This document shows, one piece after another, positions 1 through 64,000 of a stretch of 64,000 nt of DNA (positions are counted from its first letter, which is position 1; the number at the start of each line of letters is the position of its first letter). The notes below the pieces were generated by a model. That model did not search any database. It was not told the origin of the DNA and saw only the letters and a program-made list of their open reading frames with translations. The translations under genes and the position numbers were made by a program. The DNA lies in the NCBI RefSeq assembly GCF_029953595.1, contig NZ_CP124535.1, positions 1,706,001-1,770,000 on the forward strand. Direction: 5' to 3'. The stretch is from Fuscovulum ytuae. Lineage in GTDB: Bacteria; Pseudomonadota; Alphaproteobacteria; Rhodobacterales; Rhodobacteraceae.

Positions 1-29
1 GGTGCGGGAAGGTTTTGGTAGGTGCTCAT
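1..29 (-). CDS. rpoH: RNA polymerase heat-shock sigma factor RpoH (first codons only)
   Basis: Only the first nine codons lie in the window (MSTYQNLPA), running off the left edge on the minus strand. This opening matches the N-terminus of alphaproteobacterial sigma-32 proteins, and rpoH is a frequent neighbour of rluD in this order. An AGGGGG Shine-Dalgarno-like stretch lies six bases before the ATG. The family directs core RNA polymerase to heat-shock promoters. With so few residues the call rests on the short match plus context. Confidence 0.6.
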
Positions 30-83
30 CTCGTGCCCCCTGTTCACCCCCGGGTCTTGCCTTGAAGCCCCCGGGGATTGGAA

Positions 84-112
84 AAATTAGGAAGTGCGTC
101 CTGCAAGATCAA
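84..112 (-). promoter_or_regulatory. Candidate sigma-70 promoter for rpoH
   Basis: Read on the minus strand: -35 TTGATC (107-112), a 17-bp spacer, -10 TAATTT (84-89), about 48 bases before the rpoH ATG at 29. This is a good spacing with moderate matches to consensus. It lies in the gap between the rluD stop and rpoH, so rpoH can be transcribed independently. Confidence 0.4.
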
Positions 113-209
113 GGCCGCCTTCCCTATAACGATACATGGGAAAGGTTCCGTTAGCGTTAAAGCCACGGTTGCGTGCGGTCACGCACATGTCAGGGATTGT
201 TTCAAGAGA

Positions 210-1259
210 TCAGCGCGCGGATCGCAGGGCGGCGGTAAGGCTGGCCATGTCCGGCGGCAGGGGGCTTTCGAATTCCAACGCCTCTCCGGTGACGGGGTGG
301 ATGAAGCCAAGGGTCGCGGCATGGAGCGCCTGACGGGGGAAGGCGTTGCCCATATCGGCGGCTTGCGCGCCGATGGCTTTCGGCGACAGACGGCGGCGGC
401 CACCATAGGTTTGATCGCCCAAAAGGCCGTGGCCCGCATGGGCCATGTGGACACGGATCTGATGGGTGCGCCCGGTTTCCAGCCAGCAATCGATCAGGGC
501 TGCGGCATCGCCACCGAAGGTTTCGACGACCCGCGCGCGGGTCACGGCATGGCGGCCCGCGCCATCCCAGACCACGGCCTGACGCTGGCGGTCGGTCTTG
601 TGGCGGGCAAGGCCCGTGGCGATGCGGACGATGCCGCCCGCTTCGAAACTGACGCCGCGGGTGCCGCGCAGGCGCGGATCGGCGGCATCGGGCACGCCAT
701 GGACAAGGGCGATGTAGTGGCGGGTAACGCTATGATCTTCAAACTGTTTTGCAAGGCCATGATGGGCGCGATCGGATTTCGCGACGACCAGAAGGCCGGT
801 TGTATCCTTGTCGATGCGATGCACGATGCCGGGGCGTTTTTCGCCCCCGATACCCGACAGCGTGTCGCCGCAATGATGCAAAAGCGCGTTGACCAGCGTG
901 CCGGAGGGAGAGCCGGGCGCGGGGTGGACGACCATCCCCGCGGGCTTGTCGATCACGATCAGATCGGCGTCTTCGTAAAGGATCGTCAGGGGAATGGCTT
1001 CGGGCTTTGCGTCATAATCCTCGGCCGGGGCGAGGATCAGGGTGTATTCCTGCCCCTCTTGCACCTTTGCCTTGGGATCGGTGACGGGGGTGCCGTCAAA
1101 CAGCACGTCGCCTTCGGCGATCATCTTCATGAGGCGCGAGCGGGAAAGGGATGCTTCCTCTGGCACCTCGCGCGCCAGCGCCTTATCAAGGCGGTCAGGC
1201 GGGTTTTCCCCGATGGTGACGGTCAGGGTGGCGGCGCCCTCTTCGGAAAGGTCTTGCAT
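210..1259 (-). CDS. rluD: 23S rRNA pseudouridine synthase, RluD type
   Basis: 349 residues. It converts uridines to pseudouridine in the 23S rRNA helix 69 region. Visible are an N-terminal S4-like RNA-binding part (RLDKALAR, then SRSRLMKMIAEGDVLFDG) and a catalytic RluA-family core with the HRIDKDTTGLLVVAKS motif carrying the catalytic aspartate. The open frame continues far upstream, but the ATG at 1259 is chosen because CAGGAG lies eight bases before it and the family N-terminus begins here. Its start overlaps that of the divergent membrane-protein gene, so its promoter must lie inside that gene. It lies upstream of rpoH on the same strand. Confidence 0.93.
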   Translation of the reverse strand: MQDLSEEGAATLTVTIGENPPDRLDKALAREVPEEASLSRSRLMKMIAEGDVLFDGTPVTDPKAKVQEGQEYTLILAPAEDYDAKPEAIPLTILYEDADLIVIDKPAGMVVHPAPGSPSGTLVNALLHHCGDTLSGIGGEKRPGIVHRIDKDTTGLLVVAKSDRAHHGLAKQFEDHSVTRHYIALVHGVPDAADPRLRGTRGVSFEAGGIVRIATGLARHKTDRQRQAVVWDGAGRHAVTRARVVETFGGDAAALIDCWLETGRTHQIRVHMAHAGHGLLGDQTYGGRRRLSPKAIGAQAADMGNAFPRQALHAATLGFIHPVTGEALEFESPLPPDMASLTAALRSAR

Positions 1260-1557
1260 GGACGACACTCCTGACACGGGCGGATTGCCGCCCAGCCTGA
1301 TGTTCCTGAAATGGCTGGTCATCGTGTTGATGGTGACCATGATCGGGGGTGTCATAACCATCGTTGCGCTGCTTGTCACCCGTATGCCGGAGGGTGGGGC
1401 GGTGGTGGTGCCGGAGGCGGTGGTGTTGCCGGAGGGCGAAGTGGCGGCGGCGGTGACGGTGGCGCGGGAGAGGCTGCTGGTGGTCACAGAAAGCCAACGT
1501 TTGTTGGTGTTTGACCGTGCGGGGCGGATGATCCGCGAGGTCGATTTGGGGGAATAA
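1258..1557 (+). CDS. DUF6476-type small membrane protein
   Basis: 99 residues, function unknown. One strong transmembrane helix lies at about residues 13-37 (FLKWLVIVLMVTMIGG and on), followed by a Val/Glu-rich soluble segment ending in RAGRMIREVDLGE. It resembles the small Rhodobacterales family DUF6476, which commonly sits beside rluD. The ATG at 1258 is preceded by GGAAAGG six bases away. The first two bases of the start are also the start region of rluD on the other strand, so both genes are divergent with no intergenic space. Confidence 0.75.
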   Translation: MDDTPDTGGLPPSLMFLKWLVIVLMVTMIGGVITIVALLVTRMPEGGAVVVPEAVVLPEGEVAAAVTVARERLLVVTESQRLLVFDRAGRMIREVDLGE

Positions 1558-1571
1558 GGCCCGGCAAAGGC

Positions 1572-1794
1572 TGTGCCCTGTTTTGTGCCGGGTTTTGTGC
1601 CGCAATTTGTGGGCACGGAGCGCGCGCTGATCCGCGTTTGACGCAACGGGCGATAGGCTGGGGATATGGGTTTGGGCCAAAGGCGGCAGATCAGCCCCTT
1701 GGTGGGTTATGACCCCGGCGTGCCGCATGGCGTGCCGTCTTTTGTGCAGCAAACTGTGGTCACGCAGCGGGCGCAGGGGTGGGATTTCGTTAAC
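1572..1794 (+). repeat. 12-bp periodic TGTGCC repeat element, copy 1
   Basis: Most of the gene-free stretch 1558-1915 is occupied by this. Units of 12 bp of the form TGTGCC-N6 start at 1572, 1584 and 1596, with a degenerate one at 1608. A second block begins at 1719 (CGTGCCGCATGG, CGTGCCGTCTTT), then the cap TGTGCAGCAAAC at 1743 followed by TGTG at 1755, ACGCA at 1762 and GTTAAC at 1789. The cap and the 34-bp distance from TGTG to GTTAAC are identical in the copy at 57997-58108. No convincing protein is encoded. The remainder to 1915 contains only a GGGGAAG ribosome site for the amidase. Confidence 0.75.
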
Positions 1795-1915
1795 GCCCTC
1801 GCCCCGCAGAAAAACCGCGACAGGCGACGGAAATCGACCCTTGGATGGCGGCTTCGGGCATGACCTTGCGTCACGGCAAGGTCCAGCATGAGGGTCACAG
1901 GATGGGGAAGATGAC

Positions 1916-3361
1916 ATGATCGGCGATCTGGGCGCGCGGGATGCGACGGCAGTGGCGGAACTGGTGGCGGCACGCGAGGTGACGGCGGAGGAGCTGCTCG
2001 ATGCGGCGCTGGCGGCGGTGGAGGCGCGCAACCCTGCGATCAATGCGGTTGTCCTGATGCAAGAGGAGGTGGCGCGGCGGGCCATCGCGGCGGGGCTGCC
2101 GGATGGGCCGTTCAAGGGCGTGCCGTTCCTGTTAAAGGATCTGGGCTGCGAGGCGGTGGATTTTCCATCGCATAACGGGTCGCGGCTTTTGGCGAACACG
2201 CGCTATGACCGGGATTCGTCGATCTATGCGCGCATCCGGGCGACGGGGGTGGTGACCTTTGGCCGGACGACCAGCCCGGAGGGCGGGATCGGGGCAGCGA
2301 CGGAGGCGGCGGTCTATGGCGGGCCGACGCGGAACCCTTGGAATACGGACCATACCTCGGGCGGGTCATCGGGGGGCGCGGGGGCGGCGGTGGCGGCGGG
2401 CATCGTGGCCATGGCGCATGGATCGGACGGCGGTGGGTCAGTGCGCATCCCGGCGGCAAGCTGCGGGCTGTTTGGCTTCAAACCGACGCGGGCGCGGCTG
2501 CCGGATGGGCCTTATGTGGGCGAAGGCTGGGCCGGGATGGCGATTGACGGGTTCCTGACGCGGTCGGTTCGGGATACGGCGGTGATGCTGGATGCCTGTG
2601 CGGGGCCGGACCTTGGGGCGCCTTATATGGCCCCTGCCCTGACGCGCAGCCATGCCGATGCGATCAGCCGCCCGCCACGGCGGCTGCGCGTGATGATCTG
2701 CGACACGACCTTTACGGGGGCAGCGATCCATCCCGAGGTGAAGGCGGCGATGCATCAGGCGGGGCGTCTTTTGGAAAGCCTTGGTCATCATGTGGAACCG
2801 GGGCGGCCCAATGCGGATGTGCCGATGATGATGCGGGCATGGACGGATATCGTGGGCGTGGGCACGGCGCTTTCGGTGCGCAAGGCATTGCGGGGGCGCG
2901 ATCCGGCGGCGTTGGTGGAGGGCGTGTCGCGCGGGGCGATGGCCCATGCAGAGACCCTGCATCCGACGCGCTATCTGGAGGCGGTGGGGGAAATCCATGC
3001 CTTCGGGCGGCAGATGGCGGCAGTTTTCGAGGGCGGGCCGGATGTGATCCTGTCGGCCTGTCTGGCCGAACCGCCTGCCAAGGTGGGGCGGTTCGCCCAT
3101 GATACCGAGGATTACCTTGGCTATCGCATCGGGCCCGGGGGCATTTTCGAATATTCCCCCTTCTGTGCTGTCTTCAACGCAAGCGGGCAGCCTGCGGCGA
3201 GCCTTCCGCTTGGCTGGTCATCGGATGACCTGCCCGTCGGTGTGCATTTGGCCATGCGCTTTGGCGCGGATGAAGAGTTGATCGCGCTTTGTGCAGAACT
3301 TGAACGGGCGGCCCCATGGGCGGCGATCCGTGCCCCGCTGGCCGGGGGATCACGGCATTAA
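1916..3361 (+). CDS. Amidase-signature family hydrolase
   Basis: 481 residues, the usual family size. It hydrolyses a carboxamide or related C-N bond; substrate unknown. The catalytic triad is visible: Lys74 (FLLKDLG), cis-Ser151 in GGSSGG and nucleophile Ser175 in GGGSVRIPA, with the canonical 24-residue gap between the serines. The ATG is preceded by GGGGAAG. It lies 70 bp upstream of a polyamine-type ABC operon on the same strand, and a second amidase follows that operon, which suggests that a transported amide or amine is the substrate (inference). It is annotated in this family as amidase/GatA-like, but it is not a true GatA because no gatB or gatC is nearby. Confidence 0.9.
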
Positions 3362-3431
3362 TGCTTGCCAAGCGGGGATTCGGGCGATCAGATATGATCA
3401 AAAGACAAGAACCAATGGGGAGCGCCAGAGA

Positions 3432-4496
3432 GTGACCGAAGCCGTCACCATCGAGGCCCGGAATGCCGTGAAGGCCTTCGGTCAAGGGGATCATGCGGTC
3501 CGCGCGCTGGACGATGTTTCGATCCAGATCCGCAAGGGAGAGTTCTTTACCCTGCTGGGTCCTTCGGGATGCGGAAAGACCACGCTGCTGCGTCTGATCG
3601 CCGGGTTTGAGATGCCGACATCGGGGGCGATCCTGCTGGATGGGGCGGATATCACCGATCTGCCGCCGAACAAGCGACCCGTGAACACGGTGTTTCAAAG
3701 CTATGCCCTGTTTCCGCATCTGACGGTGGCCGAGAATGTGGGCTTTGGCCTGACGATGCAGGGCCGCCCCAAGGCGGACGTGAATGCGCGGGTGGCGGAG
3801 ATGCTGGCGCTGGTCAAGCTGGAGGCGATGGCCGGGCGCAAGACGAGCCAGCTTTCAGGGGGGCAACAGCAGCGCGTGGCGCTGGCGCGGGCCTTGGCCC
3901 CGCAGCCGAAGGTGCTGCTTCTGGATGAACCCCTGAGTGCCCTTGACCTGAAGCTGCGCAAGGAGATGCAGGTCGAATTGAAGCGGTTGCAGACCGAGAC
4001 GGGGATCACCTTCATCTTCGTGACCCACGATCAGGAAGAGGCGCTGACAATGAGCGACCGGATCGGGGTGATGAGCGCGGGCAAGTTGCAGCAGGTAGGC
4101 AGCCCGAAGGAGATTTACACCCGCCCGGTGAACCGTTTCGTGGCGAGTTTCATCGGCGAGACGAACTTCCTGCAAGCGACGGTGGTTCCGGGGGGGGTGA
4201 AGCTGCCCTCGGGTGATCTGGTCGAGGTGGCGACGGAAGCGACAGGCGCGGTCACCCTGACCGTGCGGCCTGAACAGGTGCGGATCGGCCCTGCGGGCGA
4301 GGCCGGGGCGATTGCAGCGCGGGTGAAGTTCCTTGTCTATTTCGGGACGGATACGCATTGCCATCTGGCGCTGGCGGACGGGACCGAGGTCGTGGCGCGG
4401 GTGCAAAGCCCGGCCAGCGGCGAGGCGGGCATTGTGGAGGGGACGGATGTCGGCATCCGGTTCGCCCCCGGTGCGGCGCAGGTTCTGGAGGATTGA
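3432..4496 (+). CDS. potA: Polyamine-type ABC transporter, ATP-binding subunit
   Basis: 354 residues from a GTG start preceded by GGGGAG. It energises import of spermidine/putrescine-like solutes at the inner membrane. Visible are Walker [10 protein letters not shown], signature LSGGQQQR, Walker B VLLLDEP, switch His in VTHDQEEA, and a C-terminal TOBE-type regulatory domain (about residues 280-354). It is the first gene of potA-potB-potC-potD, with a 4-base gap to potB. The open frame extends upstream, but only from the GTG does the sequence match the family ([11 protein letters not shown]). Specificity inside the polyamine/Fe/thiamine class is inferred from the binding protein. Confidence 0.9.
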
Positions 4497-4500
4497 GGGG

Positions 4501-5409
4501 ATGAGCGCCGCAGAGGAACGGCTGGCGCGTCAATCGACCCGGAACGGGTGGCTCTTGTCGGCGCCGGCCTTGGTCATCCTGATGCTGGCGGCGATTGGGC
4601 CTTTGGCCATCGTGGTGATCTATTCCTTTCTGACCCCCGGCCAGCATGGCAATGTGGTCTGGGAGTTTTCCACCAATGGCTGGGTGGGCATCCTGTGGTC
4701 GCAGGACATCTTTACCGGCGAATGGGTGCTGGCGGATGCGCATCTGACGATCTTCTGGCGGTCGCTGTCGCTTTCGCTGCTGACCACGGTTTTCACCTTT
4801 GTCGTGGGCTTTCCGACGGCGTGGTTCATCGCGACGCGGCCCGTGAAGGAGCGGGCGCTGTGGCTGTTTCTGATCACCATTCCCTTCTGGACCAACCTTC
4901 TGATCCGCACCTATGCGATCAACGAGGTGTTGCGGAAGGAAGGGTTGATGAACACGGTCCTGATGGGTGTGGGCCTCACCGATACGCCGATCGAGGTGCT
5001 TTATACGCAGACCGCGATCTTCATCGGGATGACCTATGTCTATCTGCCGCTGATGGTGCTGCCCTTGTTTGCGGCGATTGACCGGTTCGACATGCGGTTG
5101 CTGGAGGCGGGGTATGATCTTTACGCCAGCCGCTGGCAGGTATTGCGGCGGGTGATCCTGCCCATCGTGAAGCCGGGGATCGTGGCGGGGTCCATTCTGG
5201 TCTTTGTGCCGTCGCTGGGCGCCTATGTGACGCCGCGCGTTCTGGGCGGGGGCAAGCAGATGATGATCGGGAATTTCATCGAGTTGCAGTTCCTGCAAGG
5301 GAAGAACTGGCCGCTTGGCGCGGCGCTGTCGATGCTTTTGTTGATCATCGTGATGGCGGCGCTGCTGGTTTACGTGCGCTATGCCAACAAGGGGTCTTCG
5401 CATGGCTGA
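4501..5409 (+). CDS. potB: Polyamine-type ABC transporter, permease subunit 1
   Basis: 302 residues with about six transmembrane helices. It forms the inner-membrane channel together with potC. The first helix begins near residue 17 (WLLSAPALVILMLAAIGPL), and the EAA cytoplasmic loop is seen as LLEAGYDLYASRWQVLRRVILP, which docks on potA. It starts four bases after the potA stop and overlaps potC by eight bases, so translation is probably coupled. Confidence 0.9.
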   Translation: MSAAEERLARQSTRNGWLLSAPALVILMLAAIGPLAIVVIYSFLTPGQHGNVVWEFSTNGWVGILWSQDIFTGEWVLADAHLTIFWRSLSLSLLTTVFTFVVGFPTAWFIATRPVKERALWLFLITIPFWTNLLIRTYAINEVLRKEGLMNTVLMGVGLTDTPIEVLYTQTAIFIGMTYVYLPLMVLPLFAAIDRFDMRLLEAGYDLYASRWQVLRRVILPIVKPGIVAGSILVFVPSLGAYVTPRVLGGGKQMMIGNFIELQFLQGKNWPLGAALSMLLLIIVMAALLVYVRYANKGSSHG

Positions 5410-6226
5410 GCGGGGGTTCCATGTGGCCCGCCTGCCGGGTTTTGCCACAACGGCGATTATCGTCTTCGTGGCGCTTTATCTGCCGATCTTCACGCTGGTG
5501 GCCTATTCCTTCAATGCGAGCACGTCGCTGGCCGTGTGGGGCGGGTTTTCGCTGGATTGGTATGCGCGGGCTTGGGACAATCAGCAGGTGAAGGACGCCA
5601 CCTTGCGGTCGCTGATCATCGCGTCCTTTGCGGCTGTCATCTCGACCACGGTAGCGACGATGGCGGCCTTGGGGACGACGCGGCGGCGGGCGTTCAAGGG
5701 GCAGACCTTCATCTATGTGGCGATCAACCAGCCCTTGATGGTGCCCGAGATCGTGACGGCGGTGGCGCTGATGATCGTCTTCGGGCTGGTCAAGGTCTGG
5801 CTGACATCCATCGGGCTGGGGCGGCTGACGACGGGGTTGGGTTATCTGATCCTTGCCCATTCGGCCTTTTGCATCCCCTTTGCCTATCTGCCGATCCGGG
5901 CGCGGCTGGAGGGGATGGACCTGACGCTGGAAACCGCGGCGGCCGATCTTTATGCGAGCCCGTGGCAGACCTTTCGGCGGGTGACGCTGCCCTTGCTGGC
6001 ACCCGGCATGATCGCGGGGGCGATGCTGGCCTTCGTCATCAGCCTTGATGATGTGGTGATCACCGAATTCGTGAAATCCGGCGGGCAGGACACGCTGCCC
6101 ACCTATATGCTGGGCCAGATGCGGCGCCAGCTGACGCCCGAGATCAACGCCGTTTCGACCATGCTGCTGGTGCTGACGGTGCTGCTGCTGACCGCGTTCT
6201 TCCTTTTGACGCGCAAGAAAACCTGA
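5402..6226 (+). CDS. potC: Polyamine-type ABC transporter, permease subunit 2
   Basis: 274 residues with about six transmembrane segments, the partner of potB. The EAA loop is visible as TAAADLYASPWQTFRRVTLPLL. The ATG chosen lies inside the last codons of potB (8-base overlap), and gives the family N-terminus MAERGFHVARLPGF. It is followed after 22 bp by the binding-protein gene, whose GGGAGA ribosome site lies in the gap. Confidence 0.9.
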   Translation: MAERGFHVARLPGFATTAIIVFVALYLPIFTLVAYSFNASTSLAVWGGFSLDWYARAWDNQQVKDATLRSLIIASFAAVISTTVATMAALGTTRRRAFKGQTFIYVAINQPLMVPEIVTAVALMIVFGLVKVWLTSIGLGRLTTGLGYLILAHSAFCIPFAYLPIRARLEGMDLTLETAAADLYASPWQTFRRVTLPLLAPGMIAGAMLAFVISLDDVVITEFVKSGGQDTLPTYMLGQMRRQLTPEINAVSTMLLVLTVLLLTAFFLLTRKKT

Positions 6227-6248
6227 AAAACCAACCGGGAGACCAAAG

Positions 6249-7274
6249 ATGAAAAGACTGATCACCGCGACCGCCCTTTTGATGGCGACAACGGGCCTCG
6301 CCTCGGCGGAAGGCGTGCTGCAACTGTATAACTGGGGCAACTATACGAGCCCCGAATTGCTGGAGAAGTTCAAGGCCGAGACCGGCATCACGGTGACCGT
6401 CACCGATTACGACAGCAATGACGTGGCGCTGGCCAAGATCGAGGCGGGCGGGCATGGCTTTGACCTTGTGGTGCCGTCGGCGAACTATGTGCAGATCTTC
6501 ACCGACAAGGGGCTGACCCAGCCGCTGGATCTGGCGCGGTTGCCGAACCATGGCAATATCGCGCCGGAATGGCGGGATGTGGTCTGGGATCCGGGTCGGA
6601 TGAATTCGATCCCGTGGCAATGGGGCACGGTGGGCGTGGCGGTGGATACCGCCATCTATGGCGGCGACATCAACACCAGCGCCGTCTGGCTGGAAGTGCC
6701 GGATGAGTTGAAGGGCAAGATCAACGTCGTGCCCGAGATGACCGATATCGTGACACTGGCCACGATGTATTACGGCGGCGAGCCGTGCAGCGAAGACCTT
6801 GAGGTCCTGAAAAAGGTGCGCGACGGCCTGCTGGCGGCGAAACCGAACTGGATCGCGATGGATTACGGCGCGACGGAGAAGATGTCGAACAAGGATTGGG
6901 CGGCCTCGGTCAACTGGAATGGATCGACGATGCGCATCCGCCAGAACCTGCCGACCGTGGCCTATGGCTATCCGCGCGAAGGCTATACCCTTTGGATGGA
7001 CAGCGTGATGCTGCTGAAGGATGCGCAGAACGTGGATGAGGCCTATGCCTTCATGGACTTTATCCTGAAGCCGGAGAATGCGGCGCTGATTTCGAACTTC
7101 GCGCGCTATGCCAATGGGGTGACGGGATCGGAAGCCTTTATGGATGCCGAGATGGCCACGGCGCCGGAAGTGGTGATCCCCGAAGAGCATAAGGCGGCGG
7201 GCGTCTTCATGCCGGTGTGCAGCGAGAAGTCGCGGGAATACATGACCGCGATCTGGACCGAGCTGCAGAAGTGA
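6249..7274 (+). CDS. potD: Periplasmic polyamine-binding protein, PotD/PotF type
   Basis: 341 residues. An N-terminal Sec signal peptide is seen (MKRLITATALLMATTGLASA, cleaved near residue 20), then the family opening LQLYNWGNYTSPELLEKFKAE. It is a type II periplasmic binding fold: YNWGNY and the tail motif YMTAIWTELQK are typical of spermidine/putrescine-binding proteins. It delivers solute to potB/potC. It is last in the operon, and is followed by strong GC-rich hairpins that could end or attenuate transcription. Ligand could be putrescine, spermidine or a related amine. Confidence 0.88.
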   Translation: MKRLITATALLMATTGLASAEGVLQLYNWGNYTSPELLEKFKAETGITVTVTDYDSNDVALAKIEAGGHGFDLVVPSANYVQIFTDKGLTQPLDLARLPNHGNIAPEWRDVVWDPGRMNSIPWQWGTVGVAVDTAIYGGDINTSAVWLEVPDELKGKINVVPEMTDIVTLATMYYGGEPCSEDLEVLKKVRDGLLAAKPNWIAMDYGATEKMSNKDWAASVNWNGSTMRIRQNLPTVAYGYPREGYTLWMDSVMLLKDAQNVDEAYAFMDFILKPENAALISNFARYANGVTGSEAFMDAEMATAPEVVIPEEHKAAGVFMPVCSEKSREYMTAIWTELQK

Positions 7275-7282
7275 TCTTGCGG

Positions 7283-7413
7283 AGTGTTGGGGGGGGGCGG
7301 GGCCCCCCCCCCCGGGGGGGGGGGGTTAGGTCACGGGCGCGGGCCTTCGCCCGCGCCCGTTCCCGATGGGGGCCCGGCCCCCAAACCCCCGGAGTATTTA
7401 AGCCAAGATGAAG
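7283..7413 (+). repeat. GC hairpin block plus GAGTATTT repeat element, copy 1
   Basis: After potD there is an extreme homopolymer block (G9, C, G4, C11, G12 at 7289-7325), then a perfect 12-bp hairpin at 7333-7360 (ACGGGCGCGGGC, loop CTTC). Next comes GGGGGCCCGGCCCCC, and finally GGAGTATTTAAGCC joined to AAGATGAAG (7391-7413). A matching tail is at 61652-61674 and an inverted variant near 13474. It probably acts as the potD terminator. Its AAGATGAAG end supplies the ATG taken as start of the next amidase. Confidence 0.65.
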
Positions 7414-8832
7414 ATGGATGATCTTTGTTCGCTCTCGGCCAGCACCCTGTCGCGCCTGATCGCGGCGCGGGAGGTGAAGCCATCGGAGGTGATGGAAGCG
7501 ACGCTGGCGCGGGTGGCCACTGTGAACGGGGCAGTGAATGCCATCGTGTCGATGCCGGATGCGGATGCGGATGCGCTGATGGATCAGGCACGGGCGGCGG
7601 ATGGGGCCGCGCCTGTGGGTTGGCTGCATGGGATACCCATGGCGGTGAAGGATCTGGTGGCCGTCAAGGGGATGCGCACCACATGGGGGTCGCCGATCTA
7701 TGCCGATCATGTGCCGGTGGCGGATGATCTTTTGGCCGCGCGGTTGCGGGCGGCGGGGGCCATCTTTATCGGCAAGACCAACACGCCGGAATGGGGGCAT
7801 GGCAGCCATAGTTTCAACCCGGTGCATGGGGTGACGCGCAACCCCTTTGACCTGTCGCGGACGGCGGGGGGATCGTCGGGGGGGGCGGCGGCGGCGCTGG
7901 CCTGCCGCATGGTCGCCGTTGCGGATGGGTCGGACATGATGGGGTCGCTGCGCAACCCGGCGGCCTTTTGCAATGTCTATGGGTTTCGGCCGAGTTACGG
8001 GTTGGTGCCTGCGGATGCCGTCGGGGACACCTTCCTTGCCACCATGGCGACCGAAGGGCCGATGGCGCGGACGGTGGAGGATGTGGCGCGGCTATTGGAG
8101 GTGCAGGCGGGGCCGAACCCGGAGGTGCCTTTCGGGCGGGAGAAAGAGCCATTCGGGGACCGACTGGCGATGGAGATGACGGGCAAGCGCATCGGATGGC
8201 TGGGCGATTGGGGCGGGGCCTATCCGTTCGAGCCGGGCATCTTGGACCTTTGCACCGAGGCCTTGGGGGTGTTCGAGGCGATGGGGGCGGTGGTGGAGCC
8301 TGTGGCCACGCCCTTTCCGGCGGAAAAGCTGTGGTTTGCTTGGACGACGATCCGGGCCATGTTGAACGCAGGCGACAAGCAAGGCCTGGCGGCGGACCCG
8401 GTGAAGCGGGCCATGATCAAGCCGGAAAGTCTGTGGGAAATCGAGCAGGGCAGCCGCGTGACGGCGGCGGAGTTCCATGCGGCAAGCGTGATCCGGTCGC
8501 GGTGGTATGCGCGGGTGGCAAAGCTGTTTGCGGAATATGACGCGCTGGTGATGCCTTCGGCGCAGGTCTGGCCCTTTCCGGTGGAGTGGCGCTGGCCGCA
8601 GGCGATCGGGGATCGGGCGATGGATACCTATCATCGCTGGATGGAGGTGGTCATCCCGGTGAGCCTTGCGGGGTTGCCTGCGTTGAATGTGCCGGTGGGG
8701 TTCGGGGCGCAGGGCCTGCCGATGGGGATGCAGATCTTCGGGCCTTGTGGGGCGGATGCGCGGGTGCTGGCCATGGGGCAGCAGTATCATCTGGCGACCG
8801 ATTGGCCGGGGCGGCGGGTGCCTGTCTTATAG
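7408..8832 (+). CDS. Amidase-signature family hydrolase, second copy
   Basis: 474 residues. The triad is Lys81 (MAVKDLV), cis-Ser156 in GGSSGG and Ser180 in MMGSLRNPA, again with 24-residue spacing. It differs from the upstream amidase in the DMMGSLRNPAAFCN nucleophile region. Two starts are possible: the ATG at 7408, which lies inside the repeat tail, and the ATG at 7414 (MDDLCS). No strong ribosome site separates them. It shares six bases with the convergent thpR gene at its 3' end. Substrate unknown. A link to amine metabolism is inferred from the pot genes between the two amidases. Confidence 0.88.
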   Translation: MKMDDLCSLSASTLSRLIAAREVKPSEVMEATLARVATVNGAVNAIVSMPDADADALMDQARAADGAAPVGWLHGIPMAVKDLVAVKGMRTTWGSPIYADHVPVADDLLAARLRAAGAIFIGKTNTPEWGHGSHSFNPVHGVTRNPFDLSRTAGGSSGGAAAALACRMVAVADGSDMMGSLRNPAAFCNVYGFRPSYGLVPADAVGDTFLATMATEGPMARTVEDVARLLEVQAGPNPEVPFGREKEPFGDRLAMEMTGKRIGWLGDWGGAYPFEPGILDLCTEALGVFEAMGAVVEPVATPFPAEKLWFAWTTIRAMLNAGDKQGLAADPVKRAMIKPESLWEIEQGSRVTAAEFHAASVIRSRWYARVAKLFAEYDALVMPSAQVWPFPVEWRWPQAIGDRAMDTYHRWMEVVIPVSLAGLPALNVPVGFGAQGLPMGMQIFGPCGADARVLAMGQQYHLATDWPGRRVPVL

Positions 8833-9366
8833 GTCGTAGCGGGCGAGTTCGGTATAGACGCTGCCCCGTTTCGTGAGGCGCGACTCGTAGAGGGCGAAGT
8901 GGTCCACCGCCCATTCGGGGGTGGTAAAGGTGCTGCCTGCGGCTATGGCGCGTTCGAGGCGGAAGCTTTCCTCAGGCCCCGGCGGGGCAAAGCGGCCCAG
9001 CGTGACATGGGGGGTGAAGCGGCGGCTTTCGGTGTCGATCCCCGCACTGCGGGCGGCGTGGTCGAGTTTGGCTTGCAGCCGGGTCAGGGGTTCGGAGGGG
9101 GCAACGCCTGCCCAAGCCGCGCGGGGTTTTGCGCCGCCGAATAGGCCAAGGGATTTCAAGGCAAGGGGGAAGGGGGGGAGGCGAACCTCGCTGAACCGTT
9201 CATGTGCCGCTTGAAGGACGGGTTCGGGCTGTTCGCCAAGGAAGACGAGGGTGAGATGGAAGGTTTCGGGATCGGTTTTCTGCGGCAGGGGCAGCAGGAA
9301 TTGCTGCACGCGCAGGGCGGAGAGCACGGTGTCCGGCAGGGGAAGGGCGAGGAAGGCGCGGATCAT
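8827..9366 (-). CDS. thpR: RNA 2',3'-cyclic phosphodiesterase (ThpR/LigT)
   Basis: 179 residues, the normal length. It opens 2',3'-cyclic phosphates on RNA to 2'-phosphates. The two catalytic HxTx motifs are present: His37-Leu-Thr39 and His120-Val-Thr122. The start ATG overlaps the stop of the upstream deacetylase-like gene by the ATGA arrangement, so it is translationally coupled as the third gene of the gpx-HDAC-thpR operon. Its stop overlaps the convergent amidase by six bases. Confidence 0.9.
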   Translation of the reverse strand: MIRAFLALPLPDTVLSALRVQQFLLPLPQKTDPETFHLTLVFLGEQPEPVLQAAHERFSEVRLPPFPLALKSLGLFGGAKPRAAWAGVAPSEPLTRLQAKLDHAARSAGIDTESRRFTPHVTLGRFAPPGPEESFRLERAIAAGSTFTTPEWAVDHFALYESRLTKRGSVYTELARYDL

Positions 9367-10508
9367 CTGCGGGCGAGATGGGCGAGGCGGTCGCGGATTT
9401 CGGGGCGGATCGGGCCTTCGCGCGGGGGATCGAGGAGGGTGGTGAGCATCTGGGGGTCCGGGTCTGGGCGGGTGCCGCCGTTCCATGACAGGGCGCGGAG
9501 GACGGCTTGGCCAGTGTCGGGCAGGTGGTCGGGGATTTCCAGCCCCGCCAGTGTGGCCCAAAGCGCCGTCCAGCAGCGGCCCACGGACCACGGATTATAG
9601 CCACCGCCACCCAGCAGGAGAAGGCGGGGCGCGAGGGGGCGGATTTCGACCAACGCCTCGATATAAGCACGGTTGGAGAGGGCGAGGCGGGAGAGCGGAT
9701 CCTCAAGCAAGCTGTCGGCCCCGGCTTGCAGGATGATCGCCTGCGGCGCATGGGCGGCAAGGCGGGGCAGGATCAGGCCGTGCAGGATGGCGCGCGCCTC
9801 GGTGTCGTTATAGCCGCGCGGGACGGGCAGGTTGAAGGCGTTGCCGCCTGCATCATCGGTGAGCGCCCCGGTGAAGGGCCAACGGTTTTCTTCATGCACC
9901 GAGATCATCAGAAGGTCGGGATCGCCTGCGAAGGCGGGTTCCACCCCATCGGGGTGATGGGCGTCGAGATCGACATAGGCGAGGCGGGTGAGGCCTGCGC
10001 GACGGAGGGCCATGAGCGCAAGCACGGGGTCGTTGAGGTAGCAAAAGCCATTGGCGCGGTCGGGCAGGCCGTGATGGGTGCCGCCGCCCGGCACATGGAT
10101 CGCGCCCGTTGCGTGGGAGGCAAGGAGTTCGGCCGCCAGCATCACGGCCCCCGCCCCGGTGGCGGGGCGGCGAAACATCTCGGGGAAGATGGGGTTCGAG
10201 GGGGTGCCAAGGTGGTGGCGCGCGCGGGTGTCGGCATCGACGATGCCGGTTTCCTCGGCCCGTTGAAGGGCGGCGATGTAATCTGCCGTGTGATAGGCCG
10301 TCAGCGCCGCAGGTTTGGCGCGCGGGCTTTGGCGAAAGCTTTTGGCGGGCAGCCAGCCCAAGGCAGAAGCAAGGTCCATCACGGTGGAGACGCGCGGCAC
10401 GCGCAGGGGGTGATGACGGCCATAGGACGAGCCGCGATAGATGGAGGAGCCGAAGAAAAGCGGCCCCGAAAGGGGCAGCAGCGCCGCGTCCCTTGGGGCG
10501 GGGATCAC
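9363..10508 (-). CDS. Histone-deacetylase superfamily amidohydrolase
   Basis: 381 residues from a GTG that overlaps the gpx stop (GTGA). It is a zinc-dependent deacetylase of the HDAC/AcuC/acetylpolyamine-amidohydrolase class. It shows the His145-His146 pair in GGGTHHG, the zinc motif VDLDAHHPDG with Asp182 and His184, the GADSL aspartate and the catalytic tyrosine in GGGGYNP. Substrates in bacteria include acetylated polyamines, acetyl-CoA synthetase lysines and others; which one applies here is not visible. It is coupled by 4-base overlaps to gpx upstream and thpR downstream. The open frame extends before the GTG without family similarity. Confidence 0.88.
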   Translation of the reverse strand: MIPAPRDAALLPLSGPLFFGSSIYRGSSYGRHHPLRVPRVSTVMDLASALGWLPAKSFRQSPRAKPAALTAYHTADYIAALQRAEETGIVDADTRARHHLGTPSNPIFPEMFRRPATGAGAVMLAAELLASHATGAIHVPGGGTHHGLPDRANGFCYLNDPVLALMALRRAGLTRLAYVDLDAHHPDGVEPAFAGDPDLLMISVHEENRWPFTGALTDDAGGNAFNLPVPRGYNDTEARAILHGLILPRLAAHAPQAIILQAGADSLLEDPLSRLALSNRAYIEALVEIRPLAPRLLLLGGGGYNPWSVGRCWTALWATLAGLEIPDHLPDTGQAVLRALSWNGGTRPDPDPQMLTTLLDPPREGPIRPEIRDRLAHLARR

Positions 10509-11026
10509 GGCAACAGCGCTTCGATCCGGTCGGTGACGGGCTGGGCGGTGGGGCGCATCACGCTGCCCCATGTGGCGACCACATCGCCTTCGCCGTCGAG
10601 CAGGACCTTGTTGAAGTTCCAACCGGGGGTGAAGCCTTCGGTTTCCGCCAGCCATTTGTAGAAGGGATGCGCCGCATCGCCGGTCACGGGGGTGATATCC
10701 GTCATCGGGATGGTGAGGTCGAAGTTCACGGCGCAGAATTCCTTGACCTCGGCCGCAGAGCCGAGTTCCTGCCGGAAATCATCCGAAGGCACGGCCAGCA
10801 CCACAAGGCCGCGGTCGGCATAGCTGTCATGCAGCGCCTGAAGATCGTCGAACTGGCTGGCAAAACCGCAAAGCGAGGCGGTGTTCACCACAAGGACGGG
10901 TTTGCCCCGGAAGCTATCCAGATCGATCGTCCCGCCATCGATGGAGGGAAAGCTGAACCCCGCCAGCGCCGCAACGGGCAGGAAGGCGGCGGCAGACGCA
11001 AGAAGGGGCAGAAGGGCGCGGCGCAT
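10505..11026 (-). CDS. Exported glutathione peroxidase-family protein
   Basis: 173 residues. An N-terminal signal peptide (MRRALLPLLASAAAFLPVAA) suggests periplasmic location. The thioredoxin fold has the peroxidatic Cys in NTASLCGF and the later WNFNKVL motif (Trp and Asn of the tetrad). The usual Gln of the PCNQF motif is not present; the aligned stretch reads VPSDDF. It reduces hydroperoxides, probably with thioredoxin-like donors. The ATG at 11026 is preferred for the compact signal peptide; ATG 11044 would add six residues. It is first in a three-gene operon with 4-base overlaps. Confidence 0.82.
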   Translation of the reverse strand: MRRALLPLLASAAAFLPVAALAGFSFPSIDGGTIDLDSFRGKPVLVVNTASLCGFASQFDDLQALHDSYADRGLVVLAVPSDDFRQELGSAAEVKEFCAVNFDLTIPMTDITPVTGDAAHPFYKWLAETEGFTPGWNFNKVLLDGEGDVVATWGSVMRPTAQPVTDRIEALLP

Positions 11027-11279
11027 TGAGGGCACTTTCGGCATCGGGACGGGCGGTATTGTAACCACATGTACGGGGTGAAATAAGGCAGTGCGGGCTT
11101 GGGTCAAATCAACATTTCCACGCCATCTTTTGGCAAGCAATCCCTTGCCGAAAGGCAACGCCCCATGACGATACACACAATTTTCTGTGTTTTTCTTGGT
11201 CTTTGCCTGAAAGAGATGCCATATTGGACGTAGAGCAGGTTACCCGGACAAGAACCGGATCGAACGATCGGGCGGGAGT

Positions 11280-11765
11280 ATGAAAGGCAGCGGAAACAGC
11301 CGTAAATTCGGCATTGGCGAGGATGGGCCGCGCAGCCAGTATGGCGCGCTGTGCTGGCGCATGCATCGCGGCCGGGTGGAGGTTTTGCTGATCACCAGCC
11401 GCGATACCGGGCGTTGGGTCATCCCCAAGGGCTGGCCCATGGATGACAAAAGCCCGGATGAGGCCGCGCGTCAGGAAGCCTGGGAAGAGGCGGGCGTGAC
11501 CGGGGAAAGCGCCGATACGCCGCTTGGGCTTTATTCCTATGACAAGGCGCGCAAGGCAAAAGAGGCGCTGCCCTGCGTCGTTGCCGTCTATCCGTTGAAG
11601 GTGGCGCGGCTGGCAGCGCGGTTTCCGGAACGGGCGGAACGTCGGCGGCGCTGGTTCAGCGCGGAAGAGGCGGCGCGTCTTGTGGCGGAACCGGAACTCA
11701 GGGCCATGCTGGCGCAGCTTGCCCTTGACCCGACCCCATTGCATCCGGGCGAAAACCGGTCTTGA
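11280..11765 (+). CDS. NUDIX hydrolase (DIPP/NudF-like)
   Basis: 161 residues. It cleaves nucleoside diphosphate-linked or polyphosphate substrates. The Nudix region reads PKGWPMDDKSPDEAARQEAW followed by EEAGV. The first Glu of the classical box is replaced by Lys, and REU by QEA, as often seen in the diphosphoinositol-polyphosphate-hydrolase-like subgroup of alphaproteobacteria. A possible promoter is TTGGTC - 18 bp - CATATT at about 11201-11226. The GGGAG just before the ATG at 11280 is very close, so the exact start is less certain. Confidence 0.85.
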   Translation: MKGSGNSRKFGIGEDGPRSQYGALCWRMHRGRVEVLLITSRDTGRWVIPKGWPMDDKSPDEAARQEAWEEAGVTGESADTPLGLYSYDKARKAKEALPCVVAVYPLKVARLAARFPERAERRRRWFSAEEAARLVAEPELRAMLAQLALDPTPLHPGENRS

Positions 11766-11861
11766 CTGCGCCGCCGTGGCGCATAGGTCGCCCGAATGAC
11801 AGACTGCCTTCTGACAACGAAAGATGACGACCCCGCCCTTTCCGCCCGCCGGTGACCCAAG

Positions 11862-12281
11862 ATGATCCGTTTCAACCTGACCTGCGAAAAGGACCATGTC
11901 TTTGACAGCTGGTTTGCGTCAGGCGCGGCCTATGATGCGCTGAAGGCTGCCGGGCATGTCGCCTGCCCGGTTTGCGGATCGACGGCGGTGGAAAAGGCCC
12001 TGATGGCCCCTGCTGTGGCTGTTTCGCGAAAGGAAGAGGCGCCGCTGCGGGGGGCGGACACGCCGGTGGAACAGGCGATTGCCGCGCTGAAGAAGCAGAT
12101 CGAGGAAAATTCCGAATATGTCGGGATGAACTTCGCCGCCGAGGCGCGGCGCATCCATCAGGGGGATGCGCCGGAACGGGCGATCCATGGCGAAACCCGA
12201 CTGGAAGAGGCGAAAAAGCTGATGGAGGAGGGGGTGCCGGTTGCCCCCCTGCCCTTCCTGCCTGCGCGCAAAACAAATTAG
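11862..12281 (+). CDS. DUF1178 family zinc-ribbon-like protein
   Basis: 139 residues, function unknown. The N-terminus MIRFNLTCEKDHVFDSWFAS and the CPVCGS pair, together with the conserved NSEYVGMNFAAEARRIHQGD segment, are diagnostic of DUF1178. Two cysteine pairs (LTC and CPVC) could bind zinc (inference). It follows the NUDIX gene by 96 bp on the same strand, so the two may be cotranscribed. It is probably cytoplasmic: there is no signal peptide. Confidence 0.85.
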   Translation: MIRFNLTCEKDHVFDSWFASGAAYDALKAAGHVACPVCGSTAVEKALMAPAVAVSRKEEAPLRGADTPVEQAIAALKKQIEENSEYVGMNFAAEARRIHQGDAPERAIHGETRLEEAKKLMEEGVPVAPLPFLPARKTN

Positions 12282-12401
12282 GATTGGCCCGCGGACCTGC
12301 CCCGGTTTGTTAACCGTTTTCCCCCGAAAGACCGGACGGTTGCCTCCTGACGGCCATATTCGGCGACAACATTCAAGGCGTGCGAGTGACGGAGCCTTGT
12401 G

Positions 12402-13037
12402 ATGGACCTGTGTGAAAAGATGGATGCGGCGCTGGATCTGGCCGAGCGCGTTTTCCTGACCACCGATCTTGCCTGTTTTGCAGAGGGCACGCGGATCGAG
12501 ACGGCACAGGGTCTCATGGCGGTGGAAGACCTGCGTCCCGGCATGCTGATCGAAACGATGGATCGCGGGCTGCAACCCTTGCGGCGCGTGCTGGCGAAAC
12601 CGGTTTCGGGCATGGGCGCGCTGGCCCCGGTGGTGATCGAGGCGGGCGTCCTTGGCAATGCGCGGGCGTTGCGTCTTTCACCGCACCATCGGATGGTGAT
12701 TTCGGGCTGGCGGGCGGAACTTCTGACGGGTGAGGTCGAAATTCTGGCGGCGGCGCGCGATCTTGTGGATGGTGAGCGTGTGCGTATCGAAGCGGTGGCG
12801 GCGGTGACCTATTTTCACCTGCTGTTCGACCGGCACGAGATCATCTTTGCCGAAGGGGCGGCGACAGAAAGCTATCACCCTTTTGCCGATGATGCGGCGA
12901 CCCTCTCACCCGAGACGATGGCCGAGATCGAGTTGCTGTTTCCCGATCTCGACATTGGCTTCTGGGAAGGCACGCTGCTGGGTGGCACCGTGCGCCCCTG
13001 CGCCGCGCCCGAGGTGGGCGCGCTGCTGCTGGGCTAG
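12402..13037 (+). CDS. Stand-alone Hint-domain protein
   Basis: 211 residues. A Hedgehog/intein (Hint) fold spans about residues 28-160: ACFAEGTRIETAQG holds the potential autocleavage Cys, then LRPGMLIETMDRG, the LSPHHRMVI block and HEIIFAEGAATESYHP. Nothing else is fused to it except about 27 N-terminal residues and a 50-residue tail. Such Hint proteins are frequent in Rhodobacterales and have no assigned function; self-splicing would need biochemical proof. ATG 12402 is used because GGAG lies seven bases upstream; a GTG precedes it by one codon. It ends two bases from the convergent ferredoxin gene. Confidence 0.82.
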   Translation: MDLCEKMDAALDLAERVFLTTDLACFAEGTRIETAQGLMAVEDLRPGMLIETMDRGLQPLRRVLAKPVSGMGALAPVVIEAGVLGNARALRLSPHHRMVISGWRAELLTGEVEILAAARDLVDGERVRIEAVAAVTYFHLLFDRHEIIFAEGAATESYHPFADDAATLSPETMAEIELLFPDLDIGFWEGTLLGGTVRPCAAPEVGALLLG

Positions 13038-13039
13038 GA

Positions 13040-13363
<324 letters not shown>

Positions 13364-13473
13364 TCAAACCCTGCCAGTTTCGCCAGACGCACATTTCCTG
13401 ACGCCCAGATAGGCGATTCCGGGCGGGTTGGCCAGTGGGGTCGGCAGTGCCCATCGTTAAGGTGAACACGCGC

Positions 13474-13556
13474 GCTGTTGCATTTTCTGTCGAAGAATAC
13501 CCTCGGGGGGTGAGGTTCGCCGCGCCGAAAGGGGCAGACACCCCCCCTGCGACGGC
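13474..13556. repeat. Rhodobacterales-type intergenic element, inverted variant
   Basis: The stretch TTTTCTGTCGAAGAATACC followed by CTCGGGGGG and a run of C7 (about 13544-13550) resembles the reverse complement of the element at 7391-7413, with the AT-rich TATT core joined to a G/C block. The similarity is partial. It fills most of the space between the ferredoxin and the OB-fold gene. Confidence 0.35.
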
Positions 13557-13569
13557 GGGGCTGGCAGCC

Positions 13570-13603
13570 TTGCCTTCAGGGGCAGGATGTTCTACTTTTG
13601 TTC
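13570..13603 (+). promoter_or_regulatory. LexA (SOS) box overlapping a candidate promoter
   Basis: GTTC-TACTTTT-GTTC at 13589-13603 is an exact match to the alphaproteobacterial LexA site GTTC-N7-GTTC. A candidate promoter is TTGCCT (13570-13575), 17 bp, TACTTT (13593-13598), so the box covers the -10. The second half-site ends two bases before the ATG at 13606. With that geometry the transcript would begin at or next to the ATG, that is, leaderless. Confidence 0.7.
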
Positions 13604-13605
13604 CC

Positions 13606-14055
13606 ATGTCGCTTTCCGCCCCCCCTTCCCTGACCGACGCCTCTGCCCTGCCCGCGGGGAAATGGCTGGCGCGGGATCGGCGGCCCGGCAGCTGGCCGCG
13701 CCCGCCTGCGGCGCTGGTTGCGGCGCGGTTGGACGAACCGCCGGTTGGTGCGCGGGTCTGCGTGGCGGGGCTGGTCTTGGTGCGGCAAAGGCCGGGCACC
13801 GCCAAGGGGGTGATCTTCGTCACGCTGGAGGATGAGACGGGCACCTGCAATGTGGTGGTCTGGGCCAAGGTCTATGAACGTTTCCGCCGTGCGGTGATCG
13901 CGGGGCGGATGTTGCGGGTGACAGGCCGGGTGCAGCGCGAGGCGGGCGTTGTGCATGTGGTGGCCGAAGGGATTGAGGATCTTTCGCCGATGCTGGATCA
14001 GCTTTTGCGCCCGGATTTCCGGCATGACGGGGTGCGGGCAGCGGATCAGCCCTGA
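13606..14055 (+). CDS. Stand-alone OB-fold protein derived from DnaE2 (ImuC) C-terminus
   Basis: 149 residues. Residues about 48-140 match the C-terminal OB-fold of the error-prone polymerase DnaE2: [57 protein letters not shown]. None of the PHP, palm, fingers or beta-clamp parts of the 1000-residue polymerase is present upstream, and the usual DnaE2 terminal segment is absent. An exact LexA box precedes the ATG. It may be a remnant of an imuA-imuB-dnaE2 cassette kept under SOS control, or a functional single-domain ssDNA-binding SOS protein. The reading frame also continues upstream to 13435 without similarity. Confidence 0.75.
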
Positions 14056-14156
14056 GGGCGGGCGCTGCGGTCTTTCGGGACCGGCCATTTGCCGCTATGG
14101 TGCCACGCCGTGATCCGGGCGAACCGGACAGAATGCAGAGCAGGCAGCGAGGATAG

Positions 14157-14696
14157 ATGAAACGGTCGGTAAAGGTGCTATGCCTTTCGGTGGCGCTCGT
14201 GGCGGGCTGTCAGGCCGGGGGTGTGCCGAAGGCGCCGGGGCAGCTTGATCTGGCGGCCGAGGTGGTGCGGCTAGATCGGCCGGGGCCACCCACGCGGCCA
14301 GAAGGGGCCTGTTGGGAAAAGGACGTGACCCCCGCCGTGATCGAGACGGTGACGGAACAGGTGCTGGTCACCGAGGAGGAGCGGGATGCAGCGGGTCAGG
14401 TGGTGAAACCAGCCACCTATCGCACAGACACCCGCGCGCGGATGGTGCAGGACCGCGAAGAGGTATGGTTCCGCGCGCCCTGCCCTGCCGATTATACGCT
14501 GGATTTCGTGGCAAGCCTGCAACGCGCATTGAAGGCGCGGGGCTATTACCTGCTGCCCCTGACCGGGGCGCTGGATGCCCCCACCCGCGATGCGGTGCGA
14601 CGGTTTCAAGCGGATCGGGGGCTGGACAGCCCGCTTCTGTCGCTTGCGGCGGCGCGCGACCTTGGGCTTTTGCCCACCGCGCTGGACGAGCTTTGA
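14157..14696 (+). CDS. Peptidoglycan-binding-domain lipoprotein
   Basis: 179 residues. A lipobox LVAGC places the lipidated Cys at residue 18, so the protein is membrane-anchored on the periplasmic side. The C-terminal 60 residues (LDFVASLQRALKARGYYLLP, then GALDAPTRDAVRRFQADRGL) form a PGBD-like peptidoglycan-binding domain. The middle part (EVLVTEEERDAAGQV-like, TYRTDTRARMVQDREEVWF) has no assignment. It converges on the degP-like gene across a strong hairpin terminator. Confidence 0.82.
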   Translation: MKRSVKVLCLSVALVAGCQAGGVPKAPGQLDLAAEVVRLDRPGPPTRPEGACWEKDVTPAVIETVTEQVLVTEEERDAAGQVVKPATYRTDTRARMVQDREEVWFRAPCPADYTLDFVASLQRALKARGYYLLPLTGALDAPTRDAVRRFQADRGLDSPLLSLAAARDLGLLPTALDEL

Positions 14697-14700
14697 TGGA

Positions 14701-14732
14701 AAAGGGGCGGCGGGTGATCCCGCCGCCCCTTT
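14701..14732. terminator. Bidirectional terminator between lipoprotein gene and degP
   Basis: A perfect hairpin AAAGGGGCGGCGGG, loop TGAT, then CCCGCCGCCCCTTT, lies between two convergent genes. The flanking A and T runs allow it to work in both directions. Confidence 0.85.
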
Positions 14733-14753
14733 CCGTTCACCCGTAAGACGGGA

Positions 14754-16256
14754 TCACTGTTCTGCCGTCTCTTCTATCGACAGCGCGACAAAGCGCGGGT
14801 CGCCCGCACGGCGCACCAGAAGAAGCAGCGACTTGCGCCCTGCTTCGCGCGCCTCGGTCACGCGGTCTTCCAGATCTTGCAGCCGCGCGACGGGCTGCTG
14901 GCCTGCCTCGGTGATCACGTCGCCTTCGCGCAGACCTTTTCCATAAGCCTCGGACGCCGCGTCGACGGCGGTGACGGCAAGGCCTTCGGTGCCTTCGGGC
15001 AGGCCCAGTTGCTGGGCGATCTCAGCCGTGACCGGGGCCAGCGTCAGGCCCAGAAGTTCAAGGTTCTGGGGTTCAGCAGGCTTTTCGGCGGCAGCGGGGA
15101 TGGCCTCTTCGGCCTCGGCCTCTTCGCGGCGGCCAAGGGTGACGGACAGGGTCGTCGATTTCCCATCGCGCAGCACGATCACCGGGACGGCAGAGCCGAC
15201 CGGGCTGTCGGCCACCTGACGGGTCAGGTCGCGGGAGGAGGCAATGTCGGTGCCGTCGAAGGTGGTGATGACATCACCCGCCTGCATGCCCGCCTCGCGC
15301 GCCGGGCCTTCGGGCACGTCGGTGACAAGGGCACCTGCGGCTTCGGGCAGGCCCATCGCTTCGGCCACATCGGCGGTCACGTCCTGAATGCGGACGCCCA
15401 GCCAGCCACGGCGGGTTTCCCCGAATTCGCGCAACTGATCGACCACCTTGGTCACGACGTTGGAGGCCATCGAAAAGCCGATGCCGATGGAGCCACCATT
15501 GGGCGACAGGATCGCCGTATTCACGCCGATGACCTGACCATCCATGTTGAAGAGCGGGCCGCCCGAATTGCCCCGGTTAATGGCGGCGTCGGTTTGCAGA
15601 TAGTCGTCATAGGTGCCCGACAATTCGCGCCCACGGGCGGAGACGATGCCCGCCGAGACGGAAAAGCCCTGACCCAGCGGGTTGCCCATGGCCATGACCC
15701 AATCGCCCACGCGCATCAGATCGGAATTGCCAAATTGCACGAAGGGCAGCGGTTTGTCCGAGGCGACTTTCAGAAGGGCGATATCGGTCTTGGGGTCCTT
15801 GCCCACGATTTCGGCCTTGAGCCTTTCGCCCGAGAAGAATTCGATCTCCACCTCATCCGCGCCTTCGATGACGTGGTTGTTGGTGACGATATAGCCATCT
15901 TCTGAGATGACGAAGCCCGATCCCAGCGCCTCGGACCGGCGGGGTTCGCGGGGGCCGCCGGGGCCGCCATCGGGATTCATGAAATCACGGAAGAAATCCT
16001 CGAAGGGCGATCCTTCGGGGACCATCGGGCCGCCATCCGCCGGGGCGGCGACCATGGCCGAGGTGGTGATGTTCACGACCGAGGGGCTGATCTGTTCTGC
16101 GAGATCAGCAAAGCTTTCTGGCGCGCCACGCGCGGAGACATCAAGCGCCGATCCCAGCGCAAGCGACATGCCCAGCGCAAGCGCAAGGAAAACGCGGGGA
16201 ACAGCACGCGGAGCCGCCGAAATGCGGGCGGCGGGGGACTGGATTGAGGGATGCAC
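14754..16256 (-). CDS. degP: Periplasmic serine protease, DegP/HtrA (Do) family
   Basis: 500 residues. The protein degrades or refolds damaged envelope proteins. A hydrophobic export signal lies at about residues 20-45. The trypsin-like triad is His128 (TNNHVIEG), Asp158 (KTDIALL) and Ser231 (GNSGGPLF). Two PDZ domains follow (about residues 285-370 and 400-490). The start is a GTG at 16256, because AAAGGAG lies six bases upstream; the frame extends further without similarity. It lies downstream of hflK-hflC-DUF2065 on the same strand, as in many alphaproteobacteria, and the membrane quality-control functions fit together. Confidence 0.92.
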   Translation of the reverse strand: MHPSIQSPAARISAAPRAVPRVFLALALGMSLALGSALDVSARGAPESFADLAEQISPSVVNITTSAMVAAPADGGPMVPEGSPFEDFFRDFMNPDGGPGGPREPRRSEALGSGFVISEDGYIVTNNHVIEGADEVEIEFFSGERLKAEIVGKDPKTDIALLKVASDKPLPFVQFGNSDLMRVGDWVMAMGNPLGQGFSVSAGIVSARGRELSGTYDDYLQTDAAINRGNSGGPLFNMDGQVIGVNTAILSPNGGSIGIGFSMASNVVTKVVDQLREFGETRRGWLGVRIQDVTADVAEAMGLPEAAGALVTDVPEGPAREAGMQAGDVITTFDGTDIASSRDLTRQVADSPVGSAVPVIVLRDGKSTTLSVTLGRREEAEAEEAIPAAAEKPAEPQNLELLGLTLAPVTAEIAQQLGLPEGTEGLAVTAVDAASEAYGKGLREGDVITEAGQQPVARLQDLEDRVTEAREAGRKSLLLLVRRAGDPRFVALSIEETAEQ

Positions 16257-16430
16257 TCCGAACTCCTTTCGTTTCACGGTGCCGCGCGGGCCACGGAAGG
16301 GGCCGGGCGGCGGAGCACGTTTCTGATCATCAATTAGGCACAGGAAAACGCAATGCAAACCGGGTCGCGCTGTCTCAAGAGCATGTGATCCTGCGGGGGG
16401 AAATGTTTCAAGCGCAATTCCGGCGTGAGG

Positions 16431-16625
16431 TCAGGCAAGGAGGTGAAAGGCCAGCGCGACAAGGCCCGTGCCAAGGGCCATGGCCAGAAGGCCGATCAGG
16501 CGCGCGCGGTCTGGTGGCAGGGAGGCGAGGAACTCCAGCACCGCCCGAATGCGCGAAGGGGCCAGCGCAAGCGCCAGCCCCTCGATCACAAGCACAAGGC
16601 CAAGGCCCAGAAGCAGCCAGATCAT
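16431..16625 (-). CDS. DUF2065 small membrane protein (YjeT type)
   Basis: 64 residues with two predicted transmembrane helices (MIWLLLGLGLVLVIEGLALA and RLIGLLAMALGTGLVALAFH). The family is small, inner-membrane and of unknown role; it is regularly encoded next to hflKC. Its ATG overlaps the hflC stop by four bases (ATGA), so it is translationally coupled to hflC. It ends 174 bp before the start of degP. Confidence 0.88.
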   Translation of the reverse strand: MIWLLLGLGLVLVIEGLALALAPSRIRAVLEFLASLPPDRARLIGLLAMALGTGLVALAFHLLA

Positions 16626-17509
16626 GGCGCCGGAACGGCGACGCCCGGCCCGGAGTCAGAGCGGAGGTAATCGAAGAATTCGCTGTCCGGCTGCATGACG
16701 ATGGAGGAATTGCCCGGTTGCAGCGCCCGTTCATAGGATGTGAGCGAGCGTGTGAAGGCGAAGAATTCCGGATCGCGACCGAAAGCTTCGGCATAGATGC
16801 CGTTGCGTTCGGCATCTGCCTCGCCTCGGATGACATCGGCCTGACGGCGCGCGTCGGAGGTGAGTTCGACCACCGTCCGGTCGGCGGCGGCGCGGACGCG
16901 CTGCGCCGCTTCGCCACCGCGGGCGATTTCATCCGCAGCCTCGCGTTCCCGTTCGGCCCGCATCCGGGCGAAGGTCGCCTCGAGGTTCTGGTCGGGCAGG
17001 TCGGTGCGGGTGAGGCGCACGTCGATCACCTCGATCCCCAGGTTGGAAGCCTGGGCGCGGGCGATGTCGCGGATCTGGTTCATCAGTGCGGTGCGGTCTT
17101 CCGACAGGACGCGGTTCGAGTTGACCGAACCCAGAACCTGCTGGATCGCCGGGTTGATGATGCCTTCCAGACGCCGCAGCGCCTGCAATTCGCCGCCCAC
17201 ACCCACGGCCTCGCGGAATTCCACGAGATCGGTGATGCGCCAGCGGGCGAAGGCATCAACGACAAGGCGGCGGTCGTCCAGCATGGTGACTTCGACCGGG
17301 GTCGTGGGCAGGCCGAGGATGCGGCCGTCATAGCGCACCACTTCCTGAATGAGCGGGATCTTGAAGCCCAGACCGGGGTCTTCCTTCACCTGCTTGACCT
17401 GACCGAATTGCAGCACCAGTGCCTTTTCGCGTTCATCGACGATGAAGAGCGAAGACAGGACGGCCGCGCCGAGGATGGCTGCGATGGGAAGAAGGATCGC
17501 GCTTTTCAT
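16622..17509 (-). CDS. hflC: Membrane protease modulator HflC
   Basis: 295 residues. It forms with HflK the large SPFH-domain cage that encloses FtsH at the inner membrane. A single N-terminal transmembrane segment (AILLPIAAILGAAVLSSLFI) is followed by the Band-7/SPFH domain (FIVDEREKALVLQFGQVKQV) and a Glu/Arg/Ala-rich coiled coil (MRAEREREAADEIARGGEAA). Its start ATG shares one base with the hflK stop (TGATG). Confidence 0.95.
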   Translation of the reverse strand: MKSAILLPIAAILGAAVLSSLFIVDEREKALVLQFGQVKQVKEDPGLGFKIPLIQEVVRYDGRILGLPTTPVEVTMLDDRRLVVDAFARWRITDLVEFREAVGVGGELQALRRLEGIINPAIQQVLGSVNSNRVLSEDRTALMNQIRDIARAQASNLGIEVIDVRLTRTDLPDQNLEATFARMRAEREREAADEIARGGEAAQRVRAAADRTVVELTSDARRQADVIRGEADAERNGIYAEAFGRDPEFFAFTRSLTSYERALQPGNSSIVMQPDSEFFDYLRSDSGPGVAVPAP

Positions 17510-18708
17510 CAGTTGCTCGCTCCCGTCGCGGCGGCACCTTGGGCGGGGGCCATGCGGTTGAGTTCATTGAGCGGAAGGAAGGGCACGACGCCCTGACTGC
17601 CGCCTTCACCGTCGGCCACCCCGTCAAGGATAACCTTGTTCATGCCGCCAAAGACTTTTTCCATGGTTTCCAGATACATGCGGCGGCGGGTGACATCCGG
17701 CGCCTTCACATATTCTTCGTAGACCGACAGGAAGCGAGATGCTTCACCCTGTGCCACGTTGACGACCTGCGCGCGGTAGGCTTCGGCCTCTTCCAGCAGG
17801 CGGGCGGCTTCACCCCGTGCGCCGGCGGTGACGCGGTTGGCATAGGCATCCGCCTCGTTCTGGAGGCGTTCGCGTTCCTGCTGGGCGGCCTGCACCTCGC
17901 GGAAGGCGTCGATCACCTCGCGCGGCGGCGCGGCCCGCTGCAGGTTGACGCGGATCACGTTGATCCCGGCGTTATAGCTGTCGAGCGTGCCCTGAACCGC
18001 GGTTTGAAGATCGGAGGCGATGACGCCCCGGTCACGGTTGAGGATGGGCGAAAGTTCCGACCGGGCGATGATGTCGCGCATGGCCGATTCCGAAACGGCG
18101 CGGATCGTGTCATCGGGATCGGCAAGGTTGAAGAGGAAGGCCGCCGGATCGGAGACGTTCCAAACCACCTGAAAGCCGATATCGACGATGTTCTGGTCGC
18201 GCGTCAGCATCAGGCCATCGCCTATGCCGCCATCGCCCACGGCACCGATTTCGGTGGTGCGTTCGCCTGTCACCGACACGATCTCGGCCGAAATGATGGG
18301 CCAAGGCGCGAAGTTCAGACCCGGATTGCCGACGGCGGAAAATTCGCCGAGGAAGAGTTCGACAGAGCGTTCTTCCGGGCGGACCGTGTAGAAGGACATG
18401 AAGGCCCAGAGACCCACGGCTGCCAGCGCACCCAGCATGATACCCTGCTTGGTGATCATCGGGCCGCCGGGATCACGCCCGCCGCCGCCGCCGCCGCCAT
18501 TGAAACCGCCGCGATTCTTGCCGCCCATGAGGACGCGCAGCTGTTCCTGCCCCTTTTTCATGATCTCGTCGATCTCGGGGATCTGCGGGCCGCCTTCGCC
18601 CGGCCTGCGGTTGCCGTTGCGGCGATCATCGCCGCCCCGCCCGCCATTGTTCCGGTCGTCATCGCCGGGGCCGCCACCGCCGCCCCACGGACCTCCGCTT
18701 CCTGCCAT
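17509..18708 (-). CDS. hflK: FtsH protease activity modulator HflK
   Basis: 399 residues. The N-terminal 80 residues are Gly/Asp/Arg-rich and cytoplasmic (including a GGGGGGG run), then a transmembrane helix (GIMLGALAAVGLWAFMSFY), the SPFH domain starting at TVRPEERSVELFLGEF, and a coiled coil. It is the partner of HflC, with a one-base overlap. It starts 77 bp after the gor stop on the same strand, so hflK may have its own promoter or continue from rpiA-gor. Confidence 0.95.
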   Translation of the reverse strand: MAGSGGPWGGGGGPGDDDRNNGGRGGDDRRNGNRRPGEGGPQIPEIDEIMKKGQEQLRVLMGGKNRGGFNGGGGGGGRDPGGPMITKQGIMLGALAAVGLWAFMSFYTVRPEERSVELFLGEFSAVGNPGLNFAPWPIISAEIVSVTGERTTEIGAVGDGGIGDGLMLTRDQNIVDIGFQVVWNVSDPAAFLFNLADPDDTIRAVSESAMRDIIARSELSPILNRDRGVIASDLQTAVQGTLDSYNAGINVIRVNLQRAAPPREVIDAFREVQAAQQERERLQNEADAYANRVTAGARGEAARLLEEAEAYRAQVVNVAQGEASRFLSVYEEYVKAPDVTRRRMYLETMEKVFGGMNKVILDGVADGEGGSQGVVPFLPLNELNRMAPAQGAAATGASN

Positions 18709-18785
18709 TGATCGTACCCTTTTTCTTTCTGTCCGGCTTTAACTGTGCATGCGCGCGCCAAATTCAAGCGTAGAGGCTTGCGCGA

Positions 18786-20144
18786 CTATGTCCTTCGACT
18801 GGGCTTTCGCATCGTGACCAGTTCCTCGGAGAGCGTGGGATGGACGGCGACGGTGCGGTCGAAATCTTCTTTTGTGGCCCCCATGCGGATCGCGATGGCG
18901 GCGAGTTGAATGAATTCCCCAGCGTCAGGCGCGACGATGTGGCAGCCCAGAACCTTACGCGTGGCTTGGCTGACGATGAGTTTCATCAACACCCGATCCT
19001 GCCGTCCTGCGAAAAGCGTGCGCATGGGGCGAAAGGCGGCAGAGTAAACCTCGATCGGTTCGAGGTCGCGCGCGGCCTCTTCCGACAGGCCGACGCTGCC
19101 GAGTTCGGGCTGGGTGAAGATGGCGGAGGGGATCAGGTCGTGGTCGAACTTTGTCGGCACGCCCCGGAAAACGGTATCGGCGAAGGCATGGCCTTCCCGG
19201 ATGGCGACGGGGGTGAGGTTGACACGGTCTGTCACGTCGCCCACGGCGTAGATCGACGGGACAGCGGTTTGCGACCATTCATCCACGATGATCTGGCCGT
19301 TGCGGCCAAATTTCACGCCGAGGTCTTCAAGGCCGAGGCATGTGGAATTGGGCCTGCGACCCGTGGCGTAAAGGACGAGGTCGAATTCCCGTTCGCTGCC
19401 ATCGGTGGCGACGGCGCGGATGCCGGTTGCGGTCTTTTCCAGCCGCAGCACATCGGTGCCGCAATGGATGGCGATGCCGCGCGCCTGCATGGCATTGGCG
19501 ACATGGCCACGGGATTCATCGTCAAAGCCCCGCAGGATCTGCGCGCCGCGGTAATATTGCGCGACCTCGACCCCCAGCCCATGCAGGATGCAGGCGAATT
19601 CCGACGCGATATAGCCGCCGCCCACCACCAGCGCCCGCTTGGGCAGGCTGTCGAGGTGGAAGATGTCGTTGGAGGTGATGGCCAGTTCCTTGCCCGGGAT
19701 ATCCGGGACAAAGGGCCAGCCGCCTGTCGCGATCAAGATGTGTTTGGTGGTGATCGTATCGCCCGTGGCAAGGCGGACGGTATGGGGGTCAATGACGGTG
19801 GCGCGGGTGTCGTGGATGGTGACGCCTGCGTTCAAAAGGGTGGAGCGATAGGCGTTTTCAAGGCGGTCCAGTTCTGCCTCAAGCGAGGTGCGGAAGCGCG
19901 GCCAATCGAAGCCTTCGGATTTCACCCGCCAGCCATAGGCATTCGCGTCTTCCACCATTTCGGGGAAGGCGGAGGCGAAGACCATCAGTTTCTTGGGCAC
20001 GCAGCCCCGGATGACGCAGGTGCCGCCCATGCGGCTTTCTTCGGCCAGCATGACGCGGGCACCGCCTTCGGCAGCGGCAATGCGGGCGGCACGCACGCCG
20101 CCCGAGCCGCCGCCAATGACGAAAAGATCGGTGTCGAAACTCAT
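18786..20144 (-). CDS. gor: Glutathione-disulfide reductase
   Basis: 452 residues. This FAD-dependent enzyme reduces GSSG with NADPH. Visible are the FAD GxGxxG motif (VIGGGSGGVRAARIAAAEGG), the redox-active disulfide Cys43/Cys48 in GGTCVIRGCVPKK, a second Rossmann motif (ALVVGGGYIASEFACILHG), and the C-terminal HPTLSEEL block with the catalytic His. The start ATG overlaps the rpiA stop by four bases. Coupling with rpiA links the pentose phosphate pathway (NADPH supply) to glutathione reduction (inference). Confidence 0.95.
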   Translation of the reverse strand: MSFDTDLFVIGGGSGGVRAARIAAAEGGARVMLAEESRMGGTCVIRGCVPKKLMVFASAFPEMVEDANAYGWRVKSEGFDWPRFRTSLEAELDRLENAYRSTLLNAGVTIHDTRATVIDPHTVRLATGDTITTKHILIATGGWPFVPDIPGKELAITSNDIFHLDSLPKRALVVGGGYIASEFACILHGLGVEVAQYYRGAQILRGFDDESRGHVANAMQARGIAIHCGTDVLRLEKTATGIRAVATDGSEREFDLVLYATGRRPNSTCLGLEDLGVKFGRNGQIIVDEWSQTAVPSIYAVGDVTDRVNLTPVAIREGHAFADTVFRGVPTKFDHDLIPSAIFTQPELGSVGLSEEAARDLEPIEVYSAAFRPMRTLFAGRQDRVLMKLIVSQATRKVLGCHIVAPDAGEFIQLAAIAIRMGATKEDFDRTVAVHPTLSEELVTMRKPSRRT

Positions 20145-20926
20145 TCCATATCCGCGAAGATGTTGTCGGAGGGGACGAATTCGACGAAATCCTCGCCCTC
20201 GGTGCCTTGATTGATGTCGCGCACGGTGACGCGGCCATCGCCATGGCCGATCACCACGATATCGCAGATGTCGATGAAAAGGCCGTTTTCCACCACGCCG
20301 GGGATCTGGTTCAGCACGAGCGCCAATTGGCGCGGGTTGCCGATGCGCTTGAGGTGCAGGTCGATGATGTAATTCGCCTCATCCGTCACAAGCGGGCGAT
20401 CGCCGTTCATGCGCAGCGTGCAATCGCGGTTGAGAACGTCAAGCGAGACCAGCGTTTCTTCGATCAGGGCCTTGGTCGTTTGCCAGCCGAAGGGAATCAC
20501 CTCCACCGGCAGGGGGAAGGCCCCCAGCTGGCTGACCTCTTTCGCGGCATCGGCGATGACGATCATCTGGTCCGAGGCGGTGGCGACGATCTTTTCCTGC
20601 AAGAGCGCCGCGCCACCGCCCTTGATAAGGGCGAGTTGGGGGTCGAATTCATCCGCGCCGTCGATGGTGAGGTCGAGCCATTTGGCATCATCAAGCGAGG
20701 TGACGGGAATGCCGAGCGAGGCGGCGAGTTCGGCGGTGCGGGTGGAGGTGGGCACGCCCACCACACGCAGGCCCTCTTCGCGGATGCGTTCGGCAAGGCA
20801 GCGCACCATCCATGCAGCCGTCGATCCGGTGCCGAGGCCCAGCTTCATGCCATCCTCGACGAATTCTGTGGCACGCTTTGCGGCCACGAATTTCGCCTTG
20901 TCGATAGGGGACAGCTCTGCGGGCAT
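20141..20926 (-). CDS. rpiA: Ribose-5-phosphate isomerase A
   Basis: 261 residues. It interconverts ribose 5-phosphate and ribulose 5-phosphate. The conserved motifs GLGTGSTAAW, TIDGADE and LIKGGGAALLQEKI are present. It is longer than the 219-residue E. coli enzyme by a C-terminal extension (about residues 232-261, DGRVTVRDINQGTEGEDFVE) common in Rhodobacterales. It is the first gene of the rpiA-gor pair, with a GGAG ribosome site before the ATG. Confidence 0.95.
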   Translation of the reverse strand: MPAELSPIDKAKFVAAKRATEFVEDGMKLGLGTGSTAAWMVRCLAERIREEGLRVVGVPTSTRTAELAASLGIPVTSLDDAKWLDLTIDGADEFDPQLALIKGGGAALLQEKIVATASDQMIVIADAAKEVSQLGAFPLPVEVIPFGWQTTKALIEETLVSLDVLNRDCTLRMNGDRPLVTDEANYIIDLHLKRIGNPRQLALVLNQIPGVVENGLFIDICDIVVIGHGDGRVTVRDINQGTEGEDFVEFVPSDNIFADME

Positions 20927-21016
20927 GGGGCAACTCCTTCACGGCTTGCCCTTGCTTATAGGCAAAGCGGACGGGGCGCGTAAGGGCGAATTGCCGCCCC
21001 CGGCCCCGCGAAAGGA

Positions 21017-21568
21017 TCAATCCGTGGGGGGCGCGGTGGGAAGGGCGCGGGTGATTTCGGCGAGGCTGGCCTGCCCGTCGGCATCGGTGTCAAAGGCGGC
21101 GACGGCGCGCAAAAGCGCCTCATCGAGCGGGCGGGAGGCGCGGGCGACCGCTGCCTCGGCATGGGTGGCGAGTTCGGCGGGGGACAGGGCACCATCGGCA
21201 TCGGTATCGGCGGCGGCAAGGTCGCGCATCAGGCGGGCGCGGGCCGGGGGCGAAAGGACCGCCGCGCGGGCGGTGATTTCGGGCGTGGTCAGGGTGCCAT
21301 TGGCATCAAGGTCGGATTCGTGGAACGGCCGAAGGGCGCGGGTGCGGAAAAAGGCACGATCCAACGCGATGGCGGTTTCGATGGCATCAGGGGTGATGGC
21401 CCCGCCCCTGCCATGGCCATGGATCAGGTCGGCGGCCAGATCGGCAAAGCGATCGGGGCGGGCAAGGATGACCTCGGCCACATCGGGGGAAAGGGTGGCG
21501 GGCAACGGGGCCACCTGCTGCGCGACGGCTGGCAGCGGAAGAAGGGACAGGAGGAAAAGGGCGCGCAT
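21017..21568 (-). CDS. Exported EF-hand calcium-binding protein
   Basis: 183 residues. There is a signal peptide (MRALFLLSLLPLPAVAQQ, cleavage near residue 16). Three EF-hand loops of the DxDxDG type are visible: SDLDANGTLTTPEI, ADTDADGALSPAEL and FDTDADGQASLAEI; a fourth, degenerate hand lies near the N-terminus. It probably binds calcium in the periplasm; the specific role is unknown. It lies alone between rpiA (same strand) and the divergent GST gene. Confidence 0.85.
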   Translation of the reverse strand: MRALFLLSLLPLPAVAQQVAPLPATLSPDVAEVILARPDRFADLAADLIHGHGRGGAITPDAIETAIALDRAFFRTRALRPFHESDLDANGTLTTPEITARAAVLSPPARARLMRDLAAADTDADGALSPAELATHAEAAVARASRPLDEALLRAVAAFDTDADGQASLAEITRALPTAPPTD

Positions 21569-21735
21569 GACGACTCCGTTCTAGAGGTTCACGGGGCGCA
21601 GGATGGGCCCTCCGGGTTAACGGTCGGTGAAAATCGCTGGGGTGCCGTGCGGAATATGGTTTCGAGATGTCGCTTTCCGCAGCATGTGCGACTATGCCCC
21701 GGCGCATTGTGGCGCGGCGTTCAGGGGAGTGGCGG

Positions 21736-22392
21736 ATGTACAGGCTGTTTGGCGTTCAGGATTTCGCGAATCTGGCGGTGCATGTGGCGCTGGAAGAGGC
21801 GGGCGTGCCTTATGAGGCGGTCTTTCTGGATGCGGATAAGGGTGAACTGAGATCGACAGACCATCTGGCGCGGCAGCCGATGGGCCTTGTGCCTGCGCTG
21901 GAAACGCCGGAGGGGCCGGTTTTTGAAACCGGGGCCTGTCTGCTTTACTTGGGCGAACGGCATGGGCTGGCCCCCGCCCCCGGCGCGGCGGAGCGGGGGG
22001 CGTTCCTGTCATGGTTCGTCTTCGTCAATAACGGGCTGCATACGGCGGTGATGGACCTGATCCACCCCTATCGGGTGAGCGAGGACCATGCCCGCATCGT
22101 GGCCGAGGCCGCGCGGGCGCGGCTTTTGGAGCGGATGGCGGCGCTGGAGGCGGTTGCGCAAACGCGCCCAAGCTGGCTGTCGGCGGATCGGCCCGGCGTT
22201 CTGGGGATTTACATTTCCATGCTGTTGCGATGGATGCAGGCCTTTCCGTGGGCCGGCGATCTTGCCATTTCCGCACAGGACTTTCCCGCGCTGCTGGCCA
22301 TAGCGCAGGCTTGCGAGGCACGGCCCGCGGCGCAGCGCGCAGGCGCGGCGAATGGCTTGAGCGGGCCTTTCTTCAGCGATCCGGAGGTCTGA
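21736..22392 (+). CDS. Glutathione S-transferase family protein
   Basis: 218 residues. N-terminal thioredoxin-like domain (MYRLFGVQDFANLAVHVALE, with the cis-Pro in GLVPALE and the FETGACLLYLGER motif), then an all-helical C-terminal domain. It resembles GstA-type proteins acting in glutathione conjugation or reduction; substrate not visible. The ATG at 21736 gives the family N-terminus; the frame is open 69 bases further upstream. It is followed after six bases by sdaA, so the two are probably cotranscribed. Confidence 0.85.
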   Translation: MYRLFGVQDFANLAVHVALEEAGVPYEAVFLDADKGELRSTDHLARQPMGLVPALETPEGPVFETGACLLYLGERHGLAPAPGAAERGAFLSWFVFVNNGLHTAVMDLIHPYRVSEDHARIVAEAARARLLERMAALEAVAQTRPSWLSADRPGVLGIYISMLLRWMQAFPWAGDLAISAQDFPALLAIAQACEARPAAQRAGAANGLSGPFFSDPEV

Positions 22393-22398
22393 ACCCCC

Positions 22399-23778
22399 AT
22401 GTTCCTTTCCGTCTTCGACATGTTCAAGGTGGGGGTCGGCCCCTCCTCCAGCCACACGATGGGGCCGATGGTGGCGGGGGCGCGGTTTCTGGACAAGATG
22501 CGCGCTTCGCCCTTTCATTTCCGAGGGTTGCGCGCGTCCTTGCATGGGTCGCTGGCCTTTACCGGGGTGGGCCATGCGACGGATCGGGCGACGATCCTTG
22601 GGCTGGCGGGGTTTGAGCCCGCGACTTACGATGCCGCAAAGGCCGAGGCGGTGCTGGACGATATCAAGGCCCGCAAGGTGATCGAGGTGCCGGGTCTGGG
22701 CGAGATGGCCTTTGATCCGGGGCGTGATCTGGTTTTCGACTATGGCCCGGCCCTGCCCGGCCATGCCAATGGCATGATCCTGAAGGCGACAGACGCGCAG
22801 GGCGATGTGATCATGGAAGAGACCTATTATTCGATCGGCGGCGGGTTCGTTCTGACGGCGGCGGAACTGGACGAGGCAGGCGGGGCCAAGGCCAAGGCGC
22901 GGGCGGATGTGCCCTATCCGTTTGAAAAGGCCGATGAGATGCTGGCAATGGCCAAGGCATCGGGCCTTTCCATCGCGCAGATGAAGCGGGCGAATGAGTT
23001 GAAGTTCCGCTCGGCCACCGATCTGGACAAGGGGATGGAACGCATCTGGCAGGTGATGAACGATTGCATCACACGGGGCATGGCGGGCGAAGGCATCCTG
23101 CCCGGTGGCCTGAAGGTGCGGCGTCGGGCAAAGGGCATCCATGATGCGCTGATGGCGGAGCGGGGGCTGAACATGACGCCGCCGCATACGATCAATGACT
23201 GGATGTCGCTTTATGCGATGGCGGTGAATGAGGAAAACGCGGCGGGCGGGCAGGTGGTGACCGCCCCCACCAATGGCGCGGCAGGCGTGGTGCCTGCGGT
23301 GATCCGCTATTGGCTGGATCATGTGCCGGGGGCCTCGGCCAGCCGGGTGGGGGAGTTTCTGCTGACGGCGGCGGCGGTGGGCGGGCTGGTCAAGCACAAC
23401 GCATCGATCAGCGGAGCGGAATGCGGCTGTCAGGCCGAAGTGGGTTCGGCGGCGGCGATGGCAGCGGCGGGGCTGTGCGCCGTTCTGGGCGGAACGCCCG
23501 AGCAGGTGGAGAACGCCGCCGAGATCGCGCTGGAACATCATCTGGGCATGACTTGCGACCCGGTGAAGGGTTTGGTGCAGGTGCCCTGCATCGAACGAAA
23601 CGGGCTGGGCGCGATCAAGGCGGTATCGGCAGCGTCCTTGGCGCTGCGCGGGGATGGCATCCATCTGGTGAGCCTTGACGTCTGCATCGAAACGATGCGC
23701 CAGACGGGGCGGGACATGCACGAGAAATACAAGGAAACCAGCCTTGGCGGGCTGGCCGTGAATGTGCCGAATTGCTGA
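22399..23778 (+). CDS. sdaA: L-serine ammonia-lyase (iron-sulfur dehydratase)
   Basis: 459 residues, a single-chain type II enzyme that converts L-serine to pyruvate and ammonia. The N-terminal beta domain has [16 protein letters not shown]. The catalytic alpha domain has [34 protein letters not shown] and PCIERN, supplying cysteines for a [4Fe-4S] cluster. The protein ends in Cys459 (NVPNC), matching the C-terminal Cys that inserts into the active site and ligates the cluster in the Legionella enzyme. It is six bases after the GST gene. Confidence 0.94.
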
Positions 23779-23784
23779 GGCGGA

Positions 23785-24411
23785 TCAGCTGCGGGTGCGC
23801 AGATAGCCCTTTGCGGCCACGCGTTCGTAAAGCTTGAACTCCGCCGCATGGGCCTTCTTGAAGCGTTTGAGAAGGGCTGCGGGAAGATCGAACGTCTCGC
23901 CCTCTGGCAGCGGCGAGACGTTGCGGGATTCAAGTGAGAGCGGCGCATCGAGGCGGCCTTGGAGAAAGGCCACCAAAAGATCGAGTTGCGCGTAATCGAA
24001 GACATGGGTGACCGGGGGGCCATCATCGAGAAAGCCGAGAAAGCGGTCCTGCCGTCCGACGGCGGCGAAGGGCGGCTGGGGGTCGGCGAGACGCGCCTCG
24101 ACGAATTCGGCGAAGGTCAGGCCATGGGTGGAATTCTGATGGCCGATCAGTGCCTCGCGCTGGCGATAGCGGAACCAGCTTTGCATTTGTTCCATAGGCT
24201 CGCGCATCACGGCGCAGGTTTCCGGCGCGTATCCCAGCGTTTCCGCCAGAAAGGGCGCCCAGCGGCGGGCATAGGTGGCGGCGTTCATATGCGGGAACTG
24301 GCGCGCGGTTTCGGGGGTTTCGGCATAGGGGCCAAGCATGGCCCTGATCGCCTGCGAGGCCGCCTTGGGCGTTGCGAGAAAGACAAGTCGAGCCGTCGGC
24401 AGAACCAGCAC
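23785..24411 (-). CDS. Sulfotransferase-like P-loop protein
   Basis: 208 residues. The N-terminal VFLATPKAASQAIRAMLGP matches the 5'-phosphosulfate-binding loop of sulfotransferase family 2, and the later CAVMREPMEQMQSWFRYRQR resembles the 3'-phosphate-binding region (xxREPxxxxxSxxRY). This Rhodobacterales group is sometimes misnamed gamma-glutamyl kinase in databases. The acceptor is unknown. It converges on sdaA with a six-base gap and is divergent from the DMT transporter gene. Confidence 0.7.
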   Translation of the reverse strand: MLVLPTARLVFLATPKAASQAIRAMLGPYAETPETARQFPHMNAATYARRWAPFLAETLGYAPETCAVMREPMEQMQSWFRYRQREALIGHQNSTHGLTFAEFVEARLADPQPPFAAVGRQDRFLGFLDDGPPVTHVFDYAQLDLLVAFLQGRLDAPLSLESRNVSPLPEGETFDLPAALLKRFKKAHAAEFKLYERVAAKGYLRTRS

Positions 24412-24536
24412 ACCACACCTCCGTTACACACGGGTCAATGATTGCGGGTGTAAGGGCCGAAGGGCAAGGGGGGATGCGCCACGGCATGTCGCTTTTGCGA
24501 TGGACGAGGCCGGGGCGCCCGGATAGCCACGGGGGC

Positions 24537-25478
24537 ATGAGCCGACAGCCTGACCGCATCTTTCCCGGCATCGTTCTGATGCTTGCCTTCTGTGCGCTTG
24601 CGCCTTTGCTTGACGTATCGTCCAAGCTGGCGGCGGAAAACGGCATTCCGGTGGGCCAGATCACCACAGCGCGGTTCGTGGTGCAGGGGGCCTTGATGCT
24701 GCCTGTGGTGCTGTGGATGGGGCTGGCTTGGGGCGTGTCGGCGCGGGTCTTGGGCTTTGTCTTTCTGCGGGCGGTGTTCCTGATCCTGTCCACGTTCTCT
24801 TTCGTGTCGGGGATCGCGGTGATGCCGGTGGCCGATGCGCTGGCCATCGCTTTTGTAGAGCCGTTTGTGCTGCTGATCCTTGGTCGGCTTATCTTTGGCG
24901 ATGAGGTGGGGCCGCGCCGGATCGCGGCGAGTGCGGTGGGCTTTGGCGGGGCGCTTTTGGTGATCCAGCCTTCGATCGCCGCATTTGGCTATGTGGCGCT
25001 GTGGCCTTTGGGGACGGCGTTCTTCTTTGCCTTCTACATGCTGGTGACGCGGGCCATGTCGGCCTACATGCACCCCGTCACGATGCAGATGCATACCTCG
25101 CTGGCCGGGGCGGCGATCTGCGTGCCGCTGATGCTGATGTTTGATGGCACGGGCTGGGCGCAGTTGGACCCGGTGATGCCTGCGGGGCTGAATTGGCTGT
25201 GGCTGTTCGGCGTGGGGTTCTGGGCGGGCGTCAGCCATATGTGCATGACCTATGCGCTGAAATTCGCGCCATCGGCCACGCTGGCCCCGCTGCACTATTC
25301 CGAAATCGTGGCGGCGGTGGCGCTGGGCTATCTTATCTTTGGCGACTTCCCCAACCCAATGACCTGGGCCGGGATTGCGGTGATCGTGTCGTCAGGCCTT
25401 TATGTCATCCACCGGGAACGGATCAGCGCGAAGGCGAAGCGGGCGGCGGCTGCCAGCCTTCCCCCAGAAGCGATCTGA
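24537..25478 (+). CDS. DMT-superfamily (EamA) transporter
   Basis: 313 residues with ten hydrophobic helices in two EamA repeats (about residues 11-140 and 155-295). It is a likely inner-membrane exporter of a small metabolite or amino acid. The second repeat ends YLIFGDFPNPMTWAGIAVIV, typical of the family. The start ATG 24537 is chosen because the first helix follows; upstream in-frame ATGs would add a hydrophilic leader without similarity. The last 56 bases overlap the convergent thiamine pyrophosphokinase gene. Confidence 0.85.
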   Translation: MSRQPDRIFPGIVLMLAFCALAPLLDVSSKLAAENGIPVGQITTARFVVQGALMLPVVLWMGLAWGVSARVLGFVFLRAVFLILSTFSFVSGIAVMPVADALAIAFVEPFVLLILGRLIFGDEVGPRRIAASAVGFGGALLVIQPSIAAFGYVALWPLGTAFFFAFYMLVTRAMSAYMHPVTMQMHTSLAGAAICVPLMLMFDGTGWAQLDPVMPAGLNWLWLFGVGFWAGVSHMCMTYALKFAPSATLAPLHYSEIVAAVALGYLIFGDFPNPMTWAGIAVIVSSGLYVIHRERISAKAKRAAAASLPPEAI

Positions 25479-26121
25479 GCGCGGCATCGAGGCGCGCGCG
25501 CGGCAGGATGACCAGCAAGCCGGGGCTGTCGACCTCAAGCCGCACCTCACGCGCCGAGACACGGTTGGACGTGCCGATCATCCCATCGGGGGCAAGCGTC
25601 AACCCGTCGATGGGCCAGTCAAGGCCCGTGCTGCGTCCCGTGACGCGCGCCATGGGGAAAAGCGACAGGCGATCCCCCGGTAGAAGGCGAAGGCTGATCT
25701 GCGGCGGGCAGTGAAAGACCACGTCGCGCGGACCAAGGACGAGGCAGCGCCGATCCGCATGGCGGACAAGGGTGTTGAAGACCGCAAGCCCATGGTCGAT
25801 CCGCGCCCCAGTGAAGCCCAGCGCCAGCGTGAAGGGGGCCGAGACGGAGCGCAGCACCTTGTCGAAATCGGTCGTCGCTTGTTCCGCGATGGGGAAAAGG
25901 CGGTTGGGGCCAAGGGCCGCGCGGGCGGCATCGGAAATCGAATCGAAATCACCGATCACAGCCTTGGGGATATGGCCTGCGGCAAGGGCCCGGTCCGCCC
26001 CGCCATCGGCGGCGACCAACTGGGGCGCATAAGACAGGGCCAAACGGAACGCCGCCCGCGACACAGGCGCACCGCCAACCAGTGTGACCCCATCGAACGA
26101 TTGAACAATGGGGGGATTCAT
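25423..26121 (-). CDS. thiN: Thiamine pyrophosphokinase
   Basis: 232 residues. It transfers pyrophosphate from ATP to thiamine. The family motifs are ADGGADRALAAG, AVIGDFDSIS, TTDFDK and GARIDHGLAVFNTL. The start at 26121 (MNPPIVQSFDG) fits family N-termini; an ATG at 26175 is possible but adds a segment without similarity. Its 3' end overlaps the DMT gene on the other strand. Confidence 0.88.
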   Translation of the reverse strand: MNPPIVQSFDGVTLVGGAPVSRAAFRLALSYAPQLVAADGGADRALAAGHIPKAVIGDFDSISDAARAALGPNRLFPIAEQATTDFDKVLRSVSAPFTLALGFTGARIDHGLAVFNTLVRHADRRCLVLGPRDVVFHCPPQISLRLLPGDRLSLFPMARVTGRSTGLDWPIDGLTLAPDGMIGTSNRVSAREVRLEVDSPGLLVILPRARLDAALRSLLGEGWQPPPASPSR

Positions 26122-26261
26122 GGCGATACTGTCTTTCGAATTGAGGCAAGTCGAGCGTTCGTGGGCCATAATCAATCCTTCAAATTACCGCCATCTGTCC
26201 ATCAAAAGGAACAGGAAGACGGTAGATTGAACGGACCGAACCTGGGCAAAGCGAGCATCCG

Positions 26262-28961
26262 ATGAACGGGGCGAGTAAAATTCTGACGGTCTCATACGGG
26301 ACCTTCTCTTGTACCTTGGAGGGGTTTGACGATCCCTTCAACACAATGAAGGCGATTGCGGAATACTTCCGCGACCTCGCCGCAGAGGACCGCTATTTCG
26401 GCGCGGAACCCCCGACGCCGGATGCTGCCATGCTGCATCGGATCGCCGAGCGCGAGATCCAGCGCAGGGTCGAGGCAAAGATTCAGGAAAATGGCGTGGT
26501 GCTGCGGGCGTCCGAGCCTGCGGAACCGTCGGAACCGATGATCGCGCCACCCGTTGCGGCGGAACCGGTTGCGACCACGGTTGCGCCAGAGGTTGTGGCT
26601 GCTGCTGCCAGCGTGGCCCCAGCTGTTTCGCCCGCTGTCGCCCCTGCGGCGACGGTGGCCAGCGAATCGGCGGTGGAACGGCTGATGCGCCTCCGGTCGG
26701 ATGTGGCCGCGCAGCCTTTGGCGGCGGTGCCGGTTGCGACCGCGCCCGTGGTGAGCTTTGCCATCCCCGATTATGTCGAGGATCTGGTCGAGGATGTGAT
26801 TGAGGCCGAAGGACAGGCCTCATCCGAAGCGCTGGCTGATCTTCTGCCCGAGATGGCCGAAGAGGCGATGCCGGAAGAGGCGGCAGAGGCCGCGCTGGAG
26901 GCTGAGGCTGTGGTTGTGGTCGATGAGGCCGCGCCGGAGGCTGAGGCTGTGGCGGTGGTCGAAGAGGCCGCGCTGGAGGCTGAGGCTGTAGCGGTGGTCG
27001 ATGAGGCCGCGCCGGAGGCTGAGGTTGCGGCGGTGGTCGATGAGGCCGCGCCGGAGGCTGAGGTTGCGGCGGTGGTCGATGCGGCCGCGCCGGAGGCTGA
27101 GGCTGTGGCGGTGGTCGAAGAGGCCGCGCCGGAAGCTGAGGCTGTGGCGGTGGTCGAAGAGGCCGCGCCGGAGGCTGAGGTTGCGGCGATGGTCGATGAG
27201 GCCGCGCCGGAGCTTTCGATAGAAGCGCAGTTGCAAGCCGAAGAGGCTGCGGATGCGGCAGCCCGCTACGATGTCTTTGCCGAGGATGAGGTTGCGGCGG
27301 TCGATCTGCCCGAAGGCCTTGCCCGCGCCTTGGCGGCGGTCGAGGAAGAGGCGGTCGTCGTGGACGCGCCAGTCCTTGAGGCCCCTGCAGAAACGGCCGA
27401 TCCGATTGCCGAAGTGATGGCGGATGCGGCAGCAACGGTGGATGAGGAGGCGGCGATGCGCGCCTCGCTTGAGGCCGTGCTGGGCGAAGCCGCGGACGTG
27501 GCCGAACCGACCCCGACCCCTGCGGAAGCAGAGGCAGAAGATGCAGCCGACGCGAGCGAGGCCGAGGTTGAGGTTGAGGTTGCTGAGGTTGAGGTTGCTG
27601 AGGTTGAGGTTGAGGTTGACGTTGCCGCAGCGGTCGAGGTGATTGAGGTTGAGGTCGCGGCAGCGGTCGAGATCACCGAGGAAGCCCCCGCAGAGGCCCC
27701 TGCCGAAGTGGCGGAAGAGCTGGCCGAGGAGGTCGCTGATGACACCCCGGCGGCTGCTATGGTTGGGGCTGCGGCATCCGCCGCGCCGGAACTGCGCCCC
27801 GGCGCGCAAGAAAAGCTGATGCGTGCCCGCGCCCGCGTGATCCGTATCCGCAAACCGGATGAGGCAGAGGCGGCGACATCCGAAGACACGCAGGCCGAAG
27901 CGCCAGTAAGCGCGATGGCGAATGAAGAACCCGCCCTTGCGGATTACGTCACGGCTTTGTCCGAGATGCCGGTTGAAGAACCCGCGGCAGCCAAGGAGCA
28001 ACCCGCAGAAGAGGCGAAAGCCCCGGCGGACACCCCCGATCTGGACAAGATCGGCGAGGTGGAGATGATCCTTTCGCCCGAAGATGAAGCGGCGTTGCAA
28101 CGCGAATTGGCGGCGCTGAGCGGGGTCGAACAGGACGATGCATCGCGGCGCGAGGCCGATGTCGTGGCCGATCTTTCGGTGGCGACAGAGGGGCGCAAGA
28201 ACTTTGACGGGCCGTCGGCGGATGAGGCGGTAAGCCGCCTGATGAAGCAGACCGACAACGAGATGGAGGGCAGCGAGGCCAAGCGTCGCCTGTCGGCCAT
28301 CCAGCATCTGCGCGCAGCTGTGGCGGCGACGGTGGCGGAACGCAAGGTCACCGGGGATGCCCCGCAGGACAATGAAAAGGTGTCGCGTCTGGCGCGCTAT
28401 CGCAATGATCTGGCGATGGCGGTGAAGAATGTCCTGCCGGGCCGTGGCGGTGAAGGGGCGGCAGAGCGCCCTGCCCCGTTGGTTCTGGTATCGGAACAGC
28501 GGATTGATCGTCCGCGTCCGGCAGCGGCGCCTGTGGCACCGGCCGCTCCGGCACAGGTTGCCCCGGTGCGCCCGCGCCGTGTCGCCTCATCCGGGGCGGC
28601 GATGCAGGCAGCCGAGGCCTTTGATGATGAGGATGCCGACGAAAACGACGAGAACCTGTTCGGCGACAGCCGGGGTTTTGCCGAATTCGTGGAAAGGGTC
28701 GGGGCGGAGAGCCTTGAGCAGATCCTCGAAGCGGCGGCGGCTTATCTGTCGGGCGTCGAAGGGCGCGACCATTTCAGCCGCCCGGCGCTGATGCAGAATG
28801 TGGCGGCGGTGGTGCCTTCGGGCAGCTTCCAGCGCGAAGACGGGCTACGCAGCTTTGGCGCGTTGCTGCGCAAGGGGCGCATTGCGAAAATCCGTCGCGG
28901 GCAGTTCACGCTGACCGAGGAATCGGCCTATCTGGCCGAGGCGCGCAAGATGGTGGGTTGA
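26262..28961 (+). CDS. Large Ala/Glu/Val-rich repeat protein with conserved termini
   Basis: 899 residues, function unknown. The N-terminal 85 residues ([39 protein letters not shown]) and the C-terminal 95 ([52 protein letters not shown]) look like folded, conserved modules; the tail resembles a winged-helix or DNA/RNA-binding fold. Between them lies a long acidic low-complexity region with eight 13-residue units (about 210-313) and a Glu-Val heptad-like run (about 435-470). No signal peptide is seen. The [15 protein letters not shown] region recalls proteins annotated in Rhodobacterales as chemotaxis-like, but I see no chemotaxis domain. It is a single gene with a terminator downstream. Confidence 0.8.
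26889..27212 (+). repeat. 39-bp coding tandem repeat, eight copies
   Basis: Eight back-to-back 39-bp units (26889-27200) plus a 12-bp partial copy, each beginning GCCGCGCYGGAGGCTGAGG, encode the 13-residue unit [13 protein letters not shown] with small variants. The copies fall into two subtypes (GCTGTG versus GTTGCG in the middle), alternating in a pattern that suggests unequal crossing-over. Frame is kept because 39 is a multiple of three. Confidence 0.95.
27564..27623 (+). repeat. GAGGTT hexanucleotide tract in coding sequence
   Basis: GAGGTT x3, GCT, GAGGTT x2, GCT, GAGGTT x3, GACGTT. It encodes an alternating Glu-Val stretch of the 899-residue protein. The tract is prone to slippage in units of two codons, which would not break the frame. 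Confidence 0.9.
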
Positions 28962-29015
28962 CCCCACGGCCAAACGGAATCGCGGGCCGGGTGCTGCCAA
29001 CCGGGCCCCAAGGGG

Positions 29016-29044
29016 AAGGCGGACCTGATCGGGGCCGCCTTTTT
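29016..29044 (+). terminator. Rho-independent terminator after the 899-residue protein
   Basis: Stem AAGGCGG / CCGCCTT with a 12-base loop, followed by a run of five T. It lies 55 bases after the stop codon and between convergent genes. Confidence 0.8.
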
Positions 29045-29055
29045 CCATTCGGGGA

Positions 29056-29292
29056 TCAGTTGCGCGCGTCGTCGTCGGGCGCATCCGGGTCTGCCTGCCC
29101 GACACCCTTGAACACCGCCTTGAAAGGCAGCGCCCAAAGGATGCCAAGGCCGATATAAATCAGCAGTTCCAGCCAGATCGGCGGGCGGTCGAACAGGCCA
29201 ACGACATTCACCGCCACCACAATGTAAAGCGGCAGGCCGATCAGCAGGATCAGCAGCGAAAGGCGGCGGCGGGTCTTGTAGGGAAGCGCCAT
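29056..29292 (-). CDS. DUF2842 small membrane protein
   Basis: 78 residues with two transmembrane helices (SLLILLIGLPLYIVVAVNVV and LELLIYIGLGILWALPFKAV). The MALPYKTRRRLSLL start and the ALPFK-F-G motif fit DUF2842, an alphaproteobacterial family of unknown function. It lies 21 bp after purA on the same strand, which suggests cotranscription. Confidence 0.85.
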   Translation of the reverse strand: MALPYKTRRRLSLLILLIGLPLYIVVAVNVVGLFDRPPIWLELLIYIGLGILWALPFKAVFKGVGQADPDAPDDDARN

Positions 29293-29313
29293 CGTCTGTC
29301 CTGCTCCTGTCTG

Positions 29314-30606
29314 TTAGTCGGCGAAGGGGTCGGTCACGAGGATCGTGTCATCGCGTTCGGGCGAAGTGGAAAGTAGGGCGACCGGGCAGTGGATCAATTC
29401 CTCGATCCGGCGCACATATTTGATCGCAGCCCCCGGCAGATCGGCCCAAGACCGCGCGCCGGCGGTGGATTGGGTCCAGCCTTCCATTTCTTCGTAGATC
29501 GGCTTGACGCGGGCCTGAAGATTGGCGGCGGTGGGCAGATAATCCAGCCGTTCGCCATCCAGTTCATAGCCCGTGCAGATCTTCAGGGTTTCGAAGCCGT
29601 CCAGCACGTCAAGTTTCGTCAGCGCGATGCCCGACACACCCGATGTGGCGCAGGTCTGGCGCACGAGGACGGCATCGAACCAGCCGCAGCGCCGCTTGCG
29701 CCCAGTGACCGTGCCAAATTCATGGCCGCGTTCACCAAGCCTTTCGCCATCGGCATCGAAAAGTTCGGTAGGGAAAGGGCCTTCGCCCACGCGGGTGGTA
29801 TAGGCCTTGACGATGCCAAGGACGAAATCCACCGCCGTCGGGCCAAGCCCCGTGCCGGTCGCGGCCATCCCGGCCAGCGTGTTGGAGGAGGTGACATAAG
29901 GATAAGTGCCGAAATCCACATCCAGAAGCGAGCCTTGCGCGCCTTCGAACAGGATGCGCTTGCCGGCGCGGCGCGCCTCGGTCAGCACTTTCCAGACGGG
30001 TTTCGCATAGGGCAGAATCTTCGGCGCAACCTCAAGGAGTTGCGCCTTCAGCGCAGCGGCATCAATCGGATCAAGGCCAAGACCCGCGCGCAGCGCGTTG
30101 TGATGGGTAAGCAGGCGGCCAATGCGCAGATCGAGCGTTGCCTCATCGGCAAGGTCGGCCACGCGGACGCTGCGGCGACCGACCTTGTCTTCATAGGCGG
30201 GGCCGATGCCGCGCCCCGTGGTGCCGATCTTGGCAACGGCATTCTGGCTTTCACGCGCCCGGTCCAACTCGCCATGCACGGGCAGGATGAGGGGGGTGTT
30301 TTCCGCGATCAGCAGGTTGTCCGGCGAGACATCGACGCCTTGGCCGCGGAGTTTTTCGATTTCAGACAGAAGCGCCCAAGGGTCGAGGACGACGCCATTG
30401 CCGATGACCGAAAGCTTGCCGCCGCGCACGATTCCCGAAGGCAGGAGCGAAAGCTTGTAGACATTGCCATCGATGACAAGGGTATGGCCCGCATTATGCC
30501 CGCCCTGAAAGCGGGCGACGATATCGGCGCGTTCCGACAGCCAGTCGACGATCTTGCCCTTGCCCTCGTCGCCCCATTGGGCGCCCACGACCACCACGTT
30601 TGCCAT
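29314..30606 (-). CDS. purA: Adenylosuccinate synthetase
   Basis: 430 residues. It joins IMP and aspartate using GTP in AMP synthesis. The N-terminal [20 protein letters not shown] holds the catalytic Asp and P-loop, then [22 protein letters not shown] and the GTP-specificity region TKLDVLDG. The ATG at 30606 begins the family sequence (MANVVVV); the reading frame continues upstream without similarity. Confidence 0.97.
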
Positions 30607-30788
30607 CGGGACTGTCCTTTTCCGGTCCAGTGAAACCGTGCGTCCTATAGCGAGGTGCGGGGGGGATGGAAACGGGGAAATGGTCGCGGCATGGGGCCTG
30701 TGGGCCAAATTCGTGCGAAGGAATTTGCAAATTTCCTCGAAGAAATTTCGGCCTTGCCGGCAGGATCGGCGGACGGCAGGGTTGGCGG

Positions 30789-31178
30789 ATGTTCCTTTAC
30801 ATCACACTTGGCACCAACGACCTTGACCGCGCGATGCGGTTCTATGACCCGGTTATGGCGACGCTGGGTCTTGACCGGGCCCGCACGCTGGAGGGCGAGA
30901 TCGGCTATGCCGCGCCGGGGGATAGCCGTTGCCGCCTTTGGGTGACGCGGCCTTTCGATGGGCGTCCCGCCACGGTGGGCAACGGGTCGATGCCTGCGCT
31001 TGTGGCCGCAACGCGGGCGGCGGTGGACGCGTTCCACGCCGCCGCCTTGGCGCATGGCGGAAGCGATGAGGGTGCGCCGGGGTTGCGGCCCTTTGGCCCA
31101 TCCTTCTATGCCTGCTATGTGCGCGATCCTGACGGCAACAAACTGTCGGCAGTTTGCGAGGGCGGGGCCGAGGGGTGA
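30789..31178 (+). CDS. VOC-family (glyoxalase/bleomycin-resistance fold) protein
   Basis: 129 residues. It is a single vicinal-oxygen-chelate module: [20 protein letters not shown] at the N-terminus and [19 protein letters not shown] at the C-terminus, with metal-ligand-like residues. Enzymatic role not assigned. The ATG at 30789 is preferred since the frame upstream has no similarity. It lies 68 bp upstream of secG on the same strand. Confidence 0.82.
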
Positions 31179-31245
31179 CGCGCCCACTTGCGCGCCTGTC
31201 CCCATACGCCTAGATAGGCGCGTCAGATCGCGGAAAGCCTGCCTT

Positions 31246-31629
31246 ATGGAAAATGTCGTCCTCACCATCCACCTGATCCTTGCGCTGCTGCTGGTCGGCG
31301 TTGTGCTGCTGCAGCGGTCAGAAGGGGGCGGGCTTGGCATGGGCGGTGGCAATTCCGTGATGACGGGGCGCGGTGCGACGACCGCGCTTCAAAAGCTGAC
31401 ATGGCTTTTCGCGGTGTGTTTCATCATCACCTCGCTGACGCTGACCTATTTCGCGGCGCAGGGCGCAGGCGGCGGGTCGGTGATCGACCAGATCGGCGCG
31501 GATGCCCCGGCACCGGAACCGGGCGAGGCGCCGCTTGGGTCTGATCTTCTGCCCCCGGCACCGGCGGATGCGCCCCTGGCGCCGCCCGCGGCTGATGCCC
31601 CGGCAACCCCGCCTGCGGCCAATCCGTAA
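31246..31629 (+). CDS. secG: Preprotein translocase subunit SecG
   Basis: 127 residues. SecG is a small component of the SecYEG channel. Two transmembrane helices (VVLTIHLILALLLVGVVLLQ and KLTWLFAVCFIITSLTLTYF) flank the conserved RSEGGGLGMGGG-NSVMTGRGA loop. The C-terminal 50 residues are Pro/Ala-rich, as usual in Rhodobacterales. secG upstream of pyrG is a common arrangement. Confidence 0.95.
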   Translation: MENVVLTIHLILALLLVGVVLLQRSEGGGLGMGGGNSVMTGRGATTALQKLTWLFAVCFIITSLTLTYFAAQGAGGGSVIDQIGADAPAPEPGEAPLGSDLLPPAPADAPLAPPAADAPATPPAANP

Positions 31630-31713
31630 CACCACCTATTGACGCGAATACCACGGGACGGCCCGTATCTTGCGGCCCGGTTGCAAGCCGGGCCGAGGTC
31701 GGGTAAGGCTTAA

Positions 31714-31778
31714 CTCCCGTGATGGTGCGATTCCCTTGCAGGGTTTCACATCGCCCCTTTGACCAGACATCACGGGAG
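31714..31778 (+). promoter_or_regulatory. pyrG 5' leader with ribosome-site-sequestering inverted repeat
   Basis: CTCCCGTGATG (31714-31724) pairs perfectly with CATCACGGGAG (31768-31778), with 43 bases between them that can form inner stems (GCGAT/ATCGC, CCCT/AGGG). The GGGAG in the right arm is the Shine-Dalgarno of pyrG, eight bases before the TTG start at 31787. A GGCCCGG/CCGGGCC hairpin lies just upstream (about 31674-31694). The layout suggests translational control of CTP synthase; the ligand or protein is unknown. Confidence 0.55.
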
Positions 31779-31786
31779 ATCCGACC

Positions 31787-33430
31787 TTGGCGCGCTATAT
31801 CTTTATCACCGGCGGCGTGGTGTCCTCATTGGGCAAGGGGCTGGCTTCGGCGGCACTTGGGGCGCTGTTGCAGGCGCGGGGATATACGGTGCGGTTGCGC
31901 AAGCTAGACCCCTATCTGAACGTCGATCCCGGCACGATGTCGCCCTTTGAACATGGCGAGGTCTTCGTGACCGATGACGGGGCGGAAACCGATCTGGACC
32001 TTGGGCATTACGAGCGCTTTACCGGCGTGCATGCGCGGCAGACCGACAGCATCTCATCCGGGCGCATCTATTCCAATGTGCTAGAGAAGGAACGGCGGGG
32101 GGATTACCTCGGCAAGACGATTCAGGTCATTCCGCATGTGACCAATGAGATCAAGAATTTCCTGCGGATCGGGGATGACGAGGTCGATTTCATGCTGTGC
32201 GAGATTGGCGGCACAGTGGGTGATATTGAAGGGCTGCCGTTCTTTGAGGCGATCCGGCAATTCATCCATGAACGCCCGCGCGGCCAGTCGATCCTGATGC
32301 ATCTGACGCTTTTGCCCTATCTCGCGGCAAGCGGGGAGTTGAAGACAAAGCCAACGCAGCACTCAGTGAAGGAATTGCAGTCGATCGGTCTGGCGCCTGA
32401 TGTGCTGGTCTGCCGATCGGAACATCCGATCCCGGAGAAGGAGCGCGAAAAGATCGCACTGTTCTGCAATGTGCGGAAAGAGGCGGTTATCCCCGCCTAT
32501 GACTTGAAGACGATCTACGAGGCACCCCTTGCCTATCACAAGGCTGGGCTGGATCAGGCGGTGCTGGATGCCTTTGGCATCACACCCGCGCCGAAGCCGA
32601 ACCTTGCGCGGTGGGAGGATGTGATGGATCGCATCTCGCATCCCGAGGGCGAGGTGCGGGTGGCCATTGTAGGGAAATATACGCAGCTGGAGGACGCCTA
32701 TAAGTCGATTGCCGAGGCGCTGACCCATGGCGGGATGGCCAATCGCACCAAGGTGCGCGCCGAATGGATCGATGCCGAGATCTTCGAGCGTGAAGACCCC
32801 GCCCCCTATCTGGAGAATTTCCACGCGATCCTTGTGCCCGGCGGGTTCGGGGAACGGGGGACGGAAGGCAAGATCAAGGCCGCGCAATTCGCGCGCGAAA
32901 AGAAGATCCCCTATCTGGGCATCTGTCTTGGAATGCAGATGGCGGTGATCGAGGCGGCGCGGAACTTGGTCGGCCTTGCCAATGCGGGGTCGGAGGAATT
33001 CGACCATGAGGCAGGCGAGAAGCGGTTCACGCCTGTCGTCTATCACCTGAAGGAATGGGTGCAGGGCAACCATGTCGTCGCGCGGAAGGTGACGGATGAC
33101 AAGGGCGGCACGATGCGGCTGGGGGCCTATACGGCGCATCTGAAGGATGGGTCGAGGGTCGCGCAGGTCTATGGCGAGGCGGTGATCGAGGAACGCCACC
33201 GCCATCGCTATGAGGTGGATATCCAGTATCGCGACAAGCTTGAGAAATGCGGGCTGATCTTTTCCGGCATGTCCCCCGATGGGCGGCTGCCCGAGATCGT
33301 GGAGGTGAAGGATCACCCGTGGTTCATCGGGGTGCAGTTTCACCCGGAGCTGAAGTCGAAGCCCTTTGCGCCGCATCCGCTCTTTGCCGATTTCGTGCGC
33401 GCGGCGGTGGAGGTGAGCCGGCTGGTGTAA
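31787..33430 (+). CDS. pyrG: CTP synthase
   Basis: 547 residues. It aminates UTP to CTP using glutamine and ATP. The N-terminal synthase domain starts [20 protein letters not shown] and contains the P-loop and the [11 protein letters not shown] region. The C-terminal glutamine amidotransferase domain (from about residue 290) carries the nucleophile Cys in [11 protein letters not shown] and the His/Glu pair in [10 protein letters not shown]. The start codon is TTG, fixed by family conservation and a GGGAG eight bases upstream. That GGGAG lies in a stem (see leader). Confidence 0.97.
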
Positions 33431-33431
33431 A

Positions 33432-33543
33432 GCGAAATCTGACGCAGATTTCGCGGCGTTTTCTGCGCGCAGAAAACGGGTGATGACCGGCGGGAGCCGG
33501 AATTTGCGTCAAATTCCGGTGCGTTTCCTGTGTCAGGAAACGC
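33432..33543. repeat. Four consecutive perfect hairpins after pyrG
   Basis: Four perfect inverted repeats follow immediately after the pyrG stop: GCGAAATCT/AGATTTCGC (33432-33454), CGTTTTCTGCG/CGCAGAAAACG (33457-33478), CCGGAATTTG/CAAATTCCGG (33497-33519) and GCGTTTCCTG/CAGGAAACGC (33521-33543). A fifth, CCGGC/GCCGG (33487-33500), competes with the third. All centres carry related TGCGCA- or TGACGCA-like cores. They can terminate transcription of pyrG and of the convergent terC-like gene. Confidence 0.9.
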
Positions 33544-33578
33544 TTTCGCGGTCGGACCATGTCGATCTTCGTGGCAGC

Positions 33579-34241
33579 CTAGCCCAGAATTGCCGCCATG
33601 GCGGGGCCAACTTCGTGCCAGCCTTCCCAGATCATCTTCAAGGCCACATAGACGATGATCGCCAGACCCACATAGGCGATCCAGCGGTGGCGGCTGAGAA
33701 GCCGCGCGATGAAGCTGGCCGCAAGGCCCATCAGCGCGATGGAGAGGGCAAGGCCAAGGATCAGGACGGACGGATGTTCCCGCGCCGCCCCTGCGACGGC
33801 GAGGACGTTATCAAGGCTCATGGAGACATCGGCGATGATGATCTGCACCGCCGCCTGACGGAAGGTCTTGCGCGGTGCGGGTGCAACGATGCCGTCCCGG
33901 TTGAGGTCGGCATCGGCGAGCGCCTCTTGCGCGGTCTCTTCCTCGGCGGCGTGGCCTTCGCGAAGTTCGCGCCACATCTTCCAACAGACCCAGAGGAGAA
34001 GGATACCCCCCGCCAGAACCAGCCCCGTCACCGCCATGAGTTGCGTGGTGACCATGGCAAAGACGATGCGCAGCACGGTTGCGGCAAGGATGCCCACAAG
34101 GATGGCCTTGGTGCGCATCTCTTTCGGCAGGCCTGCGGCGGCAAGGCCGATGACCACGGCATTGTCGCCCGCTAGCACGAGGTCGATGGCGATGACCTGC
34201 GCCAAGGCGGTCAGGCCCTCGGCGGTGAAAAGTTCGAACAT
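33579..34241 (-). CDS. TerC-family integral membrane protein (YjbE type)
   Basis: 220 residues with about seven transmembrane helices. The N-terminal IDLVLAGDNAVVIGLAAAGL and the DVSMSLDNVLAVAGAA motif carry the paired acidic Asp residues typical of TerC/YkoY, proposed to handle metal (manganese) or tellurite export. The central loop (about 90-130, AEEETAQEALADADLNRDG) contains an EF-hand-like acidic stretch. It starts at ATG 34241 after GAGGGAC, and is divergent from rlmJ. Confidence 0.87.
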   Translation of the reverse strand: MFELFTAEGLTALAQVIAIDLVLAGDNAVVIGLAAAGLPKEMRTKAILVGILAATVLRIVFAMVTTQLMAVTGLVLAGGILLLWVCWKMWRELREGHAAEEETAQEALADADLNRDGIVAPAPRKTFRQAAVQIIIADVSMSLDNVLAVAGAAREHPSVLILGLALSIALMGLAASFIARLLSRHRWIAYVGLAIIVYVALKMIWEGWHEVGPAMAAILG

Positions 34242-34396
34242 GTCCCTCGGTTCCCTTTTGGGTTTTGGTTTGGCTACGCCTGTGGCGGGGCGCTGTAAAT
34301 CGGGCAGTTCGGCGCGGCGCAAGAAAGGGCCGTTCTTGCATCACCGCAGCATCAGGCCCGCTTGCGCGGGGCGCGGCTTCCGGGTTAGGCGGGGAC

Positions 34397-35182
34397 ATGC
34401 TTTCCTATCAGCACAGCTATCACGCGGGAAACCTTGCCGATGTGCAGAAGCACGCGCTTTTGTGCTGGACGCTCGAGTATCTGACGCGCAAGGACAAACC
34501 GCTGTCCTATATCGAGACCCATTCCGGGCGCGGGCTTTACGATCTTTCGGGGGCAGAGGCGGAAAAGACCGGCGAAGCGGCCTTGGGGATCGCGCGCATC
34601 GAAGGGGCCTTTTCGGCGGATCACCCTTATCGGCGGTCGCTGGCCGGGGTGCGGGCGCTGCATGGGGCGCAGGCCTATCCGGGGTCGCCGCTGCTGGCGG
34701 CGATGGGGCTGCGCGAGGGCGATGTGATGCATCTGGCGGAACTGCATCCGCAGGAACATGCGGCGCTGGTGACGCTTTTGGAGCCATGGGGGGCGCATAT
34801 CCAAAAGCGGGACGGGTTTGAGATGGCGCTGGCGATCACCCCGCCCACGCCCCGGCGGGGGATGCTGCTGATCGATCCATCCTATGAGGTGAAGGCGGAT
34901 TATCAGACGATCCCGAAATTCATCGGGCAGATCGCGCGCAAGTGGAATGTGGGGATTATCGCGCTGTGGTATCCGATCCTGACAGATGGCCCGCATCGCC
35001 CGATGCTTGAGGCGCTGATGACCGCGCATCCGGGGGCCTTGCGCCATGAGGTCCGCTTTCCGCCGGTTCGCGCGGGGCATCGGATGGTGGGGTCTGGGAT
35101 CTGGATGCTGAACCCGCCCTTCGGGATAGATGAGGAATGCGCGCGGCTGGATGCGCTTTTCCGGGGGATTTCGGATGCTTGA
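34397..35182 (+). CDS. rlmJ: 23S rRNA (adenine-2030-N6)-methyltransferase
   Basis: 261 residues. It methylates A2030 of 23S rRNA using SAM. The N-terminus MLSYQHSYHAGNLADVQKHA is highly diagnostic, with SYIETHSGRGLYDL (SAM region) and the catalytic motif LLIDPSYEVKADYQ (DPSY, a variant of DPPY). The start is ATG 34397. The last eight bases overlap the PhzF-like gene, so translation of the two is probably coupled. Confidence 0.94.
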   Translation: MLSYQHSYHAGNLADVQKHALLCWTLEYLTRKDKPLSYIETHSGRGLYDLSGAEAEKTGEAALGIARIEGAFSADHPYRRSLAGVRALHGAQAYPGSPLLAAMGLREGDVMHLAELHPQEHAALVTLLEPWGAHIQKRDGFEMALAITPPTPRRGMLLIDPSYEVKADYQTIPKFIGQIARKWNVGIIALWYPILTDGPHRPMLEALMTAHPGALRHEVRFPPVRAGHRMVGSGIWMLNPPFGIDEECARLDALFRGISDA

Positions 35183-36071
35183 ATTCCGCACGCTGGACGT
35201 TTTCACCACGCAGGCCTTCACGGGCAATCCGCTGGCGGTGGTGTTGGGGGCGGATGGGCTTACCACGGCGCAGATGCAGACTGTCGCGCGGGAATTCAAC
35301 CTGTCGGAGACGATCTTCGTGATGGCACCGCGCGATGCGGCGCATCGGGCGCGGGTGCGCATCTTCTTTCCGACGGCGGAAATTCCTTTTGCGGGCCACC
35401 CCACTATCGGATGCGCGGTGTTGCTGGCCGGGATGGATGCGGAGAGCGGAGATTTCGAGCGGCATCTGGTGCTGGAGGAGGAGGCGGGGCTGGTGCCTGT
35501 CACCGTCTGGCGCAGAGGCGGCGTGACGGAGGCAGAGTTTACCGCCCCCGTCCTTCCGCATGGGACGGAGGGGCGGGTGGATGGTTCCTTGGCAGAAGCC
35601 CTTGGTCTGACGCCAGAAGAGATCGGCTTTGGCGCGCATCGGCCGGGGATCTGGCAGGGCGGGCCACGGTTTTTGTATGTGCCTGTCGCCTCGCTTGCCG
35701 CGCTGGCACGGGCGCGGGTGATGCAGCCACATTGGGATGCGGTGATGGCGGCGGCGAGGGTGGATAGCGCCTATCTTTACACGTCCGGCGCGGATTGCGA
35801 CGTCCGGGCGCGGATGTTTTCGCCCACGGCGGGCATTCCAGAGGACCCTGCAACCGGGTCGGCCACGGCGATCCTTGCGGCGCAACTGATGGCAAGCGGG
35901 GTCTTGAGCGATGGCGCGACGCGGTTCCATCTGCGGCAGGGCGTCGAGATGGGACGGGCATCGGACCTGTTCATGACGGTGGATGTCGCGGGTGGGGCCC
36001 TGCGCGCGGTGCGCATCCGGGGCGCGGCGGTGGCGATTTCGGAAGGCCGTATCACGATCCCGCAGCCGTGA
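35175..36071 (+). CDS. PhzF-family epimerase/isomerase-like protein
   Basis: 298 residues. It has a diaminopimelate-epimerase fold. The catalytic glutamate Glu45 in NLSETIFV matches PhzF, and the paired GHPTIGCAVLL and PATGSATAILAAQLMASG motifs mark the two domains. It is unlikely to make phenazines: no other phz gene is nearby. The reaction here is unknown. It starts inside the last codons of rlmJ. Confidence 0.9.
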   Translation: MLEFRTLDVFTTQAFTGNPLAVVLGADGLTTAQMQTVAREFNLSETIFVMAPRDAAHRARVRIFFPTAEIPFAGHPTIGCAVLLAGMDAESGDFERHLVLEEEAGLVPVTVWRRGGVTEAEFTAPVLPHGTEGRVDGSLAEALGLTPEEIGFGAHRPGIWQGGPRFLYVPVASLAALARARVMQPHWDAVMAAARVDSAYLYTSGADCDVRARMFSPTAGIPEDPATGSATAILAAQLMASGVLSDGATRFHLRQGVEMGRASDLFMTVDVAGGALRAVRIRGAAVAISEGRITIPQP

Positions 36072-36117
36072 CGCGCGCGCCCTTGCCGCAGGCGCGGCGG
36101 GTGCTAATCTGCGCGCC

Positions 36118-36555
36118 ATGCTGCAAGCCATCCTGCGCGCGCTGAGCGCCCCCGAACCCGCCCGTCTGCCCGAACCCGATGCGCGCCTTGCCTTGGCTGC
36201 GCTTCTTGTCCGGGTGGCAAAGACCGACGGCCTTTATTCCGCTGAAGAGGTGGAAAAGATCGACCGTATCCTGATGACCCGGCATGGGCTTGGCCCCTTT
36301 GAGGTGGCGAAGTTGCGCGGCGAGGCCGAAGATTTGGAGGCCTTGGCCCCCGACACGGTGCGTTTCACCCGCGCCCTTAAGTCGGCGACCGCGCTGGAGG
36401 ATCGCGCGGCGTTGATGGAGGCGCTGTGGAAGGTCGCGCTGGCCGATGGGGTGCGCGATGCCGAGGAAGACAGGCTGCTGCGGATGGTCGCCTCTCTTCT
36501 GGGGCTGACGGATGTGGAATCGGGGCTGGCGCGGCAGAGGGCCGAACGGGCATGA
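36118..36555 (+). CDS. TerB-family (tellurite-resistance/DjlA-like) protein
   Basis: 145 residues, all helical. It matches the TerB fold: LAALLVRVAKTDGLYSAEEV, then a second helix pair ending ALADGVRDAEEDRLLRMVAS, the twin acidic metal-like motif. It is cytoplasmic and of unknown role; TerB-like domains are used in membrane-associated stress proteins. It overlaps the next gene by four bases (ATGA). Confidence 0.85.
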   Translation: MLQAILRALSAPEPARLPEPDARLALAALLVRVAKTDGLYSAEEVEKIDRILMTRHGLGPFEVAKLRGEAEDLEALAPDTVRFTRALKSATALEDRAALMEALWKVALADGVRDAEEDRLLRMVASLLGLTDVESGLARQRAERA

Positions 36556-37319
36556 TCGCGTCGCTGCCGATGTATGACCGTCCGGAACTGCGGGCGGAAA
36601 CGGATCGCTATTGGGCGCTGATCCGCGAGGAGTTGTCCGCGCGAGGGATTGCCGCGCCGGAGGCGCTGCGCCGGGGGGATGCGATGCTTATGCCGCACTG
36701 GGAAAGCGCGGACCTGATCCTGTCGCAGACCTGTGGCTTTCCCTATCGGGCGCGGCTGCATGGTCGGGTGGACCTGGTCGGCACGCCGGATTTTGGCAAT
36801 GAGGGCTGTGCGCCGGGATATTATCGGTCAATCCTCATCGCGCGGGCGGATGATCCGCGCGGAGATTTCGCGGCATTTGACGGGGCGCGGATCGCCTTTA
36901 ACGACGGGTTGTCGCAATCGGGTTGGGCTGCGCCGATCAATCATGCGGCGATGCACGACATAAGGCTTTTGCCGGGGGTCGAGACGGGGTCACATCGCGC
37001 CTCGTTCCTTGCGGTGGCCGAGGGGAGGGCCGACTTGGCGGCCATTGACGCGCTGACTTGGTCGCTGATTTCAGAGTTTGAGGATGTTTCGGGCGTGAAG
37101 GTGATCGGGGCGACGGACCCGACCCCTGCCCTGCCCTATATCACCGCAAAGGGACGGGGTGCGGGGGCAATCTTTGCCGCCGTGGCCGCAGCCATCGCGC
37201 GGCTTGCGCCGGAAGATCGCGCGCGGCTGCGCCTTCGCGGGATCGTCACGATCCCGGCCGAGGCCTATCTTGCCGTGCCCATTCCCCCCGCACCTGACCA
37301 GATCGCGCAAGAAAACTGA
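36552..37319 (+). CDS. PhnD/SsuA-type substrate-binding protein without signal peptide
   Basis: 255 residues. It is similar to phosphonate/phosphite-type periplasmic binding proteins: MIASLPMYDRPELRAETDRY, ILSQTCGFPYR, VDLVGTPDFGNEGCAPGYYR, and the helix AAIDALTWSLI. No export signal is visible at the N-terminus and no transporter genes of this class adjoin it, so it may be cytoplasmic. Its ATG overlaps the TerB stop, hence a coupled pair. Confidence 0.75.
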   Translation: MIASLPMYDRPELRAETDRYWALIREELSARGIAAPEALRRGDAMLMPHWESADLILSQTCGFPYRARLHGRVDLVGTPDFGNEGCAPGYYRSILIARADDPRGDFAAFDGARIAFNDGLSQSGWAAPINHAAMHDIRLLPGVETGSHRASFLAVAEGRADLAAIDALTWSLISEFEDVSGVKVIGATDPTPALPYITAKGRGAGAIFAAVAAAIARLAPEDRARLRLRGIVTIPAEAYLAVPIPPAPDQIAQEN

Positions 37320-37390
37320 TCAAATCGGCGGCGACGGTGCGTTCGCTATACCGAAAGGGCGTTGCATTGCCCCGGTTGATCAGTCTTACT
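37316..37390 (+). promoter_or_regulatory. Candidate promoter and TGATCA-centred operator of amino acid ABC operon
   Basis: CTGATCAA (37316-37323) and TTGATCAG (37376-37383) form an 8-bp inverted repeat separated by 52 bases. The second copy falls in the spacer of a possible promoter TTGCAT (37362-37367), 17 bp, CTTACT (37385-37390), about 50 bases before the GTG start at 37435. Similar TGATCA-centred palindromes occur upstream of the glutamine-synthetase operon (40765-40776) and before potA (near 3391). Confidence 0.4.
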
Positions 37391-37434
37391 CGGACCCCAC
37401 ATAAGACCCGATAACAACAAGCCTGCTGCCAACA

Positions 37435-38214
37435 GTGACCTCGTCCAATCCTGATACACCCGTCATCCGCATCCGGAACCTGCACAAGAGCTATGGCTCT
37501 TTGGAGGTGTTGAAGGGCGTCGATCTGACGGCCCGCAAAGGGCATGTCGTTTCGCTGATCGGGTCTTCGGGATCGGGGAAGTCCACGCTTCTGCGGTGCT
37601 GCAATCTGTTGGAAGACAGTCAGGACGGCGAGATCGAGTTTGAGGGCGAGGCCGTGCGCTGGAAAGGCGTGGGCATGGGCCGCCACCCCGCCGACAAGGC
37701 GCAGGTGATGCGGATGCGCACCAACCTTTCGATGGTGTTTCAGCAGTTCAACCTGTGGTCCCATATGACCATCCTGCAAAACGTGATGGAAGCGCCTGTG
37801 ACAGTCCTGCGCCGCGATCCGCGCGAGGTGGAGGAGAAGGCGCGCGGCTACCTTGCCAAGGTGGGGATCGTGGAGAAATGCGAGGCTTGGCCTGCGCAAT
37901 TGTCGGGCGGGCAGCAGCAGCGGGCAGCGATTGCGCGGGCGCTCTGCATGGAACCGCGCGCGCTGCTGTTCGATGAACCCACTTCGGCGCTTGACCCGGA
38001 ACTGGAGCAGGAGGTGGTCAAGGTCATCAAGGCGCTTGCCGAAGAGGGGCGCACGATGATCCTTGTCACCCATGACATGAAGCTTGCCGCCGATGTGTCG
38101 GACCATGTGATCTTCCTGCATCAAGGAAAGATCGAGGAAGAGGGTCCACCCGATCAGCTTTTTGGAAACCCGCAGACCGAACGGCTGCGTGGCTTCCTTT
38201 CCGCCACGGCCTAA
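37435..38214 (+). CDS. Polar amino acid ABC transporter, ATP-binding subunit
   Basis: 259 residues from a GTG. Walker A IGSSGSGKSTLLR, signature LSGGQQQR, Walker B ALLFDEPTSALDPE and switch LVTHDMKLA are all present. The sequence is of the HisP/GlnQ/OccP class that imports basic amino acids, opines and related solutes. It is followed by its binding protein (45 bp) and two permeases, forming a complete system. The exact substrate is inferred only from the adjoining glutamine-synthetase-like genes (amines or amino acids). Confidence 0.92.
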   Translation: MTSSNPDTPVIRIRNLHKSYGSLEVLKGVDLTARKGHVVSLIGSSGSGKSTLLRCCNLLEDSQDGEIEFEGEAVRWKGVGMGRHPADKAQVMRMRTNLSMVFQQFNLWSHMTILQNVMEAPVTVLRRDPREVEEKARGYLAKVGIVEKCEAWPAQLSGGQQQRAAIARALCMEPRALLFDEPTSALDPELEQEVVKVIKALAEEGRTMILVTHDMKLAADVSDHVIFLHQGKIEEEGPPDQLFGNPQTERLRGFLSATA

Positions 38215-38259
38215 GGGCCGGGCAACCCAACACCAGCATCAAACCCTAGGGAGATACAG

Positions 38260-38991
38260 ATGAAAAAGATGATGCTTGCTACCGCGCTGCTGGCGCTGAC
38301 TGCGGGCGCCTCGCTGGCGCAGGACGTGGTGCGGATCGGCACTGAAGGCGCCTATGAGCCCTACAACTATATCGATCAGGCCACTGGCCAGCTGACCGGG
38401 TTCGAGATCGAACTGGGCAATGAGCTGTGCACCCGCGCCAGCCTGACCTGCGAATTCGTGCAGAATGCATGGGATTCGATCATCCCGAACCTGCAATCGG
38501 GCAACTACGACCTGATCATGGCGGGCATGTCGATCACGGCGGAACGCGACGAGGTCATCGATTTCAGCCAGAACTACATCCCCCCGGCTTCGTCGGCCTA
38601 TATGGCGCTGACGGCGGATGCGAATACGGGCGAAGGCGCGGTGATCGCGGCGCAGACCGGCACGATTCAGGCGGGCTATGTGGCGGAATCGGGCGCGACC
38701 CTGCTGGAATTCGCGACGCCGGATGAAACCGTGGCTGCGGTGAAGAATGGCGAGGCGGATGCCGTCTTTGCCGACAAGGACTATCTGGCCCCGATCTCGC
38801 GCGATTCGAATGGCGAACTCGTGCTCTTGGCCAATGAAGTGCAGCTGGGCGGCGGCGTGGGCATCGGCCTGCGCGAGAGCGATACCGAGTTGAAGGACAA
38901 GCTGAACGCCGCCATCCAGTCGATGAAGGATGACGGTTCGCTGAACGCGATGATCAGCAAGTGGTTCGGCGAAGACGCGACGCTGTTTTGA
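38260..38991 (+). CDS. Periplasmic polar amino acid-binding protein
   Basis: 243 residues. The signal peptide MKKMMLATALLALTAGASLA is cleaved near residue 20. The family opening VVRIGTEGAYEPYNYIDQAT and GFEIELGNELC, AWDSIIPNLQSGNYDLIMAG, and MSITAERDEVIDFSQNY are characteristic of the HisJ/ArtJ/OccT group (SBP_bac_3). Two Cys (LCTRASLTC) can make a disulfide as in HisJ. A strong hairpin follows the gene, separating it from the permeases. Confidence 0.93.
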   Translation: MKKMMLATALLALTAGASLAQDVVRIGTEGAYEPYNYIDQATGQLTGFEIELGNELCTRASLTCEFVQNAWDSIIPNLQSGNYDLIMAGMSITAERDEVIDFSQNYIPPASSAYMALTADANTGEGAVIAAQTGTIQAGYVAESGATLLEFATPDETVAAVKNGEADAVFADKDYLAPISRDSNGELVLLANEVQLGGGVGIGLRESDTELKDKLNAAIQSMKDDGSLNAMISKWFGEDATLF

Positions 38992-38999
38992 GCAAATCG

Positions 39000-39027
39000 G
39001 GGGCGGCCTTGATGGCCGCCCCTCTTT
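39000..39027 (+). terminator. Intra-operon hairpin between binding protein and permease
   Basis: A perfect 9-bp stem GGGGCGGCC, loop TTGAT, GGCCGCCCC, then TCTTTC. It starts nine bases after the stop and ends near the permease start at 39034, which has no visible Shine-Dalgarno. It would lower permease expression or stabilise the binding-protein mRNA. Confidence 0.7.
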
Positions 39028-39033
39028 CATCCC

Positions 39034-39918
39034 ATGTTCGAATATTGCGCTGATCCTAGCCAACTGTCCGGCCTGACCTGGCTGAGCTGCTACCTGACCA
39101 CAGGGACGCATTTCAATTTCTACTGGTCATTCCTGACCGTGCTGATGTTGCTGGCCGTGACCGCCCCGGTCGCGCTGGCCTTTGGCTTTGGCGGCGCAAT
39201 GGCGGCACGGTCGCCCCTTTTGCCCGTGTCTTGGATCGGCAAGGGCTATATCGCCGCCGTGCGCGGCGTGCCCGACATCGTTTATTTCCTGTTTTTCGTG
39301 ATCGCGCTGGATCAGGGAATCGAATGGACGAAGCATCTCTTCGTCTGCGACGACCTTGCGCAGCCCGTCTGGAACGGAACGGAATTCCGTGTCTGCCCGG
39401 CAGCCAAGGTGCCACTCGCGACATCTGCGGCGATCTGGCATTCGGCCTATGCCTTTGGCACGGCGGTCTTCACCTTTGCTTTGGTCTTCGGCGCTTTTGC
39501 GGCCAATGTGCTTTATGGCGCGATGCAAGCCGTGCCGCGAGCGCAGCTTGAAACGGCCGAGGCCTATGGGATGACGCCCCGGCAGGTGTTCCGCCGGGTG
39601 CTGGTGCCGCAGATGTGGGTCTATGCGCTGCCCGGCCTGTCGAACTTGTGGCTGATCCTGATCAAGGCCACGCCCTTGCTGTTTTTGCTGGGGATTCAAG
39701 ACATTGTCTATTGGGCGCGCGAATTGGGCAGCGCCAAGACGAGCGGGAACAACCCCTATCCGCATGGCGATTGGCGGGTGTTCTATTTCCTTGGCCTTCT
39801 GGTCTTTTACCTTGCCTTCACGCGGGTGTCGGAGGTCTTTCTCGCCCGTCTGACACGGCGCCTGTCGCATGGGCAGGCCACGCTGGGCGGCGAGCAGTTG
39901 CGCAAGGCTGGGACCTGA
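39034..39918 (+). CDS. Polar amino acid ABC transporter, permease 1
   Basis: 294 residues with about five transmembrane helices. The EAA loop is AQLETAEAYGMTPRQVFRRV. It has an extended periplasmic segment between helices 2 and 3 (about residues 92-128, with KHLFVCDDLAQPVWNGTEFR). It pairs with permease 2 after a one-base gap. No ribosome site is clear at its ATG; a GC hairpin lies immediately before it. Confidence 0.88.
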   Translation: MFEYCADPSQLSGLTWLSCYLTTGTHFNFYWSFLTVLMLLAVTAPVALAFGFGGAMAARSPLLPVSWIGKGYIAAVRGVPDIVYFLFFVIALDQGIEWTKHLFVCDDLAQPVWNGTEFRVCPAAKVPLATSAAIWHSAYAFGTAVFTFALVFGAFAANVLYGAMQAVPRAQLETAEAYGMTPRQVFRRVLVPQMWVYALPGLSNLWLILIKATPLLFLLGIQDIVYWARELGSAKTSGNNPYPHGDWRVFYFLGLLVFYLAFTRVSEVFLARLTRRLSHGQATLGGEQLRKAGT

Positions 39919-39919
39919 G

Positions 39920-40756
39920 ATGGAGCCGATGACCTGCCTTGAAACGATCCAAGCCTATGGGCTGCGGTCCATCGGGATTGGAGAACGGCTGCTGCCGCGA
40001 TCCGACTTTACCCTGTGCCAGCATTTTACGCTCATCGGGTCGGGGTTGATCTGGAACATCTATTTCGGCGTGCTGGCGCTGTTTTTCGGGTTCTTCCTTG
40101 CCAATGCGCTGGCTCTGGCCAAGGCGGCGGGGTCGCCCTGGCTGCGGAAACCTGCGGAATGGTTCATTTTCGTGTTCCGGGGGTCGCCCCTCTTCATCCA
40201 GTTCTTTCTGGCCTATGAGCTTTTGGTCCTGTTGCCCAAGGCGGGGATCAATGTCCTTGGCATAACCATCGAGACGGCATGGACGACGCGGGCATGGGCG
40301 GGGGCGTTGTTCGTGCTGTTTTTGAACACGGCGGCCTATTCGGCGGAAATCTTCTATGGCGCGTTGAAATCGGTGCCGAAAGGGGATGTCGAGGCGGCAG
40401 ATGCCTATGGCATTACCGGATGGTCGCGGTTCCGGCGGGTGCTGTGGCCCACCATGCTGCGCCTTGGCTGGCCCGCCTATACGAACGAGGCGATCTTCCT
40501 GTTCCATGCCACGACGCTGGTCTTCTTTTCGGGCTTTCCAGCGTTTCAGCAAAAGGGGGATGCGCTTTATTACGCGAATTATTTCGCCGACAAGACGTTT
40601 AACCCCTTCATCCCCTACCCGATCGTAGGCCTGTATTTCATCGGCCTGACGCTTTTGTTGATCTGGGTGTTCGGCGTGATCAACCGTCGCCTGAACCGCC
40701 ATTTGCCGTCAAATATGCGCGCCAGAATCCGCTTGCGTCCGCAGGTGATCCGATAG
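39920..40756 (+). CDS. Polar amino acid ABC transporter, permease 2
   Basis: 278 residues with about five transmembrane helices. The EAA loop is GDVEAADAYGITGWSRFRRV. Its ATG is one base after the permease 1 stop; ATG 39929 is also possible. It is the last gene of the transport operon; 139 bp later the first glutamine synthetase-like gene begins. Confidence 0.88.
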   Translation: MEPMTCLETIQAYGLRSIGIGERLLPRSDFTLCQHFTLIGSGLIWNIYFGVLALFFGFFLANALALAKAAGSPWLRKPAEWFIFVFRGSPLFIQFFLAYELLVLLPKAGINVLGITIETAWTTRAWAGALFVLFLNTAAYSAEIFYGALKSVPKGDVEAADAYGITGWSRFRRVLWPTMLRLGWPAYTNEAIFLFHATTLVFFSGFPAFQQKGDALYYANYFADKTFNPFIPYPIVGLYFIGLTLLLIWVFGVINRRLNRHLPSNMRARIRLRPQVIR

Positions 40757-40764
40757 TAGCCTAG

Positions 40765-40776
40765 ATTTGATCAAAT
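40765..40776 (+). promoter_or_regulatory. 12-bp palindrome upstream of glutamine synthetase-like operon
   Basis: ATTTGATCAAAT is a perfect palindrome in the 139-bp gap before the first glutamine synthetase-like gene, and shares its TGATCA core with the copies near 37316 and 37376. It is a possible operator for a shared regulator. Confidence 0.4.
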
Positions 40777-40895
40777 TCCCCGGACGGATGTCTGGGTTCG
40801 TCCAAGGGGCGGCGCCGGACATGGGGTCTGGATGGAAGGGGATCGAACACAGGGGAAAGACCGGGGCCGGGCCTATGCCCCCCCGTCTGGTGATA

Positions 40896-42239
40896 ATGAT
40901 GATGAAGGATTGGCTGAGGAAGCATCCGGACGTGCGGACCATCCGTGTGGCCGCTGTTGATTTGAACGGGCAGGCGCGCGGCAAGCGCATTCCGGCGCGG
41001 TTCGCGGAGAATGTGGTGAAGAACGGGACACGGTTCCCGTTTTCGGTCCTGAACCTTGATATCTGGGGCGAGGATATCGACGAAAGCCCGCTTGTGTTCG
41101 AGCAGGGCGATCAAGACGGGGTGTTGAAGCCCACCGAGCGCGGGTTCATGCCCATGCCGTGGCTGGAGGCACCGACGGCCCTGCTGCCGATCTGGATGTT
41201 CCGCGAAAACGGCACGCCCTATGAGGGCGACCCCCGCCATGCCCTGCGCGCGGTGGTGGAAAAGTTCAAGGAACGCGGCCTGACGCCCGTGGTGGCGATG
41301 GAGTTGGAGTTTTTCCTGATCGACGACAGCGGCAAGACCTTGCAGGTGCCGCCCTCGCCCCGGTCGGGCAAGCGGCGGAAGGCGGCAGAGACGCTGTCGA
41401 TCCGGGCGCTGGATGCGTTCGACAGCTTTTTCACCGATCTTTACGACGCCTGCGAGGCAATGGACATTCCCGCCGACACGACCACGTCGGAGACGGGGCT
41501 GGGCCAGTTTGAAGTGAACCTGATGCATTGCGACGATCCGCTGCGCGCGGCGGATGATGCTTGGCTGTTCAAGATGCTGGTGAAGGGGCTGGCCCGGCGG
41601 CACGGCTTTGCCGCCTCTTTCATGGCGAAGCCTTATCCCGAATATTCCGGGTCCGGCCTGCACACGCATTTCTCCCTCGTCGATGAAGATGGGCGCAACG
41701 TGTTCGACAGCGGCGGGCCGAAGGGGACGGCGACGTTGCGCTCGGCCGTGGCCGGATGCCTGAACGCGATGCACGACTCGACGCTGATCTTCGCGCCGCA
41801 CCAGAACAGCTATGAGCGGCTGGTGCCGGGGAAACATGCGCCGACGGCAATCTGCTGGGGATATGAGAACCGCACCAGCGCGATCCGCATTCCTGCGGGC
41901 AATCCTTCGGCGCGACGGATTGAACATCGCGTAGCCGGTGGGGATGTGAACCCCTACCTGATGCTGGCCGCGATCCTTGGCGCGGCGCTTGATGGGATCA
42001 CGCAGGCGATGGAACCGCCGCCCCCGATCACCGGGAACGCCTATGCGATGGAGGATCTGCCGCAGATCCCGGATACATGGGAAGGCGCGATCGAGGCCTT
42101 GGAACACAGCACCACGGTGCCGCGTTTTCTGCATCCGGAGCTGATCAAGAACCTGATCCAGACCAAGCGACAGGAATTGCATTACATCGGCGAGTTGAGC
42201 GAGAGCGAGCGGGTGGAGCTTTACCTCGATACAGTCTGA
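40896..42239 (+). CDS. Glutamine synthetase-family gamma-glutamyl-amine ligase (PuuA-like)
   Basis: 447 residues. It uses ATP to join glutamate to an amine; PuuA uses putrescine. It has the GS-type beta-grasp (RVAAVDLNGQARGKRIPARF) and catalytic domain: PVVAMELEFFLID, GQFEVNLMH, GSGLHTHFSLVDEDG, APHQNSYERLVPGKHAPT and NRTSAIRIPAG. It lacks the adenylylation Tyr region of GlnA and is shorter at the C-terminus. Three ATGs (40896, 40899, 40902) are possible; the first is given. It begins the Puu-like gene set, with downstream hairpin at 42248. Confidence 0.85.
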   Translation: MMMKDWLRKHPDVRTIRVAAVDLNGQARGKRIPARFAENVVKNGTRFPFSVLNLDIWGEDIDESPLVFEQGDQDGVLKPTERGFMPMPWLEAPTALLPIWMFRENGTPYEGDPRHALRAVVEKFKERGLTPVVAMELEFFLIDDSGKTLQVPPSPRSGKRRKAAETLSIRALDAFDSFFTDLYDACEAMDIPADTTTSETGLGQFEVNLMHCDDPLRAADDAWLFKMLVKGLARRHGFAASFMAKPYPEYSGSGLHTHFSLVDEDGRNVFDSGGPKGTATLRSAVAGCLNAMHDSTLIFAPHQNSYERLVPGKHAPTAICWGYENRTSAIRIPAGNPSARRIEHRVAGGDVNPYLMLAAILGAALDGITQAMEPPPPITGNAYAMEDLPQIPDTWEGAIEALEHSTTVPRFLHPELIKNLIQTKRQELHYIGELSESERVELYLDTV

Positions 42240-42247
42240 CAGGGGCC

Positions 42248-42273
42248 GAAGAATTTTCATCCGAAAATTCTTC
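42248..42273. terminator. Perfect 11-bp hairpin after the first glutamine synthetase-like gene
   Basis: GAAGAATTTTC, loop ATCC, GAAAATTCTTC then TTGCCCC. It is AT-rich in a GC-rich region and resembles the hairpin set behind pyrG. It may terminate or attenuate transcription into the amidotransferase gene 78 bp downstream. Confidence 0.7.
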
Positions 42274-42350
42274 TTGCCCCGCGCATGGCGTAGCCCTTGC
42301 CAGAGGTCGGGGCGCGCGCCTAGCTTTGACGAAACCTTGGATGGAACCAG

Positions 42351-43031
42351 ATGCGGATCGGCATCCTGCAAACCGGCCTTGCGCCAGAGGCGCTCGCCCC
42401 CGAGATGGGGGATTACCCCGATATGTTCGCCCGCCTTCTGGACGGGCATGGCTTCTCCTTCCAGACCTGGAAGGTGGTGGAGGAGGAATTCCCCTCATCG
42501 GTCCATGATGCGGATGGCTGGCTGATCACCGGGTCGCGGCACGGGGTTTATGAGGATCATCCCTGGATCCCGCCGCTGGAGCAGTTCATCCGTGATGCCT
42601 TTGCCGCGCGCGTGCCGGTGGTGGGCATCTGTTTTGGCCACCAGATCGTGGCGCAAGCCATGGGCGGAAAGGTGGAGCGTTATGCGGGCGGCTGGGCCGT
42701 CGGCGCGACGGAATATGATTTCGGCGGTGAGATGCTACGCCTGAACGCATGGCATCGGGATCAGGTGGTGAAGGCCCCAGCCGGGGCCACGGTGATTGCA
42801 AGCAATGACTTCTGTGCCAATGCGGCGCTGCTTTATGATGACCGCGCCTTGACGGTGCAGGCCCATCCCGAATTCCGCCCCGAATTCGTCGATGGGTTGA
42901 TGCGGACACGGGGCAAGGGGCTGGTCCCTGACGAGGTGATGGCCGAGGCTGCCGCCAAGCTGGACCTGCCCATTCAGGACAAGACCATGGCGGGACGTAT
43001 TGCCGCCTTCTTCAAGGAACCGCGCGCCTGA
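42351..43031 (+). CDS. Class I glutamine amidotransferase
   Basis: 226 residues. It releases ammonia from glutamine or hydrolyses a gamma-glutamyl bond. The triad is visible: nucleophile Cys94 (VVGICFGHQIVAQAMGG), His172 and Glu174 (VQAHPEF). It resembles GuaA-type amidotransferase domains more than PuuD (which is longer), but its position among PuuA- and PuuB-like genes suggests hydrolysis of a gamma-glutamylated intermediate (inference). It has a GGAACC-type weak ribosome site. Confidence 0.85.
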   Translation: MRIGILQTGLAPEALAPEMGDYPDMFARLLDGHGFSFQTWKVVEEEFPSSVHDADGWLITGSRHGVYEDHPWIPPLEQFIRDAFAARVPVVGICFGHQIVAQAMGGKVERYAGGWAVGATEYDFGGEMLRLNAWHRDQVVKAPAGATVIASNDFCANAALLYDDRALTVQAHPEFRPEFVDGLMRTRGKGLVPDEVMAEAAAKLDLPIQDKTMAGRIAAFFKEPRA

Positions 43032-43073
43032 TTACGGGCGTGGCGGGCAACCCATAAACGCATAGTGTGACAT

Positions 43074-44429
43074 ATGTCCAAATGGACCGAGAAACTGCCC
43101 GAAGCGGCGCGCGATTGGATCGCGGGGCGTCGCGTGGACGAGGTGGAATGCATCATCGGCGACATCGCCGGGGTGGCGCGGGGCAAGGCGATGCCTGCCT
43201 CGAAATTTGCCAAACAGACCAGTTACTTCCTGCCCAATTCGATCTTTCTGCAAACGATCACTGGGGAATGGGCTGACAATCCTGCGGGGTCTTTCACGGA
43301 ACCTGACATGATCCTTGTGCCCGACTTTTCCACCGCCACTGCGGCCCCGTGGACGGCGGATGTGACGTTGCAGGTCATCCATGACGCGCAGGATCAGGCC
43401 GGGAACCCCGTGCCCACCGCTCCGCGCAATGTCCTGAAGCGGATCGTGCAGCTTTACAATGCCGAAGGCTGGCAGCCCATCGTTGCGCCCGAAATGGAAT
43501 TCTTCCTTGTTGCGCGCAACATCGACCCGAATATGCCGATCATCCCGCCCATGGGTCGATCAGGCCGCCGCGCAGCCGGCAAACAGGCCTATTCGATGAG
43601 CGCGGTGGACGAATACGGCAAGGTTATCGACGACATCTATGATTTCGCCGAGGCGCAGGGGTTTGAAATTGACGGCATCCTTCAGGAAGGCGGGGCGGGC
43701 CAGATCGAGATCAACCTTGCCCATGGCGACCCTGTGGCACTGGCGGATGAGATTTTCTTCTTCAAGCGGCTGATCCGCGAGGCGGCGCTGCGGCATGACT
43801 GTTTTGCCACCTTCATGGCCAAGCCCATTGAAGGCGAACCGGGAAGCGCCATGCATATCCACCATTCCGTGGTGGATGCGAAAACCGGGAAGAACATCTT
43901 TTCCGACAAGAAGGGTGGCGAGACGCCCGAATTCCTGCATTTCATCGCGGGCATGCAGACCCATCTGCCAGCGGCCGTGGCACTGCTTGCCCCTTACGTC
44001 AACAGCTATCGCCGCTATGTCCCCGACTTTGCCGCGCCCATCAACCTTGAATGGGGCCGGGACAATCGCACCACGGGGCTGCGCGTTCCGATTTCGGGGC
44101 CAGAGGCGCGGCGACTGGAAAACCGCCTCGCGGGGATGGATTGCAACCCCTATCTGGGGATCGCGGCCAGCCTTGCCTGCGGTTATCTGGGGCTGAAGGC
44201 GGGTAAGATGCCCCGCGCGGAATGCACCGAGGATGCCTATAACATGGAATCCGACCTGCCCTATAACCTTGGCGATGCGCTGGACCTTTTGGAAGAGGAT
44301 GCTTCCCTGCGCGAGGTGCTGGGGGTGGAGTTCTGCAATGTCTATGACAGCGTGAAGCGGAACGAATACAAAGAGTTCCTGCAAGTCATCAGCCCGTGGG
44401 AGCGGGAGCACCTGCTGCTGAACGTCTGA
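43074..44429 (+). CDS. Second glutamine synthetase-family gamma-glutamyl-amine ligase
   Basis: 451 residues. GS domains are visible: VECIIGDIAGVARGKAMPAS, IVAPEMEFFLVARN, GAGQIEINLAHGDP, AMHIHHSVVDAKTGKNIFSD, NSYRRYVPDFAAPINLEWG and NRTTGLRVPISGP. It shares the overall fold with the gene at 40896 but is a distinct paralogue, so the pair may act on different amines. It ends with TGATG: its stop shares a base with the next start. Confidence 0.87.
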   Translation: MSKWTEKLPEAARDWIAGRRVDEVECIIGDIAGVARGKAMPASKFAKQTSYFLPNSIFLQTITGEWADNPAGSFTEPDMILVPDFSTATAAPWTADVTLQVIHDAQDQAGNPVPTAPRNVLKRIVQLYNAEGWQPIVAPEMEFFLVARNIDPNMPIIPPMGRSGRRAAGKQAYSMSAVDEYGKVIDDIYDFAEAQGFEIDGILQEGGAGQIEINLAHGDPVALADEIFFFKRLIREAALRHDCFATFMAKPIEGEPGSAMHIHHSVVDAKTGKNIFSDKKGGETPEFLHFIAGMQTHLPAAVALLAPYVNSYRRYVPDFAAPINLEWGRDNRTTGLRVPISGPEARRLENRLAGMDCNPYLGIAASLACGYLGLKAGKMPRAECTEDAYNMESDLPYNLGDALDLLEEDASLREVLGVEFCNVYDSVKRNEYKEFLQVISPWEREHLLLNV

Positions 44430-45736
44430 TGCCGATGAACCTTCTGCATGCCAATGACCGGGCGGGGGAATATCCCCCGTCCTATTACGCGGCCACAAGG
44501 GCCGCGTTCGGCCCCCTGCCCCCGTTGCAGGGGGCGGCGCGGGCCGATGTCTGTATCGTGGGCGGTGGCTATACGGGCCTGTCTGCCGCGCTGCATCTGG
44601 CGCAGCGGGGTCTGAAGGTGATCGTGCTGGAGGCGCATCGCGTGGGCTTTGGCGCGTCGGGCCGCAATGGCGGGCAGGTGGGCAGCGGTCAAAGGCTGGA
44701 TCAGGATGCGCTAGAGGCGGCGGTCGGGCTGGCCGATGCCAAAAAGCTGTGGGATTTCGCGGAAGAGGCGAAGGACATGGTGCGCGGGCTGATTGCGGAC
44801 CATGACATGCCGGTGCGGTTTTATCCCGGCATCGCCCATGCCTGTTGGAGCGACAGCGAGGTGCGCCATGCGGCGGCCTATGCCGAAAAGCTGCGCCGCG
44901 ATTATGGCTATGATCAGTTGGAACCCCTGTCGCGCGAAGGGATCGGGCGGCTGATCCCGTCGGGCGTCTTTGCCGGGGGAGAGGTGGACCGGGGCGCGGG
45001 CCATGTGCATCCCCTGAATTATGCCATCGGACTGGCGCAGGCGGCGGGGGCGGCGGGGGCGGTGATCCATGAAGGGTCCGAGGTGACAGGCACCCAGCAA
45101 GGTGCGCGGCCCGTGGTGACGACGGCCCAAGGCCATGTGACCTGCGATCACCTGATCCTTGCCTGCAACGGTTACTTGGGCGGGCTAGAGCCGCAGGTGG
45201 CGGCCCGCGTGATGCCGATCAACAATTTCATCGTCGCGACCGAACCCTTGGGCGACCGGGCGAAGGAGGTTCTGGCCGAACCCGTCGCCGTGGCGGATAC
45301 GAAATTCGTGGTGAATTACTGGCGCCTGTCCGAGGATGGGCGGCTGTTGTTCGGGGGAGGCGAAAGCTATGGCTATCGGTTCCCCGACATCATCAAGACG
45401 GTGCGGAAACCGATGCTGGAGGTCTATCCCGCACTGCGCGACGTGAAGATTGACCATGCTTGGGGCGGGACGCTGGCCATCACCATGACGCGCAACCCCT
45501 GTTTCCTGCGGGTGGCACCGAATGTCCTGTCGGCTTCGGGCTATTCGGGGCATGGTGTGGCCATGGCCACGCTGGCGGGCCGTATTCTGGCCGAGGCGGT
45601 GTCAGGACAGGCGGAACGCTTTGACCTGATGGCCCGGCTGCCCACGCCGCGCTTTCCCGGTGGGGTGGCCCTGCGCTGGCCGATGCTAGTTCTTGCGATG
45701 ACATGGTATTCGATGCGCGACAGGTTGGGGCTGTAG
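44429..45736 (+). CDS. puuB: FAD-dependent gamma-glutamylputrescine oxidase-like protein
   Basis: 435 residues. It is a DAO-family flavoprotein: ADVCIVGGGYTGLSAALHLA is the FAD-binding GxGxxG, GFGASGRNGGQVGSGQRLDQ matches the PuuB-type oxidases, and ASGYSGHGVAMATLAGRILA is the C-terminal FAD motif. PuuB oxidises gamma-glutamylputrescine to the aldehyde. Its start overlaps the preceding ligase stop by one base (TGATG); ATG 44435 is an alternative. Confidence 0.87.
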   Translation: MPMNLLHANDRAGEYPPSYYAATRAAFGPLPPLQGAARADVCIVGGGYTGLSAALHLAQRGLKVIVLEAHRVGFGASGRNGGQVGSGQRLDQDALEAAVGLADAKKLWDFAEEAKDMVRGLIADHDMPVRFYPGIAHACWSDSEVRHAAAYAEKLRRDYGYDQLEPLSREGIGRLIPSGVFAGGEVDRGAGHVHPLNYAIGLAQAAGAAGAVIHEGSEVTGTQQGARPVVTTAQGHVTCDHLILACNGYLGGLEPQVAARVMPINNFIVATEPLGDRAKEVLAEPVAVADTKFVVNYWRLSEDGRLLFGGGESYGYRFPDIIKTVRKPMLEVYPALRDVKIDHAWGGTLAITMTRNPCFLRVAPNVLSASGYSGHGVAMATLAGRILAEAVSGQAERFDLMARLPTPRFPGGVALRWPMLVLAMTWYSMRDRLGL

Positions 45737-45795
45737 CCCCGACTGTCGGCGGTTTCCCGCAAGCATAGGGGGGGAATTCGCCCCTGTCGTGAACT

Positions 45796-45814
45796 TGTCA
45801 CTGGAAATGTGACA
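45796..45814 (+). promoter_or_regulatory. TGTCAC-N7-GTGACA inverted repeat before DegT gene
   Basis: A perfect 6-bp inverted repeat with 7 bases between the arms (TGGAAAT) lies 50 bp before the ATG of the aminotransferase gene. It resembles a dimer-binding operator; the cognate regulator is not known. It is the only clear structure in the 128-bp gap. Confidence 0.4.
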
Positions 45815-45864
45815 TCCGTGCCTTTACAGAAAACTGAAAGAAGAGTTTTAGAAAAGGTGCAGGT

Positions 45865-47052
45865 ATGGCCCCGGACGGACAGGTGATCGCCCCGAATGTC
45901 TATGATGCCGAACCGATCCCCGATGCAGCGCGGGCAGAGATCGACCGACTGCTCTCTTCGGGTGACCTGTTCCGCTACACCGCCCCCGAGAATGCGCCTG
46001 TGGCGCTGCTGGAGGCGGAATTTGCAGAGCTGATGGGCGCGCGCTATGCCTTGGCGGTATCCTCCTGTTCGGCGGCGCTGTTTCTGTCGCTTAAGGCGCT
46101 GGACCTGCCGCATGGGGCAAGGGTCCTGATCCCGGCCTTTACCTTTGCTGCCGTTCCCTCTGCCGTGGTCCATGCCGATTGCGTGCCCGTGCTGGTGGAA
46201 GTGGGCGAGAATTACCGCGTCGATATGGGCGATTTCGAAGCCAAGCTTGACGATGCGCAGGCGGTGATGATCAGCCATATGCGGGGGCATACCTCGGATA
46301 TGGATGCGATCATGGCGCTGTGCGATGCGCGCGGCATTCCGGTGGTCGAGGATGCGGCGCATTCCCTTGGCACGCTGTGGAACGGCAAGAAGATCGGCAC
46401 GATCGGCAAGGTGGGATGCTTCAGCTTTCAGTCCTACAAGCTTGTGAATGCGGGCGAAGGCGGCATCCTTGTGACGGATGACCCGGAACTGGCGGCGCGG
46501 GCGATCATCATGTCGGGCGCCTATGAGGAGAACTGGAAGAAACATCCGGGCCTGTCGAACAGCTGCGCGCATTGGCAGAACAAGCTGCCGCTTTATAACC
46601 TGCGCATGCAGAACCTTTCGGCGGCGGTGATCCGGCCGCAACTGCCCGAAGTGGCCCGGCGCGTGACGCAAGGCCGGGCAAACCATGATTGGGTCGCGGC
46701 ACGGCTGAATGATTGCGGGTTGCTGCATGTGCCCCCTGCCCTGCCGCAGGAAGAACGCGCACCGGATTCCATCCAGTTCAACCTGAAGGGCGATTGGTCG
46801 GATGAGGCGGCGCGGGCCTTCCAGAAGGCGGCCAAGCGGCGCGGCGTATCGGTGCAGGTCTTCGGCCTGTCCGAGGGCAATGCACGGGCTTATTGGAACT
46901 GGCAATTCCTTGGCGATCTGCCCGATCTTCCGCGGACGCGGGCCATGCTGATGCGGGCCTGCGACGTGCGCTTGCCCGCCCGGCTGACGGAAGCAGAGTT
47001 GGACTATATCGCCAGCGCCCTGATCGAGGCGGCGCGCGAGGTGATGGGCTGA
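45865..47052 (+). CDS. DegT/DnrJ/EryC1/StrS-family aminotransferase-like protein
   Basis: 395 residues. PLP-dependent fold type I protein. The PLP lysine Lys192 lies in SFQSYKLVNAGEGG, VVEDAAHSLG holds the pyridoxal-contacting Asp/His, and AFTFAAVPSAV binds the phosphate region. The family makes amino sugars or transfers amines. In this place, after the Puu-like genes and with no sugar genes, it may act on an amine or GABA-type product (inference). It has its own upstream gap of 128 bp. Confidence 0.83.
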   Translation: MAPDGQVIAPNVYDAEPIPDAARAEIDRLLSSGDLFRYTAPENAPVALLEAEFAELMGARYALAVSSCSAALFLSLKALDLPHGARVLIPAFTFAAVPSAVVHADCVPVLVEVGENYRVDMGDFEAKLDDAQAVMISHMRGHTSDMDAIMALCDARGIPVVEDAAHSLGTLWNGKKIGTIGKVGCFSFQSYKLVNAGEGGILVTDDPELAARAIIMSGAYEENWKKHPGLSNSCAHWQNKLPLYNLRMQNLSAAVIRPQLPEVARRVTQGRANHDWVAARLNDCGLLHVPPALPQEERAPDSIQFNLKGDWSDEAARAFQKAAKRRGVSVQVFGLSEGNARAYWNWQFLGDLPDLPRTRAMLMRACDVRLPARLTEAELDYIASALIEAAREVMG

Positions 47053-47071
47053 AGGCGAAAAATATCCGCGC

Positions 47072-48016
47072 TCACAAGGTCCGGAGGCTGTCGCCCAACC
47101 AGGGCCAGAGGGCGCGGGTGGGTTGCACCACCTGACGGTCAAGCAGACGCCGCAGGCGCACCGCTACCTCCCCCGGCATGTCGCGCAGAACACCAGCGCG
47201 GGCCTGAAGCGACAGGGTCCGGCCCAGCGCATCAAAGGGCAAGGGGCGCAGGTCCACCGCATCACGGAAGCGCGCGGCATGGTGCAGGGCCAAGGGCGTT
47301 AGGATCGTCCAGCCCGCCCCTGCCGCGACCATGGCGAGGATCGGGGTGTAGCTGTCCAGTTCGAACCGTGCGCCGATGCGCATATTCTGCCGGGCCAGAT
47401 GCGCGGCGATCTGGCGGCCCATCAGGTGACGTGTGGTATATTGGATCAGGGGCAGGTCGGCCGGATCGGCACCCTTTGGTGCGACGGCAAGGAAGGGTTC
47501 GGCCAGCAGGGGATGCACCTCGCGCCAACCTTCCGCCACTTCGGTCGGGGCATCTGCGGCCACGACCATATCCAATGCGCGGTTCGAAAGCTGCTCCTGC
47601 AAGTGATGGCTGGCCCCTGTTTCCAGAAGAAAGCGACAGCCTTTCAGTTCCGTGGCCAGTTCCGCCAGAAGTTGCGGCGTCACCTCGGCGTCCAGATCCT
47701 CGATCATGCCGAGGCGCAGCGTCGTCAGCCCCGACAGGTCAGCCAGTGCAAGTTCGGCACGCGCCTCGGCCTCGGCGTTCAGGATCACTTGCGCATGGCG
47801 GCGGAACATGGTGCCCGCCGGGGTCATCCGCAGGGGCCTTGCGCTGCGGTCCATCAGCACTGCGCCCAACGCGGATTCAAGTGAGGACAGCTGTTGGCTG
47901 ACGGCGGAGGGGCTGACGCCCAGGCGCCGCGCAGCGGTGGAAATCGCGCCCTCTTCGGCTGCCGCCAGAAAGACTTCGATCCCCCAGAGGGTGACGCGCC
48001 CCTGGCCTTCGGTCAT
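47072..48016 (-). CDS. LysR-family transcriptional regulator
   Basis: 314 residues. The N-terminal winged helix-turn-helix is VTLWGIEVFLAAAEEGAIST, AARRLGVSPSAVSQQLSSLE, then a periplasmic-binding-like effector domain (about residues 90-300). The start ATG 48016 lies 21 bp after the phaR stop on the same strand, so it may be read with phaR. It converges with the DegT-type gene. Targets are not visible: it has no divergent partner, which is unusual for LysR. Confidence 0.88.
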   Translation of the reverse strand: MTEGQGRVTLWGIEVFLAAAEEGAISTAARRLGVSPSAVSQQLSSLESALGAVLMDRSARPLRMTPAGTMFRRHAQVILNAEAEARAELALADLSGLTTLRLGMIEDLDAEVTPQLLAELATELKGCRFLLETGASHHLQEQLSNRALDMVVAADAPTEVAEGWREVHPLLAEPFLAVAPKGADPADLPLIQYTTRHLMGRQIAAHLARQNMRIGARFELDSYTPILAMVAAGAGWTILTPLALHHAARFRDAVDLRPLPFDALGRTLSLQARAGVLRDMPGEVAVRLRRLLDRQVVQPTRALWPWLGDSLRTL

Positions 48017-48037
48017 GGGACGCCCCCTTTCCGTCGA

Positions 48038-48604
48038 TCAGAGTTTCGAAAGCTTTTTCTGCAATTCGGCCAGTTGCCGCTTGATCTGGGCAAGCTCGTC
48101 ATCTTTCGACGCGGTCTCGGCCGTTTGGGCCTCTTCCTTGCCCGGGCCGGACCCGCCCCAACCGGGCAAGCCGCCCATGAAGGCCTGCATGAAGACTTCT
48201 TGCTGTTTGCGCATCGCCTCAAACCCCGGCATCGCGGCCATGGGGTTGGGGAAGGCTGACAGGTTTTCCATCATCTTCGACTGGCCTTCGCGCAGCATTT
48301 CGAAGGATGCGGCAAGGAATTGGGGAACGACGGATTGCATTTCCGTGGTGTAGGACCGGACCAGATCGGTCAGCACATTGATCGGCAGGACGTTTTCGCC
48401 CTTTGCCTCATGTTCGGCGACGATCTGAAGAAGGTATTGCCGCGTCAGGTCATCGCCGGATTTCAGATCGACGATCTGCACTTCCCGCCCTGCCCGGATG
48501 AAGCCTGCGATATCCTCAAGCGTCACGTAATCAGAGGTTTCGGTGTTATACAGCCTGCGGCTGGCATAGCGCTTGATCAGAAGCGGCTTGTCGGTATCGG
48601 CCAT
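48038..48604 (-). CDS. phaR: Polyhydroxyalkanoate synthesis repressor PhaR
   Basis: 188 residues. It senses PHB and represses phaP and itself. The N-terminal PHB/DNA-binding domain is diagnostic: LLIKRYASRRLYNTETSDYV, TLEDIAGFIRAGREVQIVDL, KSGDDLTRQYLLQI. Two PHB-accumulation regions follow, then a Lys/Glu-rich coil. ATG 48604 is preceded by GGGAGGGTGG. An operator-like CTGC-ATC-GCAG lies upstream at 48641-48651. Confidence 0.93.
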   Translation of the reverse strand: MADTDKPLLIKRYASRRLYNTETSDYVTLEDIAGFIRAGREVQIVDLKSGDDLTRQYLLQIVAEHEAKGENVLPINVLTDLVRSYTTEMQSVVPQFLAASFEMLREGQSKMMENLSAFPNPMAAMPGFEAMRKQQEVFMQAFMGGLPGWGGSGPGKEEAQTAETASKDDELAQIKRQLAELQKKLSKL

Positions 48605-48640
48605 AGGCCACCCTCCCCATTCCTTTTGCAACTGCAATGG

Positions 48641-48651
48641 CTGCATCGCAG
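48641..48651. promoter_or_regulatory. PhaR operator candidate (phaR autoregulation)
   Basis: CTGC-ATC-GCAG fits the CTGC-N3-GCAG sequence described for Paracoccus PhaR. It lies 37 bases upstream of the phaR ATG on the minus strand, in a promoter position, and has the same form as the two sites before phaP. Confidence 0.65.
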
Positions 48652-48670
48652 AGAAGCTTAAGGCAGGGGT

Positions 48671-48704
48671 TTTCAAAAAGAAAGGGCGGGCACAAGGCCC
48701 GCCC
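48671..48704 (-). terminator. Terminator of phaP
   Basis: On the minus strand: GGGCGGGC, loop CTTGT, GCCCGCCC, followed by TTTCTTTTT. It lies 54 bases after the phaP stop and before the PhaR operator of phaR, so phaP and phaR are separate transcripts. Confidence 0.85.
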
Positions 48705-48757
48705 AAAGCGCGTCCATCCGACAGGGAGGAGGATGCGGAGACGCGATACGCTAAGTC

Positions 48758-49207
48758 TTACTTCGCAGCCGCAGCGGCCTTCTTGGCCACCGAGGTCACT
48801 TCAGCGGTCGCCTTCTTGACAGCGGCGGTCGCGTCTTCCGAGAAGTCCTTGCCAGCGGCAAGCATCAGCTCGACCGTTTCCATTTGGACTTTCTTGGCGA
48901 CTTCGGCGAAGGCGGCCATGTTTTCAGCGGCCATTTCAGCATAGGCCGAGGCGAAATCGGTCACCGACTTGGTGTATTCGGTCGGCTCGGTCTTGGCCTT
49001 GGACACGTCGCCCAGCTTGGCGATGGTGTCTTTGGTCCACTTGGCGGTGATCTCGGTCGACTTTTCAGCGGCTTCCAGAGCCACTTTCGACAGCTTTTCG
49101 CCCATCGCGGCCTGCGTCTTGAACGCGTTCTGCATGGCCGAAGCGTCGACCGGGAAGGAAGCCATCATGTCCTGCATGACTTTGGTGAAATCGGTGGTCT
49201 TGGTCAT
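48758..49207 (-). CDS. phaP: Phasin (PHB granule protein)
   Basis: 149 residues of amphipathic helix, Ala/Lys-rich. Phasins coat PHB granules. TTDFTKVMQDMMASFPVDAS, FASAYAEMAAENMAAFAEVA and VELMLAAGKDF are typical of phasin family 2 in Rhodobacterales. The ATG is preceded by AGGAG with 8-base spacing. Two PhaR operators lie in its promoter; a strong terminator follows. Confidence 0.92.
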   Translation of the reverse strand: MTKTTDFTKVMQDMMASFPVDASAMQNAFKTQAAMGEKLSKVALEAAEKSTEITAKWTKDTIAKLGDVSKAKTEPTEYTKSVTDFASAYAEMAAENMAAFAEVAKKVQMETVELMLAAGKDFSEDATAAVKKATAEVTSVAKKAAAAAK

Positions 49208-49268
49208 CTGTCTAACTCCTGGCGTGCCGGTCTGAAGGGCGGGTGAGCGGGTGTTTCCTGATGACGAA

Positions 49269-49316
49269 TACATACATGCTGCAGCGCAGCATTTCAAGTC
49301 TTTTTCTGCAATGCAG
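49269..49316 (-). promoter_or_regulatory. phaP promoter with two PhaR operators
   Basis: Minus strand promoter: -35 TTGAAA (49292-49297), 17 bp, -10 TATGTA (49269-49274). CTGC-AGC-GCAG (49279-49289, inside the longer palindrome ATGCTGC-AGC-GCAGCAT) occupies the spacer. CTGC-AAT-GCAG (49306-49316) lies just upstream of the -35. Both match the CTGC-N3-GCAG PhaR sequence, with centres 27 bp apart. Confidence 0.8.
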
Positions 49317-49363
49317 CATTGCAAGCGCGGAATGTGTCTGGCAACCGGGAATTGTGCGCGACC

Positions 49364-51160
49364 TCAGGGACTTGGCGTCGCGGTCACATAGGTGCCCGGT
49401 GCCGGGGCCAGAAGTTCCGCCCCCGAATCGCCGGGGATACGCGCCTTGATCTTCTTGCCCGACCGCGCGGCCAGCCATTCCGCCCAGCGTGGCCACCAGC
49501 TGCCCGTGTTGTAGGTGGCGCCGGCCTTCCAATCCTCGGGCGTGCCGGCCACGGGTCCGTCATTGGTGTAATGGCCGTATTTACCCTTGGACGGCGGATT
49601 GATGATCCCGGCGATATGGCCGCTTTCAGAGAGGATGAAGGTCTTGTCCTTTGACCCCATCTGTTTGACGCCGTTAAAGCTGCCGCGCCAATGGGCGATG
49701 TGATCCGTCTCGCAGGCGATGGCGCAGAGGGGTAGTTTCACATCGGCCAGCGTGACAGGCTTGCCAAAGACCGGAAAGCCCGTGGTGGCAAAGCGGTCCT
49801 GCTGGCACAGGCCGCGCAGATATTCGACCGCCATCTTGCAGGGCAGATTGGTGCCATCGCCATTCCAGTAAAGCAGATCGAAGGCGGGCGGCGCCTCACC
49901 CATCATGTAGCTTTTGATGGCAGGCTGGTAGATCAGGTCGTTCGACCGCAGGAAGCTGAAGGTGCGCGACATGAAGAAGCGCGACAGGATTCCATCCTGT
50001 TCCGATTGCCGTTCAATCCCATTGACGAAATCGTCGTTGAGGAAGACCCCCACCTCGCCCGGATCGGAAAAATCGGTCAGCGTGGTGAAAAGCGTGGCGG
50101 ATTTCACCGATGTGTCGCCGGCCTTTTCCAGATGCGCCAGCGTCAGCGACAGGGTCGTCCCCGCGATGCAATAGCCCACGCAGTTGATCTGCTTTTCGCC
50201 CGTAATACGCCGCGTCTCGGCCATGGCGCGCAGGTAACCGTCGCGGATATAGTCATCCAGCCCCACGTCGCGATAGCTGCCATCGGGGTTCACCCAAGAC
50301 ACGACAAAAACCGTAAAGCCCTGATCGACAACCCATTTTATCAGGCTGTTGGCGGGCTTCATGTCAAGGATGTAGAACTTGTTGATCCATGGCGGGAAGA
50401 TCAGCAGGGGCGTCGCATGCACCTTTTCGGTCGTCGGCGCATATTGGATCAGTTCAAACATCTTGTTGCGATAGACCACCGCACCGGGCGTGGTGGCAAG
50501 GTTCTGGCCCACATGAAAGGCCTCGCGATCCGCCAGCGTCACGACCAGATCGCCGGAATTCGCCTCGATATCCGCGACCAGATTTTCAAGGCCTTTCACA
50601 AGGCTTTCGCCATCGGTTTCCACCGCGCGTTCCAGCGCGTCGGGATTCGTGCCAAGGAAATTGGTGGGCGAGAACATATCGACGATCTGGCGCGTGAAAT
50701 ATTCCACCCGCCGTTTATCCGCCGGATCAAGCGTGGACATGTCATCCACCGCCGATGAAATCGCCTCGGCGTTCATCAGATATTGCTGTTTGAGGTAGTT
50801 GAAGAAGGGATGCGTTTCCCACAGCGGGTTGGCAAAGCGGCGATCCTTGGGGGTGGCATCCGGCGGGGCTTTCAACTCTCCCTTGGCGAGCGTCTGCTGC
50901 GCCTCGACGTAATGCTTCAGGCTTTTGCCCCAGTAATTGATCTGATGTTCAAGGATCTTGGCCGGGTTTTGCATCATCTCGGCCAGATAGGCGGCGGCGG
51001 CTTTCATATAGACGTCGGGGGCAGGTCCATGCAGCGCGTTGTCGACGGCACGCCGCCGCCCCAGCGCCGCGACAAGGCGCTGCGACAACGCTTCGACCTT
51101 GGCGAGATTCTCGTTCAATCTAACGAGACGTTCGCCTGCGTCGTTGTCTTCCGTTGTCAT
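49364..51160 (-). CDS. phaC: Class I poly(3-hydroxyalkanoate) synthase
   Basis: 598 residues, the class I length. It polymerises 3-hydroxyacyl-CoA to PHA. The lipase-like box is VGYCIAGTTL with nucleophile Cys331; the usual GYCIGG is here GYCIAG. The catalytic Asp is in CETDHIAHW and the His in ESGHIAGIINPP. The N-terminal region (about 95-190, NPLWETHPFFNYLKQQYLMN) is the PhaC N domain. The start ATG 51160 lies 106 bp from the divergent phaZ. Confidence 0.95.
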   Translation of the reverse strand: MTTEDNDAGERLVRLNENLAKVEALSQRLVAALGRRRAVDNALHGPAPDVYMKAAAAYLAEMMQNPAKILEHQINYWGKSLKHYVEAQQTLAKGELKAPPDATPKDRRFANPLWETHPFFNYLKQQYLMNAEAISSAVDDMSTLDPADKRRVEYFTRQIVDMFSPTNFLGTNPDALERAVETDGESLVKGLENLVADIEANSGDLVVTLADREAFHVGQNLATTPGAVVYRNKMFELIQYAPTTEKVHATPLLIFPPWINKFYILDMKPANSLIKWVVDQGFTVFVVSWVNPDGSYRDVGLDDYIRDGYLRAMAETRRITGEKQINCVGYCIAGTTLSLTLAHLEKAGDTSVKSATLFTTLTDFSDPGEVGVFLNDDFVNGIERQSEQDGILSRFFMSRTFSFLRSNDLIYQPAIKSYMMGEAPPAFDLLYWNGDGTNLPCKMAVEYLRGLCQQDRFATTGFPVFGKPVTLADVKLPLCAIACETDHIAHWRGSFNGVKQMGSKDKTFILSESGHIAGIINPPSKGKYGHYTNDGPVAGTPEDWKAGATYNTGSWWPRWAEWLAARSGKKIKARIPGDSGAELLAPAPGTYVTATPSP

Positions 51161-51266
51161 GCGAATATTTCCCCCATATCCTCGCCGCTGTGCAGCATAC
51201 CGCCACCTGCCCGGAGGGGAAAGCTGTGAATGCCGGTGATGGCCCACCCGGACAAGGAGACGCAGT

Positions 51267-52544
51267 TTGCGGTATATGTTCACCTACGACATGATGGAAA
51301 CGGCTCGTAATACAAATGAGTGGCTTGGTGCCACCGCGCGCGCCATGGCCTCATACCCCGCCTTTGCGATGTCGATGAACCCAGTCCTGCCGCTGATGGC
51401 GGCTTGGGGTGAGGTGACGGAACGCACCTTCGGGCGCATGGTCGCCAAGCCGGACTGGGGCATTCGGTCCATCGTGGGGCCGGATGGCACCGACCATCTG
51501 GTCGACGTGAAGACGGTCGTGGAACGCCCCTTCGGTAATCTGGTGCAGTTCTTCGTGCGCCGCCGCGCGCCGATGGCCCGCAAGATCATGCTCGTGGCCC
51601 CCATGTCGGGGCATTACGCCACCTTGCTGCGGTCCACCGTCGCTTCGCTTTTGCCGGATGCGGATGTCTATGTCACGGACTGGCACAATGCACGCGACAT
51701 CCCGGTGTCTTGCGGCAAGTTCGATGTCGAGGATTACACGCTCTACCTTGTGGACTTCATGCGCGCGTTGGGGCCGGATACCCATATCATCGCCGTCTGT
51801 CAGCCCGCGCCCCTGACGCTGGCCGCCACCGCCTATCTGGCGGGTGAGGACCCAGAGGCGCAGCCGCGCTCTCTGACCCTGATCGGTGGGCCGATCGACC
51901 CCGATGCCGCCGCCACCGATGTGACGGATTTCGGTCGCCGCGTGACGATGGGGCAGCTGGAACAGACGGTGATCCAGCGCGTGGGTTTCAAATACAAAGG
52001 CGCGGGGCGGATGGTCTATCCGGGCCTGATGCAGCTGCAAAGCTTCATGTCGATGAATGCCGAACGCCATTCCAAGGCCTTCGCCGAGCAGATCATGCGC
52101 GTCGCGCGGGGCGAGGCATCGGATCACGACGCGCATAACCGGTTTTATGACGAATATCTGGCCGTGATGGATATGACGGCGGAATTCTACCTTTCGACCG
52201 TCGAGCGTATCTTCAAGAACCGCGAGATTGCGAAGAACCAATTCACAGTGGCGGGCAAGCGGGTGGATATCGGCGCGATCACGCAGGTGGCGGTCAAGAC
52301 GGTTGAAGGCGCGAATGATGACATCTCTGCCCCCGGCCAATGTGTGGCGGCGCTGAACCTTCTGACCGGGTTGCCGGATGAGAAGAAGGCGAGCCACTTG
52401 GAACCCGGCGCGGGGCATTACGGCATCTTCGCGGGCAAGTCTTGGCGGTTGAACATTCGGCCATTGGTGTTGAGTTTCATTGACGCCAATTCCGGCACGC
52501 CGAACCCGAAGAAGGCGAAGATCAGCCTCGCGGCCTCGCAATAG
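51267..52544 (+). CDS. phaZ: Intracellular polyhydroxybutyrate depolymerase
   Basis: 425 residues. It hydrolyses stored PHB. The nucleophile is Cys178 in IAVCQPAPLTLAA, the Cys-type lipase box of intracellular PhaZ1 enzymes. The C-terminal GHYGIFAGKSWR holds the His. A TTG start at 51267 is chosen: AAGGAG lies seven bases upstream and MRYMFTYDM fits the family; ATG 51276 would place the ribosome site 16 bases away. The gene is divergent from phaC and shares its last 23 bases with the convergent hydrolase gene. Confidence 0.92.
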   Translation: MRYMFTYDMMETARNTNEWLGATARAMASYPAFAMSMNPVLPLMAAWGEVTERTFGRMVAKPDWGIRSIVGPDGTDHLVDVKTVVERPFGNLVQFFVRRRAPMARKIMLVAPMSGHYATLLRSTVASLLPDADVYVTDWHNARDIPVSCGKFDVEDYTLYLVDFMRALGPDTHIIAVCQPAPLTLAATAYLAGEDPEAQPRSLTLIGGPIDPDAAATDVTDFGRRVTMGQLEQTVIQRVGFKYKGAGRMVYPGLMQLQSFMSMNAERHSKAFAEQIMRVARGEASDHDAHNRFYDEYLAVMDMTAEFYLSTVERIFKNREIAKNQFTVAGKRVDIGAITQVAVKTVEGANDDISAPGQCVAALNLLTGLPDEKKASHLEPGAGHYGIFAGKSWRLNIRPLVLSFIDANSGTPNPKKAKISLAASQ

Positions 52545-53253
52545 GGCGCAGCATCATCGGGCCGTTCAAGAAGGCCTCGATCCGGGCGGTGACGGCTTCG
52601 GGCTGCTCTAGCGTGGGCAGATGGCCCGATCCTTCGATCACCTCAAGCTTGGCATGGGGCGCAAGCTGGGCCGCAAAATCCTGACGGCGCAAGGGGATAA
52701 GGCTGTCCTCTGCCCCCGCGATCATCAGAAGCGGCAGGTTCGCGCGGCGCAGCGTCTTTTGCTGATCGGGGCGGCGTTGCAGGGCGCGAGATTGGCGCAG
52801 GAAGTTCCCCTCGCCCAGCGTCAGCGCCATGTCGCGCAAAAGCGCCATGATCTCATTGCGCCATTCGGACGGGGCAAAGGCAGCTTCGGGATATTCCTGC
52901 GTGACCACCTCTTTCAGACGGCCCGCCTTGGCCGCAACCATGCGCGCCTCGCGCGCGGCGGCCGTCGCCGGCGGTTCGGCCAGGGGATCGGTGGAAATCA
53001 GCACCGCGCGGCTGACCCGGCCATTGTCGCGCCGCAGGATATCCAACGCGACATCGCCCCCCAACCCCTGCCCGATCAGGATAAAGCGCGGTGGGGCCGT
53101 GGCAAGGATCGCCTCGGACATCTGTTCCACCGTGTCGCCTTGCACCGGAAGGGCCACATGCATGGGATGGCTGCGCCCCAGATGCACGATCTGCGGCAGG
53201 AAGATGCGCGCATCGCACAGCAAGCCGGGGATCAGAAGGATCGGTTCGTTCAC
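52522..53253 (-). CDS. Alpha/beta-hydrolase fold protein lacking the nucleophile Ser
   Basis: 243 residues. ILLIPGLLCDARIFLPQIVH is the oxyanion region, GAEDSLIPL has the acid position and EGSGHLPTLEQPE the catalytic His. The nucleophile elbow, however, reads LIGQGLGGDVA: Gly where Ser should be (codons GGG CAG GGG). It is therefore probably catalytically inactive or has a changed mechanism. The GTG start overlaps the preceding hydrolase stop by four bases (GTGA); an ATG at 53268 would overlap further. Confidence 0.82.
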   Translation of the reverse strand: MNEPILLIPGLLCDARIFLPQIVHLGRSHPMHVALPVQGDTVEQMSEAILATAPPRFILIGQGLGGDVALDILRRDNGRVSRAVLISTDPLAEPPATAAAREARMVAAKAGRLKEVVTQEYPEAAFAPSEWRNEIMALLRDMALTLGEGNFLRQSRALQRRPDQQKTLRRANLPLLMIAGAEDSLIPLRRQDFAAQLAPHAKLEVIEGSGHLPTLEQPEAVTARIEAFLNGPMMLRPIARPRG

Positions 53254-54230
53254 AGCCCGCGCGCCCAATCGGCGATGATGGCGATGACGGGTTCGGTCTG
53301 GCCGGGCGACAGGATGTCGCCCGCGATCACATGCGAAAAGGGATCGTCATCGCCCTGCATCTCGCGCAGTTCCACCCGCGTCTGGCCGCCCCATGCGGCG
53401 ATGACGGGCGGGATGCGGGAGGGATCGATCACCTGATCGGCCTGCGCATAAAGGAAAAGCGCAGGTGTCTGCGCCGCGGCGTAATCAGCAGCACGCGCTT
53501 CGCGGATCAGGCGGGCCATGGGATACAGCGCCGTGGTCGGATATTCGGTTGTCCAGTGGCGGGCCTGTTCTGCATTGATCGGCGTGAAGGATCGCGTCTC
53601 ACCCGCGACCACGCTTCCCCAGCTTTCGATCAAGGGCGCATCCAGCAGCCATTGCGCGGGCGGGTGGATGCCGAAATTCGGAGAGACGAGAACTGTTCCC
53701 GCCAGCCCTTCGTTCAATTGCGGGTCGGTCGCGGCCAGTGCCGCCAGCGTGCCGCCCGTCGAGGTGCCCATCACGATGACCCGGTCGCCCAGACGGCGGC
53801 CAACAGCCATCGCCTCGGCCATGTCGAAAAGCCAATCCTCGGCGCTGGCCCCGGCCATCGCGGCCCCGTCGCGGCCATGGCCTGCGAGGCGGGTGAAGAA
53901 GAGGTTCGCGCCTAAGGCGCGGGCCACTTCATCCGGGACGGGGCGGATTTCGGCGGGGCTGGCGGAAAAGCCATGGACATAGACGATGGCAAGCGGCGTC
54001 TTTGCCCCCTTGGTCCCAGCCCAGAGGATGCGCTTTGCATCCCCCGGGCGAATGTCGGAAAATGCCTGCTCGCGCTGGTTGATATAGGCCTCGACATCGG
54101 CGGGGATGTTCGTTTCGGAAAAGGCGATCTGCCGGTCAATCCCGCTGCGCGGGACGGCGAACCACAGCGCCAGCGCCGCGATGACCAGAAGGACAAGGAC
54201 CCGGCCCAGCCATTTCCCGAAAGCACGCAT
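53250..54230 (-). CDS. Membrane-anchored alpha/beta hydrolase
   Basis: 326 residues. An N-terminal hydrophobic segment (LGRVLVLLVIAALALWFAV, about residues 8-26) should anchor it to the inner membrane or act as an uncleaved signal. The hydrolase core has IVYVHGFSASPAEIRPVPDE, nucleophile Ser in VIVMGTSTGGTLAA, LYAQADQVIDPSRI (acid) and DDDPFSHVIAGD (His). It resembles bacterial lysophospholipase/carboxylesterases. Start ATG 54230 shares one base with the preceding stop (TGATG). Confidence 0.85.
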   Translation of the reverse strand: MRAFGKWLGRVLVLLVIAALALWFAVPRSGIDRQIAFSETNIPADVEAYINQREQAFSDIRPGDAKRILWAGTKGAKTPLAIVYVHGFSASPAEIRPVPDEVARALGANLFFTRLAGHGRDGAAMAGASAEDWLFDMAEAMAVGRRLGDRVIVMGTSTGGTLAALAATDPQLNEGLAGTVLVSPNFGIHPPAQWLLDAPLIESWGSVVAGETRSFTPINAEQARHWTTEYPTTALYPMARLIREARAADYAAAQTPALFLYAQADQVIDPSRIPPVIAAWGGQTRVELREMQGDDDPFSHVIAGDILSPGQTEPVIAIIADWARGL

Positions 54231-54970
54231 CACACACTCACCTCGTTCACCGCTGTGGCGATCATGGCAAGGCATTCGGGCGTTGAAAAGCGGTGATCGG
54301 CACCTTTCACCAAGGTCAGGCGCAGATCGGGGCAGTCGGCGTGATCCATCAGACGCAGCGCGACGGAAACCGGCACATCAGTGTCAGCCGTGCCTTGCAG
54401 GATGCGCACGGGGAACGGCAGGGAAAGCGGGGTGCGCAGGACCAGCCGCCCACGCCCATCCTCGATCAGGCGGCGGGTGATGGGGTAGCCGTCTTCGGAA
54501 TAATCCGACGGTATGACAATGCGCCCCTGATCCATCAGGGCCACGCGCTGCGCTTCGGAAAAGCCTGCCCACATGCTGTCTTCGGTGAAATCCGGCGCAG
54601 GGGCGATTCCGACAAGGCCCTTCACCCGATCAGGCAGGGTGCGGGCAATCTGCAGGGCGATCCAACCGCCCATCGATGACCCGACAAGGACCTGCGGCCC
54701 TTCGGTCAGCGCCTTGATCATGGCCAATGCATCTTCGACCCAGTCACCGATGCAGCCATCCTCAAACGCGCCCGAAGATTGGCCATGGCCGGAATAATCG
54801 AACCGCAGGAAGGCCCGCCCCTGTGCGGCGGCCCAGTCTTGCAGGAACATCGCCTTGCTGCCCGTCATGTCGGACATAAAGCCGCCAAGGAAAACGATCC
54901 CCGGTCCCTGCCCTTCTGTCCGGTGATGGGCAATGCGGCGGCCCTGTGGGGTGGTCAGATATTCGGTCAT
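54230..54970 (-). CDS. Alpha/beta hydrolase (serine esterase, ABHD10-like)
   Basis: 246 residues. Triad members: Ser in VLVGSSMGGWIAL, Asp in LQGTADTDVPVS and His in KGADHRFSTPE; oxyanion FLGGFMSDMTGSKA. It resembles short-chain thioesterase/deacylase-type hydrolases (human ABHD10 group). ATG 54970 is preceded by AAGGAGG with 5-base spacing. First gene of the three-hydrolase operon, each coupled to the next. Confidence 0.87.
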   Translation of the reverse strand: MTEYLTTPQGRRIAHHRTEGQGPGIVFLGGFMSDMTGSKAMFLQDWAAAQGRAFLRFDYSGHGQSSGAFEDGCIGDWVEDALAMIKALTEGPQVLVGSSMGGWIALQIARTLPDRVKGLVGIAPAPDFTEDSMWAGFSEAQRVALMDQGRIVIPSDYSEDGYPITRRLIEDGRGRLVLRTPLSLPFPVRILQGTADTDVPVSVALRLMDHADCPDLRLTLVKGADHRFSTPECLAMIATAVNEVSV

Positions 54971-55150
54971 CGGAGCCTCCTTCATCGCCTAGGACATAGC
55001 GAAGCGCGGGCTGGGATGCCACAGGCGGCACCACGGGCCGTGGGTCGCGCCTTGCCCACCGTTGACAATCCGCCCCGCCCCGCGCAGGAAGGCGGCAGAT
55101 AACCCGCAACCGGGCGTTCCGTGGGCGCCAAACCGACGAGGAGCATGGCC

Positions 55151-57097
55151 ATGAGCCAGATTTCCCTGACATTCCCCGATGGCAATATCCGGCACTTCGA
55201 CGCGGGCGTGACGCCTGCGCAGGTGGCGCAGGCGATTGCGCCGTCACTCGCCAAGGCGGCGATTTCGGCCATGATCGATGGCCAGCATTGGGATCTTCAA
55301 TGGCCGATCCATGCCGATGCCCGTATCTCGATCAACACGATGAAGGATGACGGTCCGGCGCTGGAACTGATCCGGCATGACCTTGCCCATATCATGGCCC
55401 GCGCGGTGCAAGAGATTTGGCCCGATGTGAAGGTCACCATCGGCCCGGTGCGCGATTACGGCTGGTTTTATGATTTCGACCGGGCGGAACCCTTTACCCC
55501 CGATGACCTTGGCCAGATCGAGGCCAAGATGAAGCAGATCATCAACGCCCGCGACCCCGTCCGCACCGAGATTTGGTCCCGCGCCGATGCGTTGGCCTAT
55601 TACGAAGAGCGCGGCGAACCCTATAAGATCGAACTGGTCCACAAGATCCCCGAAGATCAGGACCTGCGCATGTATTGGCATGGGCATTGGCAGGATCTGT
55701 GCCGTGGCCCGCATTTCCAGCATACGGGGCAGGTGCCTGCGGATGCGTTCAAGCTGACGCATGTGGCGGGGGCCTATTGGCTGGGCGATGCCAGCCGCCC
55801 GATGCTGCAACGCATCTATGGCGTGGCCTTCAAGAACCGCGACGATCTGAAGGCCCATATGACCATGCTGGAAGAGGCCGCGAAACGCGACCACCGCAAG
55901 CTGGGCCGCGAGATGAACCTGTTCCACATGCAGGAAGAGGCGCCGGGCCAGATCTTCTGGCACCCGAATGGCTGGACGATCTACACCACGCTGCAGGATT
56001 ACATGCGCCGCCAGCAGCGCCGGGATGGCTATGTCGAAGTGAACACCCCGCAGGTCGTGAACCGCAAGCTGTGGGAGGCGTCCGGTCATTGGGAAAACTA
56101 CCGCGAGAACATGTTCATCGTGGAGGTGGACGAGGAAGGCGCGCGGGAAAAGGTCGTCAACGCCCTGAAGCCGATGAACTGCCCCTGCCATGTGCAAATC
56201 TTCAATGTGGGGCTGAAATCCTATCGCGACCTCCCGATCCGCATGGCGGAGTTCGGGTCCTGCGCGCGGTATGAACCATCGGGCGCCTTGCACGGCATCA
56301 TGCGGGTGCGCGGCTTCACGCAGGATGACGCGCATATTTTCTGCACGCTGGATCAGGTGGAATCCGAGTCGAAGAAGTTCATCGAATTTCTGGCGAAAAT
56401 CTATTCCGACCTTGGCTTTGACAAATGGCGGGTGAAGCTGTCCACCCGGCCTGAAAAGCGCGTGGGATCGGATGAAATCTGGGACAAGATGGAAGCGGCG
56501 CTGGCCAATGCCTGCATGGCGGCTGGCTATCCCTATGAGTTGTTCCCCGGCGAGGGGGCCTTCTATGCGCCCAAGCTGGAATTCGTGCTGACCGACGCCA
56601 TTGGACGGGATTGGCAATGCGGGACGCTGCAGCTTGATCCCAACCTGCCTGAACGGCTGGATGCCTCTTATATCGGCGAAGATGGGGCCAAGCATCGCCC
56701 CTTCATGCTGCACCGCGCTTGCCTTGGGTCTTTTGAACGCTTTATCGGCATCCTTATCGAAAACCACGCCGGAAAGTTGCCCTTCTGGCTGGCGCCGCGT
56801 CAGGTGGTGGTGGCCTCTATCGTGTCGGATGCCGATCCTTTCGTGGAAGAGGTGGTGACCGCACTGACCCTTGCCGGGGTGCGGGCCGAGGCGGATATGC
56901 GCAACGAAAAGATCAACTACAAGGTGCGTGAGCATTCCGTGGGCAAGGTGCCGGTCATCCTTGCCGTGGGGATGAAAGAGGTTGAAGAGCGCACCGTTTC
57001 CGTCCGCCGTTTGGGCGAAAACCGGACCGAAACCATGTCGCTTGATGCCATCGTGGCCGAACTTTCCGCCGCCGCACTGCCCCCCGACATGCGGTGA
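55151..57097 (+). CDS. thrS: Threonyl-tRNA synthetase
   Basis: 648 residues, normal for the family. It charges tRNA-Thr. N-terminal TGS domain ([20 protein letters not shown]), editing domain ([17 protein letters not shown]), and class II core with motif 2 [20 protein letters not shown] and the zinc-binding Cys/His sites ([10 protein letters not shown]). Anticodon domain at the C-terminus. ATG 55151 is chosen: GAGGAG lies seven bases upstream; ATG 55145 is too close. A strong terminator follows. Confidence 0.97.
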
Positions 57098-57108
57098 AAA
57101 TCTGGGGG

Positions 57109-57133
57109 AAAGAGGGCTGTTGGCCCTCTTTTT
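57109..57133 (+). terminator. Rho-independent terminator of thrS
   Basis: Stem AAAGAGGGC, loop TGTTG, GCCCTCTTT, then TT and CCC. It starts 12 bases after the thrS stop. Confidence 0.88.
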
Positions 57134-57391
57134 CCCTTGATGCGGACGATTCACATTCTGCCCAGAAAACAGTCAAATCGCTGATTTTCCCCTTGTTTCA
57201 TTGGGTTGCAGCCTGATTCCCGGCCCCTTAAACGGGCTTGATTTTCATCCGCGCTTTGGCATGATTTTCAACTGTGACGACAGACTTCTACCGCCTTCCC
57301 TGCGACGCACAGGCAAGTGGATAAAGGAAGACCTGGCTTGCACGGCCTGACGGTAATATCGCCGCAGGGGGGTAGTTGAAGGAGAAGCGGC
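57134..57391 (+). promoter_or_regulatory. Long leader region of the cold-shock gene
   Basis: 258 bases between the thrS terminator and the csp ATG with no ORF of note. Possible promoters are TTGCAG-16 bp-TTAAAC (about 57204-57231) and TTGATT-18 bp-TGATTT (about 57238-57267). Either would leave a long 5' UTR of about 120-160 bases, as in cspA-type thermosensing leaders. An AAGGAG ribosome site sits seven bases before the ATG. Confidence 0.4.
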
Positions 57392-57598
57392 ATGCCGACC
57401 GGCACCGTGAAATGGTTCAATACGACAAAGGGTTACGGGTTCATCGCGCCCGATGACGGGGGCAAGGACGTGTTCGTCCATATCTCGGCGGTAGAGCGGG
57501 CGGGGCTTAAGGGCCTGAACGACAACCAGAAAATCGCCTATGAACTGCAATCGGGCCGCGACGGGCGCGCTTCGGCAAGCGACCTAAAGCTGCTGTAA
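57392..57598 (+). CDS. Cold-shock protein, CspA family
   Basis: 68 residues. A single OB-fold that binds single-stranded RNA/DNA. RNP1 KGYGFIAP and RNP2 VFVHISAV are present, after GTVKWFN. It ends with SASDLKLL, slightly divergent from E. coli CspA. It has its own long leader and a terminator downstream. Confidence 0.95.
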   Translation: MPTGTVKWFNTTKGYGFIAPDDGGKDVFVHISAVERAGLKGLNDNQKIAYELQSGRDGRASASDLKLL

Positions 57599-57621
57599 GC
57601 CTCTATAACCCATTGAAAGGT

Positions 57622-57648
57622 AAGGCCCGCCGCTGCGGTGGGCCTTTT
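57622..57648. terminator. Terminator between csp and arsC-like gene
   Basis: AAGGCCCGCC, loop GCTGC, GGTGGGCCTT (one G-T pair), then TT and CC. It sits between convergent genes and can serve both. Confidence 0.85.
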
Positions 57649-57650
57649 CC

Positions 57651-57974
57651 TTACAGAAGTTTCGCCTGCACCGCGTCATCCCAGCCGAGGTGCCAGTCTG
57701 CGCCGTTGCGGATGACGGGGCGTTTCATCACCGTGGGTTGGGCGGCGATTTGCGCCTCAGGCTCTGACGCCTTGAGGAAATCGTTGAAAGCCCGATAGGT
57801 GGTCGAGGATTTGTTGATCACCCGATCCCCGAATTCCTGAACGATTTCAGCAATTTCCCCTTCGGTCAGGGGCTGTGCGCGGACATCGCGGAAGGTCACG
57901 TCATGGCCTGCCCCTTGCAGCGCCTTCAGCGCCTTCTTGCAGGTATCGCAGGTCGGAATGCCATAAAGGATCAT
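57651..57974 (-). CDS. ArsC/Spx-family reductase-like protein
   Basis: 107 residues. Thioredoxin fold: MILYGIPTCDTCKKALKALQ has the CDTC pair, then AEIVQEFGDRVINKSSTTYR and QPTVMKRPVI. It is of the YffB/ArsC-like group, whose role is unclear (not necessarily arsenate). The ATG at 57974 fits the family; ATG 57989 would add five residues. The 12-bp periodic repeat lies directly upstream of its start. Confidence 0.87.
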   Translation of the reverse strand: MILYGIPTCDTCKKALKALQGAGHDVTFRDVRAQPLTEGEIAEIVQEFGDRVINKSSTTYRAFNDFLKASEPEAQIAAQPTVMKRPVIRNGADWHLGWDDAVQAKLL

Positions 57975-57996
57975 CGTCTTCGCCCCCATCTTCGCC

Positions 57997-58108
57997 CGTC
58001 ACATCGCCCGTCACATCGCCCGTCACATCGCTTGTGCCGCCTTTTGTGCCGCCTTTTGTGCAGCAAACTGTGCATACGCAACGAACGGTGTCTTCGCCAG
58101 TGGTTAAC
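57997..58108 (+). repeat. 12-bp periodic repeat element, copy 2
   Basis: Seven consecutive 12-bp units: CGTCACATCGCC twice (57997, 58009), CGTCACATCGCT (58021), TGTGCCGCCTTT twice (58033, 58045), the cap TGTGCAGCAAAC (58057) and TGTGCATACGCA (58069). GTTAAC follows at 58103, 34 bases after the last TGTG, the same as in copy 1. The GTTAAC carries the stop of the DUF2177 gene. The element lies between that gene and the arsC-like start, in front of the latter. Confidence 0.85.
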
Positions 58109-58499
58109 CTACCACCGCCCGGGTGATTGCCACCCCCGCCCAAGCGGAAAGCCCGGTCAGCACCGTGCCCCAGATCGTATCGGTGGCCACCATCTGCCAA
58201 TGCCAATCCTTCATGATGGCATAGGAGGTGAATTCATAGGTGCCATAGGCCATCGCCCCGATGATCGCCGCCGGGATCAGGACGGGTGCCCCCGTCCGCA
58301 ATGCCGGGATCGACACCAGAAAAAGAAGCCCCGCCACATAGGCAAGGTAGAAGGCCGCCGCCGGGGCCATGCGGATGTTTTCCAGCATCAAGGCGCCGAT
58401 ATGGCGGTCGAAAAGCGGCTTCATCACGAAGGTCAGCATGATCGCATCAAGGATCAGGAAGACGGCGGCGGTGGAAAGGTAAAGGACGGCGATCTGCAT
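58104..58499 (-). CDS. DUF2177 family membrane protein
   Basis: 131 residues with four transmembrane helices (first QIAVLYLSTAAVFLILDAIM). The DxxxLxxVMKPLF-like and GTYEFTSYAIMKDWHWQM motifs are diagnostic of DUF2177, function unknown. ATG 58499 begins the family sequence; the frame is open upstream. The stop TAA lies in the GTTAAC of the repeat element. Confidence 0.87.
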   Translation of the reverse strand: MQIAVLYLSTAAVFLILDAIMLTFVMKPLFDRHIGALMLENIRMAPAAAFYLAYVAGLLFLVSIPALRTGAPVLIPAAIIGAMAYGTYEFTSYAIMKDWHWQMVATDTIWGTVLTGLSAWAGVAITRAVVG

Positions 58500-58590
58500 C
58501 TGAGGCTCCTGTCGGGGGCGACAGATAGCACGGGCAGAGGTGGGGGAAAGGCCCTGCTTCCCCTTGGCAACCCCGGCACACCTGTTGAGG

Positions 58591-59619
58591 CTAACCCCCG
58601 ACCTTTTCACGTGGCCGCGCTTCAAGCTCGGCAAGGGATTGGCGCAGCCTTTCGGCATTCTCTTCCGATTCCATCGCACTTTGCGTCACCACATCGCGCA
58701 GACGTGGCGGAAGTTGTGCCAGCCGACCATTCGGGAACAGGACATCAATCATCGCGCCCACTTCCAGATAGGTCAGCGGGCGTGGCGGACCGTTCAGCCT
58801 TTGCCGAAGCATCGCGATGGGGCCGATCCCGAAATGGGATTTGATCACGTCGAGAGGGGCCTTGTGGGTGAGAAGGTCAAGAAGGAAGGGTTCGAAGACC
58901 CGCCCCTCCACCTCATCGCTGACGGGGGTCTGCGGGTCGCGGTCATAGCCGAAGGCTTCGTAATCATCGCGGTAGAGATGATCGATCATCTCGTAATCCT
59001 CGTCGTCGAAGAGCGAAAGGTCGACCTTGTGCTGGGTGGAATGACGCGACTTGTCGGCCATCGGCAGGCGGAAATCGTCGAAGACCAACGCTTCTCCCGT
59101 CCGCTTTAACGCCTCAAGCCGGAAGACCTTGGCATAGCGGACACTGCCCCAGAACAGGTTCACGACCTGCGGCGCGACATGGGGGTTGATGTCTTGGCGT
59201 TGCAGGCGGAGTAGACCCCGAAGCACCGCCTTGGGTTTGTGCCGCCGTTCGGGATTAAGGCCCACGCTTTCAAGGATATGGATGCCCGTGGGCGAGCGCG
59301 GGCGATGCACCTTGTTGAAATAGGCCGAGATGAAACGGCGGCGCGGATGCCGGACCATGGAAAAGACAGTGAAATTGCCGTCTTTCAAAGCCTGGGCCAG
59401 ACCGGGGCCTTTGGCGAAAGGTGTCTCGGCCCGGCGGTGGACCCAGCCGATATTGTCGACGACCGCCCCGGCCTCGGGCGCGAATGCATCGATCAGGGAC
59501 CACTTCACATTGGTGCAGGCCACCTTCGCATTGTTCATGTAGAGAAGGTTCGATCCGGGGACGAAGTGGATCACCGCACTCAGCCGATGCGCGGCGAGGG
59601 ATCGGTAGGATTTGACCAT
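58591..59619 (-). CDS. Sulfotransferase family 2 protein
   Basis: 342 residues. LYMNNAKVACTNVKWSLIDA is the 5'-phosphosulfate loop, and FTVFSMVRHPRRRFISAYFN the 3'-phosphate-binding motif of PAPS-dependent sulfotransferases. The remainder (about 140-340) is helical with conserved YDRDP. It probably modifies an exopolysaccharide or lipid; no partner is adjacent. It starts at ATG 59619 beside a gap of 157 bp. Confidence 0.82.
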   Translation of the reverse strand: MVKSYRSLAAHRLSAVIHFVPGSNLLYMNNAKVACTNVKWSLIDAFAPEAGAVVDNIGWVHRRAETPFAKGPGLAQALKDGNFTVFSMVRHPRRRFISAYFNKVHRPRSPTGIHILESVGLNPERRHKPKAVLRGLLRLQRQDINPHVAPQVVNLFWGSVRYAKVFRLEALKRTGEALVFDDFRLPMADKSRHSTQHKVDLSLFDDEDYEMIDHLYRDDYEAFGYDRDPQTPVSDEVEGRVFEPFLLDLLTHKAPLDVIKSHFGIGPIAMLRQRLNGPPRPLTYLEVGAMIDVLFPNGRLAQLPPRLRDVVTQSAMESEENAERLRQSLAELEARPREKVGG

Positions 59620-59776
59620 GACGGGGCCTTGTACTGATTACACCCTTCAAAAGGGACGGCATCAGGGGCGAGAGGTCAAGGGGCTTGGGTTCTGAGGCGA
59701 GGGGCCGTGCCGAAAACTTCCTACCGGGTCGCGTTCCGCCGCGACGTGAGCGGCAGTTCGTAATCACCTGCACTGC

Positions 59777-60250
59777 CTACCGCACCCACTCCCGCAGCAG
59801 GCAGCCCGGCCCGCTTTCGCGGAGGCGTCGCTCCCAGATCACGCGCCATTCGGTTTCGTCGAAGGCGGGGAAGAAGGCGTCGGCGTCTTCCACCTCTGTC
59901 TCTACCTCGGTCACCAAGAGCCGATGGGCCAGCGGCAGGAGGGCCTGATAGATCGCGCTGCCGCCGATGCCGTAGATGCGGGCATGGCCTGCGGCTTGGG
60001 CCATCTTAACCGCCGCCTCGGGGTTGGGCGCGGTGGTTTCCCAAAGCGACGGATCGCGCGTGACCACGATGTTCAGCCGGTTTTTCAGGGGCCGGAAGGG
60101 CAGGCTTTCCCATGTGCGCCGCCCCATGATGATCGCGCCGCCCGTCGTTTCGCGTTGAAAGGCGGCAAGGTCTTCGGGGGCGTGCCAAGGGATCGTATTC
60201 CCCTTTCCGATGGCACCACCGCGCGCGCGGGCGACGATGAGGGTGATCAT
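59777..60250 (-). CDS. folA: Dihydrofolate reductase
   Basis: 157 residues. It reduces dihydrofolate with NADPH. LIVARARGGAIGKGNTIPWH, APEDLAAFQRETTGGAIIMG, GRRTWESLP, and IYGIGGSAIYQALLPLAHR are family motifs. ATG 60250 has an AGGGGCGGT upstream. It is ten bp after thyA on the same strand: the classic thyA-folA pair. Confidence 0.95.
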   Translation of the reverse strand: MITLIVARARGGAIGKGNTIPWHAPEDLAAFQRETTGGAIIMGRRTWESLPFRPLKNRLNIVVTRDPSLWETTAPNPEAAVKMAQAAGHARIYGIGGSAIYQALLPLAHRLLVTEVETEVEDADAFFPAFDETEWRVIWERRLRESGPGCLLREWVR

Positions 60251-60260
60251 ACCGCCCCTC

Positions 60261-61040
60261 TCATACCGCCACGGCGGCCTTGATGGCGGGGTGCGGGTCG
60301 TAGCCTTCGATGACGAAATCCTCATAGCGGAAGTCAAAGAGCGAGGTCACTGGCCGCGCGATCCGCAGGGTCGGCAGCGGGCGGATGTCGCGGGCAAGCT
60401 GTGTCTGCACCTGTTCCATGTGGTTGGAATAGATATGCGCGTCGCCGATGGAATGGACGAAGTCGCCCGGTTCATAGCCCGTGACATGGGCGAGCATCAC
60501 GAGGAGAAGCGCATAGGAGGCGATGTTGAAGGGCACGCCAAGGAACATATCGGCGCTGCGCTGATAGAGTTGCAGATGCAGCTTGCCGCCAAGGATGCGC
60601 ACCTGCCACATCGTATGGCAGGGCGGCAGCGCCATCTGCGGCACATCCGCCGGGTTCCAGGCCGACACGATCAGGCGGCGGCTGTCCGGGCTGCGGCGGA
60701 TCATGTCGAGCAGCGTCTCGATCTGGTCCACGCCCCCGAAATCGCGCCATTGGCGGCCATAGACGGGGCCGAGATTGCCGTCCTGATCCGCCCATTCATC
60801 CCAGATCGTCACCCCGTTGTCGTTGAGGTAGCGGATATTGGTATCGCCCTTCAGGAACCACAGAAGTTCATGGATGATCGACTTGATATGCAGCTTCTTG
60901 GTGGTGACGAGGGGAAAGCCATCGGCCAGGGGATAGCGCGATTGCAGGCCGAAATGGCTGATCGTGCCGGTTCCCGTCCGGTCGGTGGAGGGGATGCCAT
61001 GGGCCAGAACGGTGCGAAGCGCGTCGTGATACTGCTGCAT
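60261..61040 (-). CDS. thyA: Thymidylate synthase
   Basis: 259 residues. It makes dTMP from dUMP and methylene-tetrahydrofolate. [33 protein letters not shown], nucleophile Cys141 in [10 protein letters not shown], and [20 protein letters not shown] are present. The ATG 61040 gives the family start [12 protein letters not shown]. An NrdR-box-like palindrome lies 30 bases upstream, in the promoter. folA follows. Confidence 0.97.
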
Positions 61041-61069
61041 GGGCCTGATCGTGGTTTCTGAGTCGCTGG

Positions 61070-61085
61070 ACACTATATATTGCGG
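61070..61085. promoter_or_regulatory. NrdR-box-like palindrome in the thyA/gloA intergenic region
   Basis: ACACTATATATTGCGG matches 13 of 16 positions of the known NrdR box (acaCwAtATaTwGtgt); the core ACACTATATATTG is intact. It is 30 bases before the thyA ATG and 55 before gloA. Only one box is seen, whereas NrdR-controlled promoters usually have two. Confidence 0.5.
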
Positions 61086-61139
61086 TGGCGTCCGGGGCGA
61101 CGGGCTGTGTACTGTGGGGCAAAGAAAAGGAGGGATGCA

Positions 61140-61568
61140 ATGGGCATCAAATATCTGCACACGATGGTAAGGGTTCTGGACCTTGAGAAGTCGATTGCCT
61201 TCTACAAGCTCTTGGGGCTGGAGGAGACGCGGCGCTATGACAATGAGGGGGGCCGTTTCACGCTGGTCTTCATGGCGCCTCCGGGACAGCCGGAATGCCC
61301 GGTGGAACTGACCTATAACTGGGATGGGGATGATGGGCTTCCGTCAGACAGCCGCCATTTCGGGCATCTGGCCTATGAGGTGGATGACATCCACGCCACC
61401 TGCGCGCATCTGCAGGCCAATGGCGTGATGATCAACCGCCCGCCGCGGGACGGGCGGATGGCCTTTGTGCGCAGCCCTGACAATATCTCGATCGAGCTGT
61501 TGCAGAAGGGCGGGGCGCTGGAACCGGTGGAGCCGTGGAAGAGCATGGCGAGCGTCGGTCATTGGTGA
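61140..61568 (+). CDS. gloA: Lactoylglutathione lyase (glyoxalase I)
   Basis: 142 residues. It converts the methylglyoxal-glutathione adduct to S-lactoylglutathione. [20 protein letters not shown] supplies the first metal His, then [10 protein letters not shown] and [11 protein letters not shown] with the second His/Glu ligands, and [17 protein letters not shown] 61140 with AAGGAGG six bases upstream. The gene is divergent from thyA. Confidence 0.92.
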
Positions 61569-61575
61569 GGCGGCA

Positions 61576-61674
61576 GCGGGGGGACAGCCGTCCCCCCGCA
61601 CCCCCCTTTGCGCCCGGTGCGGATACGGGATCGCCCTTGGCAGCCGTCGCATGAGTATTTGGGCCAAGGTGAAG
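61576..61674 (+). repeat. GC hairpin plus GAGTATTT repeat element, copy 2
   Basis: Perfect 10-bp hairpin GCGGGGGGAC, loop AGCC, GTCCCCCCGC (61576-61599), then 52 bases of G/C-rich sequence, then TGAGTATTTGGGCC joined to AAGGTGAAG (61652-61674). The tail differs at four positions from the one at 7391-7413. It lies between convergent gloA and ribD and probably terminates gloA. Confidence 0.7.
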
Positions 61675-61681
61675 GGGCGGG

Positions 61682-62770
61682 TCAGAAGGACCAGCGGGTG
61701 AAAGTGTCGGGACCAAGGGTGGCGGTTTCAACGAGGCGCGGCCTTTGGGCGTCAGCCAGAGTTGAGAGGCCGAGCGGGCCGAGGACGGGGATGCCATCCG
61801 CACCGATCAGGCAGCCCGCCTGAAACAGGGCGAGTTCATCGACCAGGCGCGCGCGGATCAGGGCGGCGGCGAATTGGCCCCCGGCTTCGATCAAGATGCG
61901 GGTCAGACCTTCGGTGGCGAGGGTGTGGAAGGCCGCTGTCAGGTTCAGGTGGGGCCCTTCGGTCGGGATTTCGATCAACCGCGCCCCAGTCGCCTCCCAT
62001 GCGGCGCGGGCCGGGTTCGGGGCGTCAGGGGCATGCAGGACCCAGACAGGATTTTCGCGTGCAGAGCGGCCAAGGCGGCCGTCGGGCGGGCTTTTCAACC
62101 GGGCATCGGCCAGAAGGCGCAAGGGTTGGTGGGCCGCCCCCATGTCGCGCGCCGTCAGGTCCGGATCATCGGCAAGGGCTGTGGCCGATGAGGTCAGCAC
62201 CGCATCATGCGTCATCCGCATCAGATGGACGCGGCGGCGCGCGGCAGGGCCGGTGATCCAGCGGCTTTCGCCCGTGCCCGTGGCGATGCGCCCGTCCAAT
62301 GTGGCCGCGAGTTTCAGCGTGACGAAGGGCAGGCCTTGGGTGATGCGCTTGAGGAAGCCTGCCTGAAGCTGCCGCGCCCGCGCCTCAAGCACCGCTTCGG
62401 TGACCTGCACCCCGTTTGCCCGCAAGCTGGCATGCCCCCGCCCCGAAACGCGGGGATCGGGATCGGTGAGCGCTGTCACCACGCGGGCCAGACCCGCAGC
62501 AGAGAGCGCCTCGGCACAAGGCGGGGTCTTGCCATGATGGGCGCAGGGTTCCAGTGTGACATAGGCGGTCGCGCCCTGTGCCGTCGCCCCGGCCTGATCC
62601 AGCGCCATGCGTTCGGCATGCGGACGCCCGCCCGGCTGCGTCCAGCCGCGCCCAATCACGCGGCCCTCCTTGACGATCACGCAGCCTACGGCAGGGTTTG
62701 GCCATGTGCGCCCCAGCCCCCGCGCGGCCAGCGCGAGGGCGTGGGACATATGGACCTCGTCTTCGGTCAC
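61682..62770 (-). CDS. ribD: Riboflavin biosynthesis deaminase/reductase RibD
   Basis: 362 residues. Bifunctional: N-terminal deaminase with zinc motif PHAERMAL and CAHHGKTPPC, C-terminal reductase (about 150-362, VTLKLAATLDGRIATGTGES, LIEAGGQFAAALI). The GTG 62770 is chosen because DEVHMSHALALAARGLG fits the family N-terminus; ATG 62749 with GAGG five bases before it is an alternative. It follows nrdR by ten bp. Confidence 0.92.
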   Translation of the reverse strand: MTEDEVHMSHALALAARGLGRTWPNPAVGCVIVKEGRVIGRGWTQPGGRPHAERMALDQAGATAQGATAYVTLEPCAHHGKTPPCAEALSAAGLARVVTALTDPDPRVSGRGHASLRANGVQVTEAVLEARARQLQAGFLKRITQGLPFVTLKLAATLDGRIATGTGESRWITGPAARRRVHLMRMTHDAVLTSSATALADDPDLTARDMGAAHQPLRLLADARLKSPPDGRLGRSARENPVWVLHAPDAPNPARAAWEATGARLIEIPTEGPHLNLTAAFHTLATEGLTRILIEAGGQFAAALIRARLVDELALFQAGCLIGADGIPVLGPLGLSTLADAQRPRLVETATLGPDTFTRWSF

Positions 62771-62780
62771 ATGCGGCCCG

Positions 62781-63248
62781 TCACTCGTCCGGCGAGGCGC
62801 CGGGGCGCAGTTCGCTGACGAATTTGTCGAAATCGTCTGCGGCCTGGAAGTTCTTGTAGACGCTGGCAAAGCGCACATAGGCCACGGTGTCGATCCGGGC
62901 GAGGGATTCCATCACGATCTCGCCGATCACCTTGGATTGGATATCGGTTTCGCCAAGGCTTTCCAGCCGGCGGACGATGCCCGAGATCATCTGATCGATG
63001 CGATCGGGATCGATGGGCCGCTTTTGCATTGCGATACGGATGGACCGTTCAAGCTTTGCGCGGTCGAAATCTTCGCGCTTGCCAGAGGATTTGATGACCA
63101 CAAGGTCACGCAGCTGCACCCGTTCATAGGTGGTGAAACGCCCCCCGCATGCCGGGCAAAAGCGCCGACGGCGGATGGAAACGTGGTCTTCGGCGGGACG
63201 GCTGTCCTTCACCTGGGTATCGATATTGCCGCAGAATGGGCAGCGCAT
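62781..63248 (-). CDS. nrdR: Transcriptional repressor NrdR
   Basis: 155 residues. Zinc ribbon [17 protein letters not shown] and [20 protein letters not shown], then the ATP-cone (about 48-135). It represses ribonucleotide reductase genes and binds paired boxes. nrdR-ribD is a common order in alphaproteobacteria. No nrd gene is in this window, but an NrdR-like box is found before thyA. Confidence 0.97.
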
Positions 63249-63475
63249 GGCCCCCTCCTTGCTTGTTGTTGGTTACGCCTGCCTCATGCCGGGGTGTTCC
63301 CCCCGGTTCGACGCAAACTATAGGGGCGCGGGCGAGGTTTCGGCTAGGGGGAAGTTAACGGCCCCATATGCAGGGGGCGTGATGTGTGGCGGCGGGGACT
63401 CAGGGGGTGGGGGTGAGGGGGGCGCCCACCTTCGGATGGGCATCGCGTAGGGCGGGGTTCTCCCCGCTGTTCGGA

Positions 63476-63730
63476 TCAATAGTGGTAGCGGTATTGGGCG
63501 ATGATCAGCGCCTCATCTTCCACCCGATAGACAAGGCGATGTTCGCGGTCGATGCGACGGGACCGATGGCCGGAAGAATCGCGTTTCAACGGCTCCGGTT
63601 TGCCCGCACCCTCAAAGGGATGCCGCTGACATTCCATGATCAGACGGTTCAGTTTGCGGAGCATCGCGCGGTCATTCTCGACCCGATGTTGATACTGGTC
63701 CCAGCCCTCGCCGTGAAACTCCAGCCTTAT
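63476..63730 (-). CDS. yoeB: YoeB-family mRNA interferase toxin with non-standard start codon
   Basis: 84 residues if translated from ATA 63730, exactly the YoeB length. RLEFHGEGWDQYQHRVENDR then LRKLNRLIMECQRHPFEGAG, KPEPLKRDSSG, SRRIDREHRLVY and the terminal YHY are diagnostic. Catalytic residues Glu46, Arg65, His83 and Tyr84 are present. No ATG/GTG/TTG exists at the expected start: the position is ATA overlapping the antitoxin stop as ATAA. The internal ATG at 63664 would remove 22 residues. A hairpin (63452-63467) follows. Confidence 0.8.
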   Translation of the reverse strand: MRLEFHGEGWDQYQHRVENDRAMLRKLNRLIMECQRHPFEGAGKPEPLKRDSSGHRSRRIDREHRLVYRVEDEALIIAQYRYHY

Positions 63731-63999
63731 TCTTCTTCGTAACGCAGAAGTTCTTCCATCGTCTTGACGACCACTTTGCCCTCGCGTCCTTCTTGGATCG
63801 CCCGGTCCGGCGCCGCCTTGTTGGCGGGGGAGGCGGTCAGATAGGTGGTTTCGTCCATACTGGACCAGTCTTCCAAGCTGACCATGACCACAGGCCGACC
63901 GCCCGCGCGGGTGACAATGACGGGTTCGAGGTCATCGTTCACGCGGCCCATGACACCGGAGAGATTGGCGCGGAGTTCGGTGGAGGTGAGGGTTTTCAT
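63727..63999 (-). CDS. yefM: YefM/Phd-family antitoxin
   Basis: 90 residues. MKTLTSTELRANLSGVMGRV, NDDLEPVIVTRAGGRPVVMV, SLEDWSSMDETTYL are typical of YefM, the DNA-binding antitoxin that neutralises YoeB and represses the operon; the C-terminal half (about 55-90) should bind the toxin. It precedes yoeB; its stop overlaps the toxin start region by ATAA. The promoter is outside the window. Confidence 0.92.
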   Translation of the reverse strand: MKTLTSTELRANLSGVMGRVNDDLEPVIVTRAGGRPVVMVSLEDWSSMDETTYLTASPANKAAPDRAIQEGREGKVVVKTMEELLRYEEE

Positions 64000-64000
64000 G

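What the first reader, a model, noticed from the sequence alone, without database searches (positions are those of the whole stretch)
13570..14055. SOS-box-controlled stand-alone DnaE2 OB-fold gene, probably leaderless
The ORF 13606-14055 carries only the OB-fold of the error-prone polymerase DnaE2 ([36 protein letters not shown]). Directly before the ATG is GTTC-TACTTTT-GTTC, an exact match to the alphaproteobacterial LexA site, overlapping a promoter TTGCCT-17-TACTTT whose predicted start is at the ATG. Known: imuA-imuB-dnaE2 cassettes are LexA-regulated. Inference: either a cassette deletion left the LexA promoter fused to the last domain of dnaE2, or a single-domain ssDNA-binding protein has been recruited to the SOS response. 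Its position beside the ferredoxin gene, with no other mutasome gene in the window, makes it unexpected.
Basis: partly seen in the sequence, partly recalled or inferred. Interest (0 to 1): 0.78.

Follow-up and report, generated by a model that had tools for sequence, protein, structure and literature searches.

The report
DNA-damage polymerase split into two genes
In a large family of bacteria the mutation-making polymerase DnaE2 has given up its last domain to a separate small gene elsewhere in the genome, and both genes carry the same kind of DNA-damage switch, so the polymerase probably works as two proteins that are made together.

Summary
The window gene (13606-14055) is the OB domain of DnaE2 (profile positions 944-1040). 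The rest of DnaE2 (positions 4-939) is an intact 940-aa gene 1.46 Mb away in the same genome: a split DnaE2, not a remnant. Split bodies form one clade nested among fused forms. Of 58 family genomes with a cut DnaE2, 56 show the separate OB gene; the other two look like assembly gaps. It was found in 0 of 63 fused-only genomes and 0 of 11 without DnaE2. On a DnaE1 tree OB and body go the same way in 14-15 of 15 independent pairs. LexA-type boxes precede 123 of 128 distinct OB genes and 56 of 58 bodies. Imu genes lie at two further boxed loci. Best explanation: an SOS-induced OB subunit acting in trans in a scattered ImuA-ImuB-DnaE2 mutasome. The split and boxes are shown by sequence; the interaction is inferred. 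One complete genome (G051) keeps OB without a body. Two surveys, read in passages, do not describe it.

The parts
13606..14055 (+). stand-alone DnaE2 OB-domain gene (149 aa)
   Evidence: orthologues; dN 0.107 / dS 0.697 against the same-genus orthologue
13717..14007 (+). stretch homologous to DnaE2 profile positions 944-1040 (OB domain)
   Evidence: protein residues 38-134; predicted five-stranded OB barrel, block means of pLDDT 93-97 over residues 31-130 except 71 at 61-70
13589..13603 (+). LexA-type box GTTC-N7-GTTC; its middle bases double as the -10 element
   Evidence: exact box in 123 of 128 distinct OB genes
13570..13575 (+). -35-like TTGCCT, 17 bases before TACTTT
   Evidence: in the profile of 104 boxed loci (window's own included, not thinned) T is 92% at -18 and G is 85% at -16 from the box start
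13593..13598 (+). -10-like TACTTT, 7 bases between it and the ATG (predicted leaderless start)
   Evidence: conserved TATNTT and spacing; no RNA data
13040..13363 (-). divergent 2Fe-2S ferredoxin gene; conserved neighbour that marks the site
   Evidence: PF00111; divergent and within 2 kb in 122 of 128 OB loci, found divergent in 36 of 37 matched genomes

Best explanation
The gene is the OB domain of the error-prone polymerase DnaE2, moved out of the polymerase gene into its own gene beside ferredoxin in an early ancestor within this family (Rhodobacteraceae by the titles of the relatives). The polymerase body, ending right before the OB domain, stayed as a separate gene. In this genome both halves, and the imuA-like and imuB genes, each carry a LexA-type box. 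When LexA is inactivated after DNA damage, the scattered genes should be induced together. The OB protein then binds the DnaE2 body, or ImuB beside it, and supplies in trans the nucleic-acid-binding contact that is covalently attached in other DnaE2s. Shown by sequence: the split, one clade of split bodies, co-retention and co-loss, boxes on both halves, purifying selection. Inferred: LexA binding, leaderless transcription, physical association, ssDNA binding, role in lesion bypass.
For: Profile positions 4-939 (body) and 944-1040 (window gene) are complementary in one genome. The 39 split bodies in the tree form one clade, SH-aLRT 98 (quick tree, no bootstrap), nested among fused DnaE2s. Of 58 genomes with a cut DnaE2, 56 have a separate OB gene. 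A separate OB gene was found in 0 of 63 fused-only and 0 of 11 DnaE2-free genomes. The two exceptions look like gaps: in G044 only a 44%-identical ferredoxin paralogue was found, and G064's contig ends 222 bases past ferredoxin. Independent pairs on the DnaE1 tree: 14-15 of 15 the same way, 0 opposite, p 6e-5 to 1.2e-4. OB and body distances correlate beyond DnaE1 distance: partial r 0.63, 0 of 2000 permutations, 35 genomes. LexA-type box (up to 1 mismatch in 8) before 56 of 58 bodies against 10 of 197 control windows. Both halves boxed in 35 of 37 matched genomes. ImuB relative at 54% identity or more in 20 of 20 genomes of the split kind (own and G051 included), none at E 1e-20 in 11 DnaE2-free genomes.
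Against: No expression, binding or structural data. G051 (rated 100% complete, 7 contigs) keeps a boxed OB gene and ImuB but has no DnaE2 body. Five of 128 OB genes have no box (L013, L014, L018, L042, L229). Two of 58 bodies have none (G083, G033). The basal split genome G083 has no box on either half, and its OB gene is not beside ferredoxin. The OB protein does not keep the SRDF[H/R] motif of fused DnaE2s as a conserved feature. A complex of body and OB could not be modelled here (single chains only). LexA itself was not looked for in the window's genome.
Confidence: 0.8

Rival explanations
1. The detached OB domain has taken an independent job in the SOS response (ssDNA protection, clamp or ImuB partner, signalling) and no longer works with the DnaE2 body.
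For: G051 keeps a boxed OB gene and ImuB without a body. OB folds commonly bind ssDNA (recalled). The structural matches listed are OB-fold proteins such as Asp/Asn/Lys-tRNA synthetases, RPA, CST and ExoVII (50 of 258 matches with E up to 0.001 seen).
Against: G051 apart, no separate OB gene was found in examined genomes without the split body: 0 of 63 fused-only, 0 of 11 DnaE2-free. Co-loss in 14-15 of 15 independent pairs. Rates follow those of the body.
Confidence: 0.13
2. Remnant of a deleted imuA-imuB-dnaE2 cassette, on the way to becoming a pseudogene.
For: Only the last domain is at this site; the promoter carries a LexA-type box.
Against: Intact body, imuB and imuA-like genes elsewhere. 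dN/dS about 0.15. Same site in 122 of 128 loci.
Confidence: 0.02
3. The two halves are rejoined by protein trans-splicing, as in cyanobacterial DnaE (recalled).
For: A DnaE-type polymerase split in two genes; a Hint-domain gene lies at 12399-13037 near the OB gene.
Against: The own body ends a few residues after the conserved end of the core, and no intein family was reported in the OB protein (Pfam, E up to 1) or the body (E up to 0.001). The Hint gene was found near the OB gene in only 2 of 65 loci.
Confidence: 0.02

Closest known systems
ImuA-ImuB-DnaE2 (ImuC) mutasome, LexA-regulated cassette (passages of PMC3919608, PMC12926913, PMC3323433)
   Same: DnaE2-type polymerase core, Y-family ImuB-like protein, ImuA-like protein, LexA-type boxes
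   Different: Here the genes are scattered over the chromosome and DnaE2 itself is cut before its OB domain, which is a fourth, separately boxed gene
DnaE2 sequences that lack the OB domain (PMC3919608, passages)
   Same: [quoted passage not shown] the split bodies fit that description
   Different: The passages seen do not say that the missing OB domain is encoded elsewhere, conserved and boxed
Putative split ImuB (iPolY plus stand-alone ImuB-C) in DnaE2X systems (PMC12926913, passages)
   Same: A mutasome component divided over two proteins
   Different: There ImuB is divided, here the polymerase
Split DnaE of cyanobacteria (recalled, no call)
   Same: C-family polymerase encoded in two places
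   Different: Those halves are joined by a split intein; no intein halves were found here

Membership tests
DnaE2 C-terminal OB domain | matches the DnaE2 profile over the OB region better than other DnaE profiles | tested here: met
   NF004225 110 bits at 944-1040; the next DnaE profile 31 bits
DnaE2 C-terminal OB domain | covalently attached to the polymerase core | tested here: not met
   core is a separate 940-aa gene matching up to profile position 938-939
DnaE2 C-terminal OB domain | C-terminal SRDF[H/R] motif (about 77% of DnaE2s, PMC3919608) | tested here: not met
   window protein has PDFRH at residues 136-140, but residues 138-141 fall in columns gapped in 59-66% of 128 relatives; most of the 30 fused DnaE2s of the family end in SRDFH
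ImuA-ImuB-DnaE2 mutasome | DnaE2 polymerase core present | tested here: met
   1205 bits against a cut-off of 939
ImuA-ImuB-DnaE2 mutasome | ImuB-type Y-family homologue present | tested here: met
   IMS domain 69.5 bits against 23.2, 553 aa; in 12 of 12 fused genomes its best match lies within about 0.55 kb upstream of dnaE2
ImuA-ImuB-DnaE2 mutasome | ImuB is catalytically inactive | not tested
   active-site residues were not compared
ImuA-ImuB-DnaE2 mutasome | ImuA | tested here: inconclusive
   NF033429 33.9 bits against a cut-off of 150; boxed 217-aa gene
ImuA-ImuB-DnaE2 mutasome | genes form a cassette | tested here: not met
   own genome: OB 1.72, imuA-like 1.84, imuB 2.22, body 3.18 Mb. 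In some relatives imuB lies near the body, about 0.6 kb away in G031
ImuA-ImuB-DnaE2 mutasome | proteins form a complex and act in induced mutagenesis | not testable with these tools
   needs binding and mutation assays
alphaproteobacterial LexA regulon | GTTC-N7-GTTC operator at the promoter | tested here: met
   motif as stated in PMC3323433
alphaproteobacterial LexA regulon | LexA binding and induction by DNA damage | not testable with these tools
   no expression data; the genome's lexA gene was not searched for
split-intein DnaE | intein halves at the break | tested here: not met
   no intein family in the OB protein (E up to 1) or the body (E up to 0.001); body tails

The most novel reading that the evidence does not exclude
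DnaE2 in this family is a two-subunit polymerase whose OB domain became a separately regulated, possibly limiting part. LexA shuts the leaderless OB promoter by sitting on its -10 element, so assembly of the error-prone enzyme has its own switch. The OB subunit may also serve ImuB or other polymerases, which would explain its survival without the body in G051.
Probability: 0.25. Interest if true: 0.85.

Novelty: new variant of a known kind. Interest (0 to 1): 0.66.

Why it matters
The OB domain is nearly universal in C-family polymerases (detected in at least 97%, PMC3919608), and its job in DnaE2 is, as far as I know, unclear. A natural separation, old and kept across the family, makes the question testable: delete only the OB gene and see whether lesion bypass fails. 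It also warns that truncated DnaE2 entries can be one half of a split enzyme, and that an SOS mutasome can be scattered over a chromosome yet share one switch.

Tried and rejected
Rejected: cassette-deletion remnant (intact body; selection). Rejected: assembly error or frameshift, because the same break occurs in 58 family genomes and the halves lie 1.46 Mb apart. Rejected: trans-splicing. No sign of phage or plasmid origin: 1 of 50,697 phage records matched (41% identity). In 830 plasmid records with a match no place covers 80% of the query; of the 25 listed, 21 lie in genes annotated as error-prone DNA polymerase, 3 records have no annotation and 1 place has no feature. No Rfam family at 12000-16000 at gathering scores. 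The sequence search of solved structures gave only weak hits, best DNA polymerase III alpha chain 2hpi at E 0.09.

Rows dropped or reclassified. G009's 'cut' DnaE2 is a record-end artefact: the body runs to the contig end and the OB lies at the contig start, so L164 was counted as fused. One search used 65 fused-only genomes, of which G119 and G022 were not examined for a separate OB frame; the figure reported is 0 of 63. G078, G142, G098 and G095 (fragments) were not classified. G061, G068 and G118 (drafts) have an OB gene but only body fragments, mostly at contig ends, and were not counted. Of the 11 'DnaE2-free' genomes 6 were checked down to E 1e-5 and 5 (G053, G069, G019, G102, G127) only at 1e-230. 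G044 and G064 were left out of the independent-pairs test. G133 gave no DnaE1 match and is not in that tree; I chose the 73 genomes for it by DnaE2 class. The first box count (90 of 110) was wrong because 17 loci lay on the other strand; redone. L078's box had been missed through a narrow search range, so its protein is too long at the start. In one search the OB of G083 (L221) was left out, as were ten identical proteins: 139 to 128. The Fisher test ignores shared ancestry; the test that allows for it is, on a quick tree with open forks and long branches; without four long rows it gave the same result. G083 and G133 were left out.

Literature: in ten searches no listed title or abstract start describes a split DnaE2; several lists were capped (for example 15 of 89, 10 of 77, 10 of 71, 12 of 74). 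Passages seen: PMC3919608 (also outline and abstract), PMC6473078, PMC12926913, PMC9426580, PMC6511836, PMC3323433, PMC1839093. No paper was read whole, supplements could not be opened, and most subscription papers are not held.

Full report
What the window holds. The ORF at 13606-14055 encodes 149 aa. It is an OB-fold protein (PF01336, E 3.1e-14) that matches the DnaE2 profile NF004225 over positions 944-1040 of 1047, with 110 bits; the next DnaE profile scores 31. The exact LexA-type box GTTCTACTTTTGTTC lies at 13589-13603, two bases before the ATG, and overlaps a TTGCCT-17-TACTTT promoter. One such box in a window is not significant (2 found, 1.45 expected), so the weight rests on conservation.

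The rest of the polymerase. Searching the window's own genome with the DnaE2 profile gives three places: a gene at 3178807 matching positions 4-939 with 1205 bits (cut-off 939), a DnaE1-like gene (600 bits), and the window gene. The first encodes 940 aa and ends in EDYVSLRLTLRAHPMALLRPWLTPEVA; the window gene picks up at position 944. The two are complementary halves 1.46 Mb apart. The body is preceded by its own box, GTTCCTATAATGTTC, 46 bases before its ATG.

How common it is. In 149 genomes drawn from the family, 126 have a DnaE2 match at E 1e-230 or better. Fifty-eight have one that ends near position 938 or at a stop soon after; the others are full length or fragments (tallied; G035 has both kinds). 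All 58 cut bodies were then read, and none has an OB domain following. Fifty-six of the 58 have a separate OB gene. Of the two exceptions, G044 shows only a 44%-identical ferredoxin paralogue, and G064's contig ends 222 bases past ferredoxin, so both are best read as assembly gaps. A separate OB gene was found in 0 of 63 genomes with only fused DnaE2, where every match lay inside a long polymerase frame except one record-end artefact in G009, and in 0 of 11 genomes without DnaE2. G051 is a true exception: an OB gene and ImuB but no body. Outside the family, a draw of 144 class genomes has DnaE2 in 69 genomes of other families; 68 reach the OB region and one (G373) is undecided because its match stops at 915 inside a 1133-aa frame.

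History. In a tree of 90 DnaE2 cores the 39 split bodies form one clade (SH-aLRT 98; one change of state), nested among fused forms, with fused G004 as sister (quick tree, midpoint root). That fused is ancestral follows from the fused forms across the class. On a DnaE1 tree of 72 genomes, split, fused and DnaE2-free genomes are interspersed, so the split system was probably present early in the family and then lost or replaced many times. The OB gene follows the body: 14-15 of 15 independent pairs go the same way and none the other way, p 6e-5 to 1.2e-4; the same without four long-branch rows. Distances of OB and body correlate beyond DnaE1 distance: partial r 0.63, 0 of 2000 permutations as high, 35 genomes. 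dN/dS of the OB gene against its same-genus relative is about 0.15 (0.107/0.697), like the body's 0.061/0.434.

Regulation. Among 128 distinct OB genes, 122 had an exact box (one of them, L011, in reverse orientation) and one more (L078) was found: 123 of 128. The start codon lies 17 bases after the box start in 85 and 16-18 bases in 108 of the 128. The base profile of 104 boxed loci shows TATNTT inside the box and a conserved TTG/TGG about 16-17 bases upstream, which fits a leaderless promoter with LexA on its -10; no RNA data exist here. Five OB genes lack a box; one of these genomes (G147, L018) still has a box before its body. Bodies carry a box with at most 1 mismatch in 8, mostly of the GAACAAAA type, within 100 bases of the aligned start in 56 of 58 (38 of 39 without L164, 18 of 19), against 10 of 197 control windows. 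Both halves are boxed in 35 of 37 matched genomes. LexA itself was not searched for in the window's genome; the motif is the alphaproteobacterial one according to PMC3323433.

The other mutasome genes. In the window's genome an imuA-like gene (weak, 33.9 bits against a cut-off of 150) with box GAACAAAAAGTGAAC, and an imuB-type gene (IMS domain 69.5 bits) with box GAACAAAGAGTGAAC, lie at 1.84 and 2.22 Mb. ImuB of this type (54% identity or more) was found in 20 of 20 genomes of the split kind, counting the own genome, G051, G044 and G064. In 12 fused genomes the best match is 40-52% and lies just upstream of dnaE2; in 11 DnaE2-free genomes there is none at E 1e-20. Scattering is not complete everywhere: in G031 imuB is about 0.6 kb from the body.

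Structure. AlphaFold2 on an alignment of 59 sequences (the window's and 58 of 80 orthologues at hand) gives an OB barrel that is confident over most of residues 31-130; the first 20 residues have pLDDT below 50 on average. Foldseek's listed matches are OB-fold proteins such as aspartyl- and asparaginyl-tRNA synthetases, RPA, CST and ExoVII (50 rows seen); these show the fold, not the function.

Mechanism. Most likely the OB protein is a separately made subunit of DnaE2, induced with the body and the Imu proteins, acting in trans (0.8). The rival that it has an independent SOS job (0.13) rests mainly on G051. A remnant and trans-splicing are each held at 0.02.

Novelty. The 2013 survey of C-family polymerases notes that several DnaE2s lack the OB domain (PMC3919608, passages). 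In the 2026 survey a search of the main text for 'OB domain' and 'OB-fold' found nothing (PMC12926913). In ten paper searches, some with capped lists, no listed title or abstract start describes a split DnaE2. I rate it a new variant of a known kind.

Noticed in passing
L221 (G083 C42) and L151 (G083 C48): Basal split genome: the OB gene is not beside ferredoxin, has no box, and still carries an old-looking linker and a worn HPRDQSKLLF tail; the body has no box either. Independent split, intermediate or decay.
   Followed up: partly
L198 (G051 C4:2078500-2089000): Boxed OB gene in a genome rated 100% complete that has an ImuB (on the same contig, 43375-44967) but no DnaE2 body.
   Followed up: partly
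L152, L167, L185 (split bodies): Body tails end in HPRNVRFFS, HPRAVRHFS and HPRSVRHFG, like the HPRNVRIIPKSRDFH end of fused DnaE2; the OB domain may have been cut out from between body and tail.
   Followed up: partly
L013, L014, L018, L042: OB genes without a LexA box that keep a CTAGACT- or CTAGAGT-like -10 close before the ATG: possible escape from SOS control.
   Followed up: partly
window 12399-13037: Hint_2-domain gene next to ferredoxin; found near the OB gene in only 2 of 65 relatives.
   Followed up: yes
window 17857-17871: Second exact GTTC-N7-GTTC, inside the ORF 17509-18708 of the other strand; expected by chance.
   Followed up: no
G009 C2 (L164): Fused DnaE2 that seems to run across the two ends of a contig of 217,585 bases and so looks split in linear searches.
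   Followed up: partly
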